From Lachnospiraceae bacterium (GTDB taxonomy: Bacteria > Bacillota > Clostridia > Lachnospirales > Lachnospiraceae), in contig JAJQDT010000147.1 in NCBI GenBank assembly GCA_021202075.1, forward strand, positions 26,324-90,323: a stretch of DNA of 64,000 nucleotides. The letters run 5' to 3'. Positions 1 through 64,000 of the stretch are shown here, one piece after another. The notes under the pieces were generated by a model. It searched no databases, was not told the DNA's origin, and saw only the letters and a program-made list of their open reading frames with translations. Each line of letters begins with the position of its first letter. The stretch's first letter is position 1. The position numbers and the translations under genes are program-made.

Positions 1-234
1 CACACGCCGCGCCGCCTCGCGCACCACCGCGAATGCCTCCGGCAGCAAATCATCGAGCGTCTCGCCGTTCGCGTAGCGCTCCTTAAACTCCGGCGTCTTC
101 GCCTGCAGCTGCTCGTCCGAGAGCGCCATCATATCGGGCCGCAATGCTTCTATCCTGTCCACAATCGGCTCAATGCGCTTCAGCTCATGATCGCTGTGGG
201 TACCAAAGAGTTTTTTTACAAAATCAAATGCCAT
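1..234 (-). CDS. secA: Preprotein translocase ATPase SecA, N-terminal part
   Basis: SecA is the ATPase motor that drives proteins through the SecYEG channel. Only the first 78 residues are in the window; the family is usually over 800 residues, so the gene runs off the left edge. The translation begins [20 protein letters not shown] and continues with the helical region ([35 protein letters not shown]) that is typical of SecA just before the first nucleotide-binding domain. The ATG at 232-234 has a GGAGA ribosome binding site six bases upstream. It is absent from the ORF track because it is open at the edge. The family call is very secure even from this fragment. Confidence 0.95.
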
Positions 235-340
235 TGCAAATCTCCAATCCTGAAAAAATATCCTGTCATCCAATTTCACTGACAGCACACATTCTAACAC
301 TAAATGAAGCAAAGGGCAAGAATTTATTCGAAATAAGACA

Positions 341-422
341 GGGAGAGTCCTCTCTCCTGGTCCGCTGTACCAGGCGTGAACAGCAAGGCTGCAAATTTCC
401 ACTCGCATCTGTGTACATAAGA
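341..422 (-). repeat. Dispersed intergenic repeat R1, copy a
   Basis: About 80 bases sharing the pattern TTATGTACACAG, then TTTGCAGC, then ACAGCGGACCAGGAGAGAG (read on the minus strand) with other intergenic sites in this window. It lies between rplT and secA, next to a hairpin. It is the most diverged R1 copy after the copy near 7.8 kb. Confidence 0.55.
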
Positions 423-471
423 AAAGCACACCCCTCCTGCCGCTTCTGCAGTAAATCGGAATGTGCTTTTC
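421..471 (-). terminator. Possible terminator of the infC-rpmI-rplT operon
   Basis: GAAAAGCACA and TGTGCTTTTC form a 10-bp inverted repeat around a 31-base loop downstream of rplT. The minus strand ends in a short T-rich run. The long loop makes this only a candidate. Confidence 0.45.
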
Positions 472-608
472 TACCTGAAACAAAACCGCCCGGAAAGCTT
501 TGATGCGCAATGTTCTTCAATAGACTGATACCGTAAAAGCAGGTGCATCATACACAGAAAAATACGATACTGTCTGCCAGCTGACCCGGCGGTCTGCGCG
601 ATATCAGA

Positions 609-974
609 TTATGCCGCTTCCGCAACCTTCGTCTTCGCGAGCTCTACCAGTGTCGTAAAGCCTTCCGCGTCATTGACTGCCATATCCGCGAGAACCTTCC
701 GGTTCAGGTCGACGCCGGCCAGCTTCAGTCCATACATAAACTTGCTGTAGGACAGGCCATTCAGGCGCGCGCCCGCGTTGATACGGGCGATCCAGAGCTG
801 ACGGAACTGACGCTTCTTCTGCTTTCTTCCGGCGTAGGAGCTGGTCAGCGCACGCATGACGGACTGCTTCGCGATCCGATACTGCTTCGATCTGGCTCCT
901 CTGTAGCCCTTCGCAAGCTTCAGCACACGATTGTGTTTCTTTCTTCTGTTTATACCACCTTTAATTCTAGCCAT
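609..974 (-). CDS. rplT: 50S ribosomal protein L20
   Basis: L20 binds 23S rRNA early in large-subunit assembly. In Firmicutes it also represses its own operon through the leader RNA. The 121-residue product starts [20 protein letters not shown] and has the expected basic N-terminal helix followed by the globular part ([20 protein letters not shown]). Length matches the family (about 118). An AAGGAGG site lies upstream of the ATG. It is the last gene of infC-rpmI-rplT, 30 bases after rpmI, and is followed by an intergenic repeat and a possible terminator before secA. Confidence 0.98.
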
Positions 975-1004
975 CTCTTAATTCCTCCTTCGGATTTCTG
1001 TCGT

Positions 1005-1202
1005 TTACAGATACGGTAAAATCTTCTTCATGTTGGACGCGTTTGTCGGATCCACAATGGCTGATTTCCGCAGATTTCTCTTTCTCTTGGTCGACTTCTT
1101 GGTTAAGATATGGCTTTTATAAGCTTTGTTTCTCTTCAGCAGCCCCGAACCGGTCTTCTGGAAACGCTTCGCAGCCGCTCTGCTTGTCTTCATTTTTGGC
1201 AT
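1005..1202 (-). CDS. rpmI: 50S ribosomal protein L35
   Basis: A 65-residue basic protein beginning [20 protein letters not shown], the standard L35 start, with the conserved [17 protein letters not shown] core. It belongs to the large ribosomal subunit. It sits between infC and rplT in the usual order, has an AAGGAGG ribosome binding site, and is expected to be under the shared L20-dependent leader control. Confidence 0.98.
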
Positions 1203-1319
1203 CTTAGAGTTCCTCCTTCATTTTTGCGCAAATCCCATCCACACGAAAGCGCGGATGACACTGGCTATGCTTCATTATGCGGCAGACGGTGTCAGCCCGC
1301 CCGCCTTTGCGTCAGCACA

Positions 1320-1829
1320 TTATGAACGTTTTTCCATCAAAAACAGAGTGAGGGTCCTGCCTTCCTGCTTGATCGGCCGGTCAATGACCGCAATATCCGA
1401 GAGCGACTTCGCCACATCCTCCAGGATATAACGGTTCGCCTGCATATGCGCCATCTCCCTGCCCCGGAAGCGCAGAGTAATTTTTACTTTATTTCCTTTC
1501 GATAAGAATTTACGGGCGTTGTTTACCTTCGTATTCAAATCATTCTCATCAATGTTCGGAGATAACCGAATCTCTTTAATCTCAACCGTCTTCTGTTTCT
1601 TTCTGGCCTCTTTTTCTTTCCTGGCCAACTCGTAACGATATTTCCCGTAATCGATGATCTTGCACACAGGCGGCTTCGCCGTCGGCGCAATCTTCACAAG
1701 GTCAAGCTCAGCCTCTCTCGCAAGCTTCTGAGCCTCTTTTGCAGACATAATACCAAGCTGCTCGCCATTCACACCGATCAAGCAGACTTCCCGGTCTCTG
1801 ATTTGTTCGTTAATCATTAATTCGCTAAT
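1320..1829 (-). CDS. infC: Translation initiation factor IF-3 (ATT start)
   Basis: IF-3 binds the 30S subunit and proofreads start-codon selection. The protein contains the N-terminal domain (INEQIRDREVCLIGVNGEQL), a basic linker (RKEKEARKKQK) and the C-terminal domain with the RGREMAH motif. The track starts at a GTG that lies inside the Shine-Dalgarno sequence GGAGG, so that start is not credible. The GGAGG is instead followed after nine bases by ATT, giving ISELMINEQIRD, 169 residues. The next ATG is more than 20 bases from the GGAGG. An AUU start is the known autoregulatory signal of infC in other bacteria. It is the first gene of infC-rpmI-rplT. Confidence 0.95.
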   Translation of the reverse strand: MSELMINEQIRDREVCLIGVNGEQLGIMSAKEAQKLAREAELDLVKIAPTAKPPVCKIIDYGKYRYELARKEKEARKKQKTVEIKEIRLSPNIDENDLNTKVNNARKFLSKGNKVKITLRFRGREMAHMQANRYILEDVAKSLSDIAVIDRPIKQEGRTLTLFLMEKRS

Positions 1830-1962
1830 GTTCGTACACCTCCACACACTGATCTGACTATAAACATATGTGCCAACCGGACAGATCGCTGCCTTTCGGC
1901 TCCCTGTCCGCTGTTTGCAGTCACAGGAAAGCTCCCTGGTCTATCCACCAGTCTCTGTACAT

Positions 1963-2029
1963 TCAGTCAGGGGACTTCTCATCCTGTCAGACGCGCAAGC
2001 CGCAAAACTCCTTACGCGCTCCTGTGCAC
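1963..2029 (-). repeat. Dispersed intergenic repeat R1, copy b
   Basis: On the minus strand it reads TGTGCACAGGAGCGCGTAAG, then GAGTTTTGCGGCTTGCGC. It matches the other R1 copies and sits directly after the attenuator hairpin in the infC leader, in the same orientation as the operon. Confidence 0.65.
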
Positions 2030-2058
2030 AAAAAAGTGGATAGAATCTCTATCCACTC
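2030..2058 (-). terminator. Attenuator terminator in the infC leader
   Basis: GTGGATAG and CTATCCAC form a perfect stem on the minus strand followed by six T. Its 5' arm can pair instead with bases 2246-2254, which is the basis for the antitermination model. Confidence 0.8.
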
Positions 2059-2285
2059 ACATACACAGACAACCGCTCACCGTTCGAATAAATACTCCGA
2101 ACCGTGCACACATCGATCGACTTCCATATGAACCACTGGTCACTGCATACCGTTCGACAGATAAACTGCTTCATCTGAATAGCTTCCATCTATCCGAGAT
2201 CCGACCATTTTCACAAACCTCGTGATCCCGTGCGTGCCAGGGTGAGAGTGGATACTCTGCTTTCCTGTTCTTTACAACTTTTGGA

Positions 2286-2314
2286 ATCATAGCACAGGAG
2301 CCTGCCGATGTCAA
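2286..2314 (-). promoter_or_regulatory. Sigma-A type promoter of infC operon
   Basis: TTGACA (2309-2314) and TATGAT (2286-2291) are separated by exactly 17 bases on the minus strand, a near-consensus vegetative promoter. Transcription should start near 2279. Confidence 0.88.
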
Positions 2315-2317
2315 TCT

Positions 2318-2363
2318 TTTTTTATGCATTTGGTTAAATCTTTTTTATGCATTTGATTAAAGC
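2318..2363. repeat. Tandem 23-bp direct repeat upstream of infC promoter
   Basis: Two adjoining 23-base units, TTTTTTATGCATTTGGTTAA-type, differ at two positions. They lie immediately upstream of the -35 box of the infC promoter. On the promoter strand they place A-tracts where an UP element would sit, so they may increase promoter strength. Function is inferred from position. Confidence 0.7.
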
Positions 2364-2428
2364 GTAAATTTACCTCAAAGTCGGTACTGCTTCTTCAATA
2401 TCCGCAGGCAGACAGTGTGCGGTCAGTT

Positions 2429-3352
2429 TCAGAACAGCACCGACGCCAGCCCCAGAAGCAGCGGTACGGTGACGATCATCGCGAGGGTTGACTGCGCGAC
2501 CGCCTGACCTGCCAGCTCCCCTTCCATGTCATGCTGTCTGGCAAGGACTGCCGTCAGGCTTCCCGCCGGGCATGCGGCGAGAATGCATACCCCCATGCAC
2601 ATGGTCCGATCCAGCGGCAAAAGCCAGAGTACCAGAAGAAACGCGAGCGGAAAGAGAAGATTCCGCAGCAGCGTAATCAGATACAAAAACGGCCGTTTTA
2701 CCAGAGCAAGAAGGTCGCTCCCGGCCAGCATCACGCCGACAATGATCAGCGCCAGCGGCGTCGTGCACCCTCCCATTGCGTCGAAAAAACTCTGCAGGGG
2801 TGCCGGAAACCGCAGGCCGGTCAGAAGCATGAGTACCATGATCACGGTCGTAACATTTGCAGGAGTCAGAAAGCTTTTGAAATCGACCTTGCTCCCGGGC
2901 TGAAACAGCCGGGCCACATAGGTAAAAAAGAAAAGATTATACGCAATCATGCCGGAGGCGACATAGACCATGCCGATGGAATCTCCGAGAATCCCCGTCA
3001 CCAGCGGGATACCCACGAACGCACTGTTCGGCAGCACCGTCACGCCGATAAATACCGCCTTCTGTCCGGGCGTCAGCTTCCAGGCTCTGCCAACGGCCAG
3101 ACAGACGGCCGCGCTGATCAGGTAAAGGACTTCCAGAAGGAGAAATCCTTCCAGCATCAGCAGCACCGTTCCCTGCCCGGCATCGATGTCCGTGCTCGCC
3201 AGCAGCGTGCAGGGAAGGGTTATTTTCATAACCAGGTCAGACAGGAATTTGCTGTCCCGATCCTTTATGATCCCAAGCTTCGCCCCCGCAAAGCCAACCG
3301 CAATTTCCAGAAAAATAAGTATCATCTGCCGCAGCAGAACCTGAATCGTCAT
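2429..3352 (-). CDS. AEC (auxin efflux carrier) family transporter
   Basis: A polytopic inner-membrane carrier of about 307 residues with roughly ten hydrophobic segments split into two halves, as in the AEC/YwkB family (members transport malate, auxin or similar organic anions). The fingerprint KITLPCTLLASTD in the first half and VLPNSAFVGIPLV before mid-protein are typical. The track start at 3379 adds nine charged residues; the ATG at 3352 (MTIQVLLRQM) gives a hydrophobic start and has AAAGG four bases upstream, so I prefer it. The substrate cannot be told from sequence. It stands alone, 186 bases from the next gene. Confidence 0.85.
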   Translation of the reverse strand: MTIQVLLRQMILIFLEIAVGFAGAKLGIIKDRDSKFLSDLVMKITLPCTLLASTDIDAGQGTVLLMLEGFLLLEVLYLISAAVCLAVGRAWKLTPGQKAVFIGVTVLPNSAFVGIPLVTGILGDSIGMVYVASGMIAYNLFFFTYVARLFQPGSKVDFKSFLTPANVTTVIMVLMLLTGLRFPAPLQSFFDAMGGCTTPLALIIVGVMLAGSDLLALVKRPFLYLITLLRNLLFPLAFLLVLWLLPLDRTMCMGVCILAACPAGSLTAVLARQHDMEGELAGQAVAQSTLAMIVTVPLLLGLASVLF

Positions 3353-3565
3353 AAACCTTTCATCTCCCTCTTTTATCATGCAATCGCAATGTTTTCATTA
3401 TCACAGACAAAGTTTCAAGATGATTTTGCGTTTTCTTTTCAGGGGACTGACCCCCGGTCATTCACGTCTTTGTAAAATGCCATGCTCAAAAATCCAGCAA
3501 AATCTGCCCGTTGTCTGCTTACAGATGTCTGAAACACCACTTTTTGCGAAAGCACCTTCCCGCCT

Positions 3566-5122
3566 TCACACATCCTCCCGCGTGATGTTGTTCAGCCACT
3601 TCCTGCTCTTATAATGCTGGAGTACCCACGGCCATTTGACAAATTCGTCTGTGCAGAGCAGGAAATACACCCACATCGGCGGAAGCTTCAGCACGAACGC
3701 CGCAAGGAATCCGAGCGGTACGCCGTAGCACCACATGTCGATAGTGTCGCAGATCAGCCCAAAACGGCTGTCGCCGCCCGCGCGGAAAATCCCTGCGATC
3801 AGAGTCGTGTTCACAGCTGTTCCCATGATGTAATAGGTATTGATCAGCAGCATCACCCGCAGATACCCCATTGCAGTCTCCGAAAGTGAGGCATAGCGCA
3901 GGACAAACGGCATGATCACTGCGACCAGAATACCGCCGAATGCTCCCGCAGCTACCGTCAGGTGCATGGAGCGGGCCGCGTCCCTTTTGGCGTCCTCCAT
4001 CCGCTTTGCGCCGATCTCTTTCCCGACAAAAATCCCGGACGCGCTCGCAATGCTATAGCAGAGCACCGTGCCAAAGTTCCGCACAACAACCACGATGGAA
4101 TTCGCCGCCACCACATCGGTGCCCATGTGCCCCATGACGACCGAATACATGGAAAAGCCGACGCTCCAGATGATATCGTTCGCTAGCGCCGGCACCGACA
4201 GGCGCAGAAAATCCTGCATCAGAGCGCCGCTCTTCCAGAACATTGCGGACGGCCGCAGCCGCACAATGACTCCCGCATCCCGCTTTGCTCCAGAAGCTGC
4301 CGTGTCATGCATATCGTCATGCTCCGCTCCCGCATTCTGACCTGTTTCAGAAGCTGCCGTGCCATGCCATCCATGCGGTGCGTCTGCATTTCGCTGTATG
4401 CGAGGTTTTCCTTCGTTTGCACACACAGCTTCCGGGGATGACGATCCGTACACAGCCGACACGGTAAAACACGCGGCCAGCTGCGCCACGCGGGAGATCG
4501 ACGTCGCGATCGCCACGCCCTGTGCGCCCAACCGCGGTGCGCCGAACAGACCATAGATGAAGACTGCGTTCAGGCAGACATTGAGCAGCAGTGCGCTCAC
4601 ATTTAATACGGTGCTGATTTTGACCCGCTCGATACTGCGGAGCACCGACAGATACACCTCCGAGAAGCCCCAGCACAGGTAGCTGATGCTGATAACGCGC
4701 AGGTACGATGTCCCGATCTGAATCAGCTCCTGATCCGCAGTAAATACAGACATCATCAGCTGGGGAATCAGTGCGGCCGGGATCGCAAACAGAAGAGAAA
4801 TCCCCACCGCGAACCGCAGGGCAATCCCCTCTACCTTTTCAATCGCCGCGAGATTGCCTTTGCCCCAGTACTGCGCGCAGAGCATAGTCGCACCGGTGCC
4901 AAGCCCGTAATAGACCATATACAGAACATTCGAATACTGCACCGCCAGAGACACGGCGGAAATCGACGACTGTCCGACCGAATTCAGCATAATCACATCG
5001 GTCGAGCTGATCGCCGCGCTGAACAGATTCTGTATCACGATCGGGAGCGCCAGGCTCATAATCTGGCCGTACGACGCCCAATCCCTTTTTTCTCTCTTTC
5101 CCATATCCTGATCCTTACTCAT
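3566..5122 (-). CDS. MATE family efflux transporter with hydrophilic insert
   Basis: A Na+- or H+-coupled multidrug exporter of the MATE/NorM type, made of two six-helix bundles. Typical features are LALPIVIQNLFSAAISSTDV at the N-terminus and NDIIWSVGFSMYSVVMGHMG opening the second half. The family is usually about 450 residues; this one has 518. The excess lies at about residues 225-290, a Gly/Ala/His/Asp-rich hydrophilic stretch (ASETGQNAGAEHDDMHDTAA) with internal near-repeats, placed in the loop joining the two bundles. The start could also be the ATG at 5104, since the first ATG has almost no spacing from GGGAG. No substrate can be assigned. Confidence 0.9.
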   Translation of the reverse strand: MSKDQDMGKREKRDWASYGQIMSLALPIVIQNLFSAAISSTDVIMLNSVGQSSISAVSLAVQYSNVLYMVYYGLGTGATMLCAQYWGKGNLAAIEKVEGIALRFAVGISLLFAIPAALIPQLMMSVFTADQELIQIGTSYLRVISISYLCWGFSEVYLSVLRSIERVKISTVLNVSALLLNVCLNAVFIYGLFGAPRLGAQGVAIATSISRVAQLAACFTVSAVYGSSSPEAVCANEGKPRIQRNADAPHGWHGTAASETGQNAGAEHDDMHDTAASGAKRDAGVIVRLRPSAMFWKSGALMQDFLRLSVPALANDIIWSVGFSMYSVVMGHMGTDVVAANSIVVVVRNFGTVLCYSIASASGIFVGKEIGAKRMEDAKRDAARSMHLTVAAGAFGGILVAVIMPFVLRYASLSETAMGYLRVMLLINTYYIMGTAVNTTLIAGIFRAGGDSRFGLICDTIDMWCYGVPLGFLAAFVLKLPPMWVYFLLCTDEFVKWPWVLQHYKSRKWLNNITREDV

Positions 5123-5254
5123 TCTCCCTATAAGATTCTCGCAAACTGCCTATATTATCTAAGGGCCTGTTTAAAAATAAGTAACTGTTCAGTACCTTCA
5201 CAGTTACGTTTTCATATGTACCTCGCAGCGAGTGCGAAGTACTGTCCTGAATAG

Positions 5255-5330
5255 TTACAAAAACAACTTATGCATCTTAAACCACCTGACGCGCGAATCG
5301 CTGACCATAAAAGCCTCGACGCAGCCCGGG
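5255..5330 (-). repeat. Dispersed intergenic repeat R2, copy A
   Basis: On the minus strand it reads GGGCTGCGTCGAGGCTTTTA, then TGGTCAGCGATTCGCGCGTC, then AAGATGCATAAGTTGTTTTT. Three further copies lie at 6156, 30270 and 59375. This copy lies downstream of the HipA-like gene, in inverted orientation to copy B just upstream of it. Confidence 0.75.
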
Positions 5331-5360
5331 CCAATGAGTTTCCTGATACATCCGGCCTCT

Positions 5361-6128
5361 TCAGCATCCAATCTTCTGGCAGACGCCCAGCTGCCAGGCC
5401 AGAACATCCCTTTCTCTGGAAGGCGTCTCTCCCCTGATCCATTCCTGTGCAGCAGCAATATCCAGCTCAAATCCCTGTCCAAAATAGCGGAACATTTTCT
5501 CATGAGAACCGCAAAAAGGCTTCGCAGTAACCCTTCTGACATTCTCTTCCACCGAGAAGTGCCAGTTCACGCTCAGATTCGCTGTCAACAGAGAGACGCC
5601 GTTATCAAAAATCGGCGCCGGCCGGAATTCATTCTGCCCAAAAACCAGGCCAAGATTATTAAAATGCCGGTCTTCATTCAGAACAATCCAGTCCAGTGTG
5701 AATATTTTCTTAAAATAATCCGACAAATTCACGCCACAGGATTGTAACACATATCGAAGGACATAATCAACCCGTTCTTCCATTGTTTCCATCACAGCTG
5801 TCACTGCGGATAAATCTCTGCCAAATTCATTATAATACAGTCTGTACAGAGTAATAAACTCCTCTCCGGGCAAAAGGAAATTCCTGCTTCGGCATCCTGC
5901 GTTTCCATTTATCGTACCCTGTTCATACAGAACATACTCAGATGGAGCCAGATTCGTAAATGTCAAAAGCTTTGAAGCCAGATACTCAGCCAGACCTTCC
6001 CTGCCATTCCGGTCTTTTTTGTACCAGTAGTCTCCTTTTTTATATTTTATCTGTGTTCCCTCACTCGTGCCGGTCTGAGAAACAATATACTCTTCACTGA
6101 TTTCTTCCTGAAACATATCTGCCGCCAT
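5361..6128 (-). CDS. HipA-like Ser/Thr kinase domain protein
   Basis: A 255-residue protein with the catalytic hallmarks of the HipA/CtkA kinase family. DWIVLNEDRHFNNLGLV (about residues 143-160) corresponds to the family's NxDxHxxN catalytic loop, and PIFDNGVSLL (about 168-177) to its metal-binding Asp segment. An N-terminal loop rich in Gly/Ser/Thr (SQTGTSEGTQIKYKK) and the lysines of YWYKKDRNGREGL fit ATP binding. It is much shorter than E. coli HipA (440 residues), so it resembles stand-alone HipT/CtkA-type kinases. The upstream gene 6348-7043 is a plausible partner. A toxin role is inference. The start is uncertain: AAAAAAGG abuts the first ATG, and the ATG five codons on is possible. 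Confidence 0.75.
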   Translation of the reverse strand: MAADMFQEEISEEYIVSQTGTSEGTQIKYKKGDYWYKKDRNGREGLAEYLASKLLTFTNLAPSEYVLYEQGTINGNAGCRSRNFLLPGEEFITLYRLYYNEFGRDLSAVTAVMETMEERVDYVLRYVLQSCGVNLSDYFKKIFTLDWIVLNEDRHFNNLGLVFGQNEFRPAPIFDNGVSLLTANLSVNWHFSVEENVRRVTAKPFCGSHEKMFRYFGQGFELDIAAAQEWIRGETPSRERDVLAWQLGVCQKIGC

Positions 6129-6155
6129 CCTTTTTTCATCATCTAAATGCTCTTT

Positions 6156-6235
6156 CGGGCTGCGTCGAAGCTTTTTATGGTCTGCGATCCACGCGTCAGG
6201 ATGTACAAGATGGGCAGGTAATTTCGCGACAGTTC
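6156..6235 (+). repeat. Dispersed intergenic repeat R2, copy B
   Basis: It reads CGGGCTGCGTCGAAGCTTTT, then TATGGTCTGCGATCCACGCG. It matches copy A in inverted orientation and copies C and D in direct orientation. It separates the HipA-like gene from its presumed partner gene. Confidence 0.72.
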
Positions 6236-6347
6236 CTTGCCTGCATTATCATCGGTTGCATGCCTCACAATCCGGAATCTGCCTTTTGCCGACGGGATCA
6301 TGGGATGCCACGGCAAAAGGTACCTGACACGATGACGCCTGCGGATA

Positions 6348-7043
6348 CTATCCTCTTACCAGAACATCCTGACTCGTGAGCCGCTCTCCCGGAAAGCGGA
6401 ACCAGATATAATCATTATAGGAAACGCCGTGTGTCTTTTTTACAATCTCGTATGGATTATATTCGTCAAGTCCCAGCCGCATCAGGATTTCCGCAATATC
6501 CGCCCGATTCCTGTCAAAACACCTCATCTCAAAAATCCGGTTCAGCTGATCACGTGTCATATCTTTGTATGCAAAAAGCTGCTTAAGAGGATGTTCGACA
6601 AACCGTGTCACCTGCACCCTGCTTCCTTTCACAATCACACGCGAAGTAATCTCATCCTTCCAGAAAACCTCAAACGAATAATCCTCCAAAATATGCTTCT
6701 TTCTGCGCTCGCTCCGAAGATGCCTCAAAAACACATCTATCTGTTCAATCAGAGACACCTGTTCTTTTATTTCCGCAGTCAGCTCCTGATACCGCCGGAT
6801 CTTTCCTTCCTCTTCAAAGACAGCCCCCGGCTTCACCGCTCCCAGATACCTGCAGCAAAGCTTCCCATCTTCTTTCCACTGCATATAATAATAAGGCCTG
6901 CCTTTAATTTTTTTTATAACAATCGCGCGGCTATGAGAATCATATCCTTCCAGTTCCTTTTCAATCTGTGAGAGTGTGATCTTCGCCCTGGTCATCTCAT
7001 CACACATCAAATGATACAGCCTGTCCAATTCACTCATTTTCAT
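6348..7043 (-). CDS. Conserved protein paired with HipA-like kinase
   Basis: 231 residues, no membrane segment. The first half is charged and helical (LDRLYHLMCDEMTRAKITLS, then an EIKEQVSLIEQI coiled-coil-like stretch). An RPYYYMQWKEDGKLCCRYLG segment resembles a small beta-rich module. The C-terminus carries YNPYEIVKKTHGVSYNDYIW followed by FRFPGE. I recall this C-terminal pattern next to HipA-like kinases in Clostridia but cannot name the family. There is no recognisable helix-turn-helix, so it is not a plain HipB. It precedes the kinase on the same strand with a 219-base gap. The function is unknown; an antitoxin or kinase-partner role is inferred from neighbourhood only. Confidence 0.7.
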   Translation of the reverse strand: MKMSELDRLYHLMCDEMTRAKITLSQIEKELEGYDSHSRAIVIKKIKGRPYYYMQWKEDGKLCCRYLGAVKPGAVFEEEGKIRRYQELTAEIKEQVSLIEQIDVFLRHLRSERRKKHILEDYSFEVFWKDEITSRVIVKGSRVQVTRFVEHPLKQLFAYKDMTRDQLNRIFEMRCFDRNRADIAEILMRLGLDEYNPYEIVKKTHGVSYNDYIWFRFPGERLTSQDVLVRG

Positions 7044-7155
7044 CTCTGCTCTCCGTATTACTATGGCAATTCGAGCCGGTTCCCCGTCTCATCCATAAAA
7101 CGTTCATGAGTTATGTTAACATATCTTCTGCGAAAAATCAATTAAAATATGTTAG

Positions 7156-7214
7156 CCTGGCACGAGCCGGGTGCGGCTTCAGCCGCAAAACTCCTTGCCC
7201 GGCTCTGTGCATAA
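7156..7214 (-). repeat. Dispersed intergenic repeat R1, copy c
   Basis: On the minus strand: TTATGCACAGAGCCGGGCAA, then GGAGTTTTGCGGCTGAAGCC. It contains the GCGGCTgaAGCCGC hairpin and abuts the terminator of the DUF1540 gene. Confidence 0.65.
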
Positions 7215-7256
7215 AAAGAGCGCATGCCGTCCCTTCGGATTTCATGCGCTCTTTTT
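7213..7256 (-). terminator. Terminator of the DUF1540 gene
   Basis: AAAAAGAGCGCATG and CATGCGCTCTTTTT form a 14-bp inverted repeat with T-runs on both strands. The placement just after the DUF1540 stop codon supports termination on the minus strand; it could work both ways. Confidence 0.85.
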
Positions 7257-7289
7257 CATTTTGTCTGCCGAAGCATCTCCCGGAAAGTC

Positions 7290-7610
7290 TTATCTGCCAT
7301 TAAATGTGACGCACTCCGTCTCATCGCAGCGGCAGGCTGACACGCCCGCGATATCCACATGATCCGCGCGGCAGACGCAGCTGTCATTGTACTCGCACTT
7401 CGTCGCCTCACAGCGGATATCGATATTCCGTTCCTTGTGACCGCACCCGCAGGAATCCTTCATCTCATCAGCTGTTCGGTCATGGAAGCTCTCACAGCAG
7501 GTGTCCTGACAGACCACCGCCTGCGCGCCTCCCACATCAATGTCACCCTTGCAGCAATACATGGAATCGTTGTATCTGCAGTTTTTTGCTGAACATACCA
7601 AAGCCGGCAT
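7290..7610 (-). CDS. DUF1540 protein, two Cys-rich domains
   Basis: A 106-residue protein made of two DUF1540 repeats. Copy one is CSAKNCRYNDSMYCCKGDID with the following CCESF; copy two is CEATKCEYNDSCVCRADHVD followed by TECVTF. The regularly spaced cysteines suggest metal binding; the biochemical role of the family is unknown. It has its own terminator just downstream and no close neighbour on its strand, so it is probably monocistronic. No signal peptide is seen, so it is expected in the cytosol or, as for some DUF1540 proteins, in spores (inference). Confidence 0.88.
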   Translation of the reverse strand: MPALVCSAKNCRYNDSMYCCKGDIDVGGAQAVVCQDTCCESFHDRTADEMKDSCGCGHKERNIDIRCEATKCEYNDSCVCRADHVDIAGVSACRCDETECVTFNGR

Positions 7611-7780
7611 CGTACACTACCTCCTTACCTGACACAATATTCATGTGCAAAAACACAGCCCCTCGCCGCCTGCCAGTGAACCATAGAAGTTACGATCCGG
7701 TAAGCGAAAATCACATCGTTCACCGTGCCTGCACATTTATTTACAAGGATAGTGTCCGCAATTAAGGTAAAATTATACCC

Positions 7781-7878
7781 GGCTTTTGAAAAATTGTGCC
7801 GGGCGCGGCTTCAGCCGGAAAAAATTTCTTACGCGCTCTTCGTCCATACTCGCTTTGCGAGTACGGATATGTGTCAGA
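7781..7878 (-). repeat. Composite R1 (copy d) and R3-end repeat
   Basis: The left part (7781-7848) holds the GCGCGGCTTCAGCCGG hairpin typical of R1. The right part reads TTCGTCCATACTCGCTTTGC, then GAGTACGGATATG, and matches the end of the longer R3 element at 11.7 and 34.4 kb. R1 and R3 therefore share building blocks. The 7611-7956 gap otherwise holds only a terminator. Confidence 0.55.
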
Positions 7879-7882
7879 AAAA

Positions 7883-7913
7883 ATCAGGCGCCCCGCCATG
7901 CGAAGCGCCTGAT
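7883..7913 (-). terminator. Terminator of the NEW3-ABC exporter operon
   Basis: ATCAGGCGC and GCGCCTGAT form a 9-bp stem with a T-run on the minus strand (TTTTTT after the stem) and a shorter one on the plus strand. It lies 43 bases after the permease stop codon. Confidence 0.85.
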
Positions 7914-7956
7914 CCTCTTTTTTACTGCAATTTTGCTGCAATTTCGCAACGATTCT

Positions 7957-9003
7957 TTAGTTCGTCCGGATCTCCTGTCTCATGAATCCGACATAGGAGC
8001 ACCCGAATGCCACGATCATCTCCGCGATGATGCCGACCAGATGCGGCCATACGAGCAGCAGGCTCTGCCCCAGTGACAGGTAGCTGCTGATCGCGCCGAC
8101 CAGCTGGCTCGTCGTGACGACGTTGACCGCGCGTACCGACGGATTCAGGATCGTCGTAACCGCCTCACTGTAGAGGTAATACGGCGAGATACGGTTCAGG
8201 TTCAGCTTCAGCGTGTAGTATTTCATCTGGTTGAACATCTGGCCATATGTTGTGTTGATCGGATAGACTGCCCCCGCTATGATCTGCGCGATCAGGCTCA
8301 TGAAGATCGAGAAAAAGATCCAGAGCGCAATCGTGATCAGCGCGGACGTCGCCGAGTGCCGGCAGACCGTGGAAAAGAGGATTGCCAGCGCCAGCCAGAA
8401 CGCAATGTAAACCACGGTGAATGCCAGGAAACACAGGATTCTCAGCGCTTCCTCCCCGGTCGGCGTCAGACCAGTCACCAGCACGCCCACCGCTCCGGCC
8501 GCAATCCCGATGGTAAAAATAACGATCGCGATCACTGCTGTACCGGCAAGAAATTTTCCGATAATGATGGAGTCGCGGTAAATGGGCTGCGCGACCAGCC
8601 GGTTCAGCGTGTTGGACTGCCGCTCACTGTTAATCGCGTCAAAGCCGAGCGCCAGACCGACGATCGGCCCCAGCAGCGCGATAAAATACATAAAGGACGG
8701 AATCGAACTGCCGCTCGACGTATAGAGCTCCAGGAACAGATAGTCGCTGGTCGATTCGGACAGCTCGCTGATCGCGCCGTAGAAGCTTGCAAAGCTCGTC
8801 GCGCCGATCAAGATCAGCAGAATCAGAAACCGCCTGCTCCGAAGCTGATCCGCCATTTCTTTGCGGAACAGAGCCGAAAGGCCCGTAAAGCCGCTGACTC
8901 TTCTGCTGCCTGACTTCTGAGCTCCGTCGTCAAACAGCCTGCTGTTTTTTCCTGCCGAACCACTTCCGCTTTTTGTTGTTTTTTTCATAACTGCTTCTTT
9001 CAT
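7957..9003 (-). CDS. ABC-2 type exporter permease
   Basis: An integral membrane permease with six predicted hydrophobic segments. The first follows a cytoplasmic KEMADQLRSRRFLILLILIG stretch; ALGFDAINSERQSNTLNRLV is the conserved cytosolic coupling region of ABC-2 permeases of the NatB/YhaP type. It works with the ATPase encoded just upstream; the genes overlap by about 70 bases, which suggests translational coupling. The track start at 9045 would overlap further and has no convincing ribosome binding site; ATG 9003 or 8988 is more likely. The exported substrate is unknown. Length (about 348 residues) is normal. Confidence 0.88.
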   Translation of the reverse strand: MKEAVMKKTTKSGSGSAGKNSRLFDDGAQKSGSRRVSGFTGLSALFRKEMADQLRSRRFLILLILIGATSFASFYGAISELSESTSDYLFLELYTSSGSSIPSFMYFIALLGPIVGLALGFDAINSERQSNTLNRLVAQPIYRDSIIIGKFLAGTAVIAIVIFTIGIAAGAVGVLVTGLTPTGEEALRILCFLAFTVVYIAFWLALAILFSTVCRHSATSALITIALWIFFSIFMSLIAQIIAGAVYPINTTYGQMFNQMKYYTLKLNLNRISPYYLYSEAVTTILNPSVRAVNVVTTSQLVGAISSYLSLGQSLLLVWPHLVGIIAEMIVAFGCSYVGFMRQEIRTN

Positions 9004-10132
9004 CTGCCTGACCTGCCTTTTCAAAATAAACTCTGTAAATCTCATCCAGATCGCCGCCGCGCTGGTGCAGATGGTAAACGGTATAGCCGTTTTCTCCCAG
9101 GAAACGCGTCAGCGTCGGACGGATATCCTTTTTCGAGGTGATCATGAATTTATCACCCTCTTTTTCGATTTTCCTTACGCCGTCCTGCTGATAAAGCATA
9201 CCGAGCAGCTGGTCATCCATCGGCTGTACCGACAGTTCCAGCAGGTAGGAGCCTTCTTTGCGGATGTGCTCCTCCAGTTCGCGGAGCGTACCGCTGACAA
9301 TCAGGTTTCCTTCGATGAAAATGCCGACCCGGTCGCAGATCTGCTGGACCTGATACAGCTGGTGCGAAGAAATCAGGATGGTCCGGCCGTCTTCCTCCGC
9401 CAGCTCCCGGATCAGGATCAGCAGCTTGCGCATACCTTCGGGGTCAATGCCGAGCGTCGGCTCATCCATGATGATGATTTCCGGATCCTTCATCAGGACG
9501 TCCGCCACGCCGAGCCTCTGGCGCATACCTCTCGAATAGGTGCCGACCTTCTGGTCGCCGGCATACTCAATATCCACTCTCTTTAGCAGGCTTTCGATCC
9601 GGTTTTCCAGCTCCTGCCCTTCCAGCCCGTTCAGGCGGCCGGTAAAGCGCAGATTCTGGCGTCCGGTCATGTCCCCGTAAAACCCCGCATTGTCCGGCAG
9701 ATAGCCCACAATGGATTTGACCCCCAGCGGGTCGCGCTTGCAGTCCATTCCCTCAATGGTTGCCTGACCGGCAGTTGGCTCCGTCAGGCCGAGCAGCATC
9801 AGGATGGTCGTCGTTTTCCCGGCGCCGTTCGGGCCGAGAAGTCCGAATACCTCGCCCTTCTTAATGGAGAGAGTCAGGTCATTCACCGCAACCTTTTTGC
9901 CATACCGCTTCGTCAGGTGCTCGGTTTTGATGACCTCCGTACCCTTCCTGCTCATTCGCTCTCCCGTTTTGTCACTGACGGCGTTCTTTTCATTTTTATC
10001 CGCATCTGCGCCGTTTTCCTTTGCGGCTGCATCTGCGCTGTCTTTCATCTTTTCCGCATCTGCGCCGTTCTTTTTTACGGCTGCTTCTGCGCTTGTTTTC
10101 ATTTTCATTTCGTTCGCGCTTTTTTCAGCCAT
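8930..10132 (-). CDS. ABC exporter ATP-binding protein, N-terminally extended
   Basis: The ATPase of an ABC-2 exporter. Walker A is GPNGAGKTT (residues 100-108), the signature is YSRGMRQRLG (about 199-208), Walker B is IIIMDEPTLG (219-228) and the switch His is in SSHQ (about 257). A C-terminal regulatory part follows, ending in a very basic tail. Unusually, about 60 residues precede the domain: a charged Ala/Lys/Asp-rich stretch with a near-repeat (KKNGADAEKMKDSADAAAKE). The start is supported by GGGAG nine bases before the ATG, and the upstream NEW3 gene ends two bases before it, so the extension appears real. It forms an operon with the NEW3 protein and permease. Confidence 0.92.
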   Translation of the reverse strand: MAEKSANEMKMKTSAEAAVKKNGADAEKMKDSADAAAKENGADADKNEKNAVSDKTGERMSRKGTEVIKTEHLTKRYGKKVAVNDLTLSIKKGEVFGLLGPNGAGKTTTILMLLGLTEPTAGQATIEGMDCKRDPLGVKSIVGYLPDNAGFYGDMTGRQNLRFTGRLNGLEGQELENRIESLLKRVDIEYAGDQKVGTYSRGMRQRLGVADVLMKDPEIIIMDEPTLGIDPEGMRKLLILIRELAEEDGRTILISSHQLYQVQQICDRVGIFIEGNLIVSGTLRELEEHIRKEGSYLLELSVQPMDDQLLGMLYQQDGVRKIEKEGDKFMITSKKDIRPTLTRFLGENGYTVYHLHQRGGDLDEIYRVYFEKAGQADERSSYEKNNKKRKWFGRKKQQAV

Positions 10133-10134
10133 TT

Positions 10135-11370
10135 TTACCGTCTCCCGAATTTTCTAAAGATCACGCCCAGAATGATTACCAGCACGATGATAATTGCAAT
10201 CGCGATAAAGCCCCAGGTCGAGGATGTCTTTACCGATACACGGAACGCAGCCGTATCCGACGTCTCGTCCGTGCTGACGGTAATGTCTGTCTCATAATCG
10301 CCGGTGATGGAATCCTCGCATGGTGTCACATAAGCCGTCACTTCCACAGAAGCGCCCGCCTCGATCGTATCAATCGTAGACTCGCTGAACGTTACCTCCC
10401 AGTCTGTCGGCGCGGAGGATGACAATGTCACATTTGTCAGATCAACGTTTCCGTTGTTCGTGACAACCAGCGTCACAGACGAGGATTTGTTTTCATAGGC
10501 GTCAAAGCTCAGCAGGCCATCCGACGTCGACAGAGAAATATCATAGGTACCGGTGATGGTGATGGCCAGTTCCATGCTCAGCGTCTCATTCGCGGAGCTG
10601 GCCGTAACCGGTATCGTGTAATCTCCCTTTTCAACCGTCTCCGGCGGCGTCACTGTGATTGTCAGACCAGTGCTGCTCTCCGCCTCCACATCAATGCTCG
10701 CCACTGCGGTGGATGTGTCGTCAGACGGGACAATCGTCACCGACCAGCCGCTCGGCGCACTCGAGGACAGACTGTAGGTCTGATCTGTGGAACGGTTATT
10801 TATCAGCGTCGCGTCAAAGGTAAATGAAGTGCCGGTCGCGCCCTCCTGCTCCGGATATTCCGATGTGAAGCTGCTCTCCCCGCGCACCTCCGCGGCCACA
10901 TTCAGCGTAAGCGTAAGCTCCGCCTCATCTCCATCTTCCGTCGTCGCCAGAAGCTCTACTTCATAATCGCCGTCTTCCGTGTCATCCGGGATCGTCAGGC
11001 TGTAGGTCACCAGACCGCTGTCATCGACCGTAGAACCAGAAATATGTACCACCGAAATCTCCGTGCTGCTGCCCTTGAAGTAGCCTTCCCATCCGTCCGG
11101 AAGTGAGACCGTCGTCAGCGTCACATCATGCCCCGCACCATCCGGGCTGACAAAATCCAGATCAAAGCTGAGCGTATCGCCGGCCGTTGCCGACATCCCC
11201 GGATAATCTGTATTCATCTCAAAAACCGCATTCGCTGTAGTCGCTGCCACCTGCGGCTCCTCATCCTCAGCCGCAAATGCGGTGACAGACGTAATCAGCA
11301 GCATTGCCGCAGACAGCACCGATGCCGCTTTCCAAACACTTTTCCGATTCCAATTCCTTTCGCACTTCAT
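10135..11370 (-). CDS. Membrane-anchored NEW3-domain protein of ABC exporter
   Basis: A 411-residue extracytoplasmic protein. After a signal peptide (KAASVLSAAMLLITSVTAFA) come repeated Ig-like segments with the NEW3 style (SLPDGWEGYF, SAPSGWSVTIVPSD, SSAPTDWEVTF), each about 100 residues, and a C-terminal transmembrane helix with a short basic tail (VIFRKFGRR). NEW3/COG1470 proteins of this topology commonly accompany ABC-2 exporters; their molecular role is not established. The track start at 11439 is wrong: the ATG at 11370 has AAAGGAG ten bases upstream and starts a proper signal peptide. The stop codon lies two bases before the ATPase start, so translation is probably coupled. Confidence 0.88.
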   Translation of the reverse strand: MKCERNWNRKSVWKAASVLSAAMLLITSVTAFAAEDEEPQVAATTANAVFEMNTDYPGMSATAGDTLSFDLDFVSPDGAGHDVTLTTVSLPDGWEGYFKGSSTEISVVHISGSTVDDSGLVTYSLTIPDDTEDGDYEVELLATTEDGDEAELTLTLNVAAEVRGESSFTSEYPEQEGATGTSFTFDATLINNRSTDQTYSLSSSAPSGWSVTIVPSDDTSTAVASIDVEAESSTGLTITVTPPETVEKGDYTIPVTASSANETLSMELAITITGTYDISLSTSDGLLSFDAYENKSSSVTLVVTNNGNVDLTNVTLSSSAPTDWEVTFSESTIDTIEAGASVEVTAYVTPCEDSITGDYETDITVSTDETSDTAAFRVSVKTSSTWGFIAIAIIIVLVIILGVIFRKFGRR

Positions 11371-11605
11371 GATAAATGTGCTCCTTTCGTTATATTGCGC
11401 AGTCCGCGCGTTATAAGGGTCCGGGCAGCATCTGCTCAAATATGGATATATTAATGACAGTTCTGACCTTTTGGGGCAAATTGTTCTAAAATTCGTTCCA
11501 AATCAACCCTTTTCTCGTTAATTTTAAGGGGAATCTGTGTCTGGATTTTGACAACAATGTGTCTTAAAAGTGTTGGAATTATGAAGAAACTGTGGTCATG
11601 TTATA

Positions 11606-11766
11606 GAAGCCGTGCAATAGAGAATCGATGCCGTTCTCGATTTGCTAAGCAAATCGGAACATTCTTCGCGATTGTATATCCCGTACGAAGTGCGGGATGC
11701 CTCCCCGGCGAGGGGGCGCAGCCTTCGCCCGTACTTTCTTTGCGAGTACGGATATGTTATGGAAGC
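11606..11766 (+). repeat. Dispersed structured repeat R3, copy 1
   Basis: About 160 bases built from hairpins: GAAGCCGTGCAAT at the left end, a CGATTTGCTAAGCAAATCG palindrome, the ATCCCGtACGAAGTGCGGGAT hairpin, CCTCCCCGGCGAGGGG, and a TTTGCGAGTACGGATATG tail. Most of it recurs at 34434-34549 in the opposite orientation. The 11371-11838 gap holds no gene; besides this element it contains only the thrS terminator. Confidence 0.75.
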
Positions 11767-11785
11767 ACAGAAATGTTCATTAAAA

Positions 11786-11830
11786 TCCCCCGGCTTCTGT
11801 CCTTTTTAAAAAAACAGAATACCAGGGGGT
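11786..11830 (-). terminator. Terminator of thrS
   Basis: ACCCCCTGG and CCGGGGG bracket a hairpin with a second inner pairing (CTGT/ACAG) directly after the thrS stop codon. The trailing T-run is short (ATTTTAAT). Confidence 0.65.
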
Positions 11831-11838
11831 ATATTTGC

Positions 11839-13743
11839 TTACCGCGCGCGCGTCGCGATCTCTTCCTTCACCATAGCTGTGAATTCTGCCAGCGTGCTCT
11901 GTCCCTTGTCGCCTTCCGAGCGGCTCCGGACGGATACGAGATTTTCTTCCTCTTCCTTTGCGCCAACCACCAGCATATACGGGGTCTTCGCAAGCTGCGC
12001 CTCGCGGATCTTATAGCCGATCTTCTCCGCGCGGGTGTCGACGTTCGCGCGGATCCCTTCCTCTCGCAGCGCTGCTTTTACCGTCTCCGCATAGTCAATG
12101 TATTTGTCAGAAATCGGCAGGATGCGCACCTGCTCCGGAGAAAGCCAGGTCGGGAACGCGCCCGCAAAGTGCTCGATCAGGATACCGATGAAGCGCTCAA
12201 TGGATCCGAACGCCACGCGATGAATCATGATCGGGCGGTGCTTTTCGCCGTCCGCGCCGATATACTCGCACTCAAAGCGCTGCGGAAGCTGGAAGTCCAA
12301 CTGAATCGTGCCGCACTGCCAGGTACGTCCGATGGAATCCTCCAGATGGAAGTCGATCTTCGGGCCGTAGAATGCGCCGTCGCCCTCGTTGACCACATAG
12401 TCCAGGCCAAGCTCGTCGAGCGCGCCGCGCAGACCGTCGGTCGCCATCTCCCAGTCCTCGTCGCTTCCCATCGAGTTTTCCGGACGGGTCGACAGCTCCA
12501 CATGATACTTAAAGCCAAAGAGCTGGTATACCTCGTCAATCAGGTTCACGACGCCTTTGATCTCGCCCCGGATCTGCTCCGGCGTCATAAAGATATGCGC
12601 ATCGTCCTGGGTAAAGCAGCGCACGCGCATCAGGCCGTGCAGCTGACCGGACTTCTCATGGCGGTGCACAATACCCAGCTCGCCCATGCGCAGCGGCAGA
12701 TCGCGGTAGGAGCGTGGCTCCGACTTATATACCAGCACGCCGCCCGGACAGTTCATCGGCTTGATGGCATAGTCCTCATCGTCGATGACCGTCGTATACA
12801 TATTTTCCTTATAATGATCCCAGTGCCCGGAGGTCTCCCAGAGCTGGCGGTTCAGGATGATCGGCGTGGAAATCTCCACATAGCCCGCTTTCGTATGAAT
12901 CTCTCTCCAGTAGTCCAGCAGCGTATTTTTCAAAATCATGCCATTCGGCAAAAAGAACGGGAAGCCCGGTCCCTCGTCTGCCATCATGAACAGCCCCAGT
13001 TGCTTGCCCAGCTTTCTGTGGTCGCGCTTCTTTGCTTCCTCCATGCGGGTCAGATACGCATCCAGATCCGCCTTCTTCGTAAACGAGGTGCCGTAGATAC
13101 GGGTCAGCATCTTGTTTTTCTCCGAGCCTCTCCAGTAAGCGCCCGCGATGCTGGTCAGCTTAAACGCCTTCACCGGCTTCGTAGACATCAGATGCGGGCC
13201 GGCGCACAGATCGACAAACTCTCCCTGCTGATAAAAGCTGATTTCCGCATCCTCCGGCAGATCCTCGATCAGTTCCACCTTGTACGGCTCATTCTTTTCC
13301 TTAAAATAAGCAATGGCTTCCTCCCTCGGCTTCGTGAAACGAGTCAGCGGCAGCGCTTCCTTCACGATTTTCTTCATCTCCGCCTCAATCTTCTCGAGAT
13401 CCTCCGGCGTGATCGGATTCTCGCTGTCAATGTCATAATAAAATCCATCCGCGATGGACGGACCGATCGCCAGCTTCACATCCGGATACAGACGCTTGAT
13501 GGCCTGCGCCATAATATGAGAGGTCGTGTGCCGGAACGCGGCCGCGCCCTCCGGGCTGTCAAAGGTCAGAATGTTCAGCTCACAGTCCGAATCAATCACC
13601 GTGCGCAGGTCCGCCTCCTCTCCATTGATCTCGGCGACCGTCGCCACGCGCGCCAGCCCCTCACTGATATCCTTTGCGATATCAATAACCGCCATCGGGC
13701 TCGCATACTCTCTTTTCGAACCGTCCTTCAATGTGATAATCAT
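11839..13743 (-). CDS. thrS: Threonine-tRNA ligase
   Basis: ThrRS charges tRNA-Thr with threonine. The order is TGS domain (MIITLKDGSKREYASPMAVI), editing domain with HTTSHIMAQ, class II catalytic core and anticodon-binding domain. The zinc ligands are all present: Cys in MNCPGG, His in DDAHIF and His in IMIHRVAFGS. Class II motif 2 is in GIVHRHEKSG and motif 3 in SIERFIGILIEHFAG. The start is ATG 13743 or 13749, since GAGGAGG lies nine or three bases upstream; the track start at 13761 overlaps the ribosome binding site. A Thr-type T-box lies upstream, with a small gene between. Length (634 residues) is normal. Confidence 0.98.
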   Translation of the reverse strand: MIITLKDGSKREYASPMAVIDIAKDISEGLARVATVAEINGEEADLRTVIDSDCELNILTFDSPEGAAAFRHTTSHIMAQAIKRLYPDVKLAIGPSIADGFYYDIDSENPITPEDLEKIEAEMKKIVKEALPLTRFTKPREEAIAYFKEKNEPYKVELIEDLPEDAEISFYQQGEFVDLCAGPHLMSTKPVKAFKLTSIAGAYWRGSEKNKMLTRIYGTSFTKKADLDAYLTRMEEAKKRDHRKLGKQLGLFMMADEGPGFPFFLPNGMILKNTLLDYWREIHTKAGYVEISTPIILNRQLWETSGHWDHYKENMYTTVIDDEDYAIKPMNCPGGVLVYKSEPRSYRDLPLRMGELGIVHRHEKSGQLHGLMRVRCFTQDDAHIFMTPEQIRGEIKGVVNLIDEVYQLFGFKYHVELSTRPENSMGSDEDWEMATDGLRGALDELGLDYVVNEGDGAFYGPKIDFHLEDSIGRTWQCGTIQLDFQLPQRFECEYIGADGEKHRPIMIHRVAFGSIERFIGILIEHFAGAFPTWLSPEQVRILPISDKYIDYAETVKAALREEGIRANVDTRAEKIGYKIREAQLAKTPYMLVVGAKEEEENLVSVRSRSEGDKGQSTLAEFTAMVKEEIATRAR

Positions 13744-13922
13744 TTTCATCGTCCTCCTCAATTTCTGATTTCCTGTTTTCGTATTTTTGTTTTTGTATTT
13801 CTGTTTTTGTATTTCTGTCTTCCATATTTTCCCGGCATCTGCCCCGGACTGACCGGAACCAGATTATATCGGATTCTTTCCATTTGATGTTTCCATTTTC
13901 CGGTAAAAGTATCAAAAGATGT

Positions 13923-14204
13923 TTAAAACTCAAGCTCTTCCTCATCCTCACAATCGAATGCTTCCCCGTCCCCGAAGTCGAACTCTTTCTCGCCGCCATA
14001 TCCATTCGCGCTGTGGTCGTCCGACGCACTGTGATCATCCGACGAGTTGTCAATCGTATTATGGCTCAAAAAGGATAAGCCGCCCTTCAGTGGAGACGTC
14101 AGCCATCCGAGAAGGATCCCGAACAGCAGCACATCCGTAAGCAGCAGACCCTTCTCCGTCGGGCTCCACGAGGATAAAAATAAGGTCTTCAGCCTTTCTT
14201 TCAT
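13923..14204 (-). CDS. Small membrane protein between T-box and thrS
   Basis: A 93-residue protein of unknown function. A single hydrophobic helix (LLLTDVLLFGILLGWLTSPL, about residues 20-40) is followed by a Ser/Asp/His-rich segment (two near-identical DDHSAND-type units) and a very acidic C-terminus (EDEEELEF). ATG 14204 has AAGGAG ten bases upstream; the track start two codons earlier is a TTG. It lies downstream of the T-box terminator and upstream of thrS on the same strand, so it should be expressed when uncharged tRNA-Thr is abundant. Whether the ORF has a role or is just carried in the leader is open. The gap to thrS holds a short ACAAAAACAGAAAT-type tandem repeat. Confidence 0.6.
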   Translation of the reverse strand: MKERLKTLFLSSWSPTEKGLLLTDVLLFGILLGWLTSPLKGGLSFLSHNTIDNSSDDHSASDDHSANGYGGEKEFDFGDGEAFDCEDEEELEF

Positions 14205-14242
14205 AATCAAAATTCTCCTTTTCTATTTTAATCGGACAGGAG

Positions 14243-14313
14243 AACGAGTTGCTCCTCTGTCCGTCCGCGCGAGCAGCGAAACTGCTGATTTCTGCCCGCA
14301 CCCCTGTGCATAG
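14243..14313 (-). repeat. Dispersed intergenic repeat R1, copy e
   Basis: Minus strand: CTATGCACAGGGGTGCGGGC, then AGCAGTTTCGCTGCTCGCGC, then GGACAGAGGAG. It immediately follows the T-box terminator and belongs to the thrS transcript. Confidence 0.65.
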
Positions 14314-14595
14314 AAAAACCCCTGACAGCCAAAACAGCCATCAGGGGCGATCATACATCTATGCCGCGGTTCCACCCTGCCTGCCTCTGAACTGCAGTCT
14401 GTCATTCTGCGCATGATACACAGGAACTTCTATTACAGCCTGTCAGAGACCACTCATTCGACGATAACGGAGTCACCGGACCGGATTGGGGCCACTCGGA
14501 GTTAGTTTTCAAATGGTTCCGCATAAGGGCTTTCCAGCAGCCGCCCTCTCTCTGGATGCTTCCGCATTCTACTCTTCTCGTCAGCGTGTTAATCT
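14314..14595 (-). promoter_or_regulatory. T-box leader controlling thrS (threonine)
   Basis: The minus strand contains the T-box sequence GCAGGGTGGAACCGCGG (14364-14380), which pairs with the acceptor end of uncharged tRNA. It is followed by the terminator CCCCTGATGGCTG/TGGCTGTCAGGGG plus TTTTT (14314-14347). Upstream is a stem I with AGAGAG and the apical GGCTGCTGGAAAGCC motif. On its 3' side, opposite the lower stem, lies ACC (14515-14517), a threonine codon followed by A, as expected for the specifier. Uncharged tRNA-Thr should favour antitermination and so raise the small membrane protein and thrS. The specifier position is read by eye. Confidence 0.92.
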
Positions 14596-14601
14596 TTGTA
14601 A

Positions 14602-14629
14602 AGTATAGCATTTCCCGATATTTTGTCAA
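14602..14629 (-). promoter_or_regulatory. Promoter of the thrS T-box transcript
   Basis: TTGACA (14624-14629) and TATACT (14602-14607) with a 16-base spacer on the minus strand, just upstream of the T-box stem I. Confidence 0.85.
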
Positions 14630-14754
14630 TATTCTTTTTGAAATTGTTTAACTTCGTTATTCTTTTTGTTTAATTCAGATACACAGAATTATTTCTGTAT
14701 TCATATGTTAAGATGTTTGTTTTATATCTTAAAAATCATATTATAAATTTTTTG

Positions 14755-14783
14755 TTGACCTTAAAACAAATGTGTGGTAAATT
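14755..14783 (+). promoter_or_regulatory. Promoter of the Rpn-type gene
   Basis: TTGACC (14755-14760) and TAAATT (14778-14783) are 17 bases apart on the plus strand in an A+T-rich stretch, about 100 bases before the start codon. Confidence 0.65.
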
Positions 14784-14886
14784 GACAAGGCAATGAAAAG
14801 CCGCTTGATGTATGTTCTAAAACTCTAAAAAACACCCGGAGGGTTTTCAATTTGCACATTTCATGCTAAAATAAGGAGGAAAGCAG

Positions 14887-15762
14887 ATGGCAGATAAAGA
14901 TATAACAGAAAAATTATTGGAGGATTACCCTGACGTCTTTGCTGATATTGTGAATGTTCTTGTATATAACGGAAAAGAAAAGGTTTCGGCGGAAGACCTT
15001 GAAATTGTCGGCGCTCTAAGCCAGTATAAAGCCGTAAATAATATCCATGGTCAGGAGCGTGATGTCGCTAAATACTGGACGAAAGGGCAGTTACGTATTG
15101 GCCTTCTCGGACTGGAGAATCAGTCTTCACGAGACCCGGACATCGCACTTCGGGTAATTGGATATGATGGGGCAGCATACCGGAACGAGTTAAATCAAGG
15201 AAATGCCCGATATCCTGTAGTGACACTTGTTCTTTATTTCGGAACCAGGCATCGATGGGGGAAAAAATCTCGTAGTCTTTACAATGTGGTTGGCACACCT
15301 GATGAAGAACTCGGGAAATTTATCCACGACTATAGAGCGAATATTTTTGAAATTGCGTGGCTTGATGACGAGACTGTTGCCAAATTCAAAAGCGACTTTC
15401 GTATAGTAGCTGATTATTTCGTGCAGATACGGAAAAATCATGAATATGTTCCATCCACTGAAAATATAAAACACGTAGAAGAAGTCCTGAATCTTTTGTC
15501 AGCAGTATCCGGCGATCAAAGATTTGAAATTTCGCAAAACATTATAAAAGAAAGGAAGATAACAAAAATGGAAGACTGGTTAACAAGAGCATTGGATAAT
15601 GCAACAGAAAAGGGAATGAATGACGGTATGGCTAAAAAGCTTGTGACTTGTGTCGATTCTCTCATAAAAAATGAAGGCTATTCGAAAGAACGAGCCTGCA
15701 GTGTTCTGGGGGCTACAGTAGATGAATACGAGTATGCAAAAAAACTTCCATTGCCGGAATAA
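14887..15762 (+). CDS. Rpn family recombination-promoting nuclease
   Basis: A 291-residue protein resembling Rpn/PD-(D/E)XK transposase-like nucleases. The N-terminal motif VFADIVNVLVYNGKEKVSAE, then KGQLRIGLLGLENQSSRDPD (the ExQ part of the nuclease core) and YPVVTLVLYFGTRHRWGKK are typical of the clostridial branch. The C-terminal part has charged helices (EKGMNDGMAKKLV). E. coli RpnA cuts DNA and stimulates RecA-independent recombination; that activity here is inferred. It is one of the few plus-strand genes, with its own promoter, an AAGGAGG site and a hairpin terminator, so it looks like an independent accessory insertion. A decayed relative lies at 52.3-53.0 kb. Confidence 0.85.
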   Translation: MADKDITEKLLEDYPDVFADIVNVLVYNGKEKVSAEDLEIVGALSQYKAVNNIHGQERDVAKYWTKGQLRIGLLGLENQSSRDPDIALRVIGYDGAAYRNELNQGNARYPVVTLVLYFGTRHRWGKKSRSLYNVVGTPDEELGKFIHDYRANIFEIAWLDDETVAKFKSDFRIVADYFVQIRKNHEYVPSTENIKHVEEVLNLLSAVSGDQRFEISQNIIKERKITKMEDWLTRALDNATEKGMNDGMAKKLVTCVDSLIKNEGYSKERACSVLGATVDEYEYAKKLPLPE

Positions 15763-15825
15763 TTCCATTCCTGTCCATAAGAGGACCAATACATATAATG
15801 GAGATCCTGCATGCCAGGACAAAAA

Positions 15826-15850
15826 CTCCGGATTTGGCTAAAATCCGGAG
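15826..15850. terminator. Bidirectional terminator between Rpn gene and galM
   Basis: CTCCGGATTT and AAATCCGGAG form a 10-bp stem with T-rich tails on both strands, placed between two convergent genes. Confidence 0.85.
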
Positions 15851-15890
15851 CTTTTGTCATAAAAGATCTCTCCGCCGACTGAAGAAAGCA

Positions 15891-16943
15891 TTACTCCTTC
15901 ACCGAGAACCGATACGTGGTCTGCGAGTCGTACTTCTCTCCCGCCTTCAGGACCGGGGATAAAAACGCCGGCTCATTGATCGCATTCGGGGCAAACTGGG
16001 ACTCCAGGCAGAAGCCCTGCCGTTTGTAATAGGTCGCGCCATTTTTTCCCGCCTGCTCCGTCATCCCGTTGCCTGCGTAGAACTGCACGCAGCAGCAGTC
16101 TGTAAACACTTCCATGCAAATGCCACTCTCTTCGCTGCAAGCCTCCGCAAATTTCTGCACCGTTCCGTCGCCACCCGGAAGGACATAATTGTGGTCATAT
16201 CCGCCGACGAATTTCAGCTGTTCGAAGTCCGCATCAATATCCTGGCCAATCGGCTTTGCGGTAAGAAAATCCATCGGCGTGCCCGCCACCGGCTCCATCT
16301 GTCCGGTCGGGATGGCCTGGAAATCAATGACCGGCGTATATTTATCCGCTGTCAGCATCAGCGTCTGCGTCTCAATCGAGCCGGATGCATGACCCGCCAG
16401 ATTAAAATAGGTGTGGTTGGTCATATTTGCGATGGTATCCTGATCCGCCGTCGCTTCGTAGTGAATCGTCACCGCATTGTCCTCCGTCAGCGTGTAGGTG
16501 ACGGTGATGTCAAAATTCCCCGGGAAACCGTTCGTCCCATCCGGAATCGCCAGATGAAGGGAAATGCTGTTCGTCTCCTCATCGATTTCCGCCGCTTCCC
16601 ACACACGCTCGTCCGCGCCGTGCGGTCCGCTGTGAAGGTTGTTCTCGTTGTCATTAATCGGAAGCTGGTGCGTCTTCCCGCCAATGGAAAAGCGTCCTTT
16701 ATCTATGCGGTTGCCATTTGGAGCAATGACTGCGCCAAAATAGCAGCTGCCGTCCACATATTCCTGCGGCGTATCATAACCGAGAATCACATCAACCAGA
16801 TTCCCGTTCCGGTCCGGAACAAGCAGGCCGACCAGCGTCGCACCCAGATCGGTTAGCGTCATCGTCGCTCCGTTCTTATTCGTCAAAGAATAAAGAGACA
16901 CCTGTGTTCCGTCCGCAAGAGCCCCAAAAAGTTTCTTCTCCAT
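15891..16943 (-). CDS. galM: Aldose 1-epimerase (mutarotase)
   Basis: GalM interconverts alpha and beta anomers of aldoses. The 350-residue protein has the family markers APNGNRIDKGRF, the substrate-binding HSGPHG, the catalytic His in NMTNHTYFNLAGH and the catalytic Glu in FCLESQFAPNAIN. AAGGAG lies at the correct distance before ATG 16943. It is the last gene of an isomerase-galM pair after a perfect hairpin in the intergenic space; xylB lies upstream on the same strand. The context suggests it supplies the right anomer for the isomerase; the actual sugar is not fixed by sequence. Confidence 0.95.
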   Translation of the reverse strand: MEKKLFGALADGTQVSLYSLTNKNGATMTLTDLGATLVGLLVPDRNGNLVDVILGYDTPQEYVDGSCYFGAVIAPNGNRIDKGRFSIGGKTHQLPINDNENNLHSGPHGADERVWEAAEIDEETNSISLHLAIPDGTNGFPGNFDITVTYTLTEDNAVTIHYEATADQDTIANMTNHTYFNLAGHASGSIETQTLMLTADKYTPVIDFQAIPTGQMEPVAGTPMDFLTAKPIGQDIDADFEQLKFVGGYDHNYVLPGGDGTVQKFAEACSEESGICMEVFTDCCCVQFYAGNGMTEQAGKNGATYYKRQGFCLESQFAPNAINEPAFLSPVLKAGEKYDSQTTYRFSVKE

Positions 16944-16959
16944 AGTTCATCTCCTTGTC

Positions 16960-16990
16960 TTGTCCTGCATGACCCTTTCATGCAGGACAA
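16960..16990. repeat. Perfect palindrome between isomerase gene and galM
   Basis: TTGTCCTGCATG and CATGCAGGACAA form a perfect 12-bp inverted repeat with a 7-base loop, directly before the galM ribosome binding site. No T-run follows on the minus strand, so it is not a simple terminator. An mRNA-processing stem or an operator are possible. Confidence 0.75.
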
Positions 16991-17015
16991 AAATTATTTT
17001 TTCTGTATTGAGTCC

Positions 17016-18500
17016 TTACGCGAACGGATTCTCCGTGCGGTACGGTACGCTTGCCGGATGATTATAACCAATCTCGTCCGGGCAGACACCGATGAGCTTA
17101 AATACCTCGTACAGCGCCTTTCCATAATGGCCGAATGCCACCGCGCCGTGATGCGGGAAGTTCCCCTCGATCAGGACATGGCGGTAGAAACGTCCCATCT
17201 CGGGAATCGCGAAAATACCGATGCCGCCGAACGAGCGGGTCGCTACCGGAAGCACCTCGCCCTGTGCCACATACGCGCGCAGAATATTGTCCGCTGTGCT
17301 CTGCAGGCGGAAGAAGGTGATGTCGCCCGGGAGAATGTCGCCCTCCAGCGTACCGTTCGTCACTTCAATCGGAAGGCTGCGGGCCATGATCTTCTGATAC
17401 TTCATCGTGCCCGTCGTCAGCTTCTTCGAGCAGGTATTCCCGCAGTGGAAGCCCATGAATGTATCCTTCTGCGTGTAATTGAATTTTCCTTTGATGTCCT
17501 CTTCATAAATATCAGCCGGAACGCTGTTGTTGATATCAAGCAGGGTCACAATGTCGTCGCTGACACAGGTTCCGATAAACTCGCTCAGCGTACCATAGAT
17601 ATCCACCTCGCAGGACACCGGAATGCCTCTTCCGGTCAGACGGCTGTTCACATAGCACGGAACAAAGCCGAACTGTGTCTGAAACGCCGGCCAGCATTTC
17701 CCGGCGATGGCCACGTATTTGCGGTAGCCCTTGTGCGCTTCCACCCAGTCAAGCAGTGTCAGCTCATACTGCGCCAGCTTCGCGAGCACCTCCGGCTTCT
17801 TATTGCCCTCGCCCAGCTCCGCTTCCATATCCTTCACAACCGCCGGAATCCGCTCATCATCGGCATGCTGATTGAACGCCTCAAACAGATCCAGCTCGGA
17901 GTTCTCCTCGATTTCCACGCCAAGGTTATAAAGCTGCTTAACCGGCGCATTGCACGCAAGGAAATTCAGCGGACGCGGACCAAAGCTGATAATTTTCAGG
18001 TTCTGCAGGCCAACCACCGCGCGGGCAATCGGCAGAAAGTCATGAATCATATCCGCGCACTCTTCCGCCGTGCCGACCGGATACTCCGGTATGTACGCGC
18101 GGATATTGCGCAGCTTCAGATTATAGCTGGCATTGAGCATACCGCAGTACGCATCGCCGCGTCCGTCCATCAGATCCGCTCCGGACTCCTCCGCTGCCGC
18201 CACAAACATGGACGGTCCGTCAAAATGCTTCGCCAGCAGGGTCTCGGAAATCTCCGGCCCGAAATTGCCAAGATAGACGACAAGCGCCTCGCAGCCCGCT
18301 GCCTTGACGTCCTCAAGCGCCTGCACCATATGGATTTCGCTCTCCACGATACAGACCGGGCACTCATAGATGTCAGATGCGTCGTACTTCGCCTTGTAAG
18401 CGTCCACCAGCGCCTTCCTCCGGTTCACGGAAAGAGACTCCGGGAAGCAGTCGCGGCTCACCGCAACGATACCGATTTTTACCTTTGGAATGTTTTGCAT
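17016..18500 (-). CDS. L-fucose/L-arabinose isomerase family protein
   Basis: A 494-residue protein of the FucI/AraA-fold isomerases, which interconvert an aldose and a ketose using Mn2+. It begins IPKVKIGIVAVSRDCFPESL and includes LVVYLGNFGPEISETLLAKH, IRAYIPEYPVGTAEECADMI and a C-terminal GIGIFAIPEMGRFYRHVLIE. The neighbours, a xylulokinase-like kinase and an aldose epimerase, suggest a pentose or deoxyhexose pathway in which this enzyme makes the ketose for the kinase. GAGGAGG lies eight bases before the ATG. It differs from classical AraA and FucI, so the substrate is left open (arabinose, xylose or fucose type). Confidence 0.85.
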   Translation of the reverse strand: MQNIPKVKIGIVAVSRDCFPESLSVNRRKALVDAYKAKYDASDIYECPVCIVESEIHMVQALEDVKAAGCEALVVYLGNFGPEISETLLAKHFDGPSMFVAAAEESGADLMDGRGDAYCGMLNASYNLKLRNIRAYIPEYPVGTAEECADMIHDFLPIARAVVGLQNLKIISFGPRPLNFLACNAPVKQLYNLGVEIEENSELDLFEAFNQHADDERIPAVVKDMEAELGEGNKKPEVLAKLAQYELTLLDWVEAHKGYRKYVAIAGKCWPAFQTQFGFVPCYVNSRLTGRGIPVSCEVDIYGTLSEFIGTCVSDDIVTLLDINNSVPADIYEEDIKGKFNYTQKDTFMGFHCGNTCSKKLTTGTMKYQKIMARSLPIEVTNGTLEGDILPGDITFFRLQSTADNILRAYVAQGEVLPVATRSFGGIGIFAIPEMGRFYRHVLIEGNFPHHGAVAFGHYGKALYEVFKLIGVCPDEIGYNHPASVPYRTENPFA

Positions 18501-18598
18501 TTGTTTGTCCTCCTCGTTTTATTTTTCTCTTGATTATGTATATTTTTCAGCTTGCATTCCTGACAAAAGCCAATGTTATGGAACAAGCCGATAAATCA

Positions 18599-20134
18599 TC
18601 ACGCAATCACATCGAAAAGCGCTTTGCAGGCCGGATAGATCTGCTTAAACTGCGCGTATCTCGCCTCATACTTTGCCACAAGCTCCGGATCCGGCTCGAT
18701 CGTGTCCACCACCCGGACAATCTTCTGCGCGGCCTCTTCTACGGACGCATATTCCCCGCAGCCGACCGCCGCCAGCATCGCGCCGCCGAGTCCCGGTCCC
18801 TCCTCGCTCTCGATCACGTCCACCTTTAAATTCAGAACATTCGCGATAATCGTTTTCCAGAGCGGGCTCTTCGCGCCGCCGCCGCAGATTTTCGTGCGCG
18901 TAATCGAAATGCCCAGTGTCTTTGCCACCTCCAGAGAATCCCGCAGCGCAAATGCGACGCCCTCAAGCACGGCCTGCGTCATATCCGCGCGGGTCGTATC
19001 CATCGTCATGCCGATGAAAGTCGCCCGGGCATTCGGGTTGTTGTGCGGGGAGCGTTCCCCCATCAGATACGGCAAAAAGAAAACATGATTCTCGCCGAGC
19101 TTTCCGTTATCCTTTATCTCACCGGCGCATTCCATCCCCGCATCTTTACGGCAGAACGCCTTCGAATCCCGAATCTTCGCCTGCTCCGCCGCGTAGTCCT
19201 TCGTGCCGATGATCTCGTCCATCCACCATTTATTGCAGGACGCCGCACTGAGCATGCAGCCCATCAGATGATAATGACCGTCCGCGTGCGCAAACGCGTG
19301 CAGCGCATTGTATTTGTCGACGCCAAATTCCTTCGAAGAAATAAAAATCGTGCCGCTTGTGCCGAGAGAAATGTTGCACTGTCCATCGCCGACCGTGCCG
19401 GTGCCGACCGCCGCCGCCGCATTGTCGCCTGCTCCGGCTATTACCTTTACTGTATCTGAAATCCCAAGCTCAGCTGCAATCTCAGGGAGCAGCGTGCCGA
19501 CCACCTCATAGCTCTCGAAAATCCGCGCCATCTGCTCTTTGCGGACGCCGCAAATCTTGAGCATCTCCCCGGACCAGCAGCGATTCCTCACATCGAACAG
19601 CAGCATCCCCGACGCATCAGACACATCCGTGCAGTGCACGCCGGAGAGCCGGTATGCGATATAATCCTTCGGAAGCATGATTTTCTCAATGCGGGCAAAA
19701 TTCTCCGGCTCATGCTTTTTCAGCCACAAAAGCTTCGGCGCTGTGAAGCCCGCAAAGGCAATATTCGCAGTGTATTCAGAAAGCCGCTCCCTGCCAATCT
19801 CCTGATTTAAATACTCACATTCCTCCGACGTGCGCCCATCATTCCAGAGAATCGCCGGGCGGATCACCTGATCTTCCTTATCCAGTATCACAAGGCCATG
19901 CATCTGCCCGCCAAAGCTGATGCCCGCCACCTCGCTCCGGTCGCAGTCGGCAAGCAGCTCCTTCAGCCCGTCCATCGTCTGTGCATACCAGTCCCCGGGA
20001 TTCTGCTCCGACCAGCCCGGATGCGGAAAGTACAGCGGATACTCTCTGGAGACCGTTTTTTGAATCGCTCCGTCTGCTTTCATCAACAGCAGCTTCACCG
20101 CTGATGTACCCAAATCTACACCTATGTAAAGCAT
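18599..20134 (-). CDS. xylB: Xylulokinase (FGGY carbohydrate kinase)
   Basis: A 511-residue FGGY kinase. The ATPase-fold phosphate-1 motif is MLYIGVDLGTSAVKLLLMKA, the substrate-side Asp lies in AGAGDNAAAAVGTG, and the adenosine motif is CGGGAKSPLWKTIIANVLNL. GISFGGQMHGLVIL (residues about 70-83) carries the Met-His-Gly pattern of xylulokinases, so D-xylulose phosphorylation is the best guess. It lies upstream of the sugar isomerase (98-base gap) and galM, forming a small sugar-utilisation cluster without a transporter or regulator in view. GGGAGG precedes the ATG. Other pentulose substrates cannot be excluded. Confidence 0.92.
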   Translation of the reverse strand: MLYIGVDLGTSAVKLLLMKADGAIQKTVSREYPLYFPHPGWSEQNPGDWYAQTMDGLKELLADCDRSEVAGISFGGQMHGLVILDKEDQVIRPAILWNDGRTSEECEYLNQEIGRERLSEYTANIAFAGFTAPKLLWLKKHEPENFARIEKIMLPKDYIAYRLSGVHCTDVSDASGMLLFDVRNRCWSGEMLKICGVRKEQMARIFESYEVVGTLLPEIAAELGISDTVKVIAGAGDNAAAAVGTGTVGDGQCNISLGTSGTIFISSKEFGVDKYNALHAFAHADGHYHLMGCMLSAASCNKWWMDEIIGTKDYAAEQAKIRDSKAFCRKDAGMECAGEIKDNGKLGENHVFFLPYLMGERSPHNNPNARATFIGMTMDTTRADMTQAVLEGVAFALRDSLEVAKTLGISITRTKICGGGAKSPLWKTIIANVLNLKVDVIESEEGPGLGGAMLAAVGCGEYASVEEAAQKIVRVVDTIEPDPELVAKYEARYAQFKQIYPACKALFDVIA

Positions 20135-20294
20135 AAAAACCTCCCATCCTGTCTTATGTACAATCCCATGAACCGCCAGGCAACTTCCTGATCAATGCGC
20201 TGCCTTCCAACAGATTTGGGGCTGAAAATACCGTTCGCAAACTCTTAACGTGATCCCATCCGCGGCCTCTCTGATACTGTTGATGTTCTTTTTT

Positions 20295-21464
20295 TTAAAG
20301 CGAGCGCATCGGGCTGGTCAGCCAGTCCGTCAACTCGGTCAGAGCCTTTGAGAGCTCCTGCATCGTGGATATTTTTTTCTCAGAAAACCGTTTGAATGCA
20401 TCCTCCGGCCGCTCCTGTCCGGACGGCTCATCTGCCTCCGGCTGTGTCTGTCCGGACGGATATTCCGCATCCAGCTGTGCAAATGGCTCACTCGTCGCGG
20501 ATACTTCCCAAACCGCTTCATTCTCCAGAATCTGCTGATCCTCTTTCGCATCAGACATTTCCGGCTGCTCCGGCCTCGTCCCCGCCATTATACTCAGCAC
20601 ACGGTGGAGATTCTCCAGCTTCACGGAGCAATACTCGCCGCCATCTTCTCCATCGCGGGTCCAGGCCACAGGCTCCTCCGAACGGATTACAAGACAGCGC
20701 GTCTTAAAACGAATCACGTTCTTATTGCTCTCGTCATTCATCAGAAGCGCACCGATGGTCTGCTGCCAGTCAATCAAATCCACCGGGGTGCGCACAAGCA
20801 GAACCTCAAACAATCCGTCGTCAAGCTCCACATTCCTGCCGGGCAGTCCCTTGATGCCGCCGACCGAATTTGAATTTGACACCATACCGTATATAAAGTC
20901 GCCATTCCCGCAGAATTCGTCGCTCTCCACTTCAATCGAATACGAGCGCCAGCTGCCAATCCGCTTTACACCCTCGATGATATAAGCCGCATGTCCAAGC
21001 ACATTCTTCAACTCCTGCTTCGTCTGATAAGAAACATCGGTCAGAAGACCAAACGCCGCCACATAGACAAAATAATCGCGGTCATTAAAATGCCCGATAT
21101 CACAGCAAAACGGCTCGCCATCCACAATCGTATCCGCTGCGCGCTCCATCTGACGCGGAATACCGATGCTGCCGGCAAAATCATTCGTGCTGCCGGCCGG
21201 AATATAACCGACAGGCCGCTGCACACCGCTCTCCATCAGCCCTGTCACAACCTCATCCAACGTCCCGTCTCCGCCGCTGCAGACAATCATGTCAAAGTCA
21301 GCGGCACGCGCACACACCGTCTGTGCCGCATCCCGCACTGCTTTGGTCGGGTAAACCGTCACATCAAAATCTGCCATTGAAAACCGTTCGATAATCCGTG
21401 ACAGATTGAACCGAATCTGCCCTTTCCCGGATTTCGGATTGTACACAAACAACATTTTTTTCAT
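20295..21464 (-). CDS. Diacylglycerol kinase family lipid kinase
   Basis: A lipid kinase of the DagK/YegS family. The N-terminal nucleotide-binding motifs are MLFVYNPKSGKGQ and VCSGGDGTLDEVVTGL; VGYIPAGSTNDFAGSIGIPR completes the active site. The catalytic part is about 295 residues. An unusual C-terminal tail of roughly 90 residues follows, with a tandem Pro/Ser/Gly/Glu-rich unit (YPSGQTQPEADEPSGQERPE), then a short end (LTDWLTSPMRSL). I place the start at ATG 21464 (MKKMLFVYN); the track start at 21494 adds ten residues without a ribosome binding site. In Gram-positives DgkB recycles diacylglycerol in lipoteichoic acid synthesis; that role here is inferred. Confidence 0.9.
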   Translation of the reverse strand: MKKMLFVYNPKSGKGQIRFNLSRIIERFSMADFDVTVYPTKAVRDAAQTVCARAADFDMIVCSGGDGTLDEVVTGLMESGVQRPVGYIPAGSTNDFAGSIGIPRQMERAADTIVDGEPFCCDIGHFNDRDYFVYVAAFGLLTDVSYQTKQELKNVLGHAAYIIEGVKRIGSWRSYSIEVESDEFCGNGDFIYGMVSNSNSVGGIKGLPGRNVELDDGLFEVLLVRTPVDLIDWQQTIGALLMNDESNKNVIRFKTRCLVIRSEEPVAWTRDGEDGGEYCSVKLENLHRVLSIMAGTRPEQPEMSDAKEDQQILENEAVWEVSATSEPFAQLDAEYPSGQTQPEADEPSGQERPEDAFKRFSEKKISTMQELSKALTELTDWLTSPMRSL

Positions 21465-21647
21465 AAAAATCATCGCCTTTATTGTACTACGCATAAATGG
21501 GAATCACAAGCAAATTATTGCGAAACTTCTTCATTTTTCACAGATTTCGCAGACTGCGGGCAGCAAAACTGTCAAATTGTCTTTCACGGCCAGAGTGCAC
21601 AATTCGCTTTACAAATCAGAACATGCGCCCGTAATCGGATAAGGGAA

Positions 21648-21722
21648 CACTTCTCTCTCCTGTCCGCTGTGCGAGGCGCAAGCAGCATAGCAGCTAAATT
21701 CTACTCGTGCCTGTGTACATAA
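21648..21722 (-). repeat. Dispersed intergenic repeat R1, copy f
   Basis: Minus strand: TTATGTACACAGGCACGAGT, then AGAATTTAGCTGC, then CACAGCGGACAGGAGAGAG. It closely matches copy h at 53.2 kb. It lies downstream of the DUF1858 gene, after a GGAAAGGAAACG/CGTTTCCTTTCC inverted repeat (about 21725-21757). Confidence 0.7.
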
Positions 21723-21763
21723 CAGGAAAGGAAACGACCGCATGCCGTTTCCTTTCCAACCAG

Positions 21764-21976
21764 TCAACCCTGTGCCGCCTTCAGATACGTATTCAGACGG
21801 ATCAGCAGCAAATCCAGGTCAATCCCATGCACCATTGCCGCCTCCTCCAGAGACTCCATCTGCGAAGCCGGGCAGCCAATGCAATGCATTCCTCCCGCCA
21901 TCAGAACCGGGGCAAGTCCGGAATTGATCTCAAGGACTTCTCCAATCGTCATGTCTTTCGTAATGGTATCCGGCAT
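21764..21976 (-). CDS. DUF1858 redox-disulfide domain protein
   Basis: A 70-residue single-domain protein, [20 protein letters not shown] then MHCIGCPAS with a Cys-x-x-Cys pair, and a helical tail ([14 protein letters not shown]). It matches the DUF1858/TIGR03980 family, described as a redox-disulfide domain associated with the hybrid cluster protein. The track start at 22048 is too early; GGAGG lies eight bases before ATG 21976. A promoter is visible about 215 bases upstream. The exact partner is unknown; no hybrid cluster protein gene is in the window. Confidence 0.88.
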
Positions 21977-22187
21977 ATCTGTTCCCTCCTTAAATATAAT
22001 AAACGAATATAGTAAACGACGTAGGTCGCTTTCCATTGCGCCAGGCACGGGGATCTGCGTAAGCAGTCATTCCATAAGCGCCCGTGTGCATCTGTGATAG
22101 TGAGCAGCCATTCTTTTGCTGTCCGCTATCATTCGGCCGGACTTCTCATGCGCAGAAAACACGCGCCTCACCCCTGCCGATGCGACC

Positions 22188-22216
22188 ATTATAATATGAA
22201 AGCAACGAATGCGCAA
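22188..22216 (-). promoter_or_regulatory. Promoter of the DUF1858 gene
   Basis: TTGCGC (22211-22216) and a perfect TATAAT (22188-22193) with a 17-base spacer on the minus strand. The leader to the ATG would be about 200 bases and shows no riboswitch I can recognise. Confidence 0.65.
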
Positions 22217-22439
22217 GATAAATTTCCCCATCTTTCCTGTGGTGATGCCCCGCCATCCATCCAATTTACAGGAGATGATTTCAGTGACACTGAACGGAAC
22301 AGGAGATGAAAATCACAGCAGGCTTCGATAGTTGCTAAAATCGCCGCATGGATTCAACCATAACCGAAGTCTCTCCCCGGTATACTTATTTCTGCTGCAG
22401 TTGTTTTCACAAAAAAACATGGGATTTATCAGATTAGGC

Positions 22440-22468
22440 TTGTCTATTTTGATGATTTGTATTAAAAT
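22440..22468 (+). promoter_or_regulatory. Promoter of the ferredoxin gene
   Basis: TTGTCT (22440-22445) and TAAAAT (22463-22468) are 17 bases apart on the plus strand, about 55 bases before the start codon. Confidence 0.6.
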
Positions 22469-22524
22469 GAAGCAAAGATTCGGAACGGGTCTTTGAAAAA
22501 ATTTCCAATAAGGAGGATACTATC

Positions 22525-22695
22525 ATGGCATATGTAATTTCTGATGAGTGTGTTGCTTGCGGCACATGCGCAAGTGAGTGCCCGGCTGATGCAATTTCTG
22601 AGGGCGACGGCAAGTATGTAATCGATCCGGATGTCTGTCTTGAGTGCGGCACCTGCGAAGCAGCCTGTCCGACCGGAGCGATCTCCGCTGAGTAA
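22525..22695 (+). CDS. 2[4Fe-4S] clostridial-type ferredoxin
   Basis: A 56-residue electron carrier that is too short for the ORF track. It reads MAYVISDECVACGTCASECP through the first cluster motif and CLECGTCEAACPTGAIS through the second, i.e. two Cys-x2-Cys-x2-Cys-x3-Cys-Pro motifs, each binding one [4Fe-4S] cluster. It is the typical low-potential ferredoxin of fermenting anaerobes, serving pyruvate:ferredoxin oxidoreductase, hydrogenase or Rnf. AAGGAGG lies eight bases before ATG 22525; a promoter precedes it and a terminator follows, so it is monocistronic. Confidence 0.97.
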   Translation: MAYVISDECVACGTCASECPADAISEGDGKYVIDPDVCLECGTCEAACPTGAISAE

Positions 22696-22764
22696 GATCT
22701 TGCAGACCTGACAGAAGCCGCATGGTTTCCATGTCAAAGGATACATAACAAAGGATACTTCATA

Positions 22765-22820
22765 AAACAGGGTTCCTATTTTGACGAATACTTCATTCAT
22801 CGCTATAGTGACCCTGTTTT
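22765..22820 (+). terminator. Terminator of the ferredoxin gene
   Basis: AAACAGGGT and ACCCTGTTT close a long stem-loop that is followed by a T-run on the plus strand, 70 bases after the ferredoxin stop codon. Confidence 0.7.
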
Positions 22821-22872
22821 TTTCTGTTTTTTTCTGTTTTTTTCTGTTTTTTTCTGTTTTTTCTGTTTTCTC
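22814..22872. repeat. Tandem 10-bp TTTTTTTCTG repeat
   Basis: Four to five head-to-tail units of TTTTTTTCTG directly after the ferredoxin terminator, grading into a pyrimidine tract. Slippage-prone; no function is evident. The rest of 22696-23053 shows nothing else. Confidence 0.8.
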
Positions 22873-23053
22873 TCCCCTGTTCCCTTTCCCATCGCCCTGT
22901 CTTTTTCCCGCCCTGAGCAGCGATTTCCTTCAATATAATTCCATTTTGGGAACTATTAAGCATACTCATGCGAACTATTCGATTTCCGGCTCTGACAGTA
23001 AAATGAATTATAGTAAATCAGCATACAGGCAGTGCCGGATAGGTGGTGACATA

Positions 23054-23353
23054 ATGAATGCACAAAAGAGAATCAGAGAACTGATGGAGGAGCGAAACTG
23101 GAGCGACTACCGGCTTTGCAGGGAAGCCAACCTGTCCGCGTCCACGGTTGCAAATATGTTTGGCAGAAATAATGCCCCCACGTTACCTACGCTCGAGGCA
23201 ATCTGCAAAGCGTTCGGAATCACTTTATCACAATTTTTCGCTGAAGGGGAATCGGTTGATTTGACGGACAAACAGAAGCAGCTTCTCGCACAATGCGGAA
23301 AGCTCACCAACGAGCAGCAGGATGCGCTTCTCAAATTCCTGACAGCTCTGTAA
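23054..23353 (+). CDS. XRE family transcriptional regulator
   Basis: A 99-residue DNA-binding protein with a Cro/C1-type helix-turn-helix: WSDYRLCREANLSASTVANM (about residues 16-35) followed by TLPTLEAICKAFGITLSQFF. The C-terminal 35 residues form a charged helix (LTDKQKQLLAQCGKLTNEQQ), possibly for dimerisation. The track ORF extends 91 codons upstream through the poly-T repeat, which is not credible; ATG 23054 has an AGGTGG site seven to eight bases upstream. It is convergent with the MerR gene. The target is unknown; 19-base repeats lie just downstream. Confidence 0.88.
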   Translation: MNAQKRIRELMEERNWSDYRLCREANLSASTVANMFGRNNAPTLPTLEAICKAFGITLSQFFAEGESVDLTDKQKQLLAQCGKLTNEQQDALLKFLTAL

Positions 23354-23424
23354 AATTGAAAAGCTGCGCTTCACGACGTGTTTTTTTTCGGCGCCGAAAA
23401 TCAAATCGTATGGCTGTTAAGCAG

Positions 23425-23474
23425 CCAAAAGCAGATCATATGACTATTTATGGAACCAAAAGCAGACCATATAA
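23425..23474. repeat. Two direct repeats downstream of the XRE gene
   Basis: CCAAAAGCAGATCATATGA and CCAAAAGCAGACCATATAA, 31 bases apart, with a third shorter CCAAAAGC at the adjoining terminator. They could be binding sites, but position after the gene argues for caution. Confidence 0.6.
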
Positions 23475-23487
23475 TACTTAATTTGAA

Positions 23488-23521
23488 CAGCCAAAAGCCG
23501 GATCACCTCCGGCTCTGGCTG
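23488..23521. terminator. Bidirectional terminator between XRE and MerR genes
   Basis: CAGCC/GGCTG outside and AGCCGG/CCGGCT inside form a stacked stem with a short T-run on the plus strand between convergent genes. Confidence 0.65.
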
Positions 23522-23531
23522 TTTATCTTCA

Positions 23532-24299
23532 TTAGTAGAAGAATTGCCTTTCTTTTATTACATCCACCAGTTTTTGAAAAATCCCTCTTTTTGCAGGTGC
23601 AGACGCAGCACTCATGTTCGCTGCTGCCGCTTCCCGTCTGGCTGTCTCCTGTCTCAATTGTATGTACAAATCCTCGAATTCATCACGGATCAATTCCGTC
23701 AGATCCCGCTCCAGTTTTTCATTTTGCTCCGCAACTGCCTCACAGATCAGGCTGCGCATCATGGATTCAAAGCGCTGATAGTTGCCGCTCTCCGATGTGG
23801 GGATGATTGCATACTCCAGCTCCGTTTCCTCAGCGCCGGTCCGGCGCGCAGCGTTCTCTAATTCACCAGTGGATTCTGCCCTCGCCGGGTGGCATCCTCG
23901 CCCTTCGGGCGGGATATCCGCCGAGATCAGGCGAGAGGACGTTTCCTTATCGCCGATCAAACGTGCAGCGTTCTCTAATTGACCGGCGCATTCTGATGCC
24001 GTGCACAGGTGATTGGTCGTTTCCTCTTCCAACAGCATCTCCAACCGTTTCCCTTCTTCGGAATTCTCCATCAGCATGCGGATTGCCTTCAGCTGGATTC
24101 CCTTATCTTTTAGTTCCTTTACTTTCTGAAATGTCGCAATATTCTCCGCGCTGTAAATCCGATATCCCTGCGCAGATCTCCGGATGGAAAGATGCAGCTC
24201 ATCCTCCCAGTACCGCAGAACATGCGACGGCACACCGGTTTTCTGTACCGTCTCCGACACCGAATAAAGTTCCTGTCCGTTCTCCATCGATTCCCTCAT
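23532..24299 (-). CDS. MerR-type regulator with repeated linker
   Basis: A 255-residue protein with an N-terminal MerR-like winged helix: LYSVSETVQKTGVPSHVLRY then LHLSIRRSAQGYRIYS, as in chromosome-anchoring or cell-size regulators of Firmicutes. The first 75 residues are the DNA-binding part. Residues about 95-165 hold two near-copies of a unit (ECAGQLENAARLIGDKET and ESTGELENAARRTGAEET) separated by a stretch encoded by palindromic GC-rich DNA. The C-terminus is a long charged helix (EAVAEQNEKLERDLTELIRD), suited to oligomerisation. No drug- or metal-binding domain is present. GGGGGGAG precedes ATG 24299. The target is unknown. Confidence 0.82.
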   Translation of the reverse strand: MRESMENGQELYSVSETVQKTGVPSHVLRYWEDELHLSIRRSAQGYRIYSAENIATFQKVKELKDKGIQLKAIRMLMENSEEGKRLEMLLEEETTNHLCTASECAGQLENAARLIGDKETSSRLISADIPPEGRGCHPARAESTGELENAARRTGAEETELEYAIIPTSESGNYQRFESMMRSLICEAVAEQNEKLERDLTELIRDEFEDLYIQLRQETARREAAAANMSAASAPAKRGIFQKLVDVIKERQFFY

Positions 24300-24412
24300 A
24301 AAGTACTCCCCCCTGTCATCAAAACATGTCCGTCCATTCCGACATCTTTTATCCTAACCGGATTCCCTTATATAAGTATATGAAGAAGCAGAGAAAATAG
24401 AACCACAAAAGT

Positions 24413-24454
24413 AAAAAAAACGCCGGTTGCTGCCTGCCAATGGCAACAACCGGC
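24413..24454 (-). terminator. Terminator of gdpP-rplI-dnaB
   Basis: GCCGGTTGTTGCC and GGCAGCAACCGGC form a long stem on the minus strand followed by eight T, right after the dnaB stop codon. Confidence 0.92.
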
Positions 24455-24465
24455 ATCTCATATCA

Positions 24466-25800
24466 CTATTGCTTCTTCATATTCGCGAACTTGGTAAATC
24501 TTGGCAGCCAGGCCAGCTCAACGGTTCCGATGGGGCCGTTTCTCTGCTTGGCGATGATAACCTCCGCCACGTCCTTTTTCTGCGAGTCATGATTGTAATA
24601 GTCGTCCCGGTAGAGGAACATCACGACATCGGCATCCTGTTCGATCGCTCCGGACTCGCGCAGGTCGGAGAGCATCGGGCGGTGATCCGGGCGCTGTTCG
24701 ACCGCACGGGAGAGCTGCGAGAGCGCTACGACGGGAACCTGAAGCTCACGGGCGATTTCTTTTAAGGAACGGGAGATGTCGGAAATCTCCTGCTGCCGGG
24801 ATTCCGCGCGGCGGCTGCTGCCCTGCATCAGCTGCAGGTAATCGATTATGATGATATCGAGCTTGTGTTCCAGTTTGTATTTACGGCATTTGCTTCGCAG
24901 CTCCGTCACGGAAATACCTGGAGTATCGTCAATGATCAGGTTCGAGCGGCCGATGGTGCCGGCCGCCTCGATCAGGCTGGCCCAGTCGCTGTCACTTAAA
25001 TTGCCGGTCCGCAGTACCTGCGAGTCCACACGCGATTCCATAGCAAACAGACGATTGACCAGCTGCTCTTTCGACATCTCCAGGCTGAAAATGGCGACCG
25101 TCAGACCGTTTCGAAACGCCATGTATTCTGCAATGTTCAGTGCAAACGCCGTCTTTCCCATCGATGGGCGGGCTGCGATCAGCAGCAGATCCGACGACTG
25201 AAAGCCTGATGTCTTGTAATCCAGGTCAATAAAGCCAGTCGCCAGACCGGTCACGGTGCCTTTGGCGCGGCTCGCCGCCTCGATTTTATCCAGTGCATTC
25301 AGGACAATGTCCTTGATCGGGACAAAGTCTTCGCCTGTCTTCTGCTGAAGCACCTGAAAAATCTTCTTTTCCGCGTCCTCCATCAGGACTTCCGTCGTCT
25401 CTTTTCCTGCGTAACAGGCAGATGCAATATCCTCATTTACGCGGATCAGCCGGCGCATCTGCGCTTTTTCCGCAACGATCTGCGCGTAATATTTGACATT
25501 CGCGGACGTTGGCACGGATGTAATCAGATCACGCACGAACTCCATGCTGCTGATCTCAGGCGGGACGTCCTTCTCCTTGAGGCGGTTCTGCAGGGTAACG
25601 AGGTCGATGGGCTTGTTCTCACCGTGCAGCTCCACCATCGCCTCAAACAGAATCCCAAACTGCTTCTGGTAAAAATCATCCGGAGCGAGCAGCTCCGATG
25701 CGATGGTCACCGCGTCCCGGTCCATCAGCATGGCGCCGATGACCGACTGTTCCGCCTCTGTACTGTGCGGCATGACTCGCTTTAATAAATTTTCCTCCAC
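24466..25800 (-). CDS. dnaB: Replicative DNA helicase
   Basis: DnaB is the hexameric 5'-3' helicase at the replication fork. The N-terminal domain begins EENLLKRVMPHSTEAEQSVI; the RecA-like domain carries Walker A (ARPSMGKTAFAL, about residues 208-219), SLEMSKEQLVNRLF, Walker B (IIIDYLQLM) and PVVALSQLSRAVEQRPDHRP. Length (444) is normal. The start codon is GTG at 25800, one base after the rplI stop; a GGAG seven bases upstream sits in the end of rplI, so translation is coupled. It ends the gdpP-rplI-dnaB operon, a common Firmicutes arrangement. Confidence 0.97.
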   Translation of the reverse strand: MEENLLKRVMPHSTEAEQSVIGAMLMDRDAVTIASELLAPDDFYQKQFGILFEAMVELHGENKPIDLVTLQNRLKEKDVPPEISSMEFVRDLITSVPTSANVKYYAQIVAEKAQMRRLIRVNEDIASACYAGKETTEVLMEDAEKKIFQVLQQKTGEDFVPIKDIVLNALDKIEAASRAKGTVTGLATGFIDLDYKTSGFQSSDLLLIAARPSMGKTAFALNIAEYMAFRNGLTVAIFSLEMSKEQLVNRLFAMESRVDSQVLRTGNLSDSDWASLIEAAGTIGRSNLIIDDTPGISVTELRSKCRKYKLEHKLDIIIIDYLQLMQGSSRRAESRQQEISDISRSLKEIARELQVPVVALSQLSRAVEQRPDHRPMLSDLRESGAIEQDADVVMFLYRDDYYNHDSQKKDVAEVIIAKQRNGPIGTVELAWLPRFTKFANMKKQ

Positions 25801-25801
25801 C

Positions 25802-26248
25802 TTACTTCTCCACTACATGTACCAGAATATCCGTTGTCACCTTTGTGTGCAGTTTGATGCTCACCTGTGTCACGCCAAGTGTCTTGATCGGCGCATCGAG
25901 CACAATTTTCTTCTTGTCGACCTCATAGCCGAGCTGCTTCTGAATCTCCTCGGCAATCTCCTTTGAAGATACCGAGCCGAAGACCCGGCCGCCCTCTCCG
26001 GCCTTGACCGCCACGCGGATTTCCCGGCCCTTCATCTCTTTTGCAAGCGCTTCAGCGGCAGCCAGGTTCTCCTTTGCCACCTTCTCCGCATTGGCCTTCT
26101 GAAGCTTCAGGTCATTTAAATTTTTTCCGGTCGCCTCTTTGCCGAGGCCTTTTTTCAGGAGTACATTCCGCGCGTAGCTCTCGGACGCCTCCACGATCTC
26201 CCCTTTTTTGCCAAGGGATTTCACATCCTGTAATAAAATCACTTTCAT
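25802..26248 (-). CDS. rplI: 50S ribosomal protein L9
   Basis: L9 is the elongated protein at the base of the L1 stalk. The 148-residue protein begins MKVILLQDVKSLGKKGEIVE, has the long central helix (LQKANAEKVAKENLAAAEAL) and the C-terminal RNA-binding domain (FGSVSSKEIAEEIQKQLGYE). It lies between gdpP (144-base gap) and dnaB (one base), with an AAAGGGG site upstream. Confidence 0.98.
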   Translation of the reverse strand: MKVILLQDVKSLGKKGEIVEASESYARNVLLKKGLGKEATGKNLNDLKLQKANAEKVAKENLAAAEALAKEMKGREIRVAVKAGEGGRVFGSVSSKEIAEEIQKQLGYEVDKKKIVLDAPIKTLGVTQVSIKLHTKVTTDILVHVVEK

Positions 26249-26392
26249 AATTCCAACTGCCCCTTTCTTCCGGATTTAAAGGAAACACCTAAAATCCGTT
26301 CCCGTTACATCCATCAGCGTCCTGTAGCTGTACAAAACGGTGCACAGACATTTTCACGCACCAAAATACGGAAAAACAACCCATCCGCTTCA

Positions 26393-28459
26393 TTATAAAG
26401 CGCCTTCCTTTGTCATCTGCGTCAACACTTCCTTGAGTGTCAGGCGCGCCTGATCAATATCGACACCGGCCAGCTGCGCGCCGGCAATGTTCATATGTCC
26501 GCCGCCGCCCAGTCGCTCCATGATAATCTGTACATTCACCTCATCAATCGCGCGGGCACTGATATAGATTTTATCCCGATAATCCGTCAGCACGAAGGAC
26601 GCCTTCACGCCGATGATATTCAGCAGCTCATTCGCCGCCTGGGCGCCGACAACGGTCGGGTTGTCCAGTCCCTCGCTCGGGCAGGCGCTGATTGCGTAGC
26701 TGTCCATATAAAGCTCCGCGTGCCGGACTGCCTCCGCGCGCGCCTTGTAGGTCGCCATGTCATTGCGGAATACCTTGCGCACTCTGGTCACATCTGCGCC
26801 GTTCCTGCGCAGATATGCGGCTGCCTCAAACGTCCGCATCCCCGTCTTTGTCAGGAAATTATCCGTATCGATGATAATGCCAGCGTAAACACAGTCCGCC
26901 TCGTATGGCTTCAAACGCACGCCTTCATCATAATATTGTAAAATCTCCGTTATCATCTCGCAGGCGGAGGATACGGCCGGGTCGATATAGGAGAGCGCGG
27001 CGTTTTCAATCTTATCCGTCCCCTGGCGGTGATGATCAAGCACGACAATCGTCTTTGACAGATACAGAAGCTCCTCGCATTCCACCATGGCCGGACGGTT
27101 TGTATCTACCACAACCACAACGGTATTCTCATTCGTGAACTGAATCGCCTGTTCGTGCGTCACAAACACATCCTCCGCATATTCCAGGTTATCCTTCAGG
27201 GAATCCACCCACGGACGGATGCTCGAAGTGATATCGCCAAGCACGATGTGCACCGGCTTCCCGGAACGCATCGCCGCGCTGCAGACGCCGACAGAGGCCC
27301 CCAGAGAATCAATATCGGTATTCTTATGGCCCATAACCACCACACGTTCCCGCGCGCCGATCAGCTCGCGGAGCGCCTGCGCCTTGACTCGCGCGCGCAC
27401 ACGGGTGTTGCTCTCCGAGCGCTGGGTCTTGCCGCCATAGTAGGAAATCTTGTCCTGATCCTTGACCACCGCCTGATCGCCGCCCCGGGCGAGCGCCATC
27501 TCGATCGCAATATGGGCCGCCTCAAAATTCTGCGTGTAATTGCCATTATCCGTTCCAATACCGATGCTGATCGTCACATTCATGGAATTTCCGAGATTGA
27601 CTGTCTTGACATCCTCCAGCAGAGAGAACCGGTCCTCCATCAGGGAATTGAGGCTCACACGGTTCATCACGAGCAGATATTTGTCCTTCTCCAGATTTTT
27701 AATCAGTCCTCCGGCCGAGATCACGTATTTCGTAATCCGCCGGTCTACCAGGGCGCCCAGCATGGAACGGCGTACATCCTCCACACTGTCCATCGCCTCA
27801 TCATAATTATCTACATACAAAAGCCCGACTGCAGGCTTCTGCTCAAAATTCTCCTTCTGCAGATAGCTGATCTCCGTAATGTCAAAAAAGTGAAGACCGA
27901 TCACGCTGCAGCCTTCGCCCTCGATCTGGGCAATATCCATATCTTGCAGGATTTCCTGAAGATGAATCCGCTTCATGACAACCCGGAACGTCCGATCCTC
28001 ATAAACGATCTCCTCGACCGCTTCCTCTTCCCCCGCGGGAAAAGTAGCCGCGCCCAGCTGCGGAAAAACCGTGGAGATGTTCTTGTGGCAGTCACTGGCT
28101 CGCTTCGTCATCTCACAGAGCTGCGCGTTCATCCAGGCAATCCGCCCGTCCGGCAGGACAAATCCGTATGGAATCATCATCCCGTCCAAGATCTCCTTTT
28201 CCACACCGCCAAATCTCTGGGAAAAATCGATCAGCTCCAGCAGAACCTTCGGCCTGTAGTAGCGGTCGAGAATAAATATCGTCACGTAAAGCACCAGCGA
28301 AAAGCCGCCTGTCAGGCATCCGGCAAGCGTATCTACATAAAGTGTTCCCGCCGTCAGAAACAACAGCAGCAGACAGAGCAGCACACACCAATACCAGTGG
28401 CGAAGAAGCTTGCCGCTGTATCGAAGCTGGGCTTTATTTCCGGTTTTATCGTCTTTCAT
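26393..28459 (-). CDS. gdpP: Cyclic-di-AMP phosphodiesterase GdpP
   Basis: GdpP hydrolyses the second messenger c-di-AMP at the membrane and so affects potassium balance and cell-wall stress. Two N-terminal transmembrane helices (WYWCVLLCLLLLFLTAGTLY and CLTGGFSLVLYVTIFILDRY) precede a PAS-like domain, a degenerate GGDEF domain (residues about 175-300) and the DHH/DHHA1 phosphoesterase: VVMGHKNTDIDSLGASVGV, VVVDTNRPAMVE, VVLDHHRQGTDKIENA and GGGGHMNIAGAQL. The metal ligands of the DHH site look intact. Length (688) fits the family. It is first in gdpP-rplI-dnaB. Confidence 0.95.
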   Translation of the reverse strand: MKDDKTGNKAQLRYSGKLLRHWYWCVLLCLLLLFLTAGTLYVDTLAGCLTGGFSLVLYVTIFILDRYYRPKVLLELIDFSQRFGGVEKEILDGMMIPYGFVLPDGRIAWMNAQLCEMTKRASDCHKNISTVFPQLGAATFPAGEEEAVEEIVYEDRTFRVVMKRIHLQEILQDMDIAQIEGEGCSVIGLHFFDITEISYLQKENFEQKPAVGLLYVDNYDEAMDSVEDVRRSMLGALVDRRITKYVISAGGLIKNLEKDKYLLVMNRVSLNSLMEDRFSLLEDVKTVNLGNSMNVTISIGIGTDNGNYTQNFEAAHIAIEMALARGGDQAVVKDQDKISYYGGKTQRSESNTRVRARVKAQALRELIGARERVVVMGHKNTDIDSLGASVGVCSAAMRSGKPVHIVLGDITSSIRPWVDSLKDNLEYAEDVFVTHEQAIQFTNENTVVVVVDTNRPAMVECEELLYLSKTIVVLDHHRQGTDKIENAALSYIDPAVSSACEMITEILQYYDEGVRLKPYEADCVYAGIIIDTDNFLTKTGMRTFEAAAYLRRNGADVTRVRKVFRNDMATYKARAEAVRHAELYMDSYAISACPSEGLDNPTVVGAQAANELLNIIGVKASFVLTDYRDKIYISARAIDEVNVQIIMERLGGGGHMNIAGAQLAGVDIDQARLTLKEVLTQMTKEGAL

Positions 28460-28565
28460 ATTCCTTCCAAATCCTCCCTTAACAGAGAATCAGATACAAT
28501 TGTCCGCGGCAGTTTCCTGCCCACGCGAACAGTTTACCACAAAGTCTGTACAAATGAAAGTACAA

Positions 28566-28608
28566 AAAAGAAAAAACAGCCTGCATACCATCACTGATAT
28601 GCAGGCTG
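28566..28608 (-). terminator. Terminator of rpsF-ssb-rpsR
   Basis: CAGCCTGCATA and TATGCAGGCTG form an 11-bp stem with a 10-base loop followed by a T-run (TTTTTTC) on the minus strand. It lies 124 bases after rpsR; the rest of the 28460-28731 gap shows nothing. Confidence 0.92.
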
Positions 28609-28731
28609 TCTTCCATTTTTCATACACACCGAAATTTTGGTGCCTCAAATTTGACGTTTCTCCATACAAAACCCGGCCGCCCACAGGATGATTTCCTGCG
28701 CATGATGCGTCAGTTCTGTCGATACAGTCCG

Positions 28732-28995
28732 TCAATCCTGCACGTACGGCATAAGCGCGACATGGCGGGAACGCTTGATGGCCACGGTCAGCGCACGCTG
28801 ATGCTTTGCGCAATTGCCGGTGATTCTTCTCGGAAGGATCTTGCCTCTCTCAGAGACGTATCTCTTCAGCTTGTTCACGTCCTTGTAATCAATCTCGCTG
28901 TCTTTCCCGCAAAATACACAAACCTTTTTTCTTCTGCGGATACCGCCGCTGCGCCGCTTCATCGGCGCGTCACTTCTCTCTTTATTAAATGCCAT
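28732..28995 (-). CDS. rpsR: 30S ribosomal protein S18
   Basis: S18 forms a heterodimer with S6 on the 30S platform. The 87-residue form starting [20 protein letters not shown] has the conserved core [20 protein letters not shown] and RISGNC-like [12 protein letters not shown]. It keeps a Cys-x-x-Cys, suggesting a zinc-binding version. The track start at 29010 lies in the ribosome binding site; GGAGG is eight bases before ATG 28995. It is last in rpsF-ssb-rpsR. Confidence 0.97.
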
Positions 28996-29101
28996 TGCCT
29001 GTTCCTCCATATCTGCAATCGTGTAAGAAACGCAGCCATTCCCTTTTCATGCGTGCCGCTCACCAAATGCAGGGCGCCATCCAAAACAGCTGCAAATAAA
29101 C

Positions 29102-29590
29102 TTAGTTGAACGGAAGCTCCTCGTCAATTCCGTCCGGAATGTTCATAAATCCGTCGCCCGCGGAAGCTTCTGACGGCATCGGCGCTGCGGCTGCCGGTTT
29201 CTGATATCCACTGTTCTGATATCCGCCATTCTGGTATCCGCCGCCCTGTCCGCCGGACGCTGCCGCCTTGCTCTCGGCAAACTCCTGGTCTTCAACGACC
29301 ACATCGGTCGTATAAACCTTCTGGCCATCTCTGTTCGTATAACTGCCCGTCTGGATCCGGCCCGTCACTACAATCTTCGTGCCCTGGCGCAGATATTTCT
29401 CCGCAAACTCAGCTCCCCTGCCAAATACCACACATCCAATAAAATCAGCCGTCTGCTGGTCACTTCCCTCGCGGCGGAACCTGCGGTCTACAGCAAGGGT
29501 ATATCTAGCGTATGCCGTGGAATTCTCTCCAGCGGAATAGCGAACCTCCGGGTCTCTCGTCAAACGTCCCATTAAGATGACTTTATTCAT
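29102..29590 (-). CDS. ssb: Single-stranded DNA-binding protein
   Basis: SSB coats single-stranded DNA in replication and repair. The OB-fold occupies about residues 1-105 (MNKVILMGRLTRDPEVRYSA, FIGCVVFGRGAEFAEKYLRQ). A Gly/Gln/Tyr/Asn-rich linker with a repeated GYQNSGYQ-type unit follows, and the acidic tip EELPFN, which recruits partner proteins, ends the chain. Length 162 is normal. Located between rpsF (17-base gap) and rpsR (106-base gap). Confidence 0.97.
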   Translation of the reverse strand: MNKVILMGRLTRDPEVRYSAGENSTAYARYTLAVDRRFRREGSDQQTADFIGCVVFGRGAEFAEKYLRQGTKIVVTGRIQTGSYTNRDGQKVYTTDVVVEDQEFAESKAAASGGQGGGYQNGGYQNSGYQKPAAAAPMPSEASAGDGFMNIPDGIDEELPFN

Positions 29591-29607
29591 ATCTTCTACC
29601 TCTCTTT

Positions 29608-29895
29608 TTATGCATCCTGTCTAACGCATAAATATCTGATGACATCTTCCATGATGCGGATACGGTTTTCTACCTCCGCCGGACATGTCGAATCAGCTTC
29701 AAAACGAACGAAGTAGTAAAATCCTTCACGCATCTTCCTGATTTCATAAGCGAGCTTTCTCTTGCCCCACTCTTCCACCTCGGTAACAGTACCGCCGAAC
29801 CGGGTGATCAGATCCTTCACCTTCTCAATCGTAGCGGCTCTGTCCTCGTCTTCAAGCTTTGCGCTGACAACTACTGCTAATTCATACTTGTTCAT
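29608..29895 (-). CDS. rpsF: 30S ribosomal protein S6
   Basis: A 95-residue ferredoxin-like-fold protein of the 30S platform: MNKYELAVVVSAKLEDEDRA, VEEWGKRKLAYEIRKMREGF and YYFVRFEADSTCPAEVENRI are characteristic. AAGGAGG precedes the ATG. First gene of rpsF-ssb-rpsR, behind a recognisable promoter that overlaps the end of the upstream DUF951 gene region. Confidence 0.97.
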   Translation of the reverse strand: MNKYELAVVVSAKLEDEDRAATIEKVKDLITRFGGTVTEVEEWGKRKLAYEIRKMREGFYYFVRFEADSTCPAEVENRIRIMEDVIRYLCVRQDA

Positions 29896-29981
29896 GCTTT
29901 TCGCACCTCCTTATGGTCTTATGGCCCCCTGACCCACAATCCGGGTGCCGCAGGGAGCAAGGAAATATATCACGATTAAGC

Positions 29982-30010
29982 ATTCTACCACAGGTTGGCA
30001 GGGACTTCAA
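29982..30010 (-). promoter_or_regulatory. Promoter of rpsF-ssb-rpsR
   Basis: TTGAAG (30005-30010) and TAGAAT (29982-29987) with a 17-base spacer on the minus strand, between the DUF951 gene and rpsF. Confidence 0.72.
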
Positions 30011-30017
30011 GCATTTT

Positions 30018-30212
30018 TTACACTTTTTCTTCCTGTTTTTTCCGGATCGCCCGCGTGTTTTTCTCGACCAGCCTGCGCGGCACCATGATCTGGCGGGCGC
30101 AGCCTGTGCACTTCAGGCGAAAGTCCGCACCGACCCGCAGGATCTCCCACTCCTGGCTGCCGCAGGGATGCTTCTTTTTTAATTTTACGATATCGCCGAC
30201 TTCAAATTCCAT
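30018..30212 (-). CDS. DUF951 family protein
   Basis: A 64-residue protein, MEFEVGDIVKLKKKHPCGSQ, then CTGCARQIMVPRRLVEKN, with three cysteines (HPCG and CTGC) that suggest a small metal-binding fold. DUF951 genes commonly lie near rpsF or mscS in Firmicutes; function is unknown, and a nucleic-acid role is only a guess from the basic C-terminus. GAGGAGG precedes the ATG. It sits between a dispersed R2 repeat and the rpsF promoter. Confidence 0.92.
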   Translation of the reverse strand: MEFEVGDIVKLKKKHPCGSQEWEILRVGADFRLKCTGCARQIMVPRRLVEKNTRAIRKKQEEKV

Positions 30213-30269
30213 TTATGCATCCCTCCTCTTAGCCTCAGGCATTCATCTTAACCGCATAATTTTATTGCA

Positions 30270-30356
30270 TCGGGCTGCGCCGAGGCTTTTATGGTCTGCG
30301 GTTCGCGCGTCAGGCGGTGCAAGATGCATAAGTTATCTTTTAACAGGTTCTTACAT
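30270..30356 (+). repeat. Dispersed intergenic repeat R2, copy C
   Basis: CGGGCTGCGCCGAGGCTTTT, then ATGGTCTGCGGTTCGCGCGT, then AAGATGCATAAGTTATCTTT. This is the best match to copy A and lies between the Sir2 and DUF951 genes. Confidence 0.78.
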
Positions 30357-30429
30357 CCGTCCCGGTAAAAACGCAAAATCAGTCTGCTATCTGCAACGGC
30401 TGCGTCAGCAGTATCTGCGTCCGCCGCGC

Positions 30430-31161
30430 CTACACCCGCAGCGCCCCGAGCACGGCGCCGATCTTTTCCTGCACGAGCAGGTCTGCCTGCCGGTCACGCG
30501 GGGTCGGGGCCATATTGATCACGACCAGATGGCTGCCATGGAAATAGTCAATCAGCCCTGCTGCCGGATACACCGCCAGCGAGGTGCCGCCGATGATCAG
30601 AACGTCCGCCTCTGAAATGCAGCGGACGGATTCCCGCATCGTCTGCTGATCCAGCCCTTCCTCATACAGCACCACGTCCGGCTTGATGACGCCGCCGCAG
30701 CTGCAGCGTGGAAGGTCGACACCATTTTCAAACATTTCCAGAAGATCCTGCCCGGTATAGCTTCGGCCGCAGCGCTGGCAGTAATTGCGGTGGATGCTGC
30801 CGTGCAGCTCCAGCACCTTTTTGCTGCCGGCCTTCTGATGCAGGCCATCGATGTTCTGCGTCACGACCGCTTTCAGCTTGCCGCACTCCTCCATCTCGGC
30901 AAGCTTTTTGTGCGCCGCGTTCGGCTCCGCGTCCAGCACGAGCATCTTGTCCCGGTAAAAGCGGTAGAATTCTTTCGTCTGCCGAACAAAAAACGTATGG
31001 CTCAAAATGGTCTCGGGCGGATAATCGTATTTCTGATGGTAGAGCCCGTCCACGCTCCGGAAATCTGGAATGCCGCTCTCTGTCGAGACCCCGGCTCCCC
31101 CGAAAAATACAATGTTATCCGTATTATCAGTGATCTGCTGCAGCTGTTCCTGACTGGTCAT
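30430..31161 (-). CDS. cobB: NAD-dependent protein deacylase, Sir2 family
   Basis: A 243-residue sirtuin that removes acyl groups from lysines using NAD+. The NAD-binding motif GAGVSTESGIPDFRS, the catalytic VTQNIDGLHQKAGS with the active His in ELHGSIHRNYCQRC, and two zinc-binding cysteine pairs (CQRC and CSC with the GG turn) are all intact. No signal or membrane segment, so cytosolic. GGGAGG precedes the ATG. It is followed by an R2 repeat and appears to be transcribed alone. Confidence 0.95.
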   Translation of the reverse strand: MTSQEQLQQITDNTDNIVFFGGAGVSTESGIPDFRSVDGLYHQKYDYPPETILSHTFFVRQTKEFYRFYRDKMLVLDAEPNAAHKKLAEMEECGKLKAVVTQNIDGLHQKAGSKKVLELHGSIHRNYCQRCGRSYTGQDLLEMFENGVDLPRCSCGGVIKPDVVLYEEGLDQQTMRESVRCISEADVLIIGGTSLAVYPAAGLIDYFHGSHLVVINMAPTPRDRQADLLVQEKIGAVLGALRV

Positions 31162-31329
31162 GGTGAAACCTCCCTCACTTTTATAACTTTTCCCATTTCT
31201 CTGCTTTTCCTGGCTTCCGCTACGTTTTCATGCGATCGCGCAGCAGAGTGCTCATAACTTTCTTCTAATGCAATCCGGTGTTCCCTCATTATTTCATACG
31301 AATTTGCATGACGAACGCGCATCTGTGTT

Positions 31330-32451
31330 CTACTCTTCTTCGTCTTCTACTAATGACGCATACATCTGCACGAGCTTGCCCTGGACGACGAAGCGGGTGG
31401 CGGAATCGCCGGTGCAGGTGGACAGTGTCACCACCTTGTCCTCCGTTGTCACGGAAACGGTGCTATTGTCCACCTCGGATTCCTCAACCGCAGTGGTCAG
31501 AAATTCTTCAAACTCGTCCGTTGAAAATACGATCTGATAGGTCTGGCCGACCTTGTCCACTACCCGCGCGGAGAAGATCCGGTACTGGTAAATAATGTCT
31601 TCTGTATAGATCCAGAAGTATTTGCTCGTCTCATATACTTCCTCATCGCGGAATTTTTTCAGCGTACCGAACATCGAACCATTCTTCATATTGTGTCCAT
31701 AGATAATGGTGTTCTGATCGGTGTAATCGCTTTTGTTCTCATAATGCATAAACAGACAGCCGGCGAAGAGGTCCTCCTGCTCAAAGGATCGATGGAGATA
31801 ATAATCGTTATCCTCGCCCTGGACGACCGGATAGCTCAGGTCAAGCGCCCGTATTTTCAGCCAGCCGACGATGTCGGAATTCACCTCTTTGAGCGATTCG
31901 AAATCGATCGGATTGACCATCACCGGAAGGCTCACTTCCTCCCCTTCCACTTCGACCGTCTGGACTTCACGGCCGTTGATGACCTGAGCGGCGGAATCAT
32001 TTTCAAAGGCTTCCTCGAGCGCATCCAGATCCTCCGTCTCGGTCTCGTCCGTCGCATAGCTGGTCGCCAGATTCAGATATTCCTCGTCTACCTTCTGATA
32101 TTCCTTATAGTAGCCGTACAGCATATAGCCCGCGTAAATAAATACGCAGAAAGCCGCCGCCATTACGATAATACTGATCACGTCGCCTGCGCGGCTTTTT
32201 TTCTTTTTCCTGGGAGGCTTGCCAGAACCATTGCGGTTCCCGCTTATGCCTCCGGAAGCTCCCTGCCGTCCGCCGTCGTAATACCCGCCCGGACCTCCGC
32301 CGGAATTCGCGCTGCTGTAATAGCTGTAGCTTCCGTTCGGCTCTCCGAAGTTTCCATCCGGCATGTTGTAATTTTCGTAACCGCCGCCGTTACTTCCTCC
32401 GGGGGAACTGGTAACCCCGTTACTTTCCCCTGCGCCGTTCCTTCTGCCCAT
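31330..32451 (-). CDS. srtB: Class B sortase
   Basis: A membrane transpeptidase that joins sorted surface proteins to peptidoglycan. The cytosolic N-terminus (about 90 residues) is Gly/Ser/Asn/Tyr-rich and ends in a basic patch (PPRKKKKSRAGDV) before one transmembrane helix (ISIIVMAAAFCVFIYAGYML). The catalytic His is in IIYGHNMKNGSMF, the Cys in VVTLSTCTGDSATRFVVQGK, and the Arg 7 residues later. The TLSTC form and length point to class B. The start at 32451 has AAGGGAG six bases upstream and overlaps the histidine kinase stop. The long Gly-rich cytosolic part is unusual. No NPxTN-type substrate is seen in the window. Confidence 0.92.
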   Translation of the reverse strand: MGRRNGAGESNGVTSSPGGSNGGGYENYNMPDGNFGEPNGSYSYYSSANSGGGPGGYYDGGRQGASGGISGNRNGSGKPPRKKKKSRAGDVISIIVMAAAFCVFIYAGYMLYGYYKEYQKVDEEYLNLATSYATDETETEDLDALEEAFENDSAAQVINGREVQTVEVEGEEVSLPVMVNPIDFESLKEVNSDIVGWLKIRALDLSYPVVQGEDNDYYLHRSFEQEDLFAGCLFMHYENKSDYTDQNTIIYGHNMKNGSMFGTLKKFRDEEVYETSKYFWIYTEDIIYQYRIFSARVVDKVGQTYQIVFSTDEFEEFLTTAVEESEVDNSTVSVTTEDKVVTLSTCTGDSATRFVVQGKLVQMYASLVEDEEE

Positions 32452-33595
32452 AGGCTTCTCCCTTCCCGGCCCCGCCATTCACAGGAATATTTACGATAAA
32501 CCTTGTGTTCCGGCTGTCACTGACCGCTGATATGACTCCGCCGTGCATCTCTACGATCTGTTTCGCGATGGCAAGCCCCAGCCCGGCTCCGCCGGTGCGG
32601 CTTGACCGACCATCGTCTACGCGGTAAAACTTCTCAAAGATCATTTCCAGCTTCTTCTGCGGAATCTGCGGTCCCTCATTGGTAAATACAATCGTAATCC
32701 CGCCGTTTCCGCCGCGCGCCTGGATCAGAATCTGCGTCCCCTCGTTGCCGTAAGCAGCCGCGTTTTTCAGCAGATTGTCAAAAACACGAGCCAGCTTGTC
32801 CGGATCGCCGCGCATGATCAGACCCTCCTGCACATCCACCACACACGTCATGTTCTTTTTATTCAGCAGCCCGACGTTTTCATCCTCCAGCTGCTCCAGC
32901 ATAATCGAAAGGTTGATCTCCCTCAGGTCAAGATCCATATCCTGCGCGTTAAACCGCGTAATCTCAAAAAATTCGCTGATCAGTTCTTCCAGCCGGATGG
33001 CTTTTTCCAGGGTAATATGGGTATATCTGGCGCGCTCCTGCGCATCCATCCCGGGGTGCTCGTCCAGCATCGTCAGATAGGCGGTCACCGAGGTCAGCGG
33101 CGTCTTCAGATCATGGGCAAGGCAGGCAACCAGCTCATTCTTGCGCTGTTCGCTCACCACCGCCTGCTGTTCCCGGTAAGAAAGCTTGCGCCGCAGCTGA
33201 TTCAGTTGCTCTGCCATCGGCTCCAGTTCCGGGCAGAGCGTGATCGGCTCCTGCGAGTCCGATAAAACGTCATCCAGAGCGTCGCCGACAAGATTCAGAT
33301 AGCGCGCCGTTTTCCGTGCAGTCAGGCAGAGAAAAAGGAAGAAAAGAACCGCAAATCCGCCAAAAACAAAGAACCATTTCCCATTCACCAGCAGCCGGGT
33401 ATACAAATCAGAAGCCGTCCCGGAGGAGACCCCAAGCTTCCCCAGCCCCCGCACAAACAGATTCCAGAAGGACTCCTGCCCAATCCCCTGCGTCAGAAAG
33501 GTCAGAAGTCCATACCCCGCCGCCACCACCAGAATGCTGACAAGCAGAGCGCGGATGATCGCCGTTCTTTTTAATTTTCCATACCTATTTTTCAA
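32420..33595 (-). CDS. Sensor histidine kinase, VanS-like
   Basis: A two-component sensor of 391 residues with two transmembrane helices (about 14-34 and 73-93) enclosing a short extracellular loop. The phosphoacceptor is in ELVACLAHDLKTPLTSVTAY; the N box is NLLKNAAAYGNE, and the G box region is SRTGGAGLGLAIAKQIVEMH. The H-box style and the adjoining regulator resemble VanS/VanR of vancomycin resistance, but no vanHAX genes are present, so a resistance role is not supported. Start overlaps the regulator stop by 11 bases and its end overlaps srtB, indicating one transcript. Confidence 0.92.
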   Translation of the reverse strand: MKNRYGKLKRTAIIRALLVSILVVAAGYGLLTFLTQGIGQESFWNLFVRGLGKLGVSSGTASDLYTRLLVNGKWFFVFGGFAVLFFLFLCLTARKTARYLNLVGDALDDVLSDSQEPITLCPELEPMAEQLNQLRRKLSYREQQAVVSEQRKNELVACLAHDLKTPLTSVTAYLTMLDEHPGMDAQERARYTHITLEKAIRLEELISEFFEITRFNAQDMDLDLREINLSIMLEQLEDENVGLLNKKNMTCVVDVQEGLIMRGDPDKLARVFDNLLKNAAAYGNEGTQILIQARGGNGGITIVFTNEGPQIPQKKLEMIFEKFYRVDDGRSSRTGGAGLGLAIAKQIVEMHGGVISAVSDSRNTRFIVNIPVNGGAGKGEAYGQKERRRGK

Positions 33596-34280
33596 TTTTG
33601 TACCCTACTCCCCATACCGTTTTGATAAAGTCGCTCTTCCTGTGCCCGTCTCCCATTTTTTCACGGAGATGACGGATATGTACCATGACCGTATTATTAC
33701 TGTTTTTAAAATACTTTTCCTTCCAGATCTGTTCGAAAATCTGCTCGGAGCTGACCACTCTGCCCCGGTTTGCACCAAGCAGCCAGAGAATGTCAAACTC
33801 AATCGGCGTCAGCGTCAGGCTCCGCTCATTGAACGTACACTCATGCGTATCCCGGTTCATCAGAAGGCCGGCAAAATCAATGACATTCTCCGGGATCTTC
33901 GCATTGGCTCCATTGTATTTCGTATAGCGGCGGAGCTGCGCCTTGACCCGCGCCACCATCTCCAGCGGATTGAACGGCTTCGGGATATAATCATCCGCGC
34001 CGAGCGTCAGTCCGTTGATCTTATCGGTATCCTCCGTTTTTGCCGTCAGCATGATAACCGGAAACTTATAATTCTCACGGATTTTCTGCAAAACACGAAA
34101 GCCGTCAATGTCCGGAAGCATCACATCCAGCAGCGCGAGATCCGGCGGCGACTGCGCAATTTTCTGCAGCGCCTCCATCCCGGAATAAGCCAGCTCGATC
34201 TCATAGCCGTCATTTTTCAGGTAGAGACCGATGACCTCCGCAATCTCCTTCTCATTATCCAAAACCAGAATTTTGCTCAT
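33585..34280 (-). CDS. OmpR/VanR-type response regulator
   Basis: A 231-residue regulator. The receiver domain carries the acidic pair in LVLDNEKEIAEV, the phosphoacceptor Asp in LALLDVMLPDIDG and the Lys in DDYIPKPFNPLEM; the winged-helix output has LTLTPIEFDILWLL and NTVMVHIRHLREKM. The track start adds 43 residues encoded by a GC-rich repeat; ATG 34280 with GGAGG five bases upstream is the real start. It heads the operon regulator-kinase-sortase B, so sortase or envelope genes are likely targets. The leader contains a tandem hairpin pair. Confidence 0.94.
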   Translation of the reverse strand: MSKILVLDNEKEIAEVIGLYLKNDGYEIELAYSGMEALQKIAQSPPDLALLDVMLPDIDGFRVLQKIRENYKFPVIMLTAKTEDTDKINGLTLGADDYIPKPFNPLEMVARVKAQLRRYTKYNGANAKIPENVIDFAGLLMNRDTHECTFNERSLTLTPIEFDILWLLGANRGRVVSSEQIFEQIWKEKYFKNSNNTVMVHIRHLREKMGDGHRKSDFIKTVWGVGYKIEK

Positions 34281-34316
34281 GAAAACCTCCAGCACTGCGT
34301 TCCATTCCTGAGTTTG

Positions 34317-34418
34317 TGTCTCCGCTCCGCTCCGGTCGGTGCTAAACGCGTGCCACTGGCACGCAGCGGTCTCCGCTTCCGCTCCGGTCGACGCTAAGCG
34401 GACATCCACTGGATGTCC
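34317..34418. repeat. Tandem hairpin repeat with compensatory stems
   Basis: Two units of about 53 bases share CTCCGCTCCGGTCGnnGCTAA. Each ends in a palindrome with the same ACT loop but different stems: GCGTGCC-ACT-GGCACGC (34348-34364) and GGACATCC-ACT-GGATGTCC (34400-34418). Stem pairing is kept while sequence differs, which suggests selection for structure. It lies in the leader of the two-component operon. Confidence 0.82.
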
Positions 34419-34433
34419 AGCGCCCTTGTATTA

Positions 34434-34549
34434 TATGTCCGTATTTGCGCAGCAAGTATGGACGAAGGCCGCGCCCCTCGCCGGGGAGGCATCCCGCACT
34501 TCGTGCGGGATATGCAATCGCAAAGCGATTTTCAATTGCGCGGCTTCCA
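34434..34549 (-). repeat. Dispersed structured repeat R3, copy 2
   Basis: Minus strand: GGAAGCCGCGCAATTGAAAA, then ATCCCGCACGAAGTGCGGGA, then CCTCCCCGGCGAGGGGCGCG and a CTGCGCAAATACGGACATAT tail. It matches the element at 11606-11766 and begins directly after the asnS stop codon. Confidence 0.8.
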
Positions 34550-35944
34550 TTATATCAGATTCCCGACGGTTCGCGGGTACGGAAGCACGTCGCGGATGTT
34601 GGACATCCCGGTCAGATACATCACGCAGCGCTCAAATCCCAGCCCGAACCCGGAGTGGCGGGTGGAACCGTACTTGCGAAGGTCTACATAGTATGCGTAA
34701 TCCTCCGGCTTCATGCCAAGCTCCGCAATCCGGCTGGTCAGGATGTCCAGGTTATCCTCTCTCTGGCTGCCGCCGATGATCTCGCCGATGCCCGGCACCA
34801 GGCAGTCCATCGCGCGGACGGTCTTCCCATCCTCATTCAGCTTCATATAAAATGCCTTGATCTCCTTCGGATAGTCTGTAACAAACAGCGGGCGTTTGTA
34901 AACTTGCTCCGTCAGATAGCGCTCATGCTCCGTCTGCAGGTCGCAGCCCCAGGAGACTTTAAACTCAAACTTATCGTTGTGCTTTTTCAGAATCTCCACT
35001 GCTTCGGTATAGGTGACATGTCCGAACTCTGAATTCAGCACATGGTTCAGCCGGTCCAGCAGCCCCTTATCCACAAAGGAATTGAAGAAATTCATCTCCT
35101 CCGGCGCCTGCTCCAGCACATAGCGGATGATAAATTTCAGCATATCTTCCGCCAGCGCCATGTTGTCATCCAGATCTGCGAACGCAATCTCCGGCTCAAT
35201 CATCCAGAACTCCGCCGCGTGGCGCGCGGTATTGGAATTCTCTGCGCGGAAGGTCGGACCGAACGTATAGACGTTGCGGAATGCCTGGGCGAACGCCTCG
35301 ACATCCAGCTGTCCGCTCACGGTCAGGTTCGTCATTTTCCCAAAAAAGTCCTTCGAATAGTCGATCGCCCCCTGCTCATCGCGCGGCAGGTTGTCCAGAT
35401 CCATGGTCGTCACCTGGAACATCTCCCCGGCTCCCTCACAGTCGCTCGCGGTGATCAGCGGCGTGTGCACATAGACAAAGCCGCGCTCCTGGAAAAAGGT
35501 GTGGATCGCGTACGCGATCAGAGAGCGCACACGGAACACCGCCTGAAATGTATTCGTGCGCGGGCGCAGATGCGGCACCGTGCGCAGATATTCCATCGAA
35601 TGACGCTTCTTCTGCATCGGATAATCCGGAGTAGATTCACCTTCAACCTCCACCGACGCCGCCTGGATCTCAAACGGCTGCTTCGCATTCGGCGTCGCCA
35701 CCAGCGTGCCGGTCACAATCACGGCCGCCCCGACATTCAGCTTCGAAATCTCAGCGAAATTCGACAGCTGATCGGAATAAACGATCTGCAGTGTATCAAA
35801 GAACGTGCCGTCATGCAGCACGATAAATCCAAATGTCTTCGAATCCCGGATGCTGCGCACCCAGCCGCCGACAGTAATCTCTTTTCCAATATAGCTCTCC
35901 CTGTCATGATACAGTTCTTTCACGGTAGTAAATGTATATTCCAT
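34550..35944 (-). CDS. asnS: Asparagine-tRNA ligase
   Basis: AsnRS charges tRNA-Asn. The N-terminal OB-fold anticodon-binding domain ([20 protein letters not shown]) is followed by the class II core: motif 2 in [20 protein letters not shown] and motif 3 in [20 protein letters not shown]. Length 464 is normal and the ending [13 protein letters not shown] is that of the AsnRS family rather than AspRS. GAGGAG precedes the ATG. A promoter lies 200 bases upstream; the leader carries an R1 repeat and no T-box sequence. Confidence 0.98.
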
Positions 35945-36003
35945 TTTTGCATTCTCCTCATATTGATTTTAAATCATCAGGCAGAGAACAATCGGCCACG
36001 GGA

Positions 36004-36082
36004 TGCCCTCTCTCCCTTATCCGTCTGCGCAATCCAGGTGCAGCTTTAGCCGCATAATTTTCCTGCCCGGTTCTATGCATAA
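36004..36082 (-). repeat. Dispersed intergenic repeat R1, copy g
   Basis: Minus strand: TTATGCATAGAACCGGGCAG, then GAAAATTATGCGGCTAAAGC, then CGGATAAGGGAGAGAGGGC. It lies inside the asnS leader, in the same orientation as the gene. Confidence 0.65.
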
Positions 36083-36140
36083 CACCAGGACTCGCCGTCC
36101 GGATATGTCCGTGATAAAAGACACGGACTGATTAAAACTG

Positions 36141-36169
36141 ATTATACCCATTTTTCCCCAAGTCCGCAA
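36141..36169 (-). promoter_or_regulatory. Promoter of asnS
   Basis: TTGCGG (36164-36169) and a perfect TATAAT (36141-36146) with a 17-base spacer on the minus strand. Confidence 0.72.
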
Positions 36170-36267
36170 GGGCTAACTGTCGGAGCTTTCTTAATCTTTC
36201 TTAAATAATTTGAGCAAAACACCGTCCGCCTTCCCGTTTGCCTCCTTCAAAACTGGCATTTTCACAC

Positions 36268-36296
36268 TTGATTTAAACCTGCGTCCCCCTTATAAT
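36268..36296 (+). promoter_or_regulatory. Promoter of the BMP-domain gene
   Basis: TTGATT (36268-36273) and a perfect TATAAT (36291-36296) with a 17-base spacer on the plus strand. It is divergent from the asnS promoter; the leader to the ATG is about 145 bases. Confidence 0.75.
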
Positions 36297-36445
36297 ACGC
36301 TTGAATTGCAGCAAGATAAGGATATCGCACTCCAAAATCGGAAGTGTCAAATACCGATACTGTCCCCAAAGAGGCGAAGAGCTCCTTGCATCATGCTGTC
36401 AAAAAGCACAGGCAGATGCATATCCAGGTCAGGAGGTTTTAACGC

Positions 36446-38374
36446 ATGTCATTAGAAGATTACAAAAAAGCATATAAAGCAGGCAAAAAGGACTATCAGG
36501 CACGCATGATGCGCGGCGAGCGCCCCACGCTCCAGGTACTTGACGAAATCCTTCCATCCGAAGCCCTGCCGATGGCCTCCCTCGGACTGGTGCAGATTCC
36601 GATCGACCAGATTGTCGGCACGCGCTACGGCGGGCGCAGCAACGCGTTCGCCGGAAATTATATGCCCATCCTCGAGGAGGGCTCCGAATTTGCCACGAAA
36701 TGGGCCTCTTTAAGCACTGCTCACACGCAGGAGGGCATCCGCGATCCTATCAAAGCCTGGGAGTATCGGAACCGTTTTTATGTCGAGGAGGGCAACAAAC
36801 GGGTCAGCGTGATGAAATATTTTGAAGCCATCTCAATTCCGGGAACTGTGACCCGCATCCTGCCAAAGCGCACCGATGACAAAGAGACGGTCATCTACTA
36901 TGAATTCGTCGACTTTTACAGTCTGTCAAAAATCAATTACATCGAATTTTCCAAAGAGGGCAGCTACGCGAAGCTGCAGACGGCCGTCGGCAAAAAGCCG
37001 GATGAGCTCTGGACCGACGATGACCGGCTGGATTTCAGCTCCATCTATACCCGCTTCACCGCCGCGTTTCATGCAAGGGGCGGCGGCAAGCTTCCCATCA
37101 CGCCGGGCGATGCGTTTCTCACCTTCATCACACTCTACGGCTACGACCGGGTGAACGGCATCACGACCGACGAAATGAAAACGCTGATTGCGAAGGCGTG
37201 GGAAGAATTCGAGCTGCTCAAAGAGGATGACGCCATCGAGCTGAAAATGGATCCGACCACCGAGAAAAAGCCGCTTCTGAGCCGCCTGCTCACAGGTACC
37301 CTTACGAGCGGCCTCGCGGGCAGCCCGTCCCGCCTGAAAATTGCATTCGTCTACGACAAAACGCCCGGCTCCTCCGCGTGGACCTATTCCCACGAGCTCG
37401 GCCGGCTCCACTTGGAACAGACCTTCCCGGACGAGGTGAGCACCATTGCCTACAACAACATCACCGCCGAAACCATCGAGGCCTGCCTCGAGGAGGCAAT
37501 TGGGCAGGGCTGCAACCTGATTTTTACCACCACACCCGTGTTCGCGGCAGCCAGCGTAAAGGCGGCGATCGAGCATCCCGCCGTCCGCATCCTGAACTGC
37601 TCGCTGAACACCTCGCACCGCTACATCCGCACCTACTACGCGCGGATGCATGAGGCAAAATTCCTGATGGGCGCCATCGCCGGCGCCATGGCGGAAAACA
37701 GCCGCCTCACCTACATCGCGGACTACCCGCTGTTCGGCACCATCTCCAACATCAACGCCTTCGCGCTCGGCGCCAAGATGATCAACCCGCGGGCGAAGGT
37801 CTATCTGGAATGGTCCACAAAAAAGGACGCGGATATCAACGACAGCATCCGCCGTATCAATCCCTCCTGCATCTCAGGCAAGGACATGGTGATCCCGGAG
37901 GAAGCCTCGCGGTTCTTCGGCATTTACCATATGGTCGACGGCCGTCCGCAGAACCTCGCCATGCCGCTCTGCCACTGGGGGCGTTTTTACGAGAAGCTGA
38001 TCCGCACCATCATGGACGGCACCTGGAAATACGACGACGCCTCCGCCAAAGCCATCAATTACTGGTGGGGCATGTCCTCCGGCGTCGTGGACGTCATCTG
38101 CTCGCAGAACCTGCCCATCGGCACCAAGCGCCTGGTCGACCTGCTCAAAGACACCATCAGCCGGGGAGAATTCAACCCCTTCTCCGGTCCGCTCTATTCC
38201 CAGACGGGCCATGTCAGATCACAGGCCGAATGGGGCGACAGCCTGACGCCGGAGCAGATCGTCAAAATGGACTGGCTCGCAGAAAACGTCGTCGGCTCCA
38301 TCCCCGAGGAATACGAGCTGACCGACAACGCAAAGCCTGTCGTCGCGCAGCAGGGCGTGAAGAAGCAGGCATAA
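36446..38374 (+). CDS. BMP-domain protein with ParB/Srx-like N-terminus
   Basis: A 642-residue protein in two parts. Residues about 290-590 resemble the BMP/PnrA periplasmic-binding fold for nucleosides (LKIAFVYDKTPGSSAWTYSH, NLIFTTTPVFAAASVKAAIE, LMGAIAGAMAENSRLTYIAD). BMP proteins normally begin with a lipoprotein signal; here there is none. Residues about 50-140 (IPIDQIVGTRYGGRSNAFAG, EEGNKRVSVMKYFEA) instead recall a ParB/sulfiredoxin-type fold with a GNKR motif. The protein is therefore probably cytosolic. No permease or ATPase of a nucleoside transporter is adjacent. CAGGAGG precedes the ATG. A ligand-sensing or regulatory function is inference. Confidence 0.8.
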   Translation: MSLEDYKKAYKAGKKDYQARMMRGERPTLQVLDEILPSEALPMASLGLVQIPIDQIVGTRYGGRSNAFAGNYMPILEEGSEFATKWASLSTAHTQEGIRDPIKAWEYRNRFYVEEGNKRVSVMKYFEAISIPGTVTRILPKRTDDKETVIYYEFVDFYSLSKINYIEFSKEGSYAKLQTAVGKKPDELWTDDDRLDFSSIYTRFTAAFHARGGGKLPITPGDAFLTFITLYGYDRVNGITTDEMKTLIAKAWEEFELLKEDDAIELKMDPTTEKKPLLSRLLTGTLTSGLAGSPSRLKIAFVYDKTPGSSAWTYSHELGRLHLEQTFPDEVSTIAYNNITAETIEACLEEAIGQGCNLIFTTTPVFAAASVKAAIEHPAVRILNCSLNTSHRYIRTYYARMHEAKFLMGAIAGAMAENSRLTYIADYPLFGTISNINAFALGAKMINPRAKVYLEWSTKKDADINDSIRRINPSCISGKDMVIPEEASRFFGIYHMVDGRPQNLAMPLCHWGRFYEKLIRTIMDGTWKYDDASAKAINYWWGMSSGVVDVICSQNLPIGTKRLVDLLKDTISRGEFNPFSGPLYSQTGHVRSQAEWGDSLTPEQIVKMDWLAENVVGSIPEEYELTDNAKPVVAQQGVKKQA

Positions 38375-38488
38375 GGAGATAGTAGGTAGTAGGTAGTGGT
38401 TAGTGATTAGTAGATTGCCGCACCATTTGAATTTAAGTAAAGATAAGCCAATGACAAGGCGTGGCAGAGGAAGGAACTACAGTACATC

Positions 38489-39127
38489 ATGCGGATACTG
38501 ACAATCGCGGATGAGGAATCCGCCTATCTGTGGGATCATTTTGAAAAAAGCAAGCTCGACGGGATCGATCTGATCATCTCCTGCGGCGATCTGCATCCGC
38601 ATTACCTGTCCTTTCTCGCCACCTTCACCTCCGCCCCGGTTCTCTACGTGCACGGGAACCACGACGAGAAATACGAAAAAATCCCGCCCGATGGCTGCAT
38701 CTGCATCGACGACGACATCTTTGTCTTCAACGGCGTACGCATCCTGGGGCTGGGCGGCTCCATGCGCTACCGCCCCGGCACTTACCAGTACACCGAAAAA
38801 GAGATGCAGCGGCGCGTACGGAAGCTGCGCTGGAAGCTGTTCCGCAACCGCGGCTTCGACATCCTGGTGACCCACGCCCCCGCCTATCAGTTAGGCGACG
38901 GGCGCGACCTGCCTCATCAGGGCTTCAAAAGCTTCATCACGCTCATCGACAAATACAGCCCGCGCTTTTTCCTGCACGGGCATGTACATATGTCCTACGG
39001 CCGCCAGTACAGGCGCTATGACAAGTATCAAAACACACATGTCATCAACGCGTACGACCGCTTTGTATTTGACTACGAGGCCGACACCGAGGAAGAGCTC
39101 GTGCCGACGTATTATGGGGTGATGTAG
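38489..39127 (+). CDS. Metallophosphoesterase
   Basis: A 212-residue calcineurin-like phosphoesterase. The metal-binding motifs are in order: MRILTIADEES (where most relatives have D-x-H), IISCGDLHPHY, VHGNHDEKYE, LVTHAPAY and FLHGHVHMSYG. The first motif lacks the usual His, so the first metal site may differ. It follows the BMP-domain gene on the plus strand, 114 bases later and after a short AGTAGGT-type repeat; co-transcription is likely. The substrate is unknown (nucleotides or phosphodiesters are common). Cytosolic by lack of a signal. Confidence 0.88.
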   Translation: MRILTIADEESAYLWDHFEKSKLDGIDLIISCGDLHPHYLSFLATFTSAPVLYVHGNHDEKYEKIPPDGCICIDDDIFVFNGVRILGLGGSMRYRPGTYQYTEKEMQRRVRKLRWKLFRNRGFDILVTHAPAYQLGDGRDLPHQGFKSFITLIDKYSPRFFLHGHVHMSYGRQYRRYDKYQNTHVINAYDRFVFDYEADTEEELVPTYYGVM

Positions 39128-39287
39128 ATGGGCCCGCTGTACTAAGCCCAGGGAGTTTTCTCGTTCTTCGTCCTCGTAGCCGCGGAAATATACCTGCACG
39201 ATTTTATCATGGTCAAACATACAGGCGCTATGCTACCTGTCTTATGCTTCAGGCGAGCAAGGTTCGTTTGAAGCAATTGAATACCCA

Positions 39288-40871
39288 CTACACGATCGCT
39301 TCCACCAGAATCCTGTCGCCGACCGGTACTTCCTTCACTCCAATTTCTTTATTTTTATTAAAACAGAAGCTCAGCATATATCCCTTCTTTAAGTGATAAT
39401 AGTCCAGATACTCCGCCAGCTGCTGTTCTCCTCTCTCATTGTAGGCATTGCCGCGCCACAGCTTTAACTCAACAACCGATTGGACTCCTTTATAATCAAT
39501 GACCAGATCCGTCTGTTTCCGGTTTCTGGTACGTGCCTCTACATAGTAATTTCCGGTACCATTGATGATGGGCTTCAGAAAGAGCATAAAATAACGTCTG
39601 CCATCCTCTTCTATAAATCTTTGATCCTGATCCCCATAAATATCATCAAAATATTCAACAAACTTTTCCAGCAAACGTCTCATATCGAGCTGATCATTTG
39701 AGATAAATTGATTTTTTTCATCGGAACCCAACCGGAAAATCTCTGTTCTGGAAGCATCCGCCGTCATGAGGAAATAATTATAAAGTCTGGTCTCAAAAAT
39801 CCGATTCGCGATCTGCAGCGTTCCACTCACATTTTTGACAAAACCAAACATATGAAGCAGATTCGTCACCGGATCATCAATATTAAATGGAATCGGTTCT
39901 CCACAAAACAAAAGGTCATAGATCCTGATTTTCATTTCAGGATATTGATTGAGCTTATCCCACAGAGACTCAAACAGAGCATTCTGCTCGGTAAGAATAA
40001 GCTTCACAGCCTCATTGACACCTTCTGCAGTCCAGGCAGCACTTCTGTCCGGGAACTCGTCCGTCCCGGCAATTTCCTCATCCAGTAATTTGCATAATTC
40101 GGAGGAAAGCACCGGGTAGCCCGACGTATAATCATAAATCGCTTCCGCCACAGCATCTACACACATACCAGTATGGTAGTCTTCTTCATACTGCCGGATC
40201 ATGCCTCCAATTTCTTCTGCTGAAAAATTCATATTCAAATTAAATTTAGCGGCAATATTCCACGGCGAATTAACTTTATGCTCTTCATCTGGCCGAATTT
40301 TACGCCTGATATTCCGCACATCATGTACCCCCGCCAGAATAACCGACTGAAAGGTCGAAACGACATCCCGTTCCAGATACGCCGCACGCAGCTGTGCCAG
40401 AAAGTCCAGAAAAATCTGGTTATTCGTCGCAGTATCCACCTCGTCAATCAGCAGAACAATCGGTCGTTCCGAAGCCGCGCACCAGTCTTCAAAAATCTGG
40501 AACAGTCTCTGCAGGGAAAGCATTCTTTCCGTTCCCTGGATAATCGCTTCAAACTGTTCTCTGATTCCAGCCGGAAAGTTCCTGACCGTCCGCAGCAGCG
40601 CACTGGAAAAGCCTTTTAAAAATGAAGGAGCATCTTCATACGCCGTGGAATCCAGACGTTGAAAATCCATCGACACCACCGCATAATCATCCTTTAAAAA
40701 CTCAGCCAATGCCCGCAATGTTGTCGTCTTTCCATATTGTCTCGCACGGTTAATCGTAAAATAATCCCCATTATCCACCATCTCCCTGATTTCCATAAGC
40801 CGTGAAGTCAGGTCTACCATATAATGCCTTGCAGGTATGCAGGCCCCTGTCGTGTTAAATCTCTTTGCCAT
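39288..40871 (-). CDS. AAA-ATPase with PD-(D/E)XK nuclease domain
   Basis: A 527-residue protein of the AAA-like/PDDEXK_9 (DUF1703-type) group frequent in gut anaerobes. Walker A is in TINRARQYGKTTTLRALAEF, Walker B in PIVLLIDEVDTATN; the C-terminal nuclease-like core is KQTDLVIDYKGVQSVVELKL with the D and ExK residues. The role is not established; defence or mobile-element links are suspected. The track start at 40919 is too early: GGAGG lies eight bases before ATG 40871 (MAKRFNTTGACIPARHYMVD). An extended -10 (TGCTATACT) lies upstream. The first 27 codons with promoter are duplicated at 42.9-43.1 kb. Confidence 0.88.
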   Translation of the reverse strand: MAKRFNTTGACIPARHYMVDLTSRLMEIREMVDNGDYFTINRARQYGKTTTLRALAEFLKDDYAVVSMDFQRLDSTAYEDAPSFLKGFSSALLRTVRNFPAGIREQFEAIIQGTERMLSLQRLFQIFEDWCAASERPIVLLIDEVDTATNNQIFLDFLAQLRAAYLERDVVSTFQSVILAGVHDVRNIRRKIRPDEEHKVNSPWNIAAKFNLNMNFSAEEIGGMIRQYEEDYHTGMCVDAVAEAIYDYTSGYPVLSSELCKLLDEEIAGTDEFPDRSAAWTAEGVNEAVKLILTEQNALFESLWDKLNQYPEMKIRIYDLLFCGEPIPFNIDDPVTNLLHMFGFVKNVSGTLQIANRIFETRLYNYFLMTADASRTEIFRLGSDEKNQFISNDQLDMRRLLEKFVEYFDDIYGDQDQRFIEEDGRRYFMLFLKPIINGTGNYYVEARTRNRKQTDLVIDYKGVQSVVELKLWRGNAYNERGEQQLAEYLDYYHLKKGYMLSFCFNKNKEIGVKEVPVGDRILVEAIV

Positions 40872-40996
40872 ATACGGCACCTCCCTCTCACCAGCACAAT
40901 TCAAATGCCCTTGCTCCATATGGGAAAGTATAGCACAGGTTTAAAAGAAAAGCCACCGCAACTGTGCCTAAAGGGTGCCTGAAGTTCAGAAACAAA
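40789..40996. repeat. Direct repeat, left copy (AAA-ATPase 5' region)
   Basis: About 205 bases spanning the promoter, ribosome binding site and first codons of the AAA-ATPase gene. They recur at 42924-43119 in the same orientation with about 10 percent differences by eye. The 1.9 kb between the copies holds an IS110 remnant, a structured segment and the GH3 gene. Confidence 0.88.
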
Positions 40997-41014
40997 CTGT
41001 AAAAGCACGGAACA

Positions 41015-41137
41015 ATGACTGCCTCATACAAGACGAAAGCCTTTAACACCACAAATTCAGTAATCGCCGCCTTGCGCGACTGGCTTCTCGAGCAGGGCGT
41101 TCACGATGTCTGTATGGAATCCACTGGTAAATACCAT
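41015..41137 (+). pseudogene. IS110-family transposase fragment
   Basis: The reading frame encodes KAFNTTNSVIAALRDWLLEQ then GVHDVCMESTGKY, a segment of the N-terminal DEDD domain of IS110 transposases (the MESTGKYW region). Residues before it, including the first catalytic Asp, and everything after STGKYH are missing; the rest of the ORF to 41245 shows no similarity I recognise. It is a remnant of an insertion sequence beside the duplicated ATPase fragment. Confidence 0.78.
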
Positions 41138-41217
41138 GCAGGCATTATATCACACTATTATCCGGAACAGTACTTTTATGCAGAAGGCATGGAAAATATT
41201 GCTAACGCAAGAAACGC

Positions 41218-41465
41218 TTGCGATATAGCATTATCTGTGTTATAGTCACAATAAGGTAAAAAGGAGTGTTGCCTGTACTGCATGATGGTTTGTTCCCTGT
41301 ATTTGATAGATGATAAACGCATAATTGGTCACCAGAGCGGTTATTTTTGTGTCTTGTTACTTCCAATCTTTATCCAAGGCTAAATGAGGTTAAGCAGAGG
41401 CTACGCACTGCATTCATGGAAACAAACCATCATTGCTATTAAGGTTCACCACCTCTGCTTTTTCC
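41218..41465 (+). other. Structured non-coding segment, possible small RNA
   Basis: TTGCGA (41218-41223) and TATAGT (41241-41246), 17 bases apart, form a promoter. Downstream GCATGATGGTTTGTTCC (41280-41296) and GGAAACAAACCATCATTGC (41419-41437) are near-perfect inverted repeats, and AAGCAGAGG/CCTCTGCTT (41392-41400, 41452-41460) closes a terminator-like stem followed by T. A 34-codon reading frame (MMVCSLYLIDD...) starts in the first arm after AAGGAG, but its spacing is long. A small RNA, type I toxin locus or decayed IS end are all possible. Confidence 0.45.
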
Positions 41466-41513
41466 GATATATGTATAAACAGGAATTAAATAGCATATTC
41501 ATTGTCTTATTCA

Positions 41514-42716
41514 TCAGCCTGCCATCTCTAATTTCAGCTTTACAATCCTTGTTACGGATTTGTCCAGTCTGGACTCTGAAATCTTTCCTGAGCGGACTGC
41601 GGAAAGGACAGCATTATAGGCCTGAACAAAATTTTCCGGTGCCAGAATCATATCACAGCCGGCCTGTATGGCCTTGACAGCGGCCTGTCCGGATGAATAG
41701 CTGTCTGTGATCGCGCTCATTGACATGGCATCTGTAATCACAATTCCATCATAGGAAAGTTCATTTCTCAGAATCTTTGTTACGATTTTCTTAGAGAGTG
41801 TCGCAGGAACATTGCTGCCTGTCACATTTGGCAGAGAAATATGTCCAACCATAATAAATTCGGTTCCCTTTGCGATCCCTTTTTTGAAAGGCTTCAGTTC
41901 GCTGTTTCTCAGCTGCGAAAGTTTACGGAGAGAGACTGCCATCCCCAGATGAGAATCCTCTGTAGTATTTCCATGCCCCGGGAAATGCTTCAGAGTCGAT
42001 GCAATTCCTGCGGCGTGCAATCCGTCAACGTATTTCCCCACCATTTTTGATACCAGAGAGGAACTGGATCCGAAAGACCTGTATTTAACCACCGTATTAG
42101 ATGGATTGCTCCAGATATCTGCTACCGGTGCAAAGTCAACATTGAAACCGTATTTTGCAAGATAAGTCCCAATATACTTTCCAGCCGAATAGGCCTTACT
42201 CGCCTTTTTCGTTGCACCTATGGCGCTCATATTTCCTACATTTTTTACACCAAACGCACTTTTTGAGGCAATCCTTGCAACAGTTCCCCCTTCTTCGTCT
42301 ACAGCAATGAACGGGATGACTCCAACCGTATTCACGCTCATGCTCTTAAGTGCTTTGTTGAGTTTTTTTATCTGACTCACCCCGGTGATGTTGCTTCCCA
42401 TCAGAATAAATCCGCCAACCGGATATTTCTTATACTTACTTTTCAATTCGCTGGTCACTTTTGTCGCCGCGCCGCCTCCCGTCAGCGTCTCAGGTGTAAT
42501 AACAAATAACTGAGCCACTTTTTCTTTCAGAGTCATGTTTTCCACGATTTGTTTTACATCCGTCTGCTGTGTATCCATCTGTTCTGTTTCTGTAGCCGAC
42601 TGTTCCGTTTCTGCCTGTGCTGCCAGAGTATCGGCCTTTCCGGCCCCGATCAGAAAGCCCACCAAACAGACTAACCCTGCAATTTTCCAAAACTGTTTCC
42701 AATGGTCTATTTTCAT
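41514..42716 (-). CDS. nagZ: Secreted beta-N-acetylhexosaminidase, GH3
   Basis: A 400-residue glycoside hydrolase family 3 enzyme with the NagZ markers: GGFILMGSNI, FIAVDEEGGTVARI, the catalytic KHFPGHGNTTEDSH (with the acid/base His loop) and the nucleophile Asp in YDGIVITDAMSMSAI. NagZ-type enzymes cleave N-acetylglucosamine from peptidoglycan fragments. An N-terminal signal (IAGLVCLVGFLIGAGKADTLA) and a Thr/Glu/Gln-rich linker of about 30 residues indicate secretion, as in Bacillus NagZ. GGGGGAAA precedes the ATG. It follows two other secreted proteins on the same strand and lies between the direct repeats. Confidence 0.93.
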   Translation of the reverse strand: MKIDHWKQFWKIAGLVCLVGFLIGAGKADTLAAQAETEQSATETEQMDTQQTDVKQIVENMTLKEKVAQLFVITPETLTGGGAATKVTSELKSKYKKYPVGGFILMGSNITGVSQIKKLNKALKSMSVNTVGVIPFIAVDEEGGTVARIASKSAFGVKNVGNMSAIGATKKASKAYSAGKYIGTYLAKYGFNVDFAPVADIWSNPSNTVVKYRSFGSSSSLVSKMVGKYVDGLHAAGIASTLKHFPGHGNTTEDSHLGMAVSLRKLSQLRNSELKPFKKGIAKGTEFIMVGHISLPNVTGSNVPATLSKKIVTKILRNELSYDGIVITDAMSMSAITDSYSSGQAAVKAIQAGCDMILAPENFVQAYNAVLSAVRSGKISESRLDKSVTRIVKLKLEMAG

Positions 42717-42739
42717 CGCTCATTTCCCCCAATTCCCTA

Positions 42740-43006
42740 TTAGAGCGCTCTCGGAAACTCAAAACCTCCCGAGATTCCGCTCTTTTTTACATGTTCTAAA
42801 TTTTCCCTTCCTCCAAATCCAAAGAAAAAATTTAAATAAATTTTCAAAAAGCTCTTGACATTTTCGTGAAATTGTGCGGCGTATTTGGTGGCCAAACCCA
42901 GGCCACCAAATGCACCCTTGTAAATTTCCATAAGCCGTGAAGTCAGGTCTACCATATAATGCCTTGCAGGTATGCAGGCTCCTGTCATGTTAAATCTCTT
43001 AGCCAT
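42740..43006 (-). pseudogene. Truncated duplicate of the AAA-ATPase 5' end
   Basis: ATG 43006 with the same GGGAGG site starts MAKRFNMTGACIPARHYMVD followed by LTSRLMEI, matching the ATPase at 39288-40871. After 27 residues similarity stops abruptly (YKGAFGGLGLATKYAAQFHE), and the frame ends near 42740 with no known domain. The duplicated promoter (AGTATAGCACAGG) is retained, so it could still be transcribed toward nagZ. Confidence 0.8.
42883..42911. repeat. Perfect hairpin at the duplication junction
   Basis: ATTTGGTGGCC and GGCCACCAAAT form an 11-bp perfect stem with a 7-base loop, a few bases from the point where similarity to the ATPase gene ends. No T-run follows. Confidence 0.85.
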
Positions 43007-43119
43007 ATACGGCACCTCCCTCTTGCCATCACAATTCAAATGTCCTTGTTCCATTTGAGAAAGTATAGCACAGGTCTAAAAGAAAAGCCACTGCAATCGG
43101 ACTAAAGTTCAGAAACAAA
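42924..43119. repeat. Direct repeat, right copy
   Basis: Second copy of the ATPase 5' region, from TTTCCATAAGCCGTGAAGTC through the promoter to GTTCAGAAACAAA. See the left copy at 40789-40996. Confidence 0.88.
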
Positions 43120-43219
43120 ACAGAACGCCGGGCTATCTGCAGAATCAGGGCAATAATGGCACCAGGATTTTTCATTACTCAATAGTTGTGATTCTTTCGT
43201 TAGCTCATCCATACACGTA

Positions 43220-46200
43220 TCATTTCGAAATTCGAACCTTTTTCGCCTTACTCCATGCAGAATAGTACTTCACTCCGGAAACTGTCTTATAGCTGCGGAT
43301 TCGCACATAATACGTTTTTTTCATCTTTAAATTCTTTAATTTGCAGCTTGTTTTTGCAGATTTGGAGATCGTCTTTGTTTTGCATCCCTTTGTAAAACTG
43401 CTGTTTCTGGCGTACTGAATCTCATAACCGGTCACCTTGCTTTTTTTCTTCCACTTTACGGTCACGGTTTTAGAGGATTTATTCTTCACAGAAGAAAGAG
43501 AAACCTTCGTCAGTCTCACTATCTTCCCTTCCCCTCCATTTCCAACTATGATTTTTGAATGTCCAAAATAAGGTTTTACCATATAAGTATATTTTGTTCC
43601 GTTCACGCTTTTTACGGTTTTATCCGTATAGCTGACAGTGGAAGCATTCGTTATTTTTTGAATTATTTCATAATCGTCTGATCCGGTTTTACGGTAAATA
43701 TAATACCCGGCAGCGCCAGATACTTCGGTCCATTTCAGTTTTATTCCACTGCTCAGATTTGTCAGCGAACTGAACTCTGACGGAGTGGAATAATCAACAG
43801 AGGACTGGAGAACGCTCGGTTGATTCAGGTCAATCGAGAAGAAAACCGGTTCAGAGGAATCCGTGCAATACCAGTAAACCGTATTGCCCGAAACGATTGG
43901 CTGACAATCCGAAAGCATCCCCGTAGCTGAATAAATCTCAGAGGTCGCATTTCCCTGCCCGTCAAGATAAACAAAACGGAGGGTTCTATTGATAAAGGTC
44001 TCGTCATCAATCTCTTCACTTGTTTCTTCTGTCCACAATAACAGGAAACGGTCACTGCCCAGCTTTACCAGCTGCGGCGTAGATACCGTGATATCTGTAT
44101 CCATACTGTAACTTGTTATCCACCGGACGCTCGTGCCCGATGTGCTGAAATCGTTTCTGGATGTAACCGTCACAAAAATATTGCGGGTTGTATAGCTCGA
44201 CCAGCCAGAGTCCTGATTCACAGAATTTCCTGCTACAAGATACGACGAGGAGGAGTATTCCAGTCCGCCAAGAGATGCGCCTGTTGCGTTATCCCCCGTT
44301 TCTCCTTGAAACGAAAATATCTTCAGGGACGCATAATCTGAGCCGCCGCCCACTTCCGCGGCACATCGGTTCAGCACTGCTGCTCGGGGATAAGCATCAC
44401 CATGATCCAGGGAGACAAAATTTCCTGCATCATCAACAAGAACAAACTGATTAAACGAATGGGATACATATCCGAAGGGGGAACTCGCTACCTTATAATG
44501 AGCTTCGGCAATCGTCATATCCGATTCATTTACAAGCACGGTCACATTCGCCTGATGATTCAGGCCATCTGAGGATGCATACATCTTATGACTGGTACGA
44601 ATATAAAGATACCCTCCTCTTTCCGTCATTCGCAAGCTTCCTGAACTAAATGGAACGGTTGTATTTGCGCCATACAGGCTTGCTTCTCCCTGCCGTACCC
44701 AGTCCGTGCTGTATTTCACCACACGTATGACTTCAATGGAATCATCCTCCCCCGAATTGGACTGCCCGAATACCAGATAATATGCATTACTTGCAGCGTA
44801 AAAGCCTCCAAAGGATTCCAGTTCGCATAAAACGGTTTTCTTTCGTGTCAGATTCATTGCACTGTCATAGTATTCAACTATAATCGCATCGCTTGTGTAT
44901 TCCACCCGCATAAAGCCGCCGCTTACTGCTGTTAAATAGGAGTTTACAACAGAACTCCGCGTCGAATACGTCTGAGCATCTATGTTTGTCGAATTCTGGA
45001 TGGACAATTCAGCAACATCTGATACAGTGTTGGAATAATAGATAATTTTCTTAGAAGAGCCGGTTCCTGACGCACCTCCGGCAAAAGCCCGGACTTCATA
45101 AGAATATTCCGTTCCGCTGGCCACATTTGTATCTGTGAAACTGGTGGCAGAGGCATCGTTAATCGTCGCAATCACGGAATAACTGTCCGACGATGTCTTT
45201 CGATACACATAGTATCCCTCGGCATCTGAGACAGGTTCCCAATTGATTTTTATGCCTCCAGAGAGCATATCCAGAACCGACAGATTGACTCGCGGTAAAA
45301 TATTTTTTGAACTGTTATAATAAATATCCGCACCCGTCAGATATGTATTTGAAGAACCAATACTGATATTCGCCCAAGCAGCTTCGGAGCCTCCGTAATA
45401 GACTTCAGCCAGGTTGGAACACGAATTGAAAGCATATGCCGAAACTGTAGTTAAACTTGCCGGGAGACGCAATGTCACAAGATTAGTACAATTAGCAAAT
45501 GAATATTCTCCGAGCGCCTGCACACCATCGCCTAAAACAACATTCTTCAGCCCTGTACAGTACGCAAAAGCGTTGGAACCTATTGTTATTACACTGTCAG
45601 GAATTGTAACCGATGGCAGGCTCTTACAGGTGGAAAAAGCACATATGCCAATATCTGTCAGTGTATCAGGAAGGGATATCGATGTCAGATTTTCGCAATT
45701 CCAAAACGCATAAGAACAGATCGTAGTAATTCCACTTTCTATAACAACCGATTTAATAGAAGACCTTTGACTGTACCACGGGACGTAAGAATTCTCCGTC
45801 ATTTCTCCGCTGCCGCTGACCGTCAGTGTCCCGTCCTCTGACAAGTCCCATGTCCAGTCACCGGTCTCCTCGCTGATCGTTGCAATCATCGATTCATCGA
45901 CATCCTCGATGGATTCAATCAAAATATCAGAAGCCTCACTTAATACATCAGATTCTGAGTTCTCCGTATTCAGATTCGATCCTGAGTCCAAAGCTTCTGT
46001 CTGTGACTCTCCGCCAGCGTCATCTGTGGTTTCCGTGGTTTCCGTGGTTTCTGTGTTTTCCGAGCCTTCTATGTTGTCCGAATTCTCTGTGTTTTCCTCA
46101 CTTCCCGCTTCCCCCATATCAATCAGCAGCGCCCCGGATTCCAGGCTCTCATCTTCTCCCAGAATAACTTCCGCAGAATCATCCGTTGCCACAACCGACG

Positions 46201-46354
46201 ATTCCGAAATCTCTTCCAATTCACCATCTGAAACTACAGTCGGATTCTCGTCCTCCACAGCAATCTCCACATCTTCATTCGCAGAAATTATATTTGCCGG
46301 CCAAACGGCAAAAACCGCTATTGCCAATAGTATAAACGCTTTCTTTTTCATCAT
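43220..46354 (-). CDS. Secreted BspA-type LRR and Fn3 protein
   Basis: A 1044-residue surface or secreted protein. Signal peptide (AFILLAIAVFAVWPANIISA), then an acidic Ser/Thr/Glu linker with repeated SENTE and TTETT units. BspA-like leucine-rich repeats follow (YAFWNCENLTSISLPDTLTD, AFAYCTGLKNVVLGDGVQAL), five in all, about residues 190-340. Then an Fn3-like domain, a roughly 400-residue middle that may be a beta-propeller, a second Fn3 (LKWTEVSGAAGYYIYRK) and a C-terminal Fn3-like module (TYYVRIRSYKTVSGVKYYSA) shared with the next protein. No LPxTG-type anchor. GGAGG lies four bases before ATG 46354 (seven before 46351). Adhesion is inferred. Confidence 0.88.
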   Translation of the reverse strand: MMKKKAFILLAIAVFAVWPANIISANEDVEIAVEDENPTVVSDGELEEISESSVVATDDSAEVILGEDESLESGALLIDMGEAGSEENTENSDNIEGSENTETTETTETTDDAGGESQTEALDSGSNLNTENSESDVLSEASDILIESIEDVDESMIATISEETGDWTWDLSEDGTLTVSGSGEMTENSYVPWYSQRSSIKSVVIESGITTICSYAFWNCENLTSISLPDTLTDIGICAFSTCKSLPSVTIPDSVITIGSNAFAYCTGLKNVVLGDGVQALGEYSFANCTNLVTLRLPASLTTVSAYAFNSCSNLAEVYYGGSEAAWANISIGSSNTYLTGADIYYNSSKNILPRVNLSVLDMLSGGIKINWEPVSDAEGYYVYRKTSSDSYSVIATINDASATSFTDTNVASGTEYSYEVRAFAGGASGTGSSKKIIYYSNTVSDVAELSIQNSTNIDAQTYSTRSSVVNSYLTAVSGGFMRVEYTSDAIIVEYYDSAMNLTRKKTVLCELESFGGFYAASNAYYLVFGQSNSGEDDSIEVIRVVKYSTDWVRQGEASLYGANTTVPFSSGSLRMTERGGYLYIRTSHKMYASSDGLNHQANVTVLVNESDMTIAEAHYKVASSPFGYVSHSFNQFVLVDDAGNFVSLDHGDAYPRAAVLNRCAAEVGGGSDYASLKIFSFQGETGDNATGASLGGLEYSSSSYLVAGNSVNQDSGWSSYTTRNIFVTVTSRNDFSTSGTSVRWITSYSMDTDITVSTPQLVKLGSDRFLLLWTEETSEEIDDETFINRTLRFVYLDGQGNATSEIYSATGMLSDCQPIVSGNTVYWYCTDSSEPVFFSIDLNQPSVLQSSVDYSTPSEFSSLTNLSSGIKLKWTEVSGAAGYYIYRKTGSDDYEIIQKITNASTVSYTDKTVKSVNGTKYTYMVKPYFGHSKIIVGNGGEGKIVRLTKVSLSSVKNKSSKTVTVKWKKKSKVTGYEIQYARNSSFTKGCKTKTISKSAKTSCKLKNLKMKKTYYVRIRSYKTVSGVKYYSAWSKAKKVRISK

Positions 46355-46611
46355 AGCCCCTCCACATAACATAACTTTATTGGACAATTCTCCTGACTCG
46401 GACAAGCCGGAACCAAAATTTTGCCATTTTGCGCAGGAAATTGTTCTTAAGTTTCTAAATATACATCCGAATGCATCATCCAAATGCATTGATCATTCGC
46501 AACAAAGAATTCTTGCTTTTTCCCTTCGAAAGAATCTCGTCATTACCTGCGCAATGACAGACTGTGCAAGGCGCCCTCGCTAAGCACAGCCTGTCATTCC
46601 GAATTAATCTC

Positions 46612-49600
46612 TTACGATACCTTCACTTTTTTCTTGCTGCTCCACGCACTGTAATATGTCGTTCCATTTACCTTTTTGTATGTTCGGATACGGACATAAT
46701 AAGTCTTTCCGCTTTTCAGCTTTGAAAGCACCTTGCTTACTTTCTTTGCGCCGGAAACTTTGACGGTTTTTGTAGCGCTACCGCTCTTAAACTTCTTGCT
46801 CGTGGAATACTGAATCTGGTAGCCGCTTACCTTTGTCGTCTTCTTCCACTTCACAGTTGCTTTCTTCGCAGCGGAACTGGTCACACCAGAAAGCTTCACT
46901 GCAACCAGCCGCACAGTTGTCTGCGGCGCACTCGCCGTACCTTCGACACTCCCGGTATAAGGAACAACCTTATAAATATATGTGGTACCGTTCTTTTTCT
47001 TTACCTTTGTATCCGTATAGCTCAGTTTGGCACCGCTTGTAATGGTCTTAATCTTCGTGTACTTACCTTTTGTCGTCTTACGGTAAATATTGTAGCCATC
47101 CGCGCCATCCGCCATCGTCCAGCTGAGTTTTATTCCTTTAGAGGTATTCGTCAGGCTAGAAATAGCAAATGTGTCCGTTTCCGATGTATCTCCATCTGTG
47201 GAAGACTGTGAACCAGCAGCGTTGGCAGAATCCGTATTGGTCGTTCCAGATTCCGTTCCCGTGCTTCCCTGTGCACCCGTGGCTGTTCCGGTTCCGGCAG
47301 AAGAGTCTGCGGATGATCCCGTATTTGTACCAGAGCCGCTGTCACTCGATGTTCCGGTATCTGTGCTGCTTCCAGTTCCACCCGATGAATCCGAGCCATC
47401 CTGGGAATCATCCGTATTCCCTACTGTGATGGTAAGCTCTTTGCTCGCAGAATTATAGTTTGCGTTTCCTTCCGCCGAAACAATAATGATCACAGTGCCT
47501 TCCGCCAGACCAGTAACCACACCCGACTCATCGACAGAGGCAATGGAAGAATCGCTGGAACTATAAGTAATCGTGCCAGTTCCGATTGCCGTGATCGCGG
47601 CTGTTTCCCCGATACCAATACTCTCCGTATCAACCGACGCAGTCAGCGTCTGACTGGCCTTGTTAATTGTGAAATACAGCACAACCTCGCCTGTATAATT
47701 GCCTGTTCCGGTAACTGTAACCGTTGCCGTACCGGCGTTCGTATTATTGGCGTAGGTAACCGAATAATCCGAACCGGCGGTCAACTTTGTGTCCCCGTTT
47801 TTCACTGTAACTGACGGCTTTTTTGCGCTCCCGCTGTAGGTAATGCTGGTATAAGACAGCGTGATAGTGCAAGTCTCCAGGCTGACCACCGTCTGAGCAG
47901 CCCCATAGACTGCGGCATCAAACGATTCCGCACTTTCGCGTAAAATATATGTAAACGAAAGTGTACCATCACTCCCGGCTATTCCCTGCGCAATGAAGAG
48001 CAGGTTCTCCGCCGCCAGCAATTCCTCTGCATCCGCATCCTTCACAACAATCAAAACATATTGCTCGCCGGAAACCAGTTCTGCAAAGGAAGACATTATT
48101 CCGCCGCCGTTGTCCGATGTCGTGCCAGCATATGCCGTCTCGACAATAATCGCCTCGTTTTCATAAATGATGTTCCCCGTCTCAGAATCCGCTAAAGTTT
48201 CTTCTGCCGTCTCGATGTCAATCAGAGCTTCCTCTATCGTTTCAGTTTCAGCAGTCGTCTCCGATTCGGAGGTAATCTCCGTTTCTGCGGTAATTTCCGC
48301 TTCTGATTCTTCAACCGTCTCCTCTGCATCCTCTACAGCCGTGGCTGCTGCTGTTTCTTCAGTCCCATCACTTTCGTCCTCCGTCATCTCTGTTTCGTTT
48401 GTTGTATCCTCTTCCAGATCAATGACTAAGGTTTCCAGAGCCTCATCCGAAATCTCCGTAGGCATTTCTTCTTCCGAAACCGCAGACAAAGCGGTTGAGA
48501 AATCGCTAATTACTAATTCTGCGGTTCCTTCCCATTCGCATATAAAAGATCCTAATGAACCATAACTATCGATATCATCCCATTGCCCTGGTGAGATACT
48601 ATATTCTGAGTCGTTTCTGTATCCGTTACATATAACACCATAATTCTGCTCTCCCAGGTTATCCGGTTCCCCTGTTCCCCAATTAGTATAAGTAACTTCT
48701 TCCCCCGTCACCCAATAGTTCCAGTTGCCCTCACCATCTGCATCAGTTAACCCTATCCATATATCTTCATCATCTGCAACACTCTGGACATAATCAAAAA
48801 CCGCATCCTGTTCCTCTTGTGAAGTAATAGTGACCAAATGACCCCCTAATGTCTCACAGTATTTCTTTGCCTCTTCCCAAGTATATCCGTAATTGTAATA
48901 ATAGCGATAACTATTGCCATTGAAGGTAACAACATCTTCAGGAATGCTCATGTTCGAATTCGCACTTATAAATTCATCGCAAGTATATTCATCCCACTCA
49001 CATATATATCCTTCCTGCTCTGTACTGGCATTAACCAAATCATTCCACTCATAGGGCCATACAGCAACATATTGTTCATCTAATTCCGGATACTCACCCG
49101 AGTCATTATTAGGCTCATCTTCCGCCCAATTAGTATAGTTCCACTCTTCACCAGTTACCCAATACCAATTGAAGTTTTCGTCACAATATCCGCCGATCCA
49201 GTATAAACCACCTGAGAGCGTTTCAATGAAGGCCTGTTCATCACTTGAAGTAATTGTTGCCAGATGTCCTCCCAATTCCACACAATTATTCTCCGCATTT
49301 ATCCAGGTAAGCTGATCCGTATAAACATAATAATAGTGTCCATTATATTCCACCGCGTCATCAGGAATAGTTTTACCATTCGCGTTCAAACAATGAATAG
49401 TTACGGTCTGTGCTTCTCCGTCCACCGTAATTTCCTGTTCTCCATACTGGTCGCCGGATGTTACAGACAAAGTATAATCTCCATTTCCCAGATAGAATGT
49501 CGCTTCTCCACTGTCATCCGTTATCGGATCCGCATCCAGACCTGTTCCGCCAATCACAGCGTCCGCCAGCGCATTTCCGTAGGCATCTGTAGCGGTCACA

Positions 49601-51354
49601 GTCACTTTATAGCTCAGATGCGGGCAGGTCGTCCACCCATAATCCCCATATGTAAACGAATAATAGAAATCCTTGTATTTGTACTCCTTATCCAGCAGGC
49701 TTGCCGTTTTATCCCACCAAAGCAGGGAAAGCGTTACCGATACCTTACCAATAATATAAAGTTCTCCTGCAACACATATGTCACAGGCGTGTTTGTAGCT
49801 GGTCTCAGTGGCCGACCATTCCATGGACGCATTCAATTTCCCACCCATCTCAGCAGTGACAACAACGCTTGCCGCAGACAGAGAAATTCCATCCACCTCA
49901 AGGCCTAGAGATACCTTCGGGCTGAGAATCAAAGCAACATATACCGTAGCTTCCACATTTAAACTGCAATCTGTCATTTTCGGCGCATAGGATGTATTTG
50001 AAAATCCGTTGCTGCTGCTCCAGGAGAATCCGACAGCAGTCTTAAATTCTATATTCAAAGAGACTTTACCCTCTGCCGTAAACTTTACAGCGGGTGTAAA
50101 GCCGATATTGACGCCTTCCACGATCATAACAGAAACATTGCCCAGTTTTTTCTCAACAGAGATTGCCGCCTTAATTTCGCCGGAAACCTTTGCTGTCGCG
50201 GTAACAGAAGCCTCTACATAAGCATAAGTCAGGCTGATATAAAGCTTCATATTTGCCTGAATTCCCAAGGAAGCTGACAAATCATATCCCCCGGTCACAG
50301 TGCCGCTGCTGTTTGTCCAGGTTTCTTTCAGCAGTTTATAAGGGAGAGTCTTAGATACACTGCCTTCTTTTTCCAGTGCGGTTGCAGCAATGCCTTCTTC
50401 CTCCTCGAGGAACGTGACTTCCTCGTCCAGTTCACTGTTATCCACAACAATTTCTTCATCGCCGGTGCTCTCAATCTTCAGGTAGTCGAACACATCATCC
50501 AGATCAATATCTTCATCTGCTGTAATTGTCACTGTCGTGCCACTGACCGAAATGGCTGCCACCTTAACAATCAGCACCGTTCCGTCCAAAAATGCGTAAA
50601 CGAAGACATCCCCCACTGCCATTTCTGTGAAGGTCTCATCCGCATTTGTTATCGTGTAGGTTCCGTCTCCATTATCCGTAAGCGTATTGATGCCATCCGT
50701 CTCCTGAACCAAGATAACATCTGACCCGTAAACACCAAAGTTCGTGTCTGTATTCTCGTCCAGATTCAATACCAGTTCAGAGTCAAAATCCTCCGTGGTC
50801 CGATCAATCAGGTTCTGAATTTCCTCTGTGTACAGCTCGCTGGTAAACGCATCTGCCAGCGGTTCGTAACCGTCTCTGGTCAGAAGGAAAGCCGTGACCA
50901 GAAAATATTCCGGCATATCTCCTTCGATGGTGACATCGACCTGCGAATCCTCGCTGTCCACATCGGCGGTTCCGGATGCCAGCATCTGGGCTCCATCCTC
51001 CGTATAGACAGCCACTACAATCAGACTGTCCTGATCCGTCTGAAATTCTACCGTGGCAGTAGATCCTTCTACAAGCAAATCCGAGATCGCACAGGCGCTT
51101 TCCGAAGTCTCCTCGTTCTCTTCCAGCTCCTCCGAAATTGTACTTGCAATCATGGTTCCTACAGATCCGGTGCCGCTGACTTCAAGCTCATTCGTCTCCG
51201 CCTCAACACTTACTTCTGCCGGGTCATCTGCATCATTTTGAACATTCTCAGCAATACTCGTACCAGTATCCGATGCCCAGACAGAAGATACATTGGTCAT
51301 ACAAAGCGTTACTACCAGCATCAGCGCCAATACTCTTTTAAATTTTCTCTTCAT
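46612..51354 (-). CDS. Large secreted protein with two C-type lectin domains
   Basis: 1580 residues. Signal peptide (VLALMLVVTLCMTNVSSVWA), acidic linker, a beta-rich region (80-650, with YKACDICVAG-like KHACDICVAGELYIIGK), then two tandem C-type-lectin-like domains: about 670-790 (NAENNCVELGGHLATITSSD, EDEPNN, YEWND) and 800-943 (KYCETLGGHLVTITSQEEQD, GEPDN, GQWDD). The EPN and WND patterns recall calcium-dependent, mannose-type sites. A Glu/Thr-rich linker, an MBG/YDG-like domain, a Big2-type domain (SSSDSSIASVDESGVVTGLA), a Ser/Gly/Thr linker and two Fn3 modules follow. No sortase motif. ATG 51354 is preferred, six bases after GGAGG. Glycan binding is inferred. Confidence 0.88.
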   Translation of the reverse strand: MKRKFKRVLALMLVVTLCMTNVSSVWASDTGTSIAENVQNDADDPAEVSVEAETNELEVSGTGSVGTMIASTISEELEENEETSESACAISDLLVEGSTATVEFQTDQDSLIVVAVYTEDGAQMLASGTADVDSEDSQVDVTIEGDMPEYFLVTAFLLTRDGYEPLADAFTSELYTEEIQNLIDRTTEDFDSELVLNLDENTDTNFGVYGSDVILVQETDGINTLTDNGDGTYTITNADETFTEMAVGDVFVYAFLDGTVLIVKVAAISVSGTTVTITADEDIDLDDVFDYLKIESTGDEEIVVDNSELDEEVTFLEEEEGIAATALEKEGSVSKTLPYKLLKETWTNSSGTVTGGYDLSASLGIQANMKLYISLTYAYVEASVTATAKVSGEIKAAISVEKKLGNVSVMIVEGVNIGFTPAVKFTAEGKVSLNIEFKTAVGFSWSSSNGFSNTSYAPKMTDCSLNVEATVYVALILSPKVSLGLEVDGISLSAASVVVTAEMGGKLNASMEWSATETSYKHACDICVAGELYIIGKVSVTLSLLWWDKTASLLDKEYKYKDFYYSFTYGDYGWTTCPHLSYKVTVTATDAYGNALADAVIGGTGLDADPITDDSGEATFYLGNGDYTLSVTSGDQYGEQEITVDGEAQTVTIHCLNANGKTIPDDAVEYNGHYYYVYTDQLTWINAENNCVELGGHLATITSSDEQAFIETLSGGLYWIGGYCDENFNWYWVTGEEWNYTNWAEDEPNNDSGEYPELDEQYVAVWPYEWNDLVNASTEQEGYICEWDEYTCDEFISANSNMSIPEDVVTFNGNSYRYYYNYGYTWEEAKKYCETLGGHLVTITSQEEQDAVFDYVQSVADDEDIWIGLTDADGEGNWNYWVTGEEVTYTNWGTGEPDNLGEQNYGVICNGYRNDSEYSISPGQWDDIDSYGSLGSFICEWEGTAELVISDFSTALSAVSEEEMPTEISDEALETLVIDLEEDTTNETEMTEDESDGTEETAAATAVEDAEETVEESEAEITAETEITSESETTAETETIEEALIDIETAEETLADSETGNIIYENEAIIVETAYAGTTSDNGGGIMSSFAELVSGEQYVLIVVKDADAEELLAAENLLFIAQGIAGSDGTLSFTYILRESAESFDAAVYGAAQTVVSLETCTITLSYTSITYSGSAKKPSVTVKNGDTKLTAGSDYSVTYANNTNAGTATVTVTGTGNYTGEVVLYFTINKASQTLTASVDTESIGIGETAAITAIGTGTITYSSSDSSIASVDESGVVTGLAEGTVIIIVSAEGNANYNSASKELTITVGNTDDSQDGSDSSGGTGSSTDTGTSSDSGSGTNTGSSADSSAGTGTATGAQGSTGTESGTTNTDSANAAGSQSSTDGDTSETDTFAISSLTNTSKGIKLSWTMADGADGYNIYRKTTKGKYTKIKTITSGAKLSYTDTKVKKKNGTTYIYKVVPYTGSVEGTASAPQTTVRLVAVKLSGVTSSAAKKATVKWKKTTKVSGYQIQYSTSKKFKSGSATKTVKVSGAKKVSKVLSKLKSGKTYYVRIRTYKKVNGTTYYSAWSSKKKVKVS

Positions 51355-51582
51355 TTTCATCCTCCCTCAACATTCTTTTTATTGTTCAAAATTTCCCAAA
51401 CCTGAAACTGCCTCTATAAATGAACCGATTCCTCTTTCCCTTCACTCATTTGGTACATTATTGAATTTAATATATCATTATATGTGGCTTTTAGCAATAG
51501 TTTTTCTGAATTATATCTTATAGCCAGTGTCATTTTCTATCCAAAAGCTATATTTTATAGCCAAAAGATAAGGAGACCGCTT

Positions 51583-51927
51583 ATGGATTTACTGGAAATC
51601 GGCTATCGCATCAAAGCCGCACGAAAGAGGGAAAAACTGACGCAGGAAATGCTCGCGGAGCTGGTGAATGTAACGCCGCATTATATCTATGAGATTGAAC
51701 AGGGCCGGAAAACCATGTCCCTGCAGACGCTGGAACAGATTTCGTCCACGCTGCATCTTTCGCTGGATTACCTGATCTGGGGTGATTCGGGGCCAAATAA
51801 CAAAGGCAGCGCGGATTCCATATCAAAAAAGGACGATCTCGACCGTGTGATTGGCGGTCTCTCTGCTCCGGAGAAGGCAGCCACCGCCAAAGTGCTGGGC
51901 GAATTGATGGTCCGCCTTGAAAAATGA
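51583..51927 (+). CDS. XRE family transcriptional regulator
   Basis: A 114-residue Cro/C1-type regulator. The helix-turn-helix is KLTQEMLAELVNVTPHYIYE followed by IEQGRKTMSLQTLEQISSTL; the C-terminal half (LDRVIGGLSAPEKAATAKVL) is helical. The track ORF extends 33 codons upstream through A+T-rich DNA; ATG 51583 with AAGGAG seven bases upstream is the better start. TATAGCCA occurs twice just before the gene with CCAAAAG extensions (51520-51567), possible operators. It is divergent from the lectin-domain gene, which it might regulate. Confidence 0.85.
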   Translation: MDLLEIGYRIKAARKREKLTQEMLAELVNVTPHYIYEIEQGRKTMSLQTLEQISSTLHLSLDYLIWGDSGPNNKGSADSISKKDDLDRVIGGLSAPEKAATAKVLGELMVRLEK

Positions 51928-52348
51928 AAAATGGTTCTCCCGGGGGAATAAGAGGAAAGTTCACCTTGTGCAGTAAACCATAAAGTACACATCCAATCAG
52001 CCAGACGCAAATGGAAACCATGCGGTCTGGCTGAAATTCTGTTCTCCCGTCACTTCGCAATCTGCAAATCCGTGCTGTTTCGATCGGCTGCCATTTCATG
52101 GTATCTGTCTGCCATCTTCCCATAATGTATTAATTTCTAAATCATGATCAAAAATCGCTAAAATAAATTAAAATACTTTTCACTTTTAAGTTGACATATA
52201 TAATTTGAGCGTGTATAATGCCTGATATAAGTTTCATAACATCTGAATTTCAAATCGTTATTCTTTTTTTAATCGAAAGACAAATCCGGAAATTTTCCGC
52301 TATATTTCAAAAACAAATTGCAATTTTGCAGAAAATGAGGTACAATGA
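51928..52348. other. Gene-free stretch, A+T-rich on the right
   Basis: No convincing ORF, RNA or repeat is seen. The right half (52130-52340) is markedly A+T-rich and may contain the promoter of the former gene at 52349. Confidence 0.5.
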
Positions 52349-53034
52349 ATGAGCAAAAAACGTAATATACTATCAGATACGCTGCCGGCAGACTCTCCGG
52401 ATGATTCAAACGCACCCGTAAGCGCAGGTAGCGAAACTGAGAATGGCGCCGAGAAGGCCGCTGAAAATATCGTTGAAAATGCAGCTTCATCAGTAACAGT
52501 AAGCACTTCTTCTAATGATTCGGACACGAGTTAGACTGAGGACGCCGTCATGAAAAGCATGATGCAGTTTTTCGCAGACGAACTGCTTCCGGTTTTCGGT
52601 ATCAGCAAAAAGGTAAAATCTCTGGCGCCAACGGAGCATATCCATATTGAAATCAAGACAATCGGATTGACGCAGCGATTTATGCAATGGCAACGAAGTT
52701 CCTGAGCAAGACAGATTTAAAGGATATCACGGAGGAGGTCAAAATGGGAATATTCACCGAAATTATTGAAGACGGACGCAAGGAAGGGCTCGAAAGAGGC
52801 CGCAGGGAAGGGATGGAAGAAGGTCTCGCGAAAGGGCGCAAAAAAGGCCTTGCGGAGGGACGTGAAAAAGGCCTCGTGGAAGGACGTGCAGAGGGACGTG
52901 CGGAATTTTTAACTGAGCAGGTAGAAAAGAAGTTAAAAAGAGGGATGCCAATCGCTGAGATTGCGATTGCTCTGGAGCAGGATGAGGAGACAGTCCGCCG
53001 GGTGGCTGCAAGACTTGTTTCTTCGCAAGTATGA
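52349..53034 (+). pseudogene. Decayed PD-(D/E)XK transposase-like (Rpn-related) gene
   Basis: The frame starts MSKKRNILSDTLPADSPDDS, hits TAG after 61 codons, and continues in the same frame as MKSMMQFFADELLPVFGISK then KVKSLAPTEHIHIEIK, a typical N-terminus of clostridial PD-(D/E)XK transposase-like proteins. It then jumps frame near 52655 into AAIYAMATKFLSKTDLKDIT and a Lys/Glu/Gly-rich C-terminus with EGREKGLVEGRAEGRAEF repeats. The nuclease core between these parts (about 180 residues in relatives) is missing. So there is one nonsense codon, one frameshift and one deletion. The track ORF 52687-53034 is just its C-terminal end. Confidence 0.82.
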
Positions 53035-53223
53035 AATGTAGCATATCGGCCCGGTCAGGGTCTGATCTCAGGCAATGAGTTCGTAAGCAGTACTGTTATT
53101 CCATGCGCATTTTGCTTACCTGTTTCGCCGATAGCATGATGGGAAGAAATTCTCGCGCAGCCTGTAAACACAGAGTGCCTCATCCCAGGGCTTTGCTCAC
53201 TATCTCATGGATGCGGCGCGGTT

Positions 53224-53306
53224 TTATGTACACAGGCGCGAGCAGAATTTAGCAGCTTCGCTGCTCGCGCCCGGCACAGCGGACAGGGCAAGAAAATTCC
53301 CTTGCC
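53224..53306 (+). repeat. Dispersed intergenic repeat R1, copy h, with hairpin
   Basis: TTATGTACACAGGCGCGAGC, then AGCAGCTTCGCTGCTCGCGC, then CACAGCGGACAGGG. The AGCAGCTTCGCTGCT palindrome is perfect. It runs into a GGCAAG/CTTGCC hairpin (53287-53306) just after the dehydrogenase gene. The remaining part of 53035-53325 shows nothing else. Confidence 0.72.
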
Positions 53307-53325
53307 TGATTTGCAGCCTGTTCTG

Positions 53326-54300
53326 TTACAGGCCATTCACTATGTTCGCAGGCCGCTCTCCTTTGCTGACCTGCTCAAATGCGGCCCAGATGTTGCGGTG
53401 CCCTTTTCGGAAAACGCCGGTCGTCACGCCGCCGATGTGCGGAGAGAATAAGATTCCGGCTATGTCAAGCAGCGGGTGGCTGGCCGGAACCGGCTCGGGT
53501 GCAACGGTATCGAGCCCCGCTCCGGCGATCCAGCCCTCTGTCAATGCTTTCTTCAATGCCGCATTGTCCACGATTTCTCCGCGTGCCGTATTGATGAGCA
53601 GCGCGGTCGGGCGCATTTTCTTCAGGAATTCTTCATTTACCAGATGGATCGTGTCCGGCGTCACGGGCACATGGATGCTGATGATGTCACAGGTCCGGAG
53701 CATTTCGTCCCGTTCCATCCAGGAAACGCCATAACGTTTTTCCGTTTCGGAGTCCTTTCGGTGCGATGCCTGGTAGAAAATCTCACATCCAAAGGGTGCC
53801 AGCCGTTCCGCCACCGCCTTTGCGATGTCTCCAAAACCGATCAGGCCGATCCGGCATTCGCCAAGCTCAGTGATTCCGTTCACCATCATGGACTCTTTCA
53901 GCTGAATCTGCTGCCCGGCGCGGACCGCCGCATCGCCGGCCGTCACATCGCGCAAAAGACCCAGCATCAGCAGGATGGTCTGCTCTGCCACTGCATCGGC
54001 ATTCACACCACGGTTGTTGCAGACATAGATGCCCCTTTTTGCTGCGGCCGCGCAGTCAATGCCATTGTAGGCCACGCCCTCGGAATGGATGATTTTCAGA
54101 GCAGGCAGCTGTTTCATCATGCCTTCCGGCACCTGTGCGATGGCGTCTGCGGCCAGGAATTCCGCGTCCGATGCGTCCCGCGGGATCCCGCATGCGGCCT
54201 GCTCCATAGTCAGATAGATTTTCTCCACAGAATTTGCAAAGTCCGTATCCGGATAAAATTTTTCAAACCGTTCCCGGTTTCCGATTAATATTGCTTTCAT
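53326..54300 (-). CDS. D-isomer specific 2-hydroxyacid dehydrogenase
   Basis: A 324-residue NAD(H)-dependent oxidoreductase. The Rossmann motif is RIGLIGFGDIAKAVAERLAP; the catalytic residues sit in LLINTARGEIVDNAAL (Arg), the Asp/Glu in LDTVAPEPVPASHPL and the His in ILFSPHIGGVT. The N-terminal substrate domain includes ALKIIHSEGVAYNGIDCAAA. The substrate is unclear (phosphoglycerate-, glyoxylate- or lactate-type). Its start overlaps the stop of the small upstream gene 54297-54653 by four bases (ATGA), so the two are translationally coupled. Confidence 0.92.
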   Translation of the reverse strand: MKAILIGNRERFEKFYPDTDFANSVEKIYLTMEQAACGIPRDASDAEFLAADAIAQVPEGMMKQLPALKIIHSEGVAYNGIDCAAAAKRGIYVCNNRGVNADAVAEQTILLMLGLLRDVTAGDAAVRAGQQIQLKESMMVNGITELGECRIGLIGFGDIAKAVAERLAPFGCEIFYQASHRKDSETEKRYGVSWMERDEMLRTCDIISIHVPVTPDTIHLVNEEFLKKMRPTALLINTARGEIVDNAALKKALTEGWIAGAGLDTVAPEPVPASHPLLDIAGILFSPHIGGVTTGVFRKGHRNIWAAFEQVSKGERPANIVNGL

Positions 54301-54653
54301 GACGTCTCTCCCACACTTTCCAATTTCCGGCGCGCCTCTTTTTCTTCATATAACCGTTCTGTCAAAAATGCGTCGTACCACTTCATAATCGACTGATCGT
54401 CGTTCCGATATAGATTATCTCCGAGAATATAATCCAGGATTTCTTCCTGCGCATAGGACAATTCGTTTCTGCATTTCTCATTTTTCGGATCCAGCTTTGT
54501 ATAACACAGCATTTCTATCGCATGGATACAGAATTCAGCCGCTCCGATTTTATCGTTTTTATTTTTGCGGCGAATCGCCCGGGCAACCTCGCTTCCGGCG
54601 TTGCATATCTGTTCTCCGATGGGCATCTCCCACCATTTCGTCAGATCAGCCAT
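54297..54653 (-). CDS. Conserved small protein, unknown function
   Basis: A 118-residue soluble protein: MADLTKWWEMPIGEQICNAG, a basic segment ARAIRRKNKNDKIGAAEFCI, and a helical C-terminus (YDAFLTERLYEEKEARRKLE). I recognise the pattern as a conserved clostridial family that is often next to a DUF5674 gene but have no name for it. It overlaps DUF5674 at its start (13 bases) and the dehydrogenase at its end (4 bases), so all three are one transcript. No catalytic motif is visible. Confidence 0.78.
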   Translation of the reverse strand: MADLTKWWEMPIGEQICNAGSEVARAIRRKNKNDKIGAAEFCIHAIEMLCYTKLDPKNEKCRNELSYAQEEILDYILGDNLYRNDDQSIMKWYDAFLTERLYEEKEARRKLESVGETS

Positions 54654-54982
54654 AAATCTACCACCTCTCTTATTTTATCTCGGGCGGCCGGATCCGCAAC
54701 ATATCGGCCAGCCCGAGGATATCCGGCCTCCCGGTTGCGCGGTGGATTGATCAGCGAATCAAACTCAATTTCTCCGTCATCCCATATGTTGATTCCATAT
54801 AGGTTCCGCTGTGCGGAACCATGTTCCAACAGATATGTTTCCAATTCTGCATGCATTTCTGCATTGACTGCCAAAATCTTTTTTTCTACATCAACAACAC
54901 ATTTTATCATATCATCAAAATATACCCGGTGCTCTATATGCATCAGCTCATCCACAGTGACCTTCTTTTCCAGAATCAGCAT
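54641..54982 (-). CDS. DUF5674 family protein
   Basis: A 113-residue protein matching DUF5674: MLILEKKVTVDELMHIEHRV, then YFDDMIKCVVDVEKKILAVN and EMHAELETYLLEHGSAQRNL, then EIEFDSLINPPRN. The function of the family is unknown. ATG 54982 has GGAG seven bases upstream; the track start at 55027 lies in the preceding spacer. It is the first of three overlapping genes ending in the 2-hydroxyacid dehydrogenase, separated from the glycosyltransferase upstream by 135 bases. Confidence 0.85.
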   Translation of the reverse strand: MLILEKKVTVDELMHIEHRVYFDDMIKCVVDVEKKILAVNAEMHAELETYLLEHGSAQRNLYGINIWDDGEIEFDSLINPPRNREAGYPRAGRYVADPAARDKIREVVDLWLI

Positions 54983-55117
54983 ACCCTTTCTCCCCGCTTT
55001 GTTATATAGAATCTCATACAATAACAAATGATCAATTCATAAGCCACATCTGCAAACCAACGAAATACCATCGTTGTCTAAAGCCAATGCGGCTGCGGTC
55101 GACTTGTATTGTAATAA

Positions 55118-56038
55118 CTATCGTCCCTTTCCAACCTTTTTTGCAATCAGATACCGCGGCCGTCCCTTCACTTCCTCGTAAATTTTCCCAATATAATAGC
55201 CGATAATTCCGAGGCTGATCATGACCAGGCTGCCGATGCTCAGGATTAGCAAAATGACTGTCGTGAAGCCTTCGACCGCGTGGCCGGCAAAGTAGCGAAC
55301 CAGTGTCTGGATCGCGAGCAGTACGGCCGCCACAAATACGACAACTCCCGCGCATGTCACAAACTGAAGGGCAGCGGTGGAAAAGATAACGATATTTTTG
55401 ATGGCGTACTGTATGAGGGAACGGGTCGACCACTTGGATTCGCCCTCGGTGCGTTCCTGTACGTCAAATTCTACGGAAGTCGTCTTAAAGCCGATCCAGG
55501 AGGACAGCGCACGGAAAAAGACATTCCGCTCCGGCAGGGACAATAGCGCGTCCACCGCGCGGCGGTCGAGCAGCTTAAAATCTGAGGCGCGTGACATATC
55601 GATCTTCACTGCCTTTGAGATCATTTTGTAGAAAAGGCCGGCGGAAAGCCGATGCAGCGCACTTTCTTTGCCCCGGGTGCGCTTGACGCCCTCGATGACC
55701 TCATAGCCCTGCTCCCAGAGCCGGTACATTTCTACCAGCGTTTCGGGCGGATGCTGCAGGTCACAGTCCATCACAGCACAACAGTCGCCGGAAGCCTCTG
55801 CCAGCCCGGCGAGCATCGCGGCCTCTTTTCCGAAGTTGCGCGAAAAGCGGACGCCGACAACCTTCGGATTCCGGTTCGCTGCCTTTTCGATTTCCTCCCA
55901 TGTGGCGTCCTTTGAGCCGTCGTTCACAAAAACAATCTCATATTCAATCTGCTCTGCCGCCAGAATCCGGTCAATGGTGTCGGCCGCCTTCTGAATCATT
56001 TTTTCCTCATTGTATGCCGGAAGCACTACCGAGAGCAT
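55118..56038 (-). CDS. Family 2 glycosyltransferase, polyprenyl-phosphate type
   Basis: A 306-residue GT2 enzyme. The GT-A domain has LSVVLPAYNEEKMIQKAADT, the donor-binding DGSKDATWEEI, the DxD-like CAVMDCDLQHPPETLVEM and the acceptor region RTRGKESALHRLSAGLFYKM. Two C-terminal membrane helices (LQFVTCAGVVVFVAAVLLAI and VILLILSIGSLVMISLGIIG) are typical of DPM1/GtrB/ArnC-like transferases, which load a sugar onto polyprenyl phosphate for use outside the cell. Last gene of the envelope cluster, 66 bases after licD. GGGTGAG precedes the ATG. The sugar is unknown. Confidence 0.93.
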   Translation of the reverse strand: MLSVVLPAYNEEKMIQKAADTIDRILAAEQIEYEIVFVNDGSKDATWEEIEKAANRNPKVVGVRFSRNFGKEAAMLAGLAEASGDCCAVMDCDLQHPPETLVEMYRLWEQGYEVIEGVKRTRGKESALHRLSAGLFYKMISKAVKIDMSRASDFKLLDRRAVDALLSLPERNVFFRALSSWIGFKTTSVEFDVQERTEGESKWSTRSLIQYAIKNIVIFSTAALQFVTCAGVVVFVAAVLLAIQTLVRYFAGHAVEGFTTVILLILSIGSLVMISLGIIGYYIGKIYEEVKGRPRYLIAKKVGKGR

Positions 56039-56104
56039 TTATCTCACCCTTTTCCTGGCCCGGATTAACCGGAACCAAAATTTGCCAAAATATATGATCC
56101 GCTC

Positions 56105-56998
56105 TTATTTCTCTGACGCAAATATGTGATCCGCATTTACCTGCCCCGCGGCGAGTCTCTCGTACTCACCAAAATCCAGCTTTACTGAATCGTGGCTCGG
56201 ATGACGCTGATCTTCCGGCGGCATTTGCATATAGTCCCCGTACAGCCAGGTCAGATAGGCGTCATATTCCTTCGGCGCCGGGAGCGAGTATCCTTCGAAA
56301 TCCACATAGACTGCCTCATCCAGCCAGCTCTCCGGAAACGCCCCGCGCGCCATGTTCTGCCCCATGCCGTCGTACAGATAACCGGTATCCCGGTTTTGAA
56401 AAAACACCAGCGTCCGGTCGCGCATTCGGATTGCGGTTTTCATTGGAATCACGTTTTTGATGCGGCTGACGATCCAGCGGATGGCCGGATGGCTGCCGTC
56501 GCCCTTCACATCCGTATTGCCCCATTTATTAAAAACAATGGACCGGGTCACCTTCGTGACCATCCGGTGAAGCTTCTGCGACCATGGATGGGCCGCGGTT
56601 CGGTCATGAGCAAAGATGTCAAGAAAAATACCGCTGTGGATATCCGGAAACCTCGCCATAAATTCGGACGCAAATACCGTTCCATTGACACGCACTCTCG
56701 TGTACGGATTGTAATTCGGCCGCTGAAGGAACAGCTTTTCCGACAATGCGCCATCAGCCACACGCAGGAACTTTTCGTAATCCTCACGGAGCATCATCAC
56801 GTCCACATCATCGTCCCACGGGATAAATCCGTGGTGGCGGATCGCGCCGAGCAGCGTTCCGCCGCCGAGAAAATATTTGATGTCGTTCTCCCGGCAGACC
56901 CGGTCGAGCTCCAGAAGCGTGGCGAGAAGAAGCTTCTGCAGCAGCTTTAATTTGTCCGCATCCAGTTCGCAGAATTCCATATTCTCGGACAATTTCAC
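56105..56998 (-). CDS. LicD family phosphotransferase
   Basis: A 297-residue LicD protein, the family that transfers phosphocholine or other phospho-groups to cell-wall glycans. The hallmark GGGTLLGAIRHHGFIPWDDD (about residues 45-64) with DVDVMMLREDYEKF is intact, as is FLDIFAHDRTAA. The start is probably GTG at 56998 with GAGAGG six bases upstream; an internal ATG follows at codon 7. No choline pathway genes (licABC) are in the window, so the transferred group may be another phosphopolyol. In the envelope cluster between the SDR epimerase and GT2. Confidence 0.93.
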   Translation of the reverse strand: MKLSENMEFCELDADKLKLLQKLLLATLLELDRVCRENDIKYFLGGGTLLGAIRHHGFIPWDDDVDVMMLREDYEKFLRVADGALSEKLFLQRPNYNPYTRVRVNGTVFASEFMARFPDIHSGIFLDIFAHDRTAAHPWSQKLHRMVTKVTRSIVFNKWGNTDVKGDGSHPAIRWIVSRIKNVIPMKTAIRMRDRTLVFFQNRDTGYLYDGMGQNMARGAFPESWLDEAVYVDFEGYSLPAPKEYDAYLTWLYGDYMQMPPEDQRHPSHDSVKLDFGEYERLAAGQVNADHIFASEK

Positions 56999-57218
56999 TC
57001 ACGTCCTCTCCCACTTGGGCATTCTCATACATATACCGGGCAAACTTCGAATCATCCATTCTGCGGCAATCGCCCGGCCTGATCCAGGCATCGGTAAATG
57101 TTCAACGACTCATGTTCTGTCTGCCGAGTCAAATACACCTGCCCGTTACAATAATCACATGCCGAAACAATCCTGAACATGGACATGTCTGCCATGGCTC
57201 AATGATTTAATGGTTCAA

Positions 57219-58418
57219 TTATTCATTATCCGAAGCCTTCATCGACCCCATCAGCCGCTCGAACATTTCCGGAAGTCCGACCTGCGCCTGCCAGCCCAGC
57301 CCATTGAGCTTTTCTGAGCAGATCAGCATCCGCGATGTCGGCGCATAGCCGTATTTGTTCGCATCCTCCGGAATATCAAAGACCAGCCGGGAGCCGCTTT
57401 CCGGATACCGTTCAATCAGCATCTGCGCCATGCCGCGGATGGTGCTGTAGGTATCCTCGTTGGAGACGTTGTAGGCCTCGCCGTTTTCTCCGCGCAAAAG
57501 CACGGTCAGCAGCCCAAGCACCGCATCGGTTGTATAGCAATAGCAGTGCGCCTTGCCCCCGTCCGTATGCAGGACAATATCCCTGCGGCTCATAATGCTG
57601 CGGGCAAACTGCGCGAATACTCGATTCTCCGTCTTCGGAATCCCCGCGCCGAACGTCTGCGCCAGACGCGCCGTCTTTACCGGCACTTCATATTCATGCG
57701 CATATGCCGCGCAAAGTCCCTCCGCCATGCGCTTGCCCTCGGAATAGCTGCTGCGCACCTGGAGTGGATCAATGCGCCCATAGTCCGTCTCTCGGACAAT
57801 GGCGGCCGTGCAGCTGTTCTTTTCCATCTTGCCTTCAGAAAGGCCGGCAGAGCGATCCCCTTTTCCTGCATATTTCCACAGCTTCTGCGGCAGCTCCACA
57901 TAGCTTTCCGGAGACGCAACACCGTAAACCTCCATGGAAGAGAGGTACACCATACTTTTCACATGCTTTTCGCGGGCCAGCTCCAGCACATGCTCTGTCC
58001 CCTTCAGCGCAGTCAGAATTGTCTCCGCCGGATGGTCGACAAAGTCCTTCGAGGCCGTCATGCTCGCGCCATGCAGAATATAATCGACCGGCCCGTCCAC
58101 GGCAAGCGGCGAACAAATATCGCCCGTCACCAGCTCCAGTCCATCCTCCAGAAAGGCGCCCAATACCGCCTTGCCCTTTTTGGGATTGCGCACCAGTGCC
58201 GCCACGCGGATGCCCAGCGACCGCTCTGCACTCGCGCAGACCAGAGACCGCGCCAGCAGCGATCCGATCAGCCCGGTCGCCCCCGTCACCAGCACCCGTT
58301 TCCCCCGGAGCTGCTCCCAGTCAATCAGCTCCGAAGCGGCCACCTTTTCCAGATCCTCCTGGAGAATCGAATCCTCTGTCCACAATTTTTTACCCATTCC
58401 ATTTATCCCCATCTTCAT
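57219..58418 (-). CDS. NAD-dependent epimerase/dehydratase (SDR)
   Basis: A 399-residue extended SDR. The NAD motif is RVLVTGATGLIGSLLARSLV at about residues 41-60; the active-site Ser/Tyr/Lys are in VYLSSMEVYG and SYSEGKRMAEGLCAA. About 35 residues precede the Rossmann fold, and the C-terminal part (GLLTVLLRGENGEAYNVSNE) is as in sugar-nucleotide epimerases and dehydratases. It follows the cytidylyltransferase gene by 20 bases. That pairing recalls cytidylyltransferase-reductase pairs in teichoic-acid loci, but this SDR is not a TarJ-type reductase; a CDP-sugar or CDP-polyol substrate is a guess. The start is uncertain because no strong ribosome binding site precedes 58418. Confidence 0.9.
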   Translation of the reverse strand: MKMGINGMGKKLWTEDSILQEDLEKVAASELIDWEQLRGKRVLVTGATGLIGSLLARSLVCASAERSLGIRVAALVRNPKKGKAVLGAFLEDGLELVTGDICSPLAVDGPVDYILHGASMTASKDFVDHPAETILTALKGTEHVLELAREKHVKSMVYLSSMEVYGVASPESYVELPQKLWKYAGKGDRSAGLSEGKMEKNSCTAAIVRETDYGRIDPLQVRSSYSEGKRMAEGLCAAYAHEYEVPVKTARLAQTFGAGIPKTENRVFAQFARSIMSRRDIVLHTDGGKAHCYCYTTDAVLGLLTVLLRGENGEAYNVSNEDTYSTIRGMAQMLIERYPESGSRLVFDIPEDANKYGYAPTSRMLICSEKLNGLGWQAQVGLPEMFERLMGSMKASDNE

Positions 58419-58438
58419 TCAGGCTTGTCAGAAAGTGC

Positions 58439-59221
58439 TTATGCCCCGCTCCCTCTCTTGCGGTACCGCCTCATTTTGGACGCAATCCGGTCGGGCTGCG
58501 CGATCCCAAATGCCATCTCATTTTCCCGGTACTGCAGAAGCGCCCGGAACATATACACATCCTCCGGCGTGGTCACCTTGATATTGCCCCGGTTCCCAGC
58601 CACGATATGCGGCTGCCGGCCGAGCGCGCGGTAAATCGTGCAGGCATCCACCATTCCCTCATAGCGATTCTCACGCGCACGAATTTTCTCATGCGCTTCC
58701 AGGATATCTTTCATATAAAAGCTCTGCGGCGCCTGTGCAGAAAAGCTTTCGCTGCGCAGCGGCACGTCGTCCACCTTTCGCCCGTCCCGGCTCACCATGA
58801 TGGTCTCATAGCAGGGAGTTGCCGTGATCGCGCTCCCATAAGCTTTGACACTCTCAATGTTTTCTGTGATTACATCGTATTCCACACAGGGGCGGACGCC
58901 GTCATGAATCAACACAATAGAATCCCCCGGATTCTCCTCCTGCGCTTTTTTCAGGGCATTGTAAATTGAATCCTGCGCCGTCTCGCCGCCCGGAACCACC
59001 GCCGCGAGCTTGTCAATATGGTAATCCTCCGCCAGAGCCTCGGCGTACTCGATATAATCCTTACTCATGGCCAGATAAATCCGGTCGATTTCATGATGGT
59101 CCTGAAACAGCTGCAGAGTGTGGATCAGAATCGGTTTTCCATTGATTTCAAGAAACTGCTTGGGAATCCCCGCGCCCATCCGGACGCCGCTGCCCCCGGC
59201 AAAAACAATCGCCAGATTCAT
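58439..59221 (-). CDS. IspD/TarI family cytidylyltransferase
   Basis: A 260-residue cytidylyltransferase. The CTP-binding motif is AIVFAGGSGVRMGAGIPKQF followed by LEINGKPILIHTLQLF; the second conserved block is SIVLIHDGVRPCVEYDVITE and the third IKVTTPEDVYMFRAL. IspD makes CDP-methylerythritol for isoprenoids, while TarI makes CDP-ribitol for teichoic acid. The envelope-cluster context and an unusual basic C-terminus favour a TarI-like polyol or sugar phosphate role, but this is not decisive. ATG 59221 is preferred (GAGGAAG eight bases upstream); the track start is a GTG inside the ribosome binding region. Confidence 0.88.
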   Translation of the reverse strand: MNLAIVFAGGSGVRMGAGIPKQFLEINGKPILIHTLQLFQDHHEIDRIYLAMSKDYIEYAEALAEDYHIDKLAAVVPGGETAQDSIYNALKKAQEENPGDSIVLIHDGVRPCVEYDVITENIESVKAYGSAITATPCYETIMVSRDGRKVDDVPLRSESFSAQAPQSFYMKDILEAHEKIRARENRYEGMVDACTIYRALGRQPHIVAGNRGNIKVTTPEDVYMFRALLQYRENEMAFGIAQPDRIASKMRRYRKRGSGA

Positions 59222-59374
59222 CCGTCCCACTTCCTCTCTTTTCGCTCTCTTATCGCTCTCTTTTCGTTCTCACTGCGCCGTGCCTGGATGTTTCTGTGCT
59301 GCAAAACCGCATCACTCAAAACCCCGGCCATGCCGAAAACCCATTCTGTGACTCTTGCATCATCCGCGCAGCAT

Positions 59375-59458
59375 ACTGCGTCAAGGCCCTGTATGGCCTG
59401 CGATTCGCGCGCCAAACGATACAGGATGGGTAAGTTATTTCGCATCCGTTCCTTACAC
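59375..59458 (+). repeat. Dispersed intergenic repeat R2, copy D
   Basis: ATACTGCGTCAAGGCCCTGT, then ATGGCCTGCGATTCGCGCGC, then GGGTAAGTTATTTCGC. It is the most diverged R2 copy and lies between the CDP-glycerol transferase and the cytidylyltransferase gene, interrupting the envelope cluster. Confidence 0.65.
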
Positions 59459-59469
59459 TCCATGCAGAT

Positions 59470-60960
59470 TCATTTTTCAACGTCTGCATCCGGTTCCGCA
59501 AGCCCCGCAAGCTTCAGAATCCGTTCCGTCGCGTGCCCGTCGCACGCTCCGACATACGTCTCTCGAAATTCGTCAATCTCATCTGCATGAACGAGGTACC
59601 AGCTTCCGGCTGTCTGTTCAGAGAATTCTGTCGGCCGCTCAATGCTGACGTCCGGCTGTTCAGAAAATTCTGTCGGCTGCTCAATGCTGACGACTGTCTG
59701 TTTGGAGAATTTTGTCGGCTGCACAGACGGTTCGGCCGGCCTGGACAAGCTGAAAATCTCATCCTGCAGCGTTTCCCGCAGCTCTTCCTCCGTCTGCGCC
59801 AGCGGAAACGGAATGCTCCGGTAATCGATATAAAACCCTCTTGCCTGCTCATATTCGGTCAGATCCGGCGCATACAAAATCACCGGTCTGCGGTACAGCA
59901 GATAATCAAATAACACGGATGAATAATCGGTAATCAGCACATCCGCGACGGGAAAAAGCTCTTCCGTCGGAATCGAGCTATTGGAAACCTGACCATGCCG
60001 GTCAATGTGCGGATGCGCTTTTATCACGAAATACCATTCATCCTTTGATTCGTTTGCAATTTTCTGTATGACATCCAGGCCTTCCAGCACCGGCATCGCC
60101 GCATTTCCCCGGAACGTCGGCGCCCAGAGAGCAACTTTCTTCCCCGCCGCCTCCGGATGCTCCGTTTGGAACTGTGCCCGGCAGCGCGCATTCCAGGCTT
60201 CATCAAAATAGTAATCGGTCCGGCTGATTCCGGTCGCAAAAATATGTTCCCGCGATAAGCGGAGCGCCCATTCATGCACGGGCACACAGACCTCGGCGCT
60301 CATCGTTAAATATGTGTAATTGTCAAACATATTTCCGTGATATCCTTTTGGAATATCTTCTTCCGTGTCATAAGCGATTTTCTTCGTCAGCCCGCAGGAA
60401 TGCCAGAGCTGAATCACTTTCGTCTCCGGCCGTTTCCGGCAGGAGGACACCGGCAGAAAATAATCACAGATAAAAACATATTCCGCCACCGCGTACCGCC
60501 GCATGAAACGCAGCAGGTATTTCGCCATCGCGCCAAAGGAAAGCGAGTCAAAATCCGTAATGAACGTCTCAATTCTGAGAGGACCATTGATGGCAGCGTC
60601 CCCGCCTTCCGCGTCCGTTTTTGCACCTACAGGATGGATTGCATCCCCGTCAATAATGGAGGCTTTTACACTTGCAAGACGGGCTGTATCATCAGCCACA
60701 TTGGAAACAGATTGCAGTTTCTCCGGGCCACAGCCAGTTTCACCGGCAGCCTGACCATCCGGATTTTCCTGATAATGCTCCTGAAGATCTCTCATCGTCC
60801 CGGCCATCTTGCGCATGGAAAAAGGCATCTTGGTATGGTGCGCATCCGCGAAAATCACCAGCCCCTTCTCCACCGGTTTTGTCCGGTAAAGGCTGTAAAT
60901 CAGAGGAAGAACGACATTCTGCAGCAGCATTTTTATCCATTGTTTGATTCGAAACGTCAT
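59470..60960 (-). CDS. CDP-glycerol glycerophosphotransferase family protein
   Basis: A 496-residue TagB/TagF-like enzyme that transfers polyol-phosphate from a CDP donor to a polyprenyl-linked acceptor. Family marks are IQLWHSCGLTKKIAYDTEED, FATGISRTDYYFDE, VALWAPTFRGN, KAHPHIDRHG, DVLITDYSSVLFDYLL and PVILYAPDLTEYEQARGFYI. Two inserts are odd: about 60 residues near position 70-130 (ADDTARLASVKASIIDGDAI), and a 14-residue tandem unit repeated about 2.6 times near 425-465 (TEFSEQPDVSIERP). Start at ATG 60960 (GAGG nine bases upstream). A membrane-proximal amphipathic N-terminus (WIKMLLQNVVLPLIYSLYRT) suggests membrane association. Confidence 0.93.
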   Translation of the reverse strand: MTFRIKQWIKMLLQNVVLPLIYSLYRTKPVEKGLVIFADAHHTKMPFSMRKMAGTMRDLQEHYQENPDGQAAGETGCGPEKLQSVSNVADDTARLASVKASIIDGDAIHPVGAKTDAEGGDAAINGPLRIETFITDFDSLSFGAMAKYLLRFMRRYAVAEYVFICDYFLPVSSCRKRPETKVIQLWHSCGLTKKIAYDTEEDIPKGYHGNMFDNYTYLTMSAEVCVPVHEWALRLSREHIFATGISRTDYYFDEAWNARCRAQFQTEHPEAAGKKVALWAPTFRGNAAMPVLEGLDVIQKIANESKDEWYFVIKAHPHIDRHGQVSNSSIPTEELFPVADVLITDYSSVLFDYLLYRRPVILYAPDLTEYEQARGFYIDYRSIPFPLAQTEEELRETLQDEIFSLSRPAEPSVQPTKFSKQTVVSIEQPTEFSEQPDVSIERPTEFSEQTAGSWYLVHADEIDEFRETYVGACDGHATERILKLAGLAEPDADVEK

Positions 60961-61123
60961 CTGCAATTTCCTCTTTTCCAGGCCTGGCTGCTGCAATATC
61001 CTTTATCCGCCCATGCAGTTACAGCGATTTCTCCTTTTTCATGAGCCGGTTCCTCATCTGTCATCTGACAGTATTGCTTACCCTCATCGCAGGATGGCCG
61101 CTGCTTAACATGCTCATCCCTCA

Positions 61124-63055
61124 TCAGGAATTTTTCTTGTTCTTCTTCCACGGTGACCGCTCCCGCTGCGCCATCTCCAGCGCCGCCGCGATCACCTTAT
61201 CCATATCATAATACTTATAGGCCCCGAGCCGTCCGCCGAAAACCACATTTTCTTCTTTATCCGCAAGCTCGCGGTATTTCTCGTAAAGGGCATTGTTTTT
61301 ATCATCATTTACCGGATAATACGGCTCCATCCCCGGATGCCATTCGGCGGAATACTCTCTGGAGATGATGGAATAATTCTTCGGATGCTCTGCCTCCGCC
61401 TCCGGCTCAAAGTGCTTGTGCTCAATGACGCGTGTATACGGCACCGCGCGGTCTGTATAATTCACGACCGCATTGCCCTGAACATTCGGCTGCTCGACCC
61501 GCTCCGTCTCAAACCGGACGCTCCGGTATTCCAGATGACCGTAGCAAAAGTCAAAATACTCATCAATCATACCGGTGTAAAGTACCCGGGAGTACATATC
61601 CGGGTGTTCCTTCCGCCAGGCAAAGAAGTCCGTGTCCGTCATCACATCCACGTTCTCCAGAAGCTTTTCTACCAGCTTTGTGTAACCGCCCATCGGAATT
61701 CCCTGATAGCGGTCGTTGAAATAATTATTGTCATAGGTAAACCGGAGCGGGAGCCTGCGGATGATAAACGCAGGCAGATCCTTGCAGTCTCTGCCCCACT
61801 GTTTTTCCGTGTAGCCTTTAACCAGCTTCTCATAGACATCCGGCCCCACTAAAGAGAGCGCCTGCTCCTCCAGATTCTTCGGCTCTGTGATCCCCAGGTC
61901 CGCAATCTGCCCGGCAATTTTCTCCTGCACCTCCCGCGGCGTTTTCAGGTTCCAGAGACGGCTGAATGTGTTCATGTTAAAGGGCATGTTGTAGAGCTCG
62001 TCCTTATAAATCGCCACCGGGGAATTGATGTAATGATTAAAATCGGCCAGATTGTTGACATATTTCCAGACCTTCTCATTACTCGTATGGAAAATATGCG
62101 CCCCATACCGGTGCACCTGGATGCCATCTACATCCTCCGTATAAATATTCCCGCCAATATGGCTGCGCCGGTCGATCACCAGACAGCGTTTTCCGATTTT
62201 AGTCATCTCATTCGCAAAGACTGCGCCAAAAAGCCCGGCGCCCACCACCAGATAGTCGTATTTTTTTCCCTGCGCTCTCTGCCGCGCGCGTTTCTCCTGC
62301 TTGCGCGTACGGATTTCCAGATTCTGCTGCTCGCGGTAGGCCTCGCAGACCTCCTGCGCGTTGCCAATCATGTGCATTTTTCCATGATCAAGCCAGAGCG
62401 CCTTGTCGCAAAGGTTCTTCACGGAATCCACATTGTGCGAAACGTAAAGCAGGGTGGTGCCGCTCGCGAGCATCTGCTGCATGCGCTCATTGCATTTCCG
62501 GCGGAATTTCATGTCGCCGACCTCCAGCACCTCATCCACAATCAGAATATCCGGGTTCACCACGGTAGCCACAGAGAATCCGAGCCGTGCCTTCATACCG
62601 GAGGAAAAATTCTTCACCGGTGAATCCAGGAATTTCTCCATATTTGCGAATTCCACGATCTCATCGAAATGCTCTTCCATGAACTGCCTGGAATGCCCAA
62701 GCACCAGACCGTTCAGGTAAATGTTTTCCCTGGCAGTCAGGTTCTGGTCAAACCCGGCACCCAGCTCAATCAGCGGCGCAGTCTTTCCGTGCACCGTCAC
62801 AGTTCCCTCATAAGGCTGCAGAATTCCGCTGACCGCTTTGAGCAGCGTAGACTTGCCGGAGCCGTTCGGCCCCACCAGACCCCAGGCCTCTCCCTGCTTT
62901 ACCTCAAAGCTGATATCCTGCAGCGCCAGGAATTCCTGAAACATCAGCTGGCGCTTTGCCAGCTTAATCGCGTATTCTTTCAGATTATCGACCTTCTCGC
63001 TGGCCAGATTAAACCGGATTTTTAAATGGTCTACCTCTATCACTGTTTTACTCAT
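61124..63055 (-). CDS. Polysaccharide ABC-ATPase fused to UDP-galactopyranose mutase
   Basis: 643 residues in one uninterrupted frame. Residues 1-245 are a TagH/Wzt-type export ATPase: Walker A GPNGSGKST (62-70), signature NFSSGMKARL (149-158), Walker B DILIVDE (169-175) and switch His 207. A very basic linker (RTRKQEKRARQRAQGKK, about 249-265) joins it to a complete Glf: FAD site YDYLVVGAGLFGAVFANEM, RYGAHIFHTSNEKVWKYVN, YTEKQWGRDCKDLP and C-terminal FGGRLGAYKYYDMDKVI. Glf converts UDP-galactopyranose to UDP-galactofuranose. The permease gene ends 11 bases upstream. ATG 63055 has GAGGG eight bases upstream. The fusion would couple galactofuranose precursor supply to glycan export. Confidence 0.93.
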   Translation of the reverse strand: MSKTVIEVDHLKIRFNLASEKVDNLKEYAIKLAKRQLMFQEFLALQDISFEVKQGEAWGLVGPNGSGKSTLLKAVSGILQPYEGTVTVHGKTAPLIELGAGFDQNLTARENIYLNGLVLGHSRQFMEEHFDEIVEFANMEKFLDSPVKNFSSGMKARLGFSVATVVNPDILIVDEVLEVGDMKFRRKCNERMQQMLASGTTLLYVSHNVDSVKNLCDKALWLDHGKMHMIGNAQEVCEAYREQQNLEIRTRKQEKRARQRAQGKKYDYLVVGAGLFGAVFANEMTKIGKRCLVIDRRSHIGGNIYTEDVDGIQVHRYGAHIFHTSNEKVWKYVNNLADFNHYINSPVAIYKDELYNMPFNMNTFSRLWNLKTPREVQEKIAGQIADLGITEPKNLEEQALSLVGPDVYEKLVKGYTEKQWGRDCKDLPAFIIRRLPLRFTYDNNYFNDRYQGIPMGGYTKLVEKLLENVDVMTDTDFFAWRKEHPDMYSRVLYTGMIDEYFDFCYGHLEYRSVRFETERVEQPNVQGNAVVNYTDRAVPYTRVIEHKHFEPEAEAEHPKNYSIISREYSAEWHPGMEPYYPVNDDKNNALYEKYRELADKEENVVFGGRLGAYKYYDMDKVIAAALEMAQRERSPWKKNKKNS

Positions 63056-63066
63056 AAATTTATCCC

Positions 63067-63855
63067 TCAAATATACAAGACAAAGCGATCCTTCGAGCGC
63101 TGGAAGGTCCATGTGCCGAATGCCAGCATCAGAAACGCGATCAGCCAGCCGCCCCAGAAGATGCGCGGCCCCGGAAAGTTTCCATAATAAACCAGATCCC
63201 GGAACTGTGCCACATAATAATACAGCGGATTGAACGCCTTGACGAAAAAGATAACATTCGCCGGGAGTCTGTTGATCTCATAGATGATCGGCGTCACATA
63301 GAACCAGGCGGTCAGAACCGCACTGTAGATATGCTCCACATCGCGAAAAAACACATTAAACTGCGCAAGGAAAAAGCCAAGCCCGCAGCAGAACAGGTAA
63401 ATCTGCACGACCACCAGCGGGGTAAACAGCAGCGTCGGATAAAATCTGGCGCCGGTCGCGATCATCACAATAATCAGCGCCCCAAACGACAATACCATAT
63501 CCACCATTGCACTTGTCACCCTTGCAAGTGTAAATACATATTTTGGCACATAGACCTTTTGCAGCAGGGAGGCGTTCCCTGTCACGGATTTCATAGCGGA
63601 ATTGGTGCTCGTCTTCAGAAAGTCATACATCAATCGCCCGGACAGCAGATAAACCGGGTAATTTTCAATCTTTTTCCCCAAAAGGTTAGAAAATACAATC
63701 ACCAGCACAATCATATACAGCAACGGCTGGAGAATCGACCACACATAGCCCAGGACGCTGCGCCGATATTTCAGCTTCAGATCGCGCTTTACCAGTTCAA
63801 GAATCAGATCCCTGTACTTAAACAATGTACGGATCCGGTAATTCAATAATTCCAT
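63067..63855 (-). CDS. Polysaccharide/teichoic acid ABC export permease
   Basis: A 262-residue ABC-2 permease of the TagG/Wzm/RfbA type with six membrane helices. It begins with the cytosolic KYRDLILELVKRDLKLKYRR coupling helix, followed by SVLGYVWSILQPLLYMIVLV; the family signature AWFYVTPIIYEINRLP lies in the last third. Together with the ATPase-Glf fusion it would export a polyprenyl-linked glycan. The start at ATG 63855 has GGAGG five bases upstream; the track start adds 14 residues. First gene of the envelope operon. Confidence 0.94.
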   Translation of the reverse strand: MELLNYRIRTLFKYRDLILELVKRDLKLKYRRSVLGYVWSILQPLLYMIVLVIVFSNLLGKKIENYPVYLLSGRLMYDFLKTSTNSAMKSVTGNASLLQKVYVPKYVFTLARVTSAMVDMVLSFGALIIVMIATGARFYPTLLFTPLVVVQIYLFCCGLGFFLAQFNVFFRDVEHIYSAVLTAWFYVTPIIYEINRLPANVIFFVKAFNPLYYYVAQFRDLVYYGNFPGPRIFWGGWLIAFLMLAFGTWTFQRSKDRFVLYI

Positions 63856-63909
63856 CGTTTCCTCCGTTATCTTCCTCACATTCTCATACCCATCCACATA
63901 ACAAAGCGT

Positions 63910-63938
63910 ATTCTATCATATCTCTGCAAGTATTTCAA
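63910..63938 (-). promoter_or_regulatory. Promoter of the envelope polymer operon
   Basis: TTGAAA (63933-63938) and TAGAAT (63910-63915) with a 17-base spacer on the minus strand, about 55 bases before the permease start. The remaining bases to 64000 show no gene. Confidence 0.75.
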
Positions 63939-64000
63939 TAAACAAATCCCCGTCTTCAGAAGTTAACGCTGAAATTTTCGGGAGCAAAAGCCACCCCTGA

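Follow-up and report, generated by a model that had tools for sequence, protein, structure and literature searches.

A gene in the window, the 64,000-nucleotide stretch of DNA analysed here, encodes a protein with two tandem C-type lectin-like domains (CTLDs), which is probably a secreted, surface-retained, modular and calcium-dependent glycan-binding adhesin. The fold is shown by profile and model, and sequence comparison shows the ligand residues, the common scaffold and tail and the differing cassettes of related proteins; from these we infer sugar and calcium binding, wall retention and adhesion. An adhesin role is reasonable since the protein is secreted and modular, contains no catalytic domain and shares its scaffold with BspA-LRR proteins. 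The domain class itself is already known; what is added here is the exchange of recognition cassettes on a common scaffold and a recurrent basic tail. The features of the gene, together with the neighbouring gene that shares this tail, are as follows:

46612..51354, minus strand: coding sequence of the lectin protein, 1580 aa; open frame, with GGGAGG at a suitable distance before the start at 51354
51274..51354, minus strand: signal peptide, residues 3-29 (MKRKFKRVLALMLVVTLCMTNVSSVWA), read by eye from the sequence
49396..51252, minus strand: N-terminal scaffold module, residues 37-655, 27-65% identical to LRR_5/RCC1 proteins
48991..49371, minus strand: first C-type lectin-like domain (CTLD1), residues 664-790
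48526..48945, minus strand: second C-type lectin-like domain (CTLD2), residues 806-945
48091..48513, minus strand: acidic E/T-rich linker, residues 950-1090, recognised by composition
47641..47883, minus strand: MBG-like domain, residues 1160-1240
47416..47628, minus strand: Big_2 domain (PF02368), residues 1245-1315
47173..47403, minus strand: Ser/Thr/Gly linker, residues 1320-1396, 48% S+T
46615..47172, minus strand: basic tail of two Fn3-like domains, residues 1397-1582
43220..46354, minus strand: secreted BspA-type LRR_5 protein with the same basic Fn3 tail (LRR_5 E = 1.4e-33, fn3 E = 3.8e-15)

Counted from its first ATG, the open reading frame (46612-51360, minus strand) comprises 1582 codons. 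A Shine-Dalgarno-like GGGAGG abuts this ATG at 51360 but is properly spaced from a second ATG at 51354; the better spacing makes the latter the right start and agrees with the 1580 residues proposed by the reading of the DNA that preceded this work, made from the sequence alone (hereafter the sequence-only reading). Residues are numbered here from the first of these two in-frame ATGs, at 51360. The signal peptide has a basic N terminus, a hydrophobic core and an A-X-A-like end.

The presence of two tandem CTLDs, proposed from motifs, is borne out by profile, model and structure comparison. Pfam Lectin_C matches the protein with two domains at a joint E = 4.8e-26 (92 bits against a cut-off of 22.6 bits); in a six-frame search each domain exceeds the cut-off alone (E = 5.2e-18 and 1.0e-10), and these two are the only Lectin_C domains in the genome. 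The domains were modelled singly with AlphaFold (AF2), using input alignments of the window sequences and selected other loci only; single-domain sequences align badly across the tandem pair. The models reached pLDDT 87.3 and pTM 0.84 for CTLD1 and pLDDT 81.1 and pTM 0.80 for CTLD2, the former being weakest in the long loop that bears the predicted binding site (blocks at pLDDT 67-68). When they were compared with the PDB by Foldseek, the best 50 rows were all C-type lectin-like domains, with human MCL and CD23 as top matches for CTLD1 and SRCL and CD23 for CTLD2 (E down to 1.6e-11 and 2.4e-9, TM of about 0.7-0.79 by query length), so both models have the CTLD topology. The alignment predicts the C1-C4 disulfide in each domain (C693-C787 in CTLD1, C835-C941 in CTLD2); these cysteines are kept, whereas the second canonical disulfide is absent from CTLD1 and from most of the aligned CTLDs of the bacterial family. 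A recent internal duplication was rejected as the source of the tandem: the two domains share 37% identity and lie in different parts of the tree, in placements without starred support.

How far do the two domains retain a calcium site? The sequence-only reading had ascribed WIGG/WIGL, EPN-type and WND-type motifs to both. This holds for CTLD1 (WIGG at 721, EPN at 749-751, WND at 772-774) and for the core of CTLD2 (WIGL at 868), but CTLD2 reads EPD at 898-900 and WDD at 927-929. On the scheme of site 2 in mincle, which consists of EPN, a further Glu and WND (PMC7618208), CTLD1 presents the full mannose-type set, E749, N751, E762, N773 and D774. The corresponding residues of CTLD2 are E898, D900, Q905, D928 and D929, with Asp at both Asn-type positions and Gln in place of Glu, although E904 could stand in for Q905 by a shift of one residue. 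A lack of the CTLD topology or of the calcium ligands had been named beforehand as what would speak against lectins; CTLD1 has both, whereas CTLD2 has the topology with changed ligand chemistry. As CTLD2 reads EPD/Q/WDD, its specificity cannot be assumed; it may still bind sugar, because bivalve lectins with EPD motifs bind mannose (PMC12842671).

Most CTLDs of the bacterial family carry EPN/E/WND or chemically matched ligand sets in the alignment, and in this domain family, whose members are roughly 30-45% identical, the calcium site belongs to the best conserved regions. Among 60 of these CTLDs, the third and fourth ligand positions read E/N in 30, Q/D in 8, E/D in 3 and Q/N in 1, a covariation of E/N versus Q/D with p = 1.2e-5 by simple count that comes down to few independent changes in a tree-corrected test. 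This pattern points to an exchange of acid and amide between the two members of a ligand pair, although kinship could explain much of it. It would resemble the EPN/QPD exchange, a known specificity switch in the other ligand pair of the calcium site.

Upstream of the lectin pair lies a scaffold module of about 620 aa, absent from the sequence-only reading, that ends in a CarboxypepD_reg/Ig-like domain (residues 585-655, where Pfam support is weak); a Pfam search of residues 30-585 matched no family. When the genus was searched with the full-length protein, residues 37-655 and the stretch from about 960 to the end each proved common to proteins without lectins. The nearest scaffold relatives, two proteins of one other genome (G306:C182 at 65% and G306:C117 at 55% identity), carry LRR_5 repeats in the slot taken here by the lectins. 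BspA-type LRR_5 repeats also fill it in remoter relatives, two of them in the same genome (C156 and C161) and others in genomes G152 and G143, while RCC1-like repeats occupy it in L065 (G060:C117) and L066 (G276:C76). It is from these relatives that we read the lectin pair as an exchanged cassette on a reused scaffold. The C156 paralogue is split by an assembly gap, with the scaffold on one side and the C-terminal part beyond it; its tail is the closest match in the genome to that of the lectin protein (78%).

Below the lectins, the protein continues as a stalk. Of the Big2, MBG-like and Fn3 modules of the sequence-only reading, Big_2 (E = 7.5e-7, above cut-off when searched as a fragment) and Fn3 (E = 3.5e-8; one Pfam match in the full-length search, two clear stretches on fragments) are well supported, while the MBG-like assignment is weak (MBG_3 E = 0.0033, below cut-off), even if the region recurs in many proteins of the genus. 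Charge is distributed very unevenly: residues 950-1160 alone have a net charge of -55, and residues 31-1396 sum to -216, whereas the last 186 residues carry +37, a reversal that the sequence-only reading did not note. At least 14 proteins of the genome terminate in this basic double-Fn3 tail, with 0-1 residues beyond the match; in the downstream LRR_5 protein the charge of the tail is +33. As proposed before, there is no sortase motif: a search of the lectin protein for a C-terminal LPxTG-type motif found none. A natural guess, based on charge and recurrence, is that the tail is a candidate module for sortase-free wall retention.

Taken together, the N-terminal scaffold and the Ig/Fn3 stalk would hold out a cassette of two calcium-dependent CTLDs. 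CTLD1 would bind one calcium ion via E749, N751, E762, N773 and D774 and, together with the ion, the vicinal 3- and 4-hydroxyls of a mannose-, glucose-, GlcNAc- or fucose-type sugar. CTLD2 probably binds calcium by its altered ligands (E898, D900, Q905, D928, D929) and may read a different sugar, or add avidity or structure. The basic Fn3 tail, which recurs on many otherwise unlike secreted proteins of the cell, would probably retain the protein within the anionic wall independently of sortase, and binding specificity could evolve by cassette exchange, given the leucine-rich or RCC1-like repeats that relatives put in the same slot. The sequence-only reading had suggested an adhesin for host or microbial glycans, a view that is plausible and in part supported; the glycan might belong to a host, the diet, microbes or the cell's own surface. 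A bolder version of this model, which we put forward only tentatively and consider doubtful as a whole, is that the genus holds a protein family with an undescribed scaffold, exchangeable cassettes and a basic Fn3 tail for sortase-free wall sorting, in which the Glu/Asn to Gln/Asp change of the CTLD2 type acts as a specificity switch in the manner of EPN/QPD.

CTLDs are no rarity in the bacterial family of this genome. Lectin_C scores above cut-off in 46 of 299 genomes of the bacterial family, nearly all of different genera, in 16 of 47 genomes of the genus and in 8 of 399 genomes drawn from the phylum, compared with none of 14 control genomes. Relatives occur on 77 viral contigs and on a few plasmids, one of them from Clostridioides difficile, where a gene (NZ_CP037841.1:15715-16110) encodes an Ig-like protein matching C-type lectin-like domains. 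The domains found beside CTLDs include NPCBM, phage-lysozyme, cohesin/dockerin, Big_2 and Fn3. The statement that such domains are mostly known from animals is thus apt for characterised C-type lectins, and our search of the openly available literature found no characterised canonical bacterial one; it does not fit the domain itself, which is so common in the bacterial family and in phages that its presence alone is no surprise. Phage or plasmid cargo was rejected as an origin, the relatives in phage and plasmid records being only distant (35-41% identity or less), as was a role as target of a diversity-generating retroelement (DGR), since the CTLD DNA has no second (template) copy in its own draft genome.

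Several other explanations of the lectin pair have to be weighed. Most of what is known about C-type lectins comes from animals, which might suggest that a gut bacterium recently acquired the domains from an animal; yet the closest relatives of the window CTLDs are bacterial (45-46% identity, against 23-33% to solved animal CTLDs), the domains vary widely within the bacterial family and in phages, and the second animal disulfide is missing, so that we reject this origin with near certainty. A different doubt concerns function. Many CTLDs bind proteins or nothing, and the pair could have lost sugar binding to become protein-binding or structural, as in intimin and invasin. The altered ligands of CTLD2 fit such a loss, and there are CTLDs that do without calcium, one of the fold matches being such a case (2zib, a type II antifreeze protein); but all five ligands are retained in CTLD1, at a site that is among the best conserved of the domain family, and we regard the loss as quite unlikely. 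It is also conceivable, if still unlikely, that the lectins have the wall polymer or capsule of the cell itself as their ligand and thereby anchor the protein rather than attach the cell elsewhere. A surface-polymer cluster lies at 55-63 kb of the window, 4-12 kb upstream of the lectin gene, and encodes a glycosyltransferase 2, an epimerase, an IspD/TarI-like protein, a CDP-glycerol glycerophosphotransferase and a UDP-galactopyranose mutase; the missing sortase motif would agree with such anchoring. However, this proximity is seen in one genome only, and sisters with the same scaffold or tail have no lectin domains, which means that anchoring does not need them.

The last alternative, glycan foraging, arises from the gene at 41514-42716, downstream of the LRR gene. 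It encodes a secreted GH3 beta-N-acetylhexosaminidase-like enzyme, for which the CTLD pair might concentrate substrate at the surface. The enzyme carries KHFPGHG...DSH, which we take to be the signature of NagZ-type beta-N-acetylglucosaminidases. Of 60 regions examined across the bacterial family, 10 combine a GH3 gene of this NagZ-like type with a CTLD gene at a distance of no more than about 6 kb, where 0.06 would be expected (Poisson 8e-20, uncorrected for kinship), and the linkage recurs in 5 of 7 close homologues of the genus. In 7 of the 10 linked regions, the CTLD gene lies directly upstream of GH3 on the same strand. However, the GH3-linked CTLDs mostly read EPS-E-WND and form the C-terminal domain of Hanks-type kinases, VWA proteins or membrane proteins with a zinc ribbon; with few exceptions they group in a single clade (SH-aLRT 96), to which the window CTLDs do not belong. 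We therefore rejected a direct link in function between the window CTLDs and the nearby GH3 gene, and the linkage, real but of another CTLD clade, is not used as evidence for the window protein. As the LRR gene separates the two genes and their closeness may be chance, we judge a foraging partnership very unlikely. The loci that encode these other CTLD proteins (L235:5752-14150, L236:7156-10081, L239:7983-10725, L254, L255, L268, L293, L297 and L304) look like a sensor-plus-hexosaminidase module, and this linkage may be the more novel finding compared with the window protein.

We would like to place the putative glycan-binding adhesin into the context of known systems. With the lectins of PF00059 (mannose-binding protein, CD23, MCL, SRCL, macrophage mannose receptor) it shares the fold, the WIGG/WIGL core, the EPN-E-WND site in CTLD1 and the C1-C4 cysteines; it differs in being bacterial, in the absent second disulfide, in the EPD-Q-WDD of CTLD2 and in its bacterial Ig/Fn3 stalk. 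Counterparts in architecture are the BspA-type LRR_5 surface proteins of Clostridia, sisters with the same N-terminal scaffold and C-terminal modules whose leucine-rich repeats are replaced here by the lectin pair. Intimin- and invasin-type adhesins combine an Ig-like stalk and a C-type-lectin-like fold with an outer-membrane barrel. The window protein shares stalk and fold, and presumably the adhesin role, but is a secreted Gram-positive protein that keeps calcium ligands and lacks the barrel. Zeta crAss-like phages use receptor-binding proteins of C-type-lectin fold that are varied by DGRs (PMC12386605); there the CTLD serves recognition, a role only predicted here, whereas our CTLDs sit mid-protein in a bacterial gene that has no template copy in the draft genome.

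Calcium-type lectins have been studied almost only in animals, even though about one in six of the sampled genomes of this bacterial family has the domain. If they bind glycans, these CTLDs would form an overlooked set of adhesins with readable specificity motifs, and cassette exchange together with the shared basic tail offers a testable model of how many surface proteins could be built and retained without sortase.

The remaining elements around the gene are:

46553..46598, minus strand: hairpin with 15-bp arms between the lectin and LRR genes (fold -34.5 kcal/mol, z -4.4)
51583..51927, plus strand: divergent XRE-type helix-turn-helix regulator (HTH_3 E = 8.8e-13)
61124-63112, minus strand: 662-aa frame fusing an ABC_tran ATPase to GLF (UDP-galactopyranose mutase)

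The hairpin has no T-run, its exact arms occur only here, and it is a possible transcript end; the XRE-type protein is a possible regulator of the lectin gene. The ATPase-mutase fusion, which adjoins teichoic-acid-type genes, is unusual.
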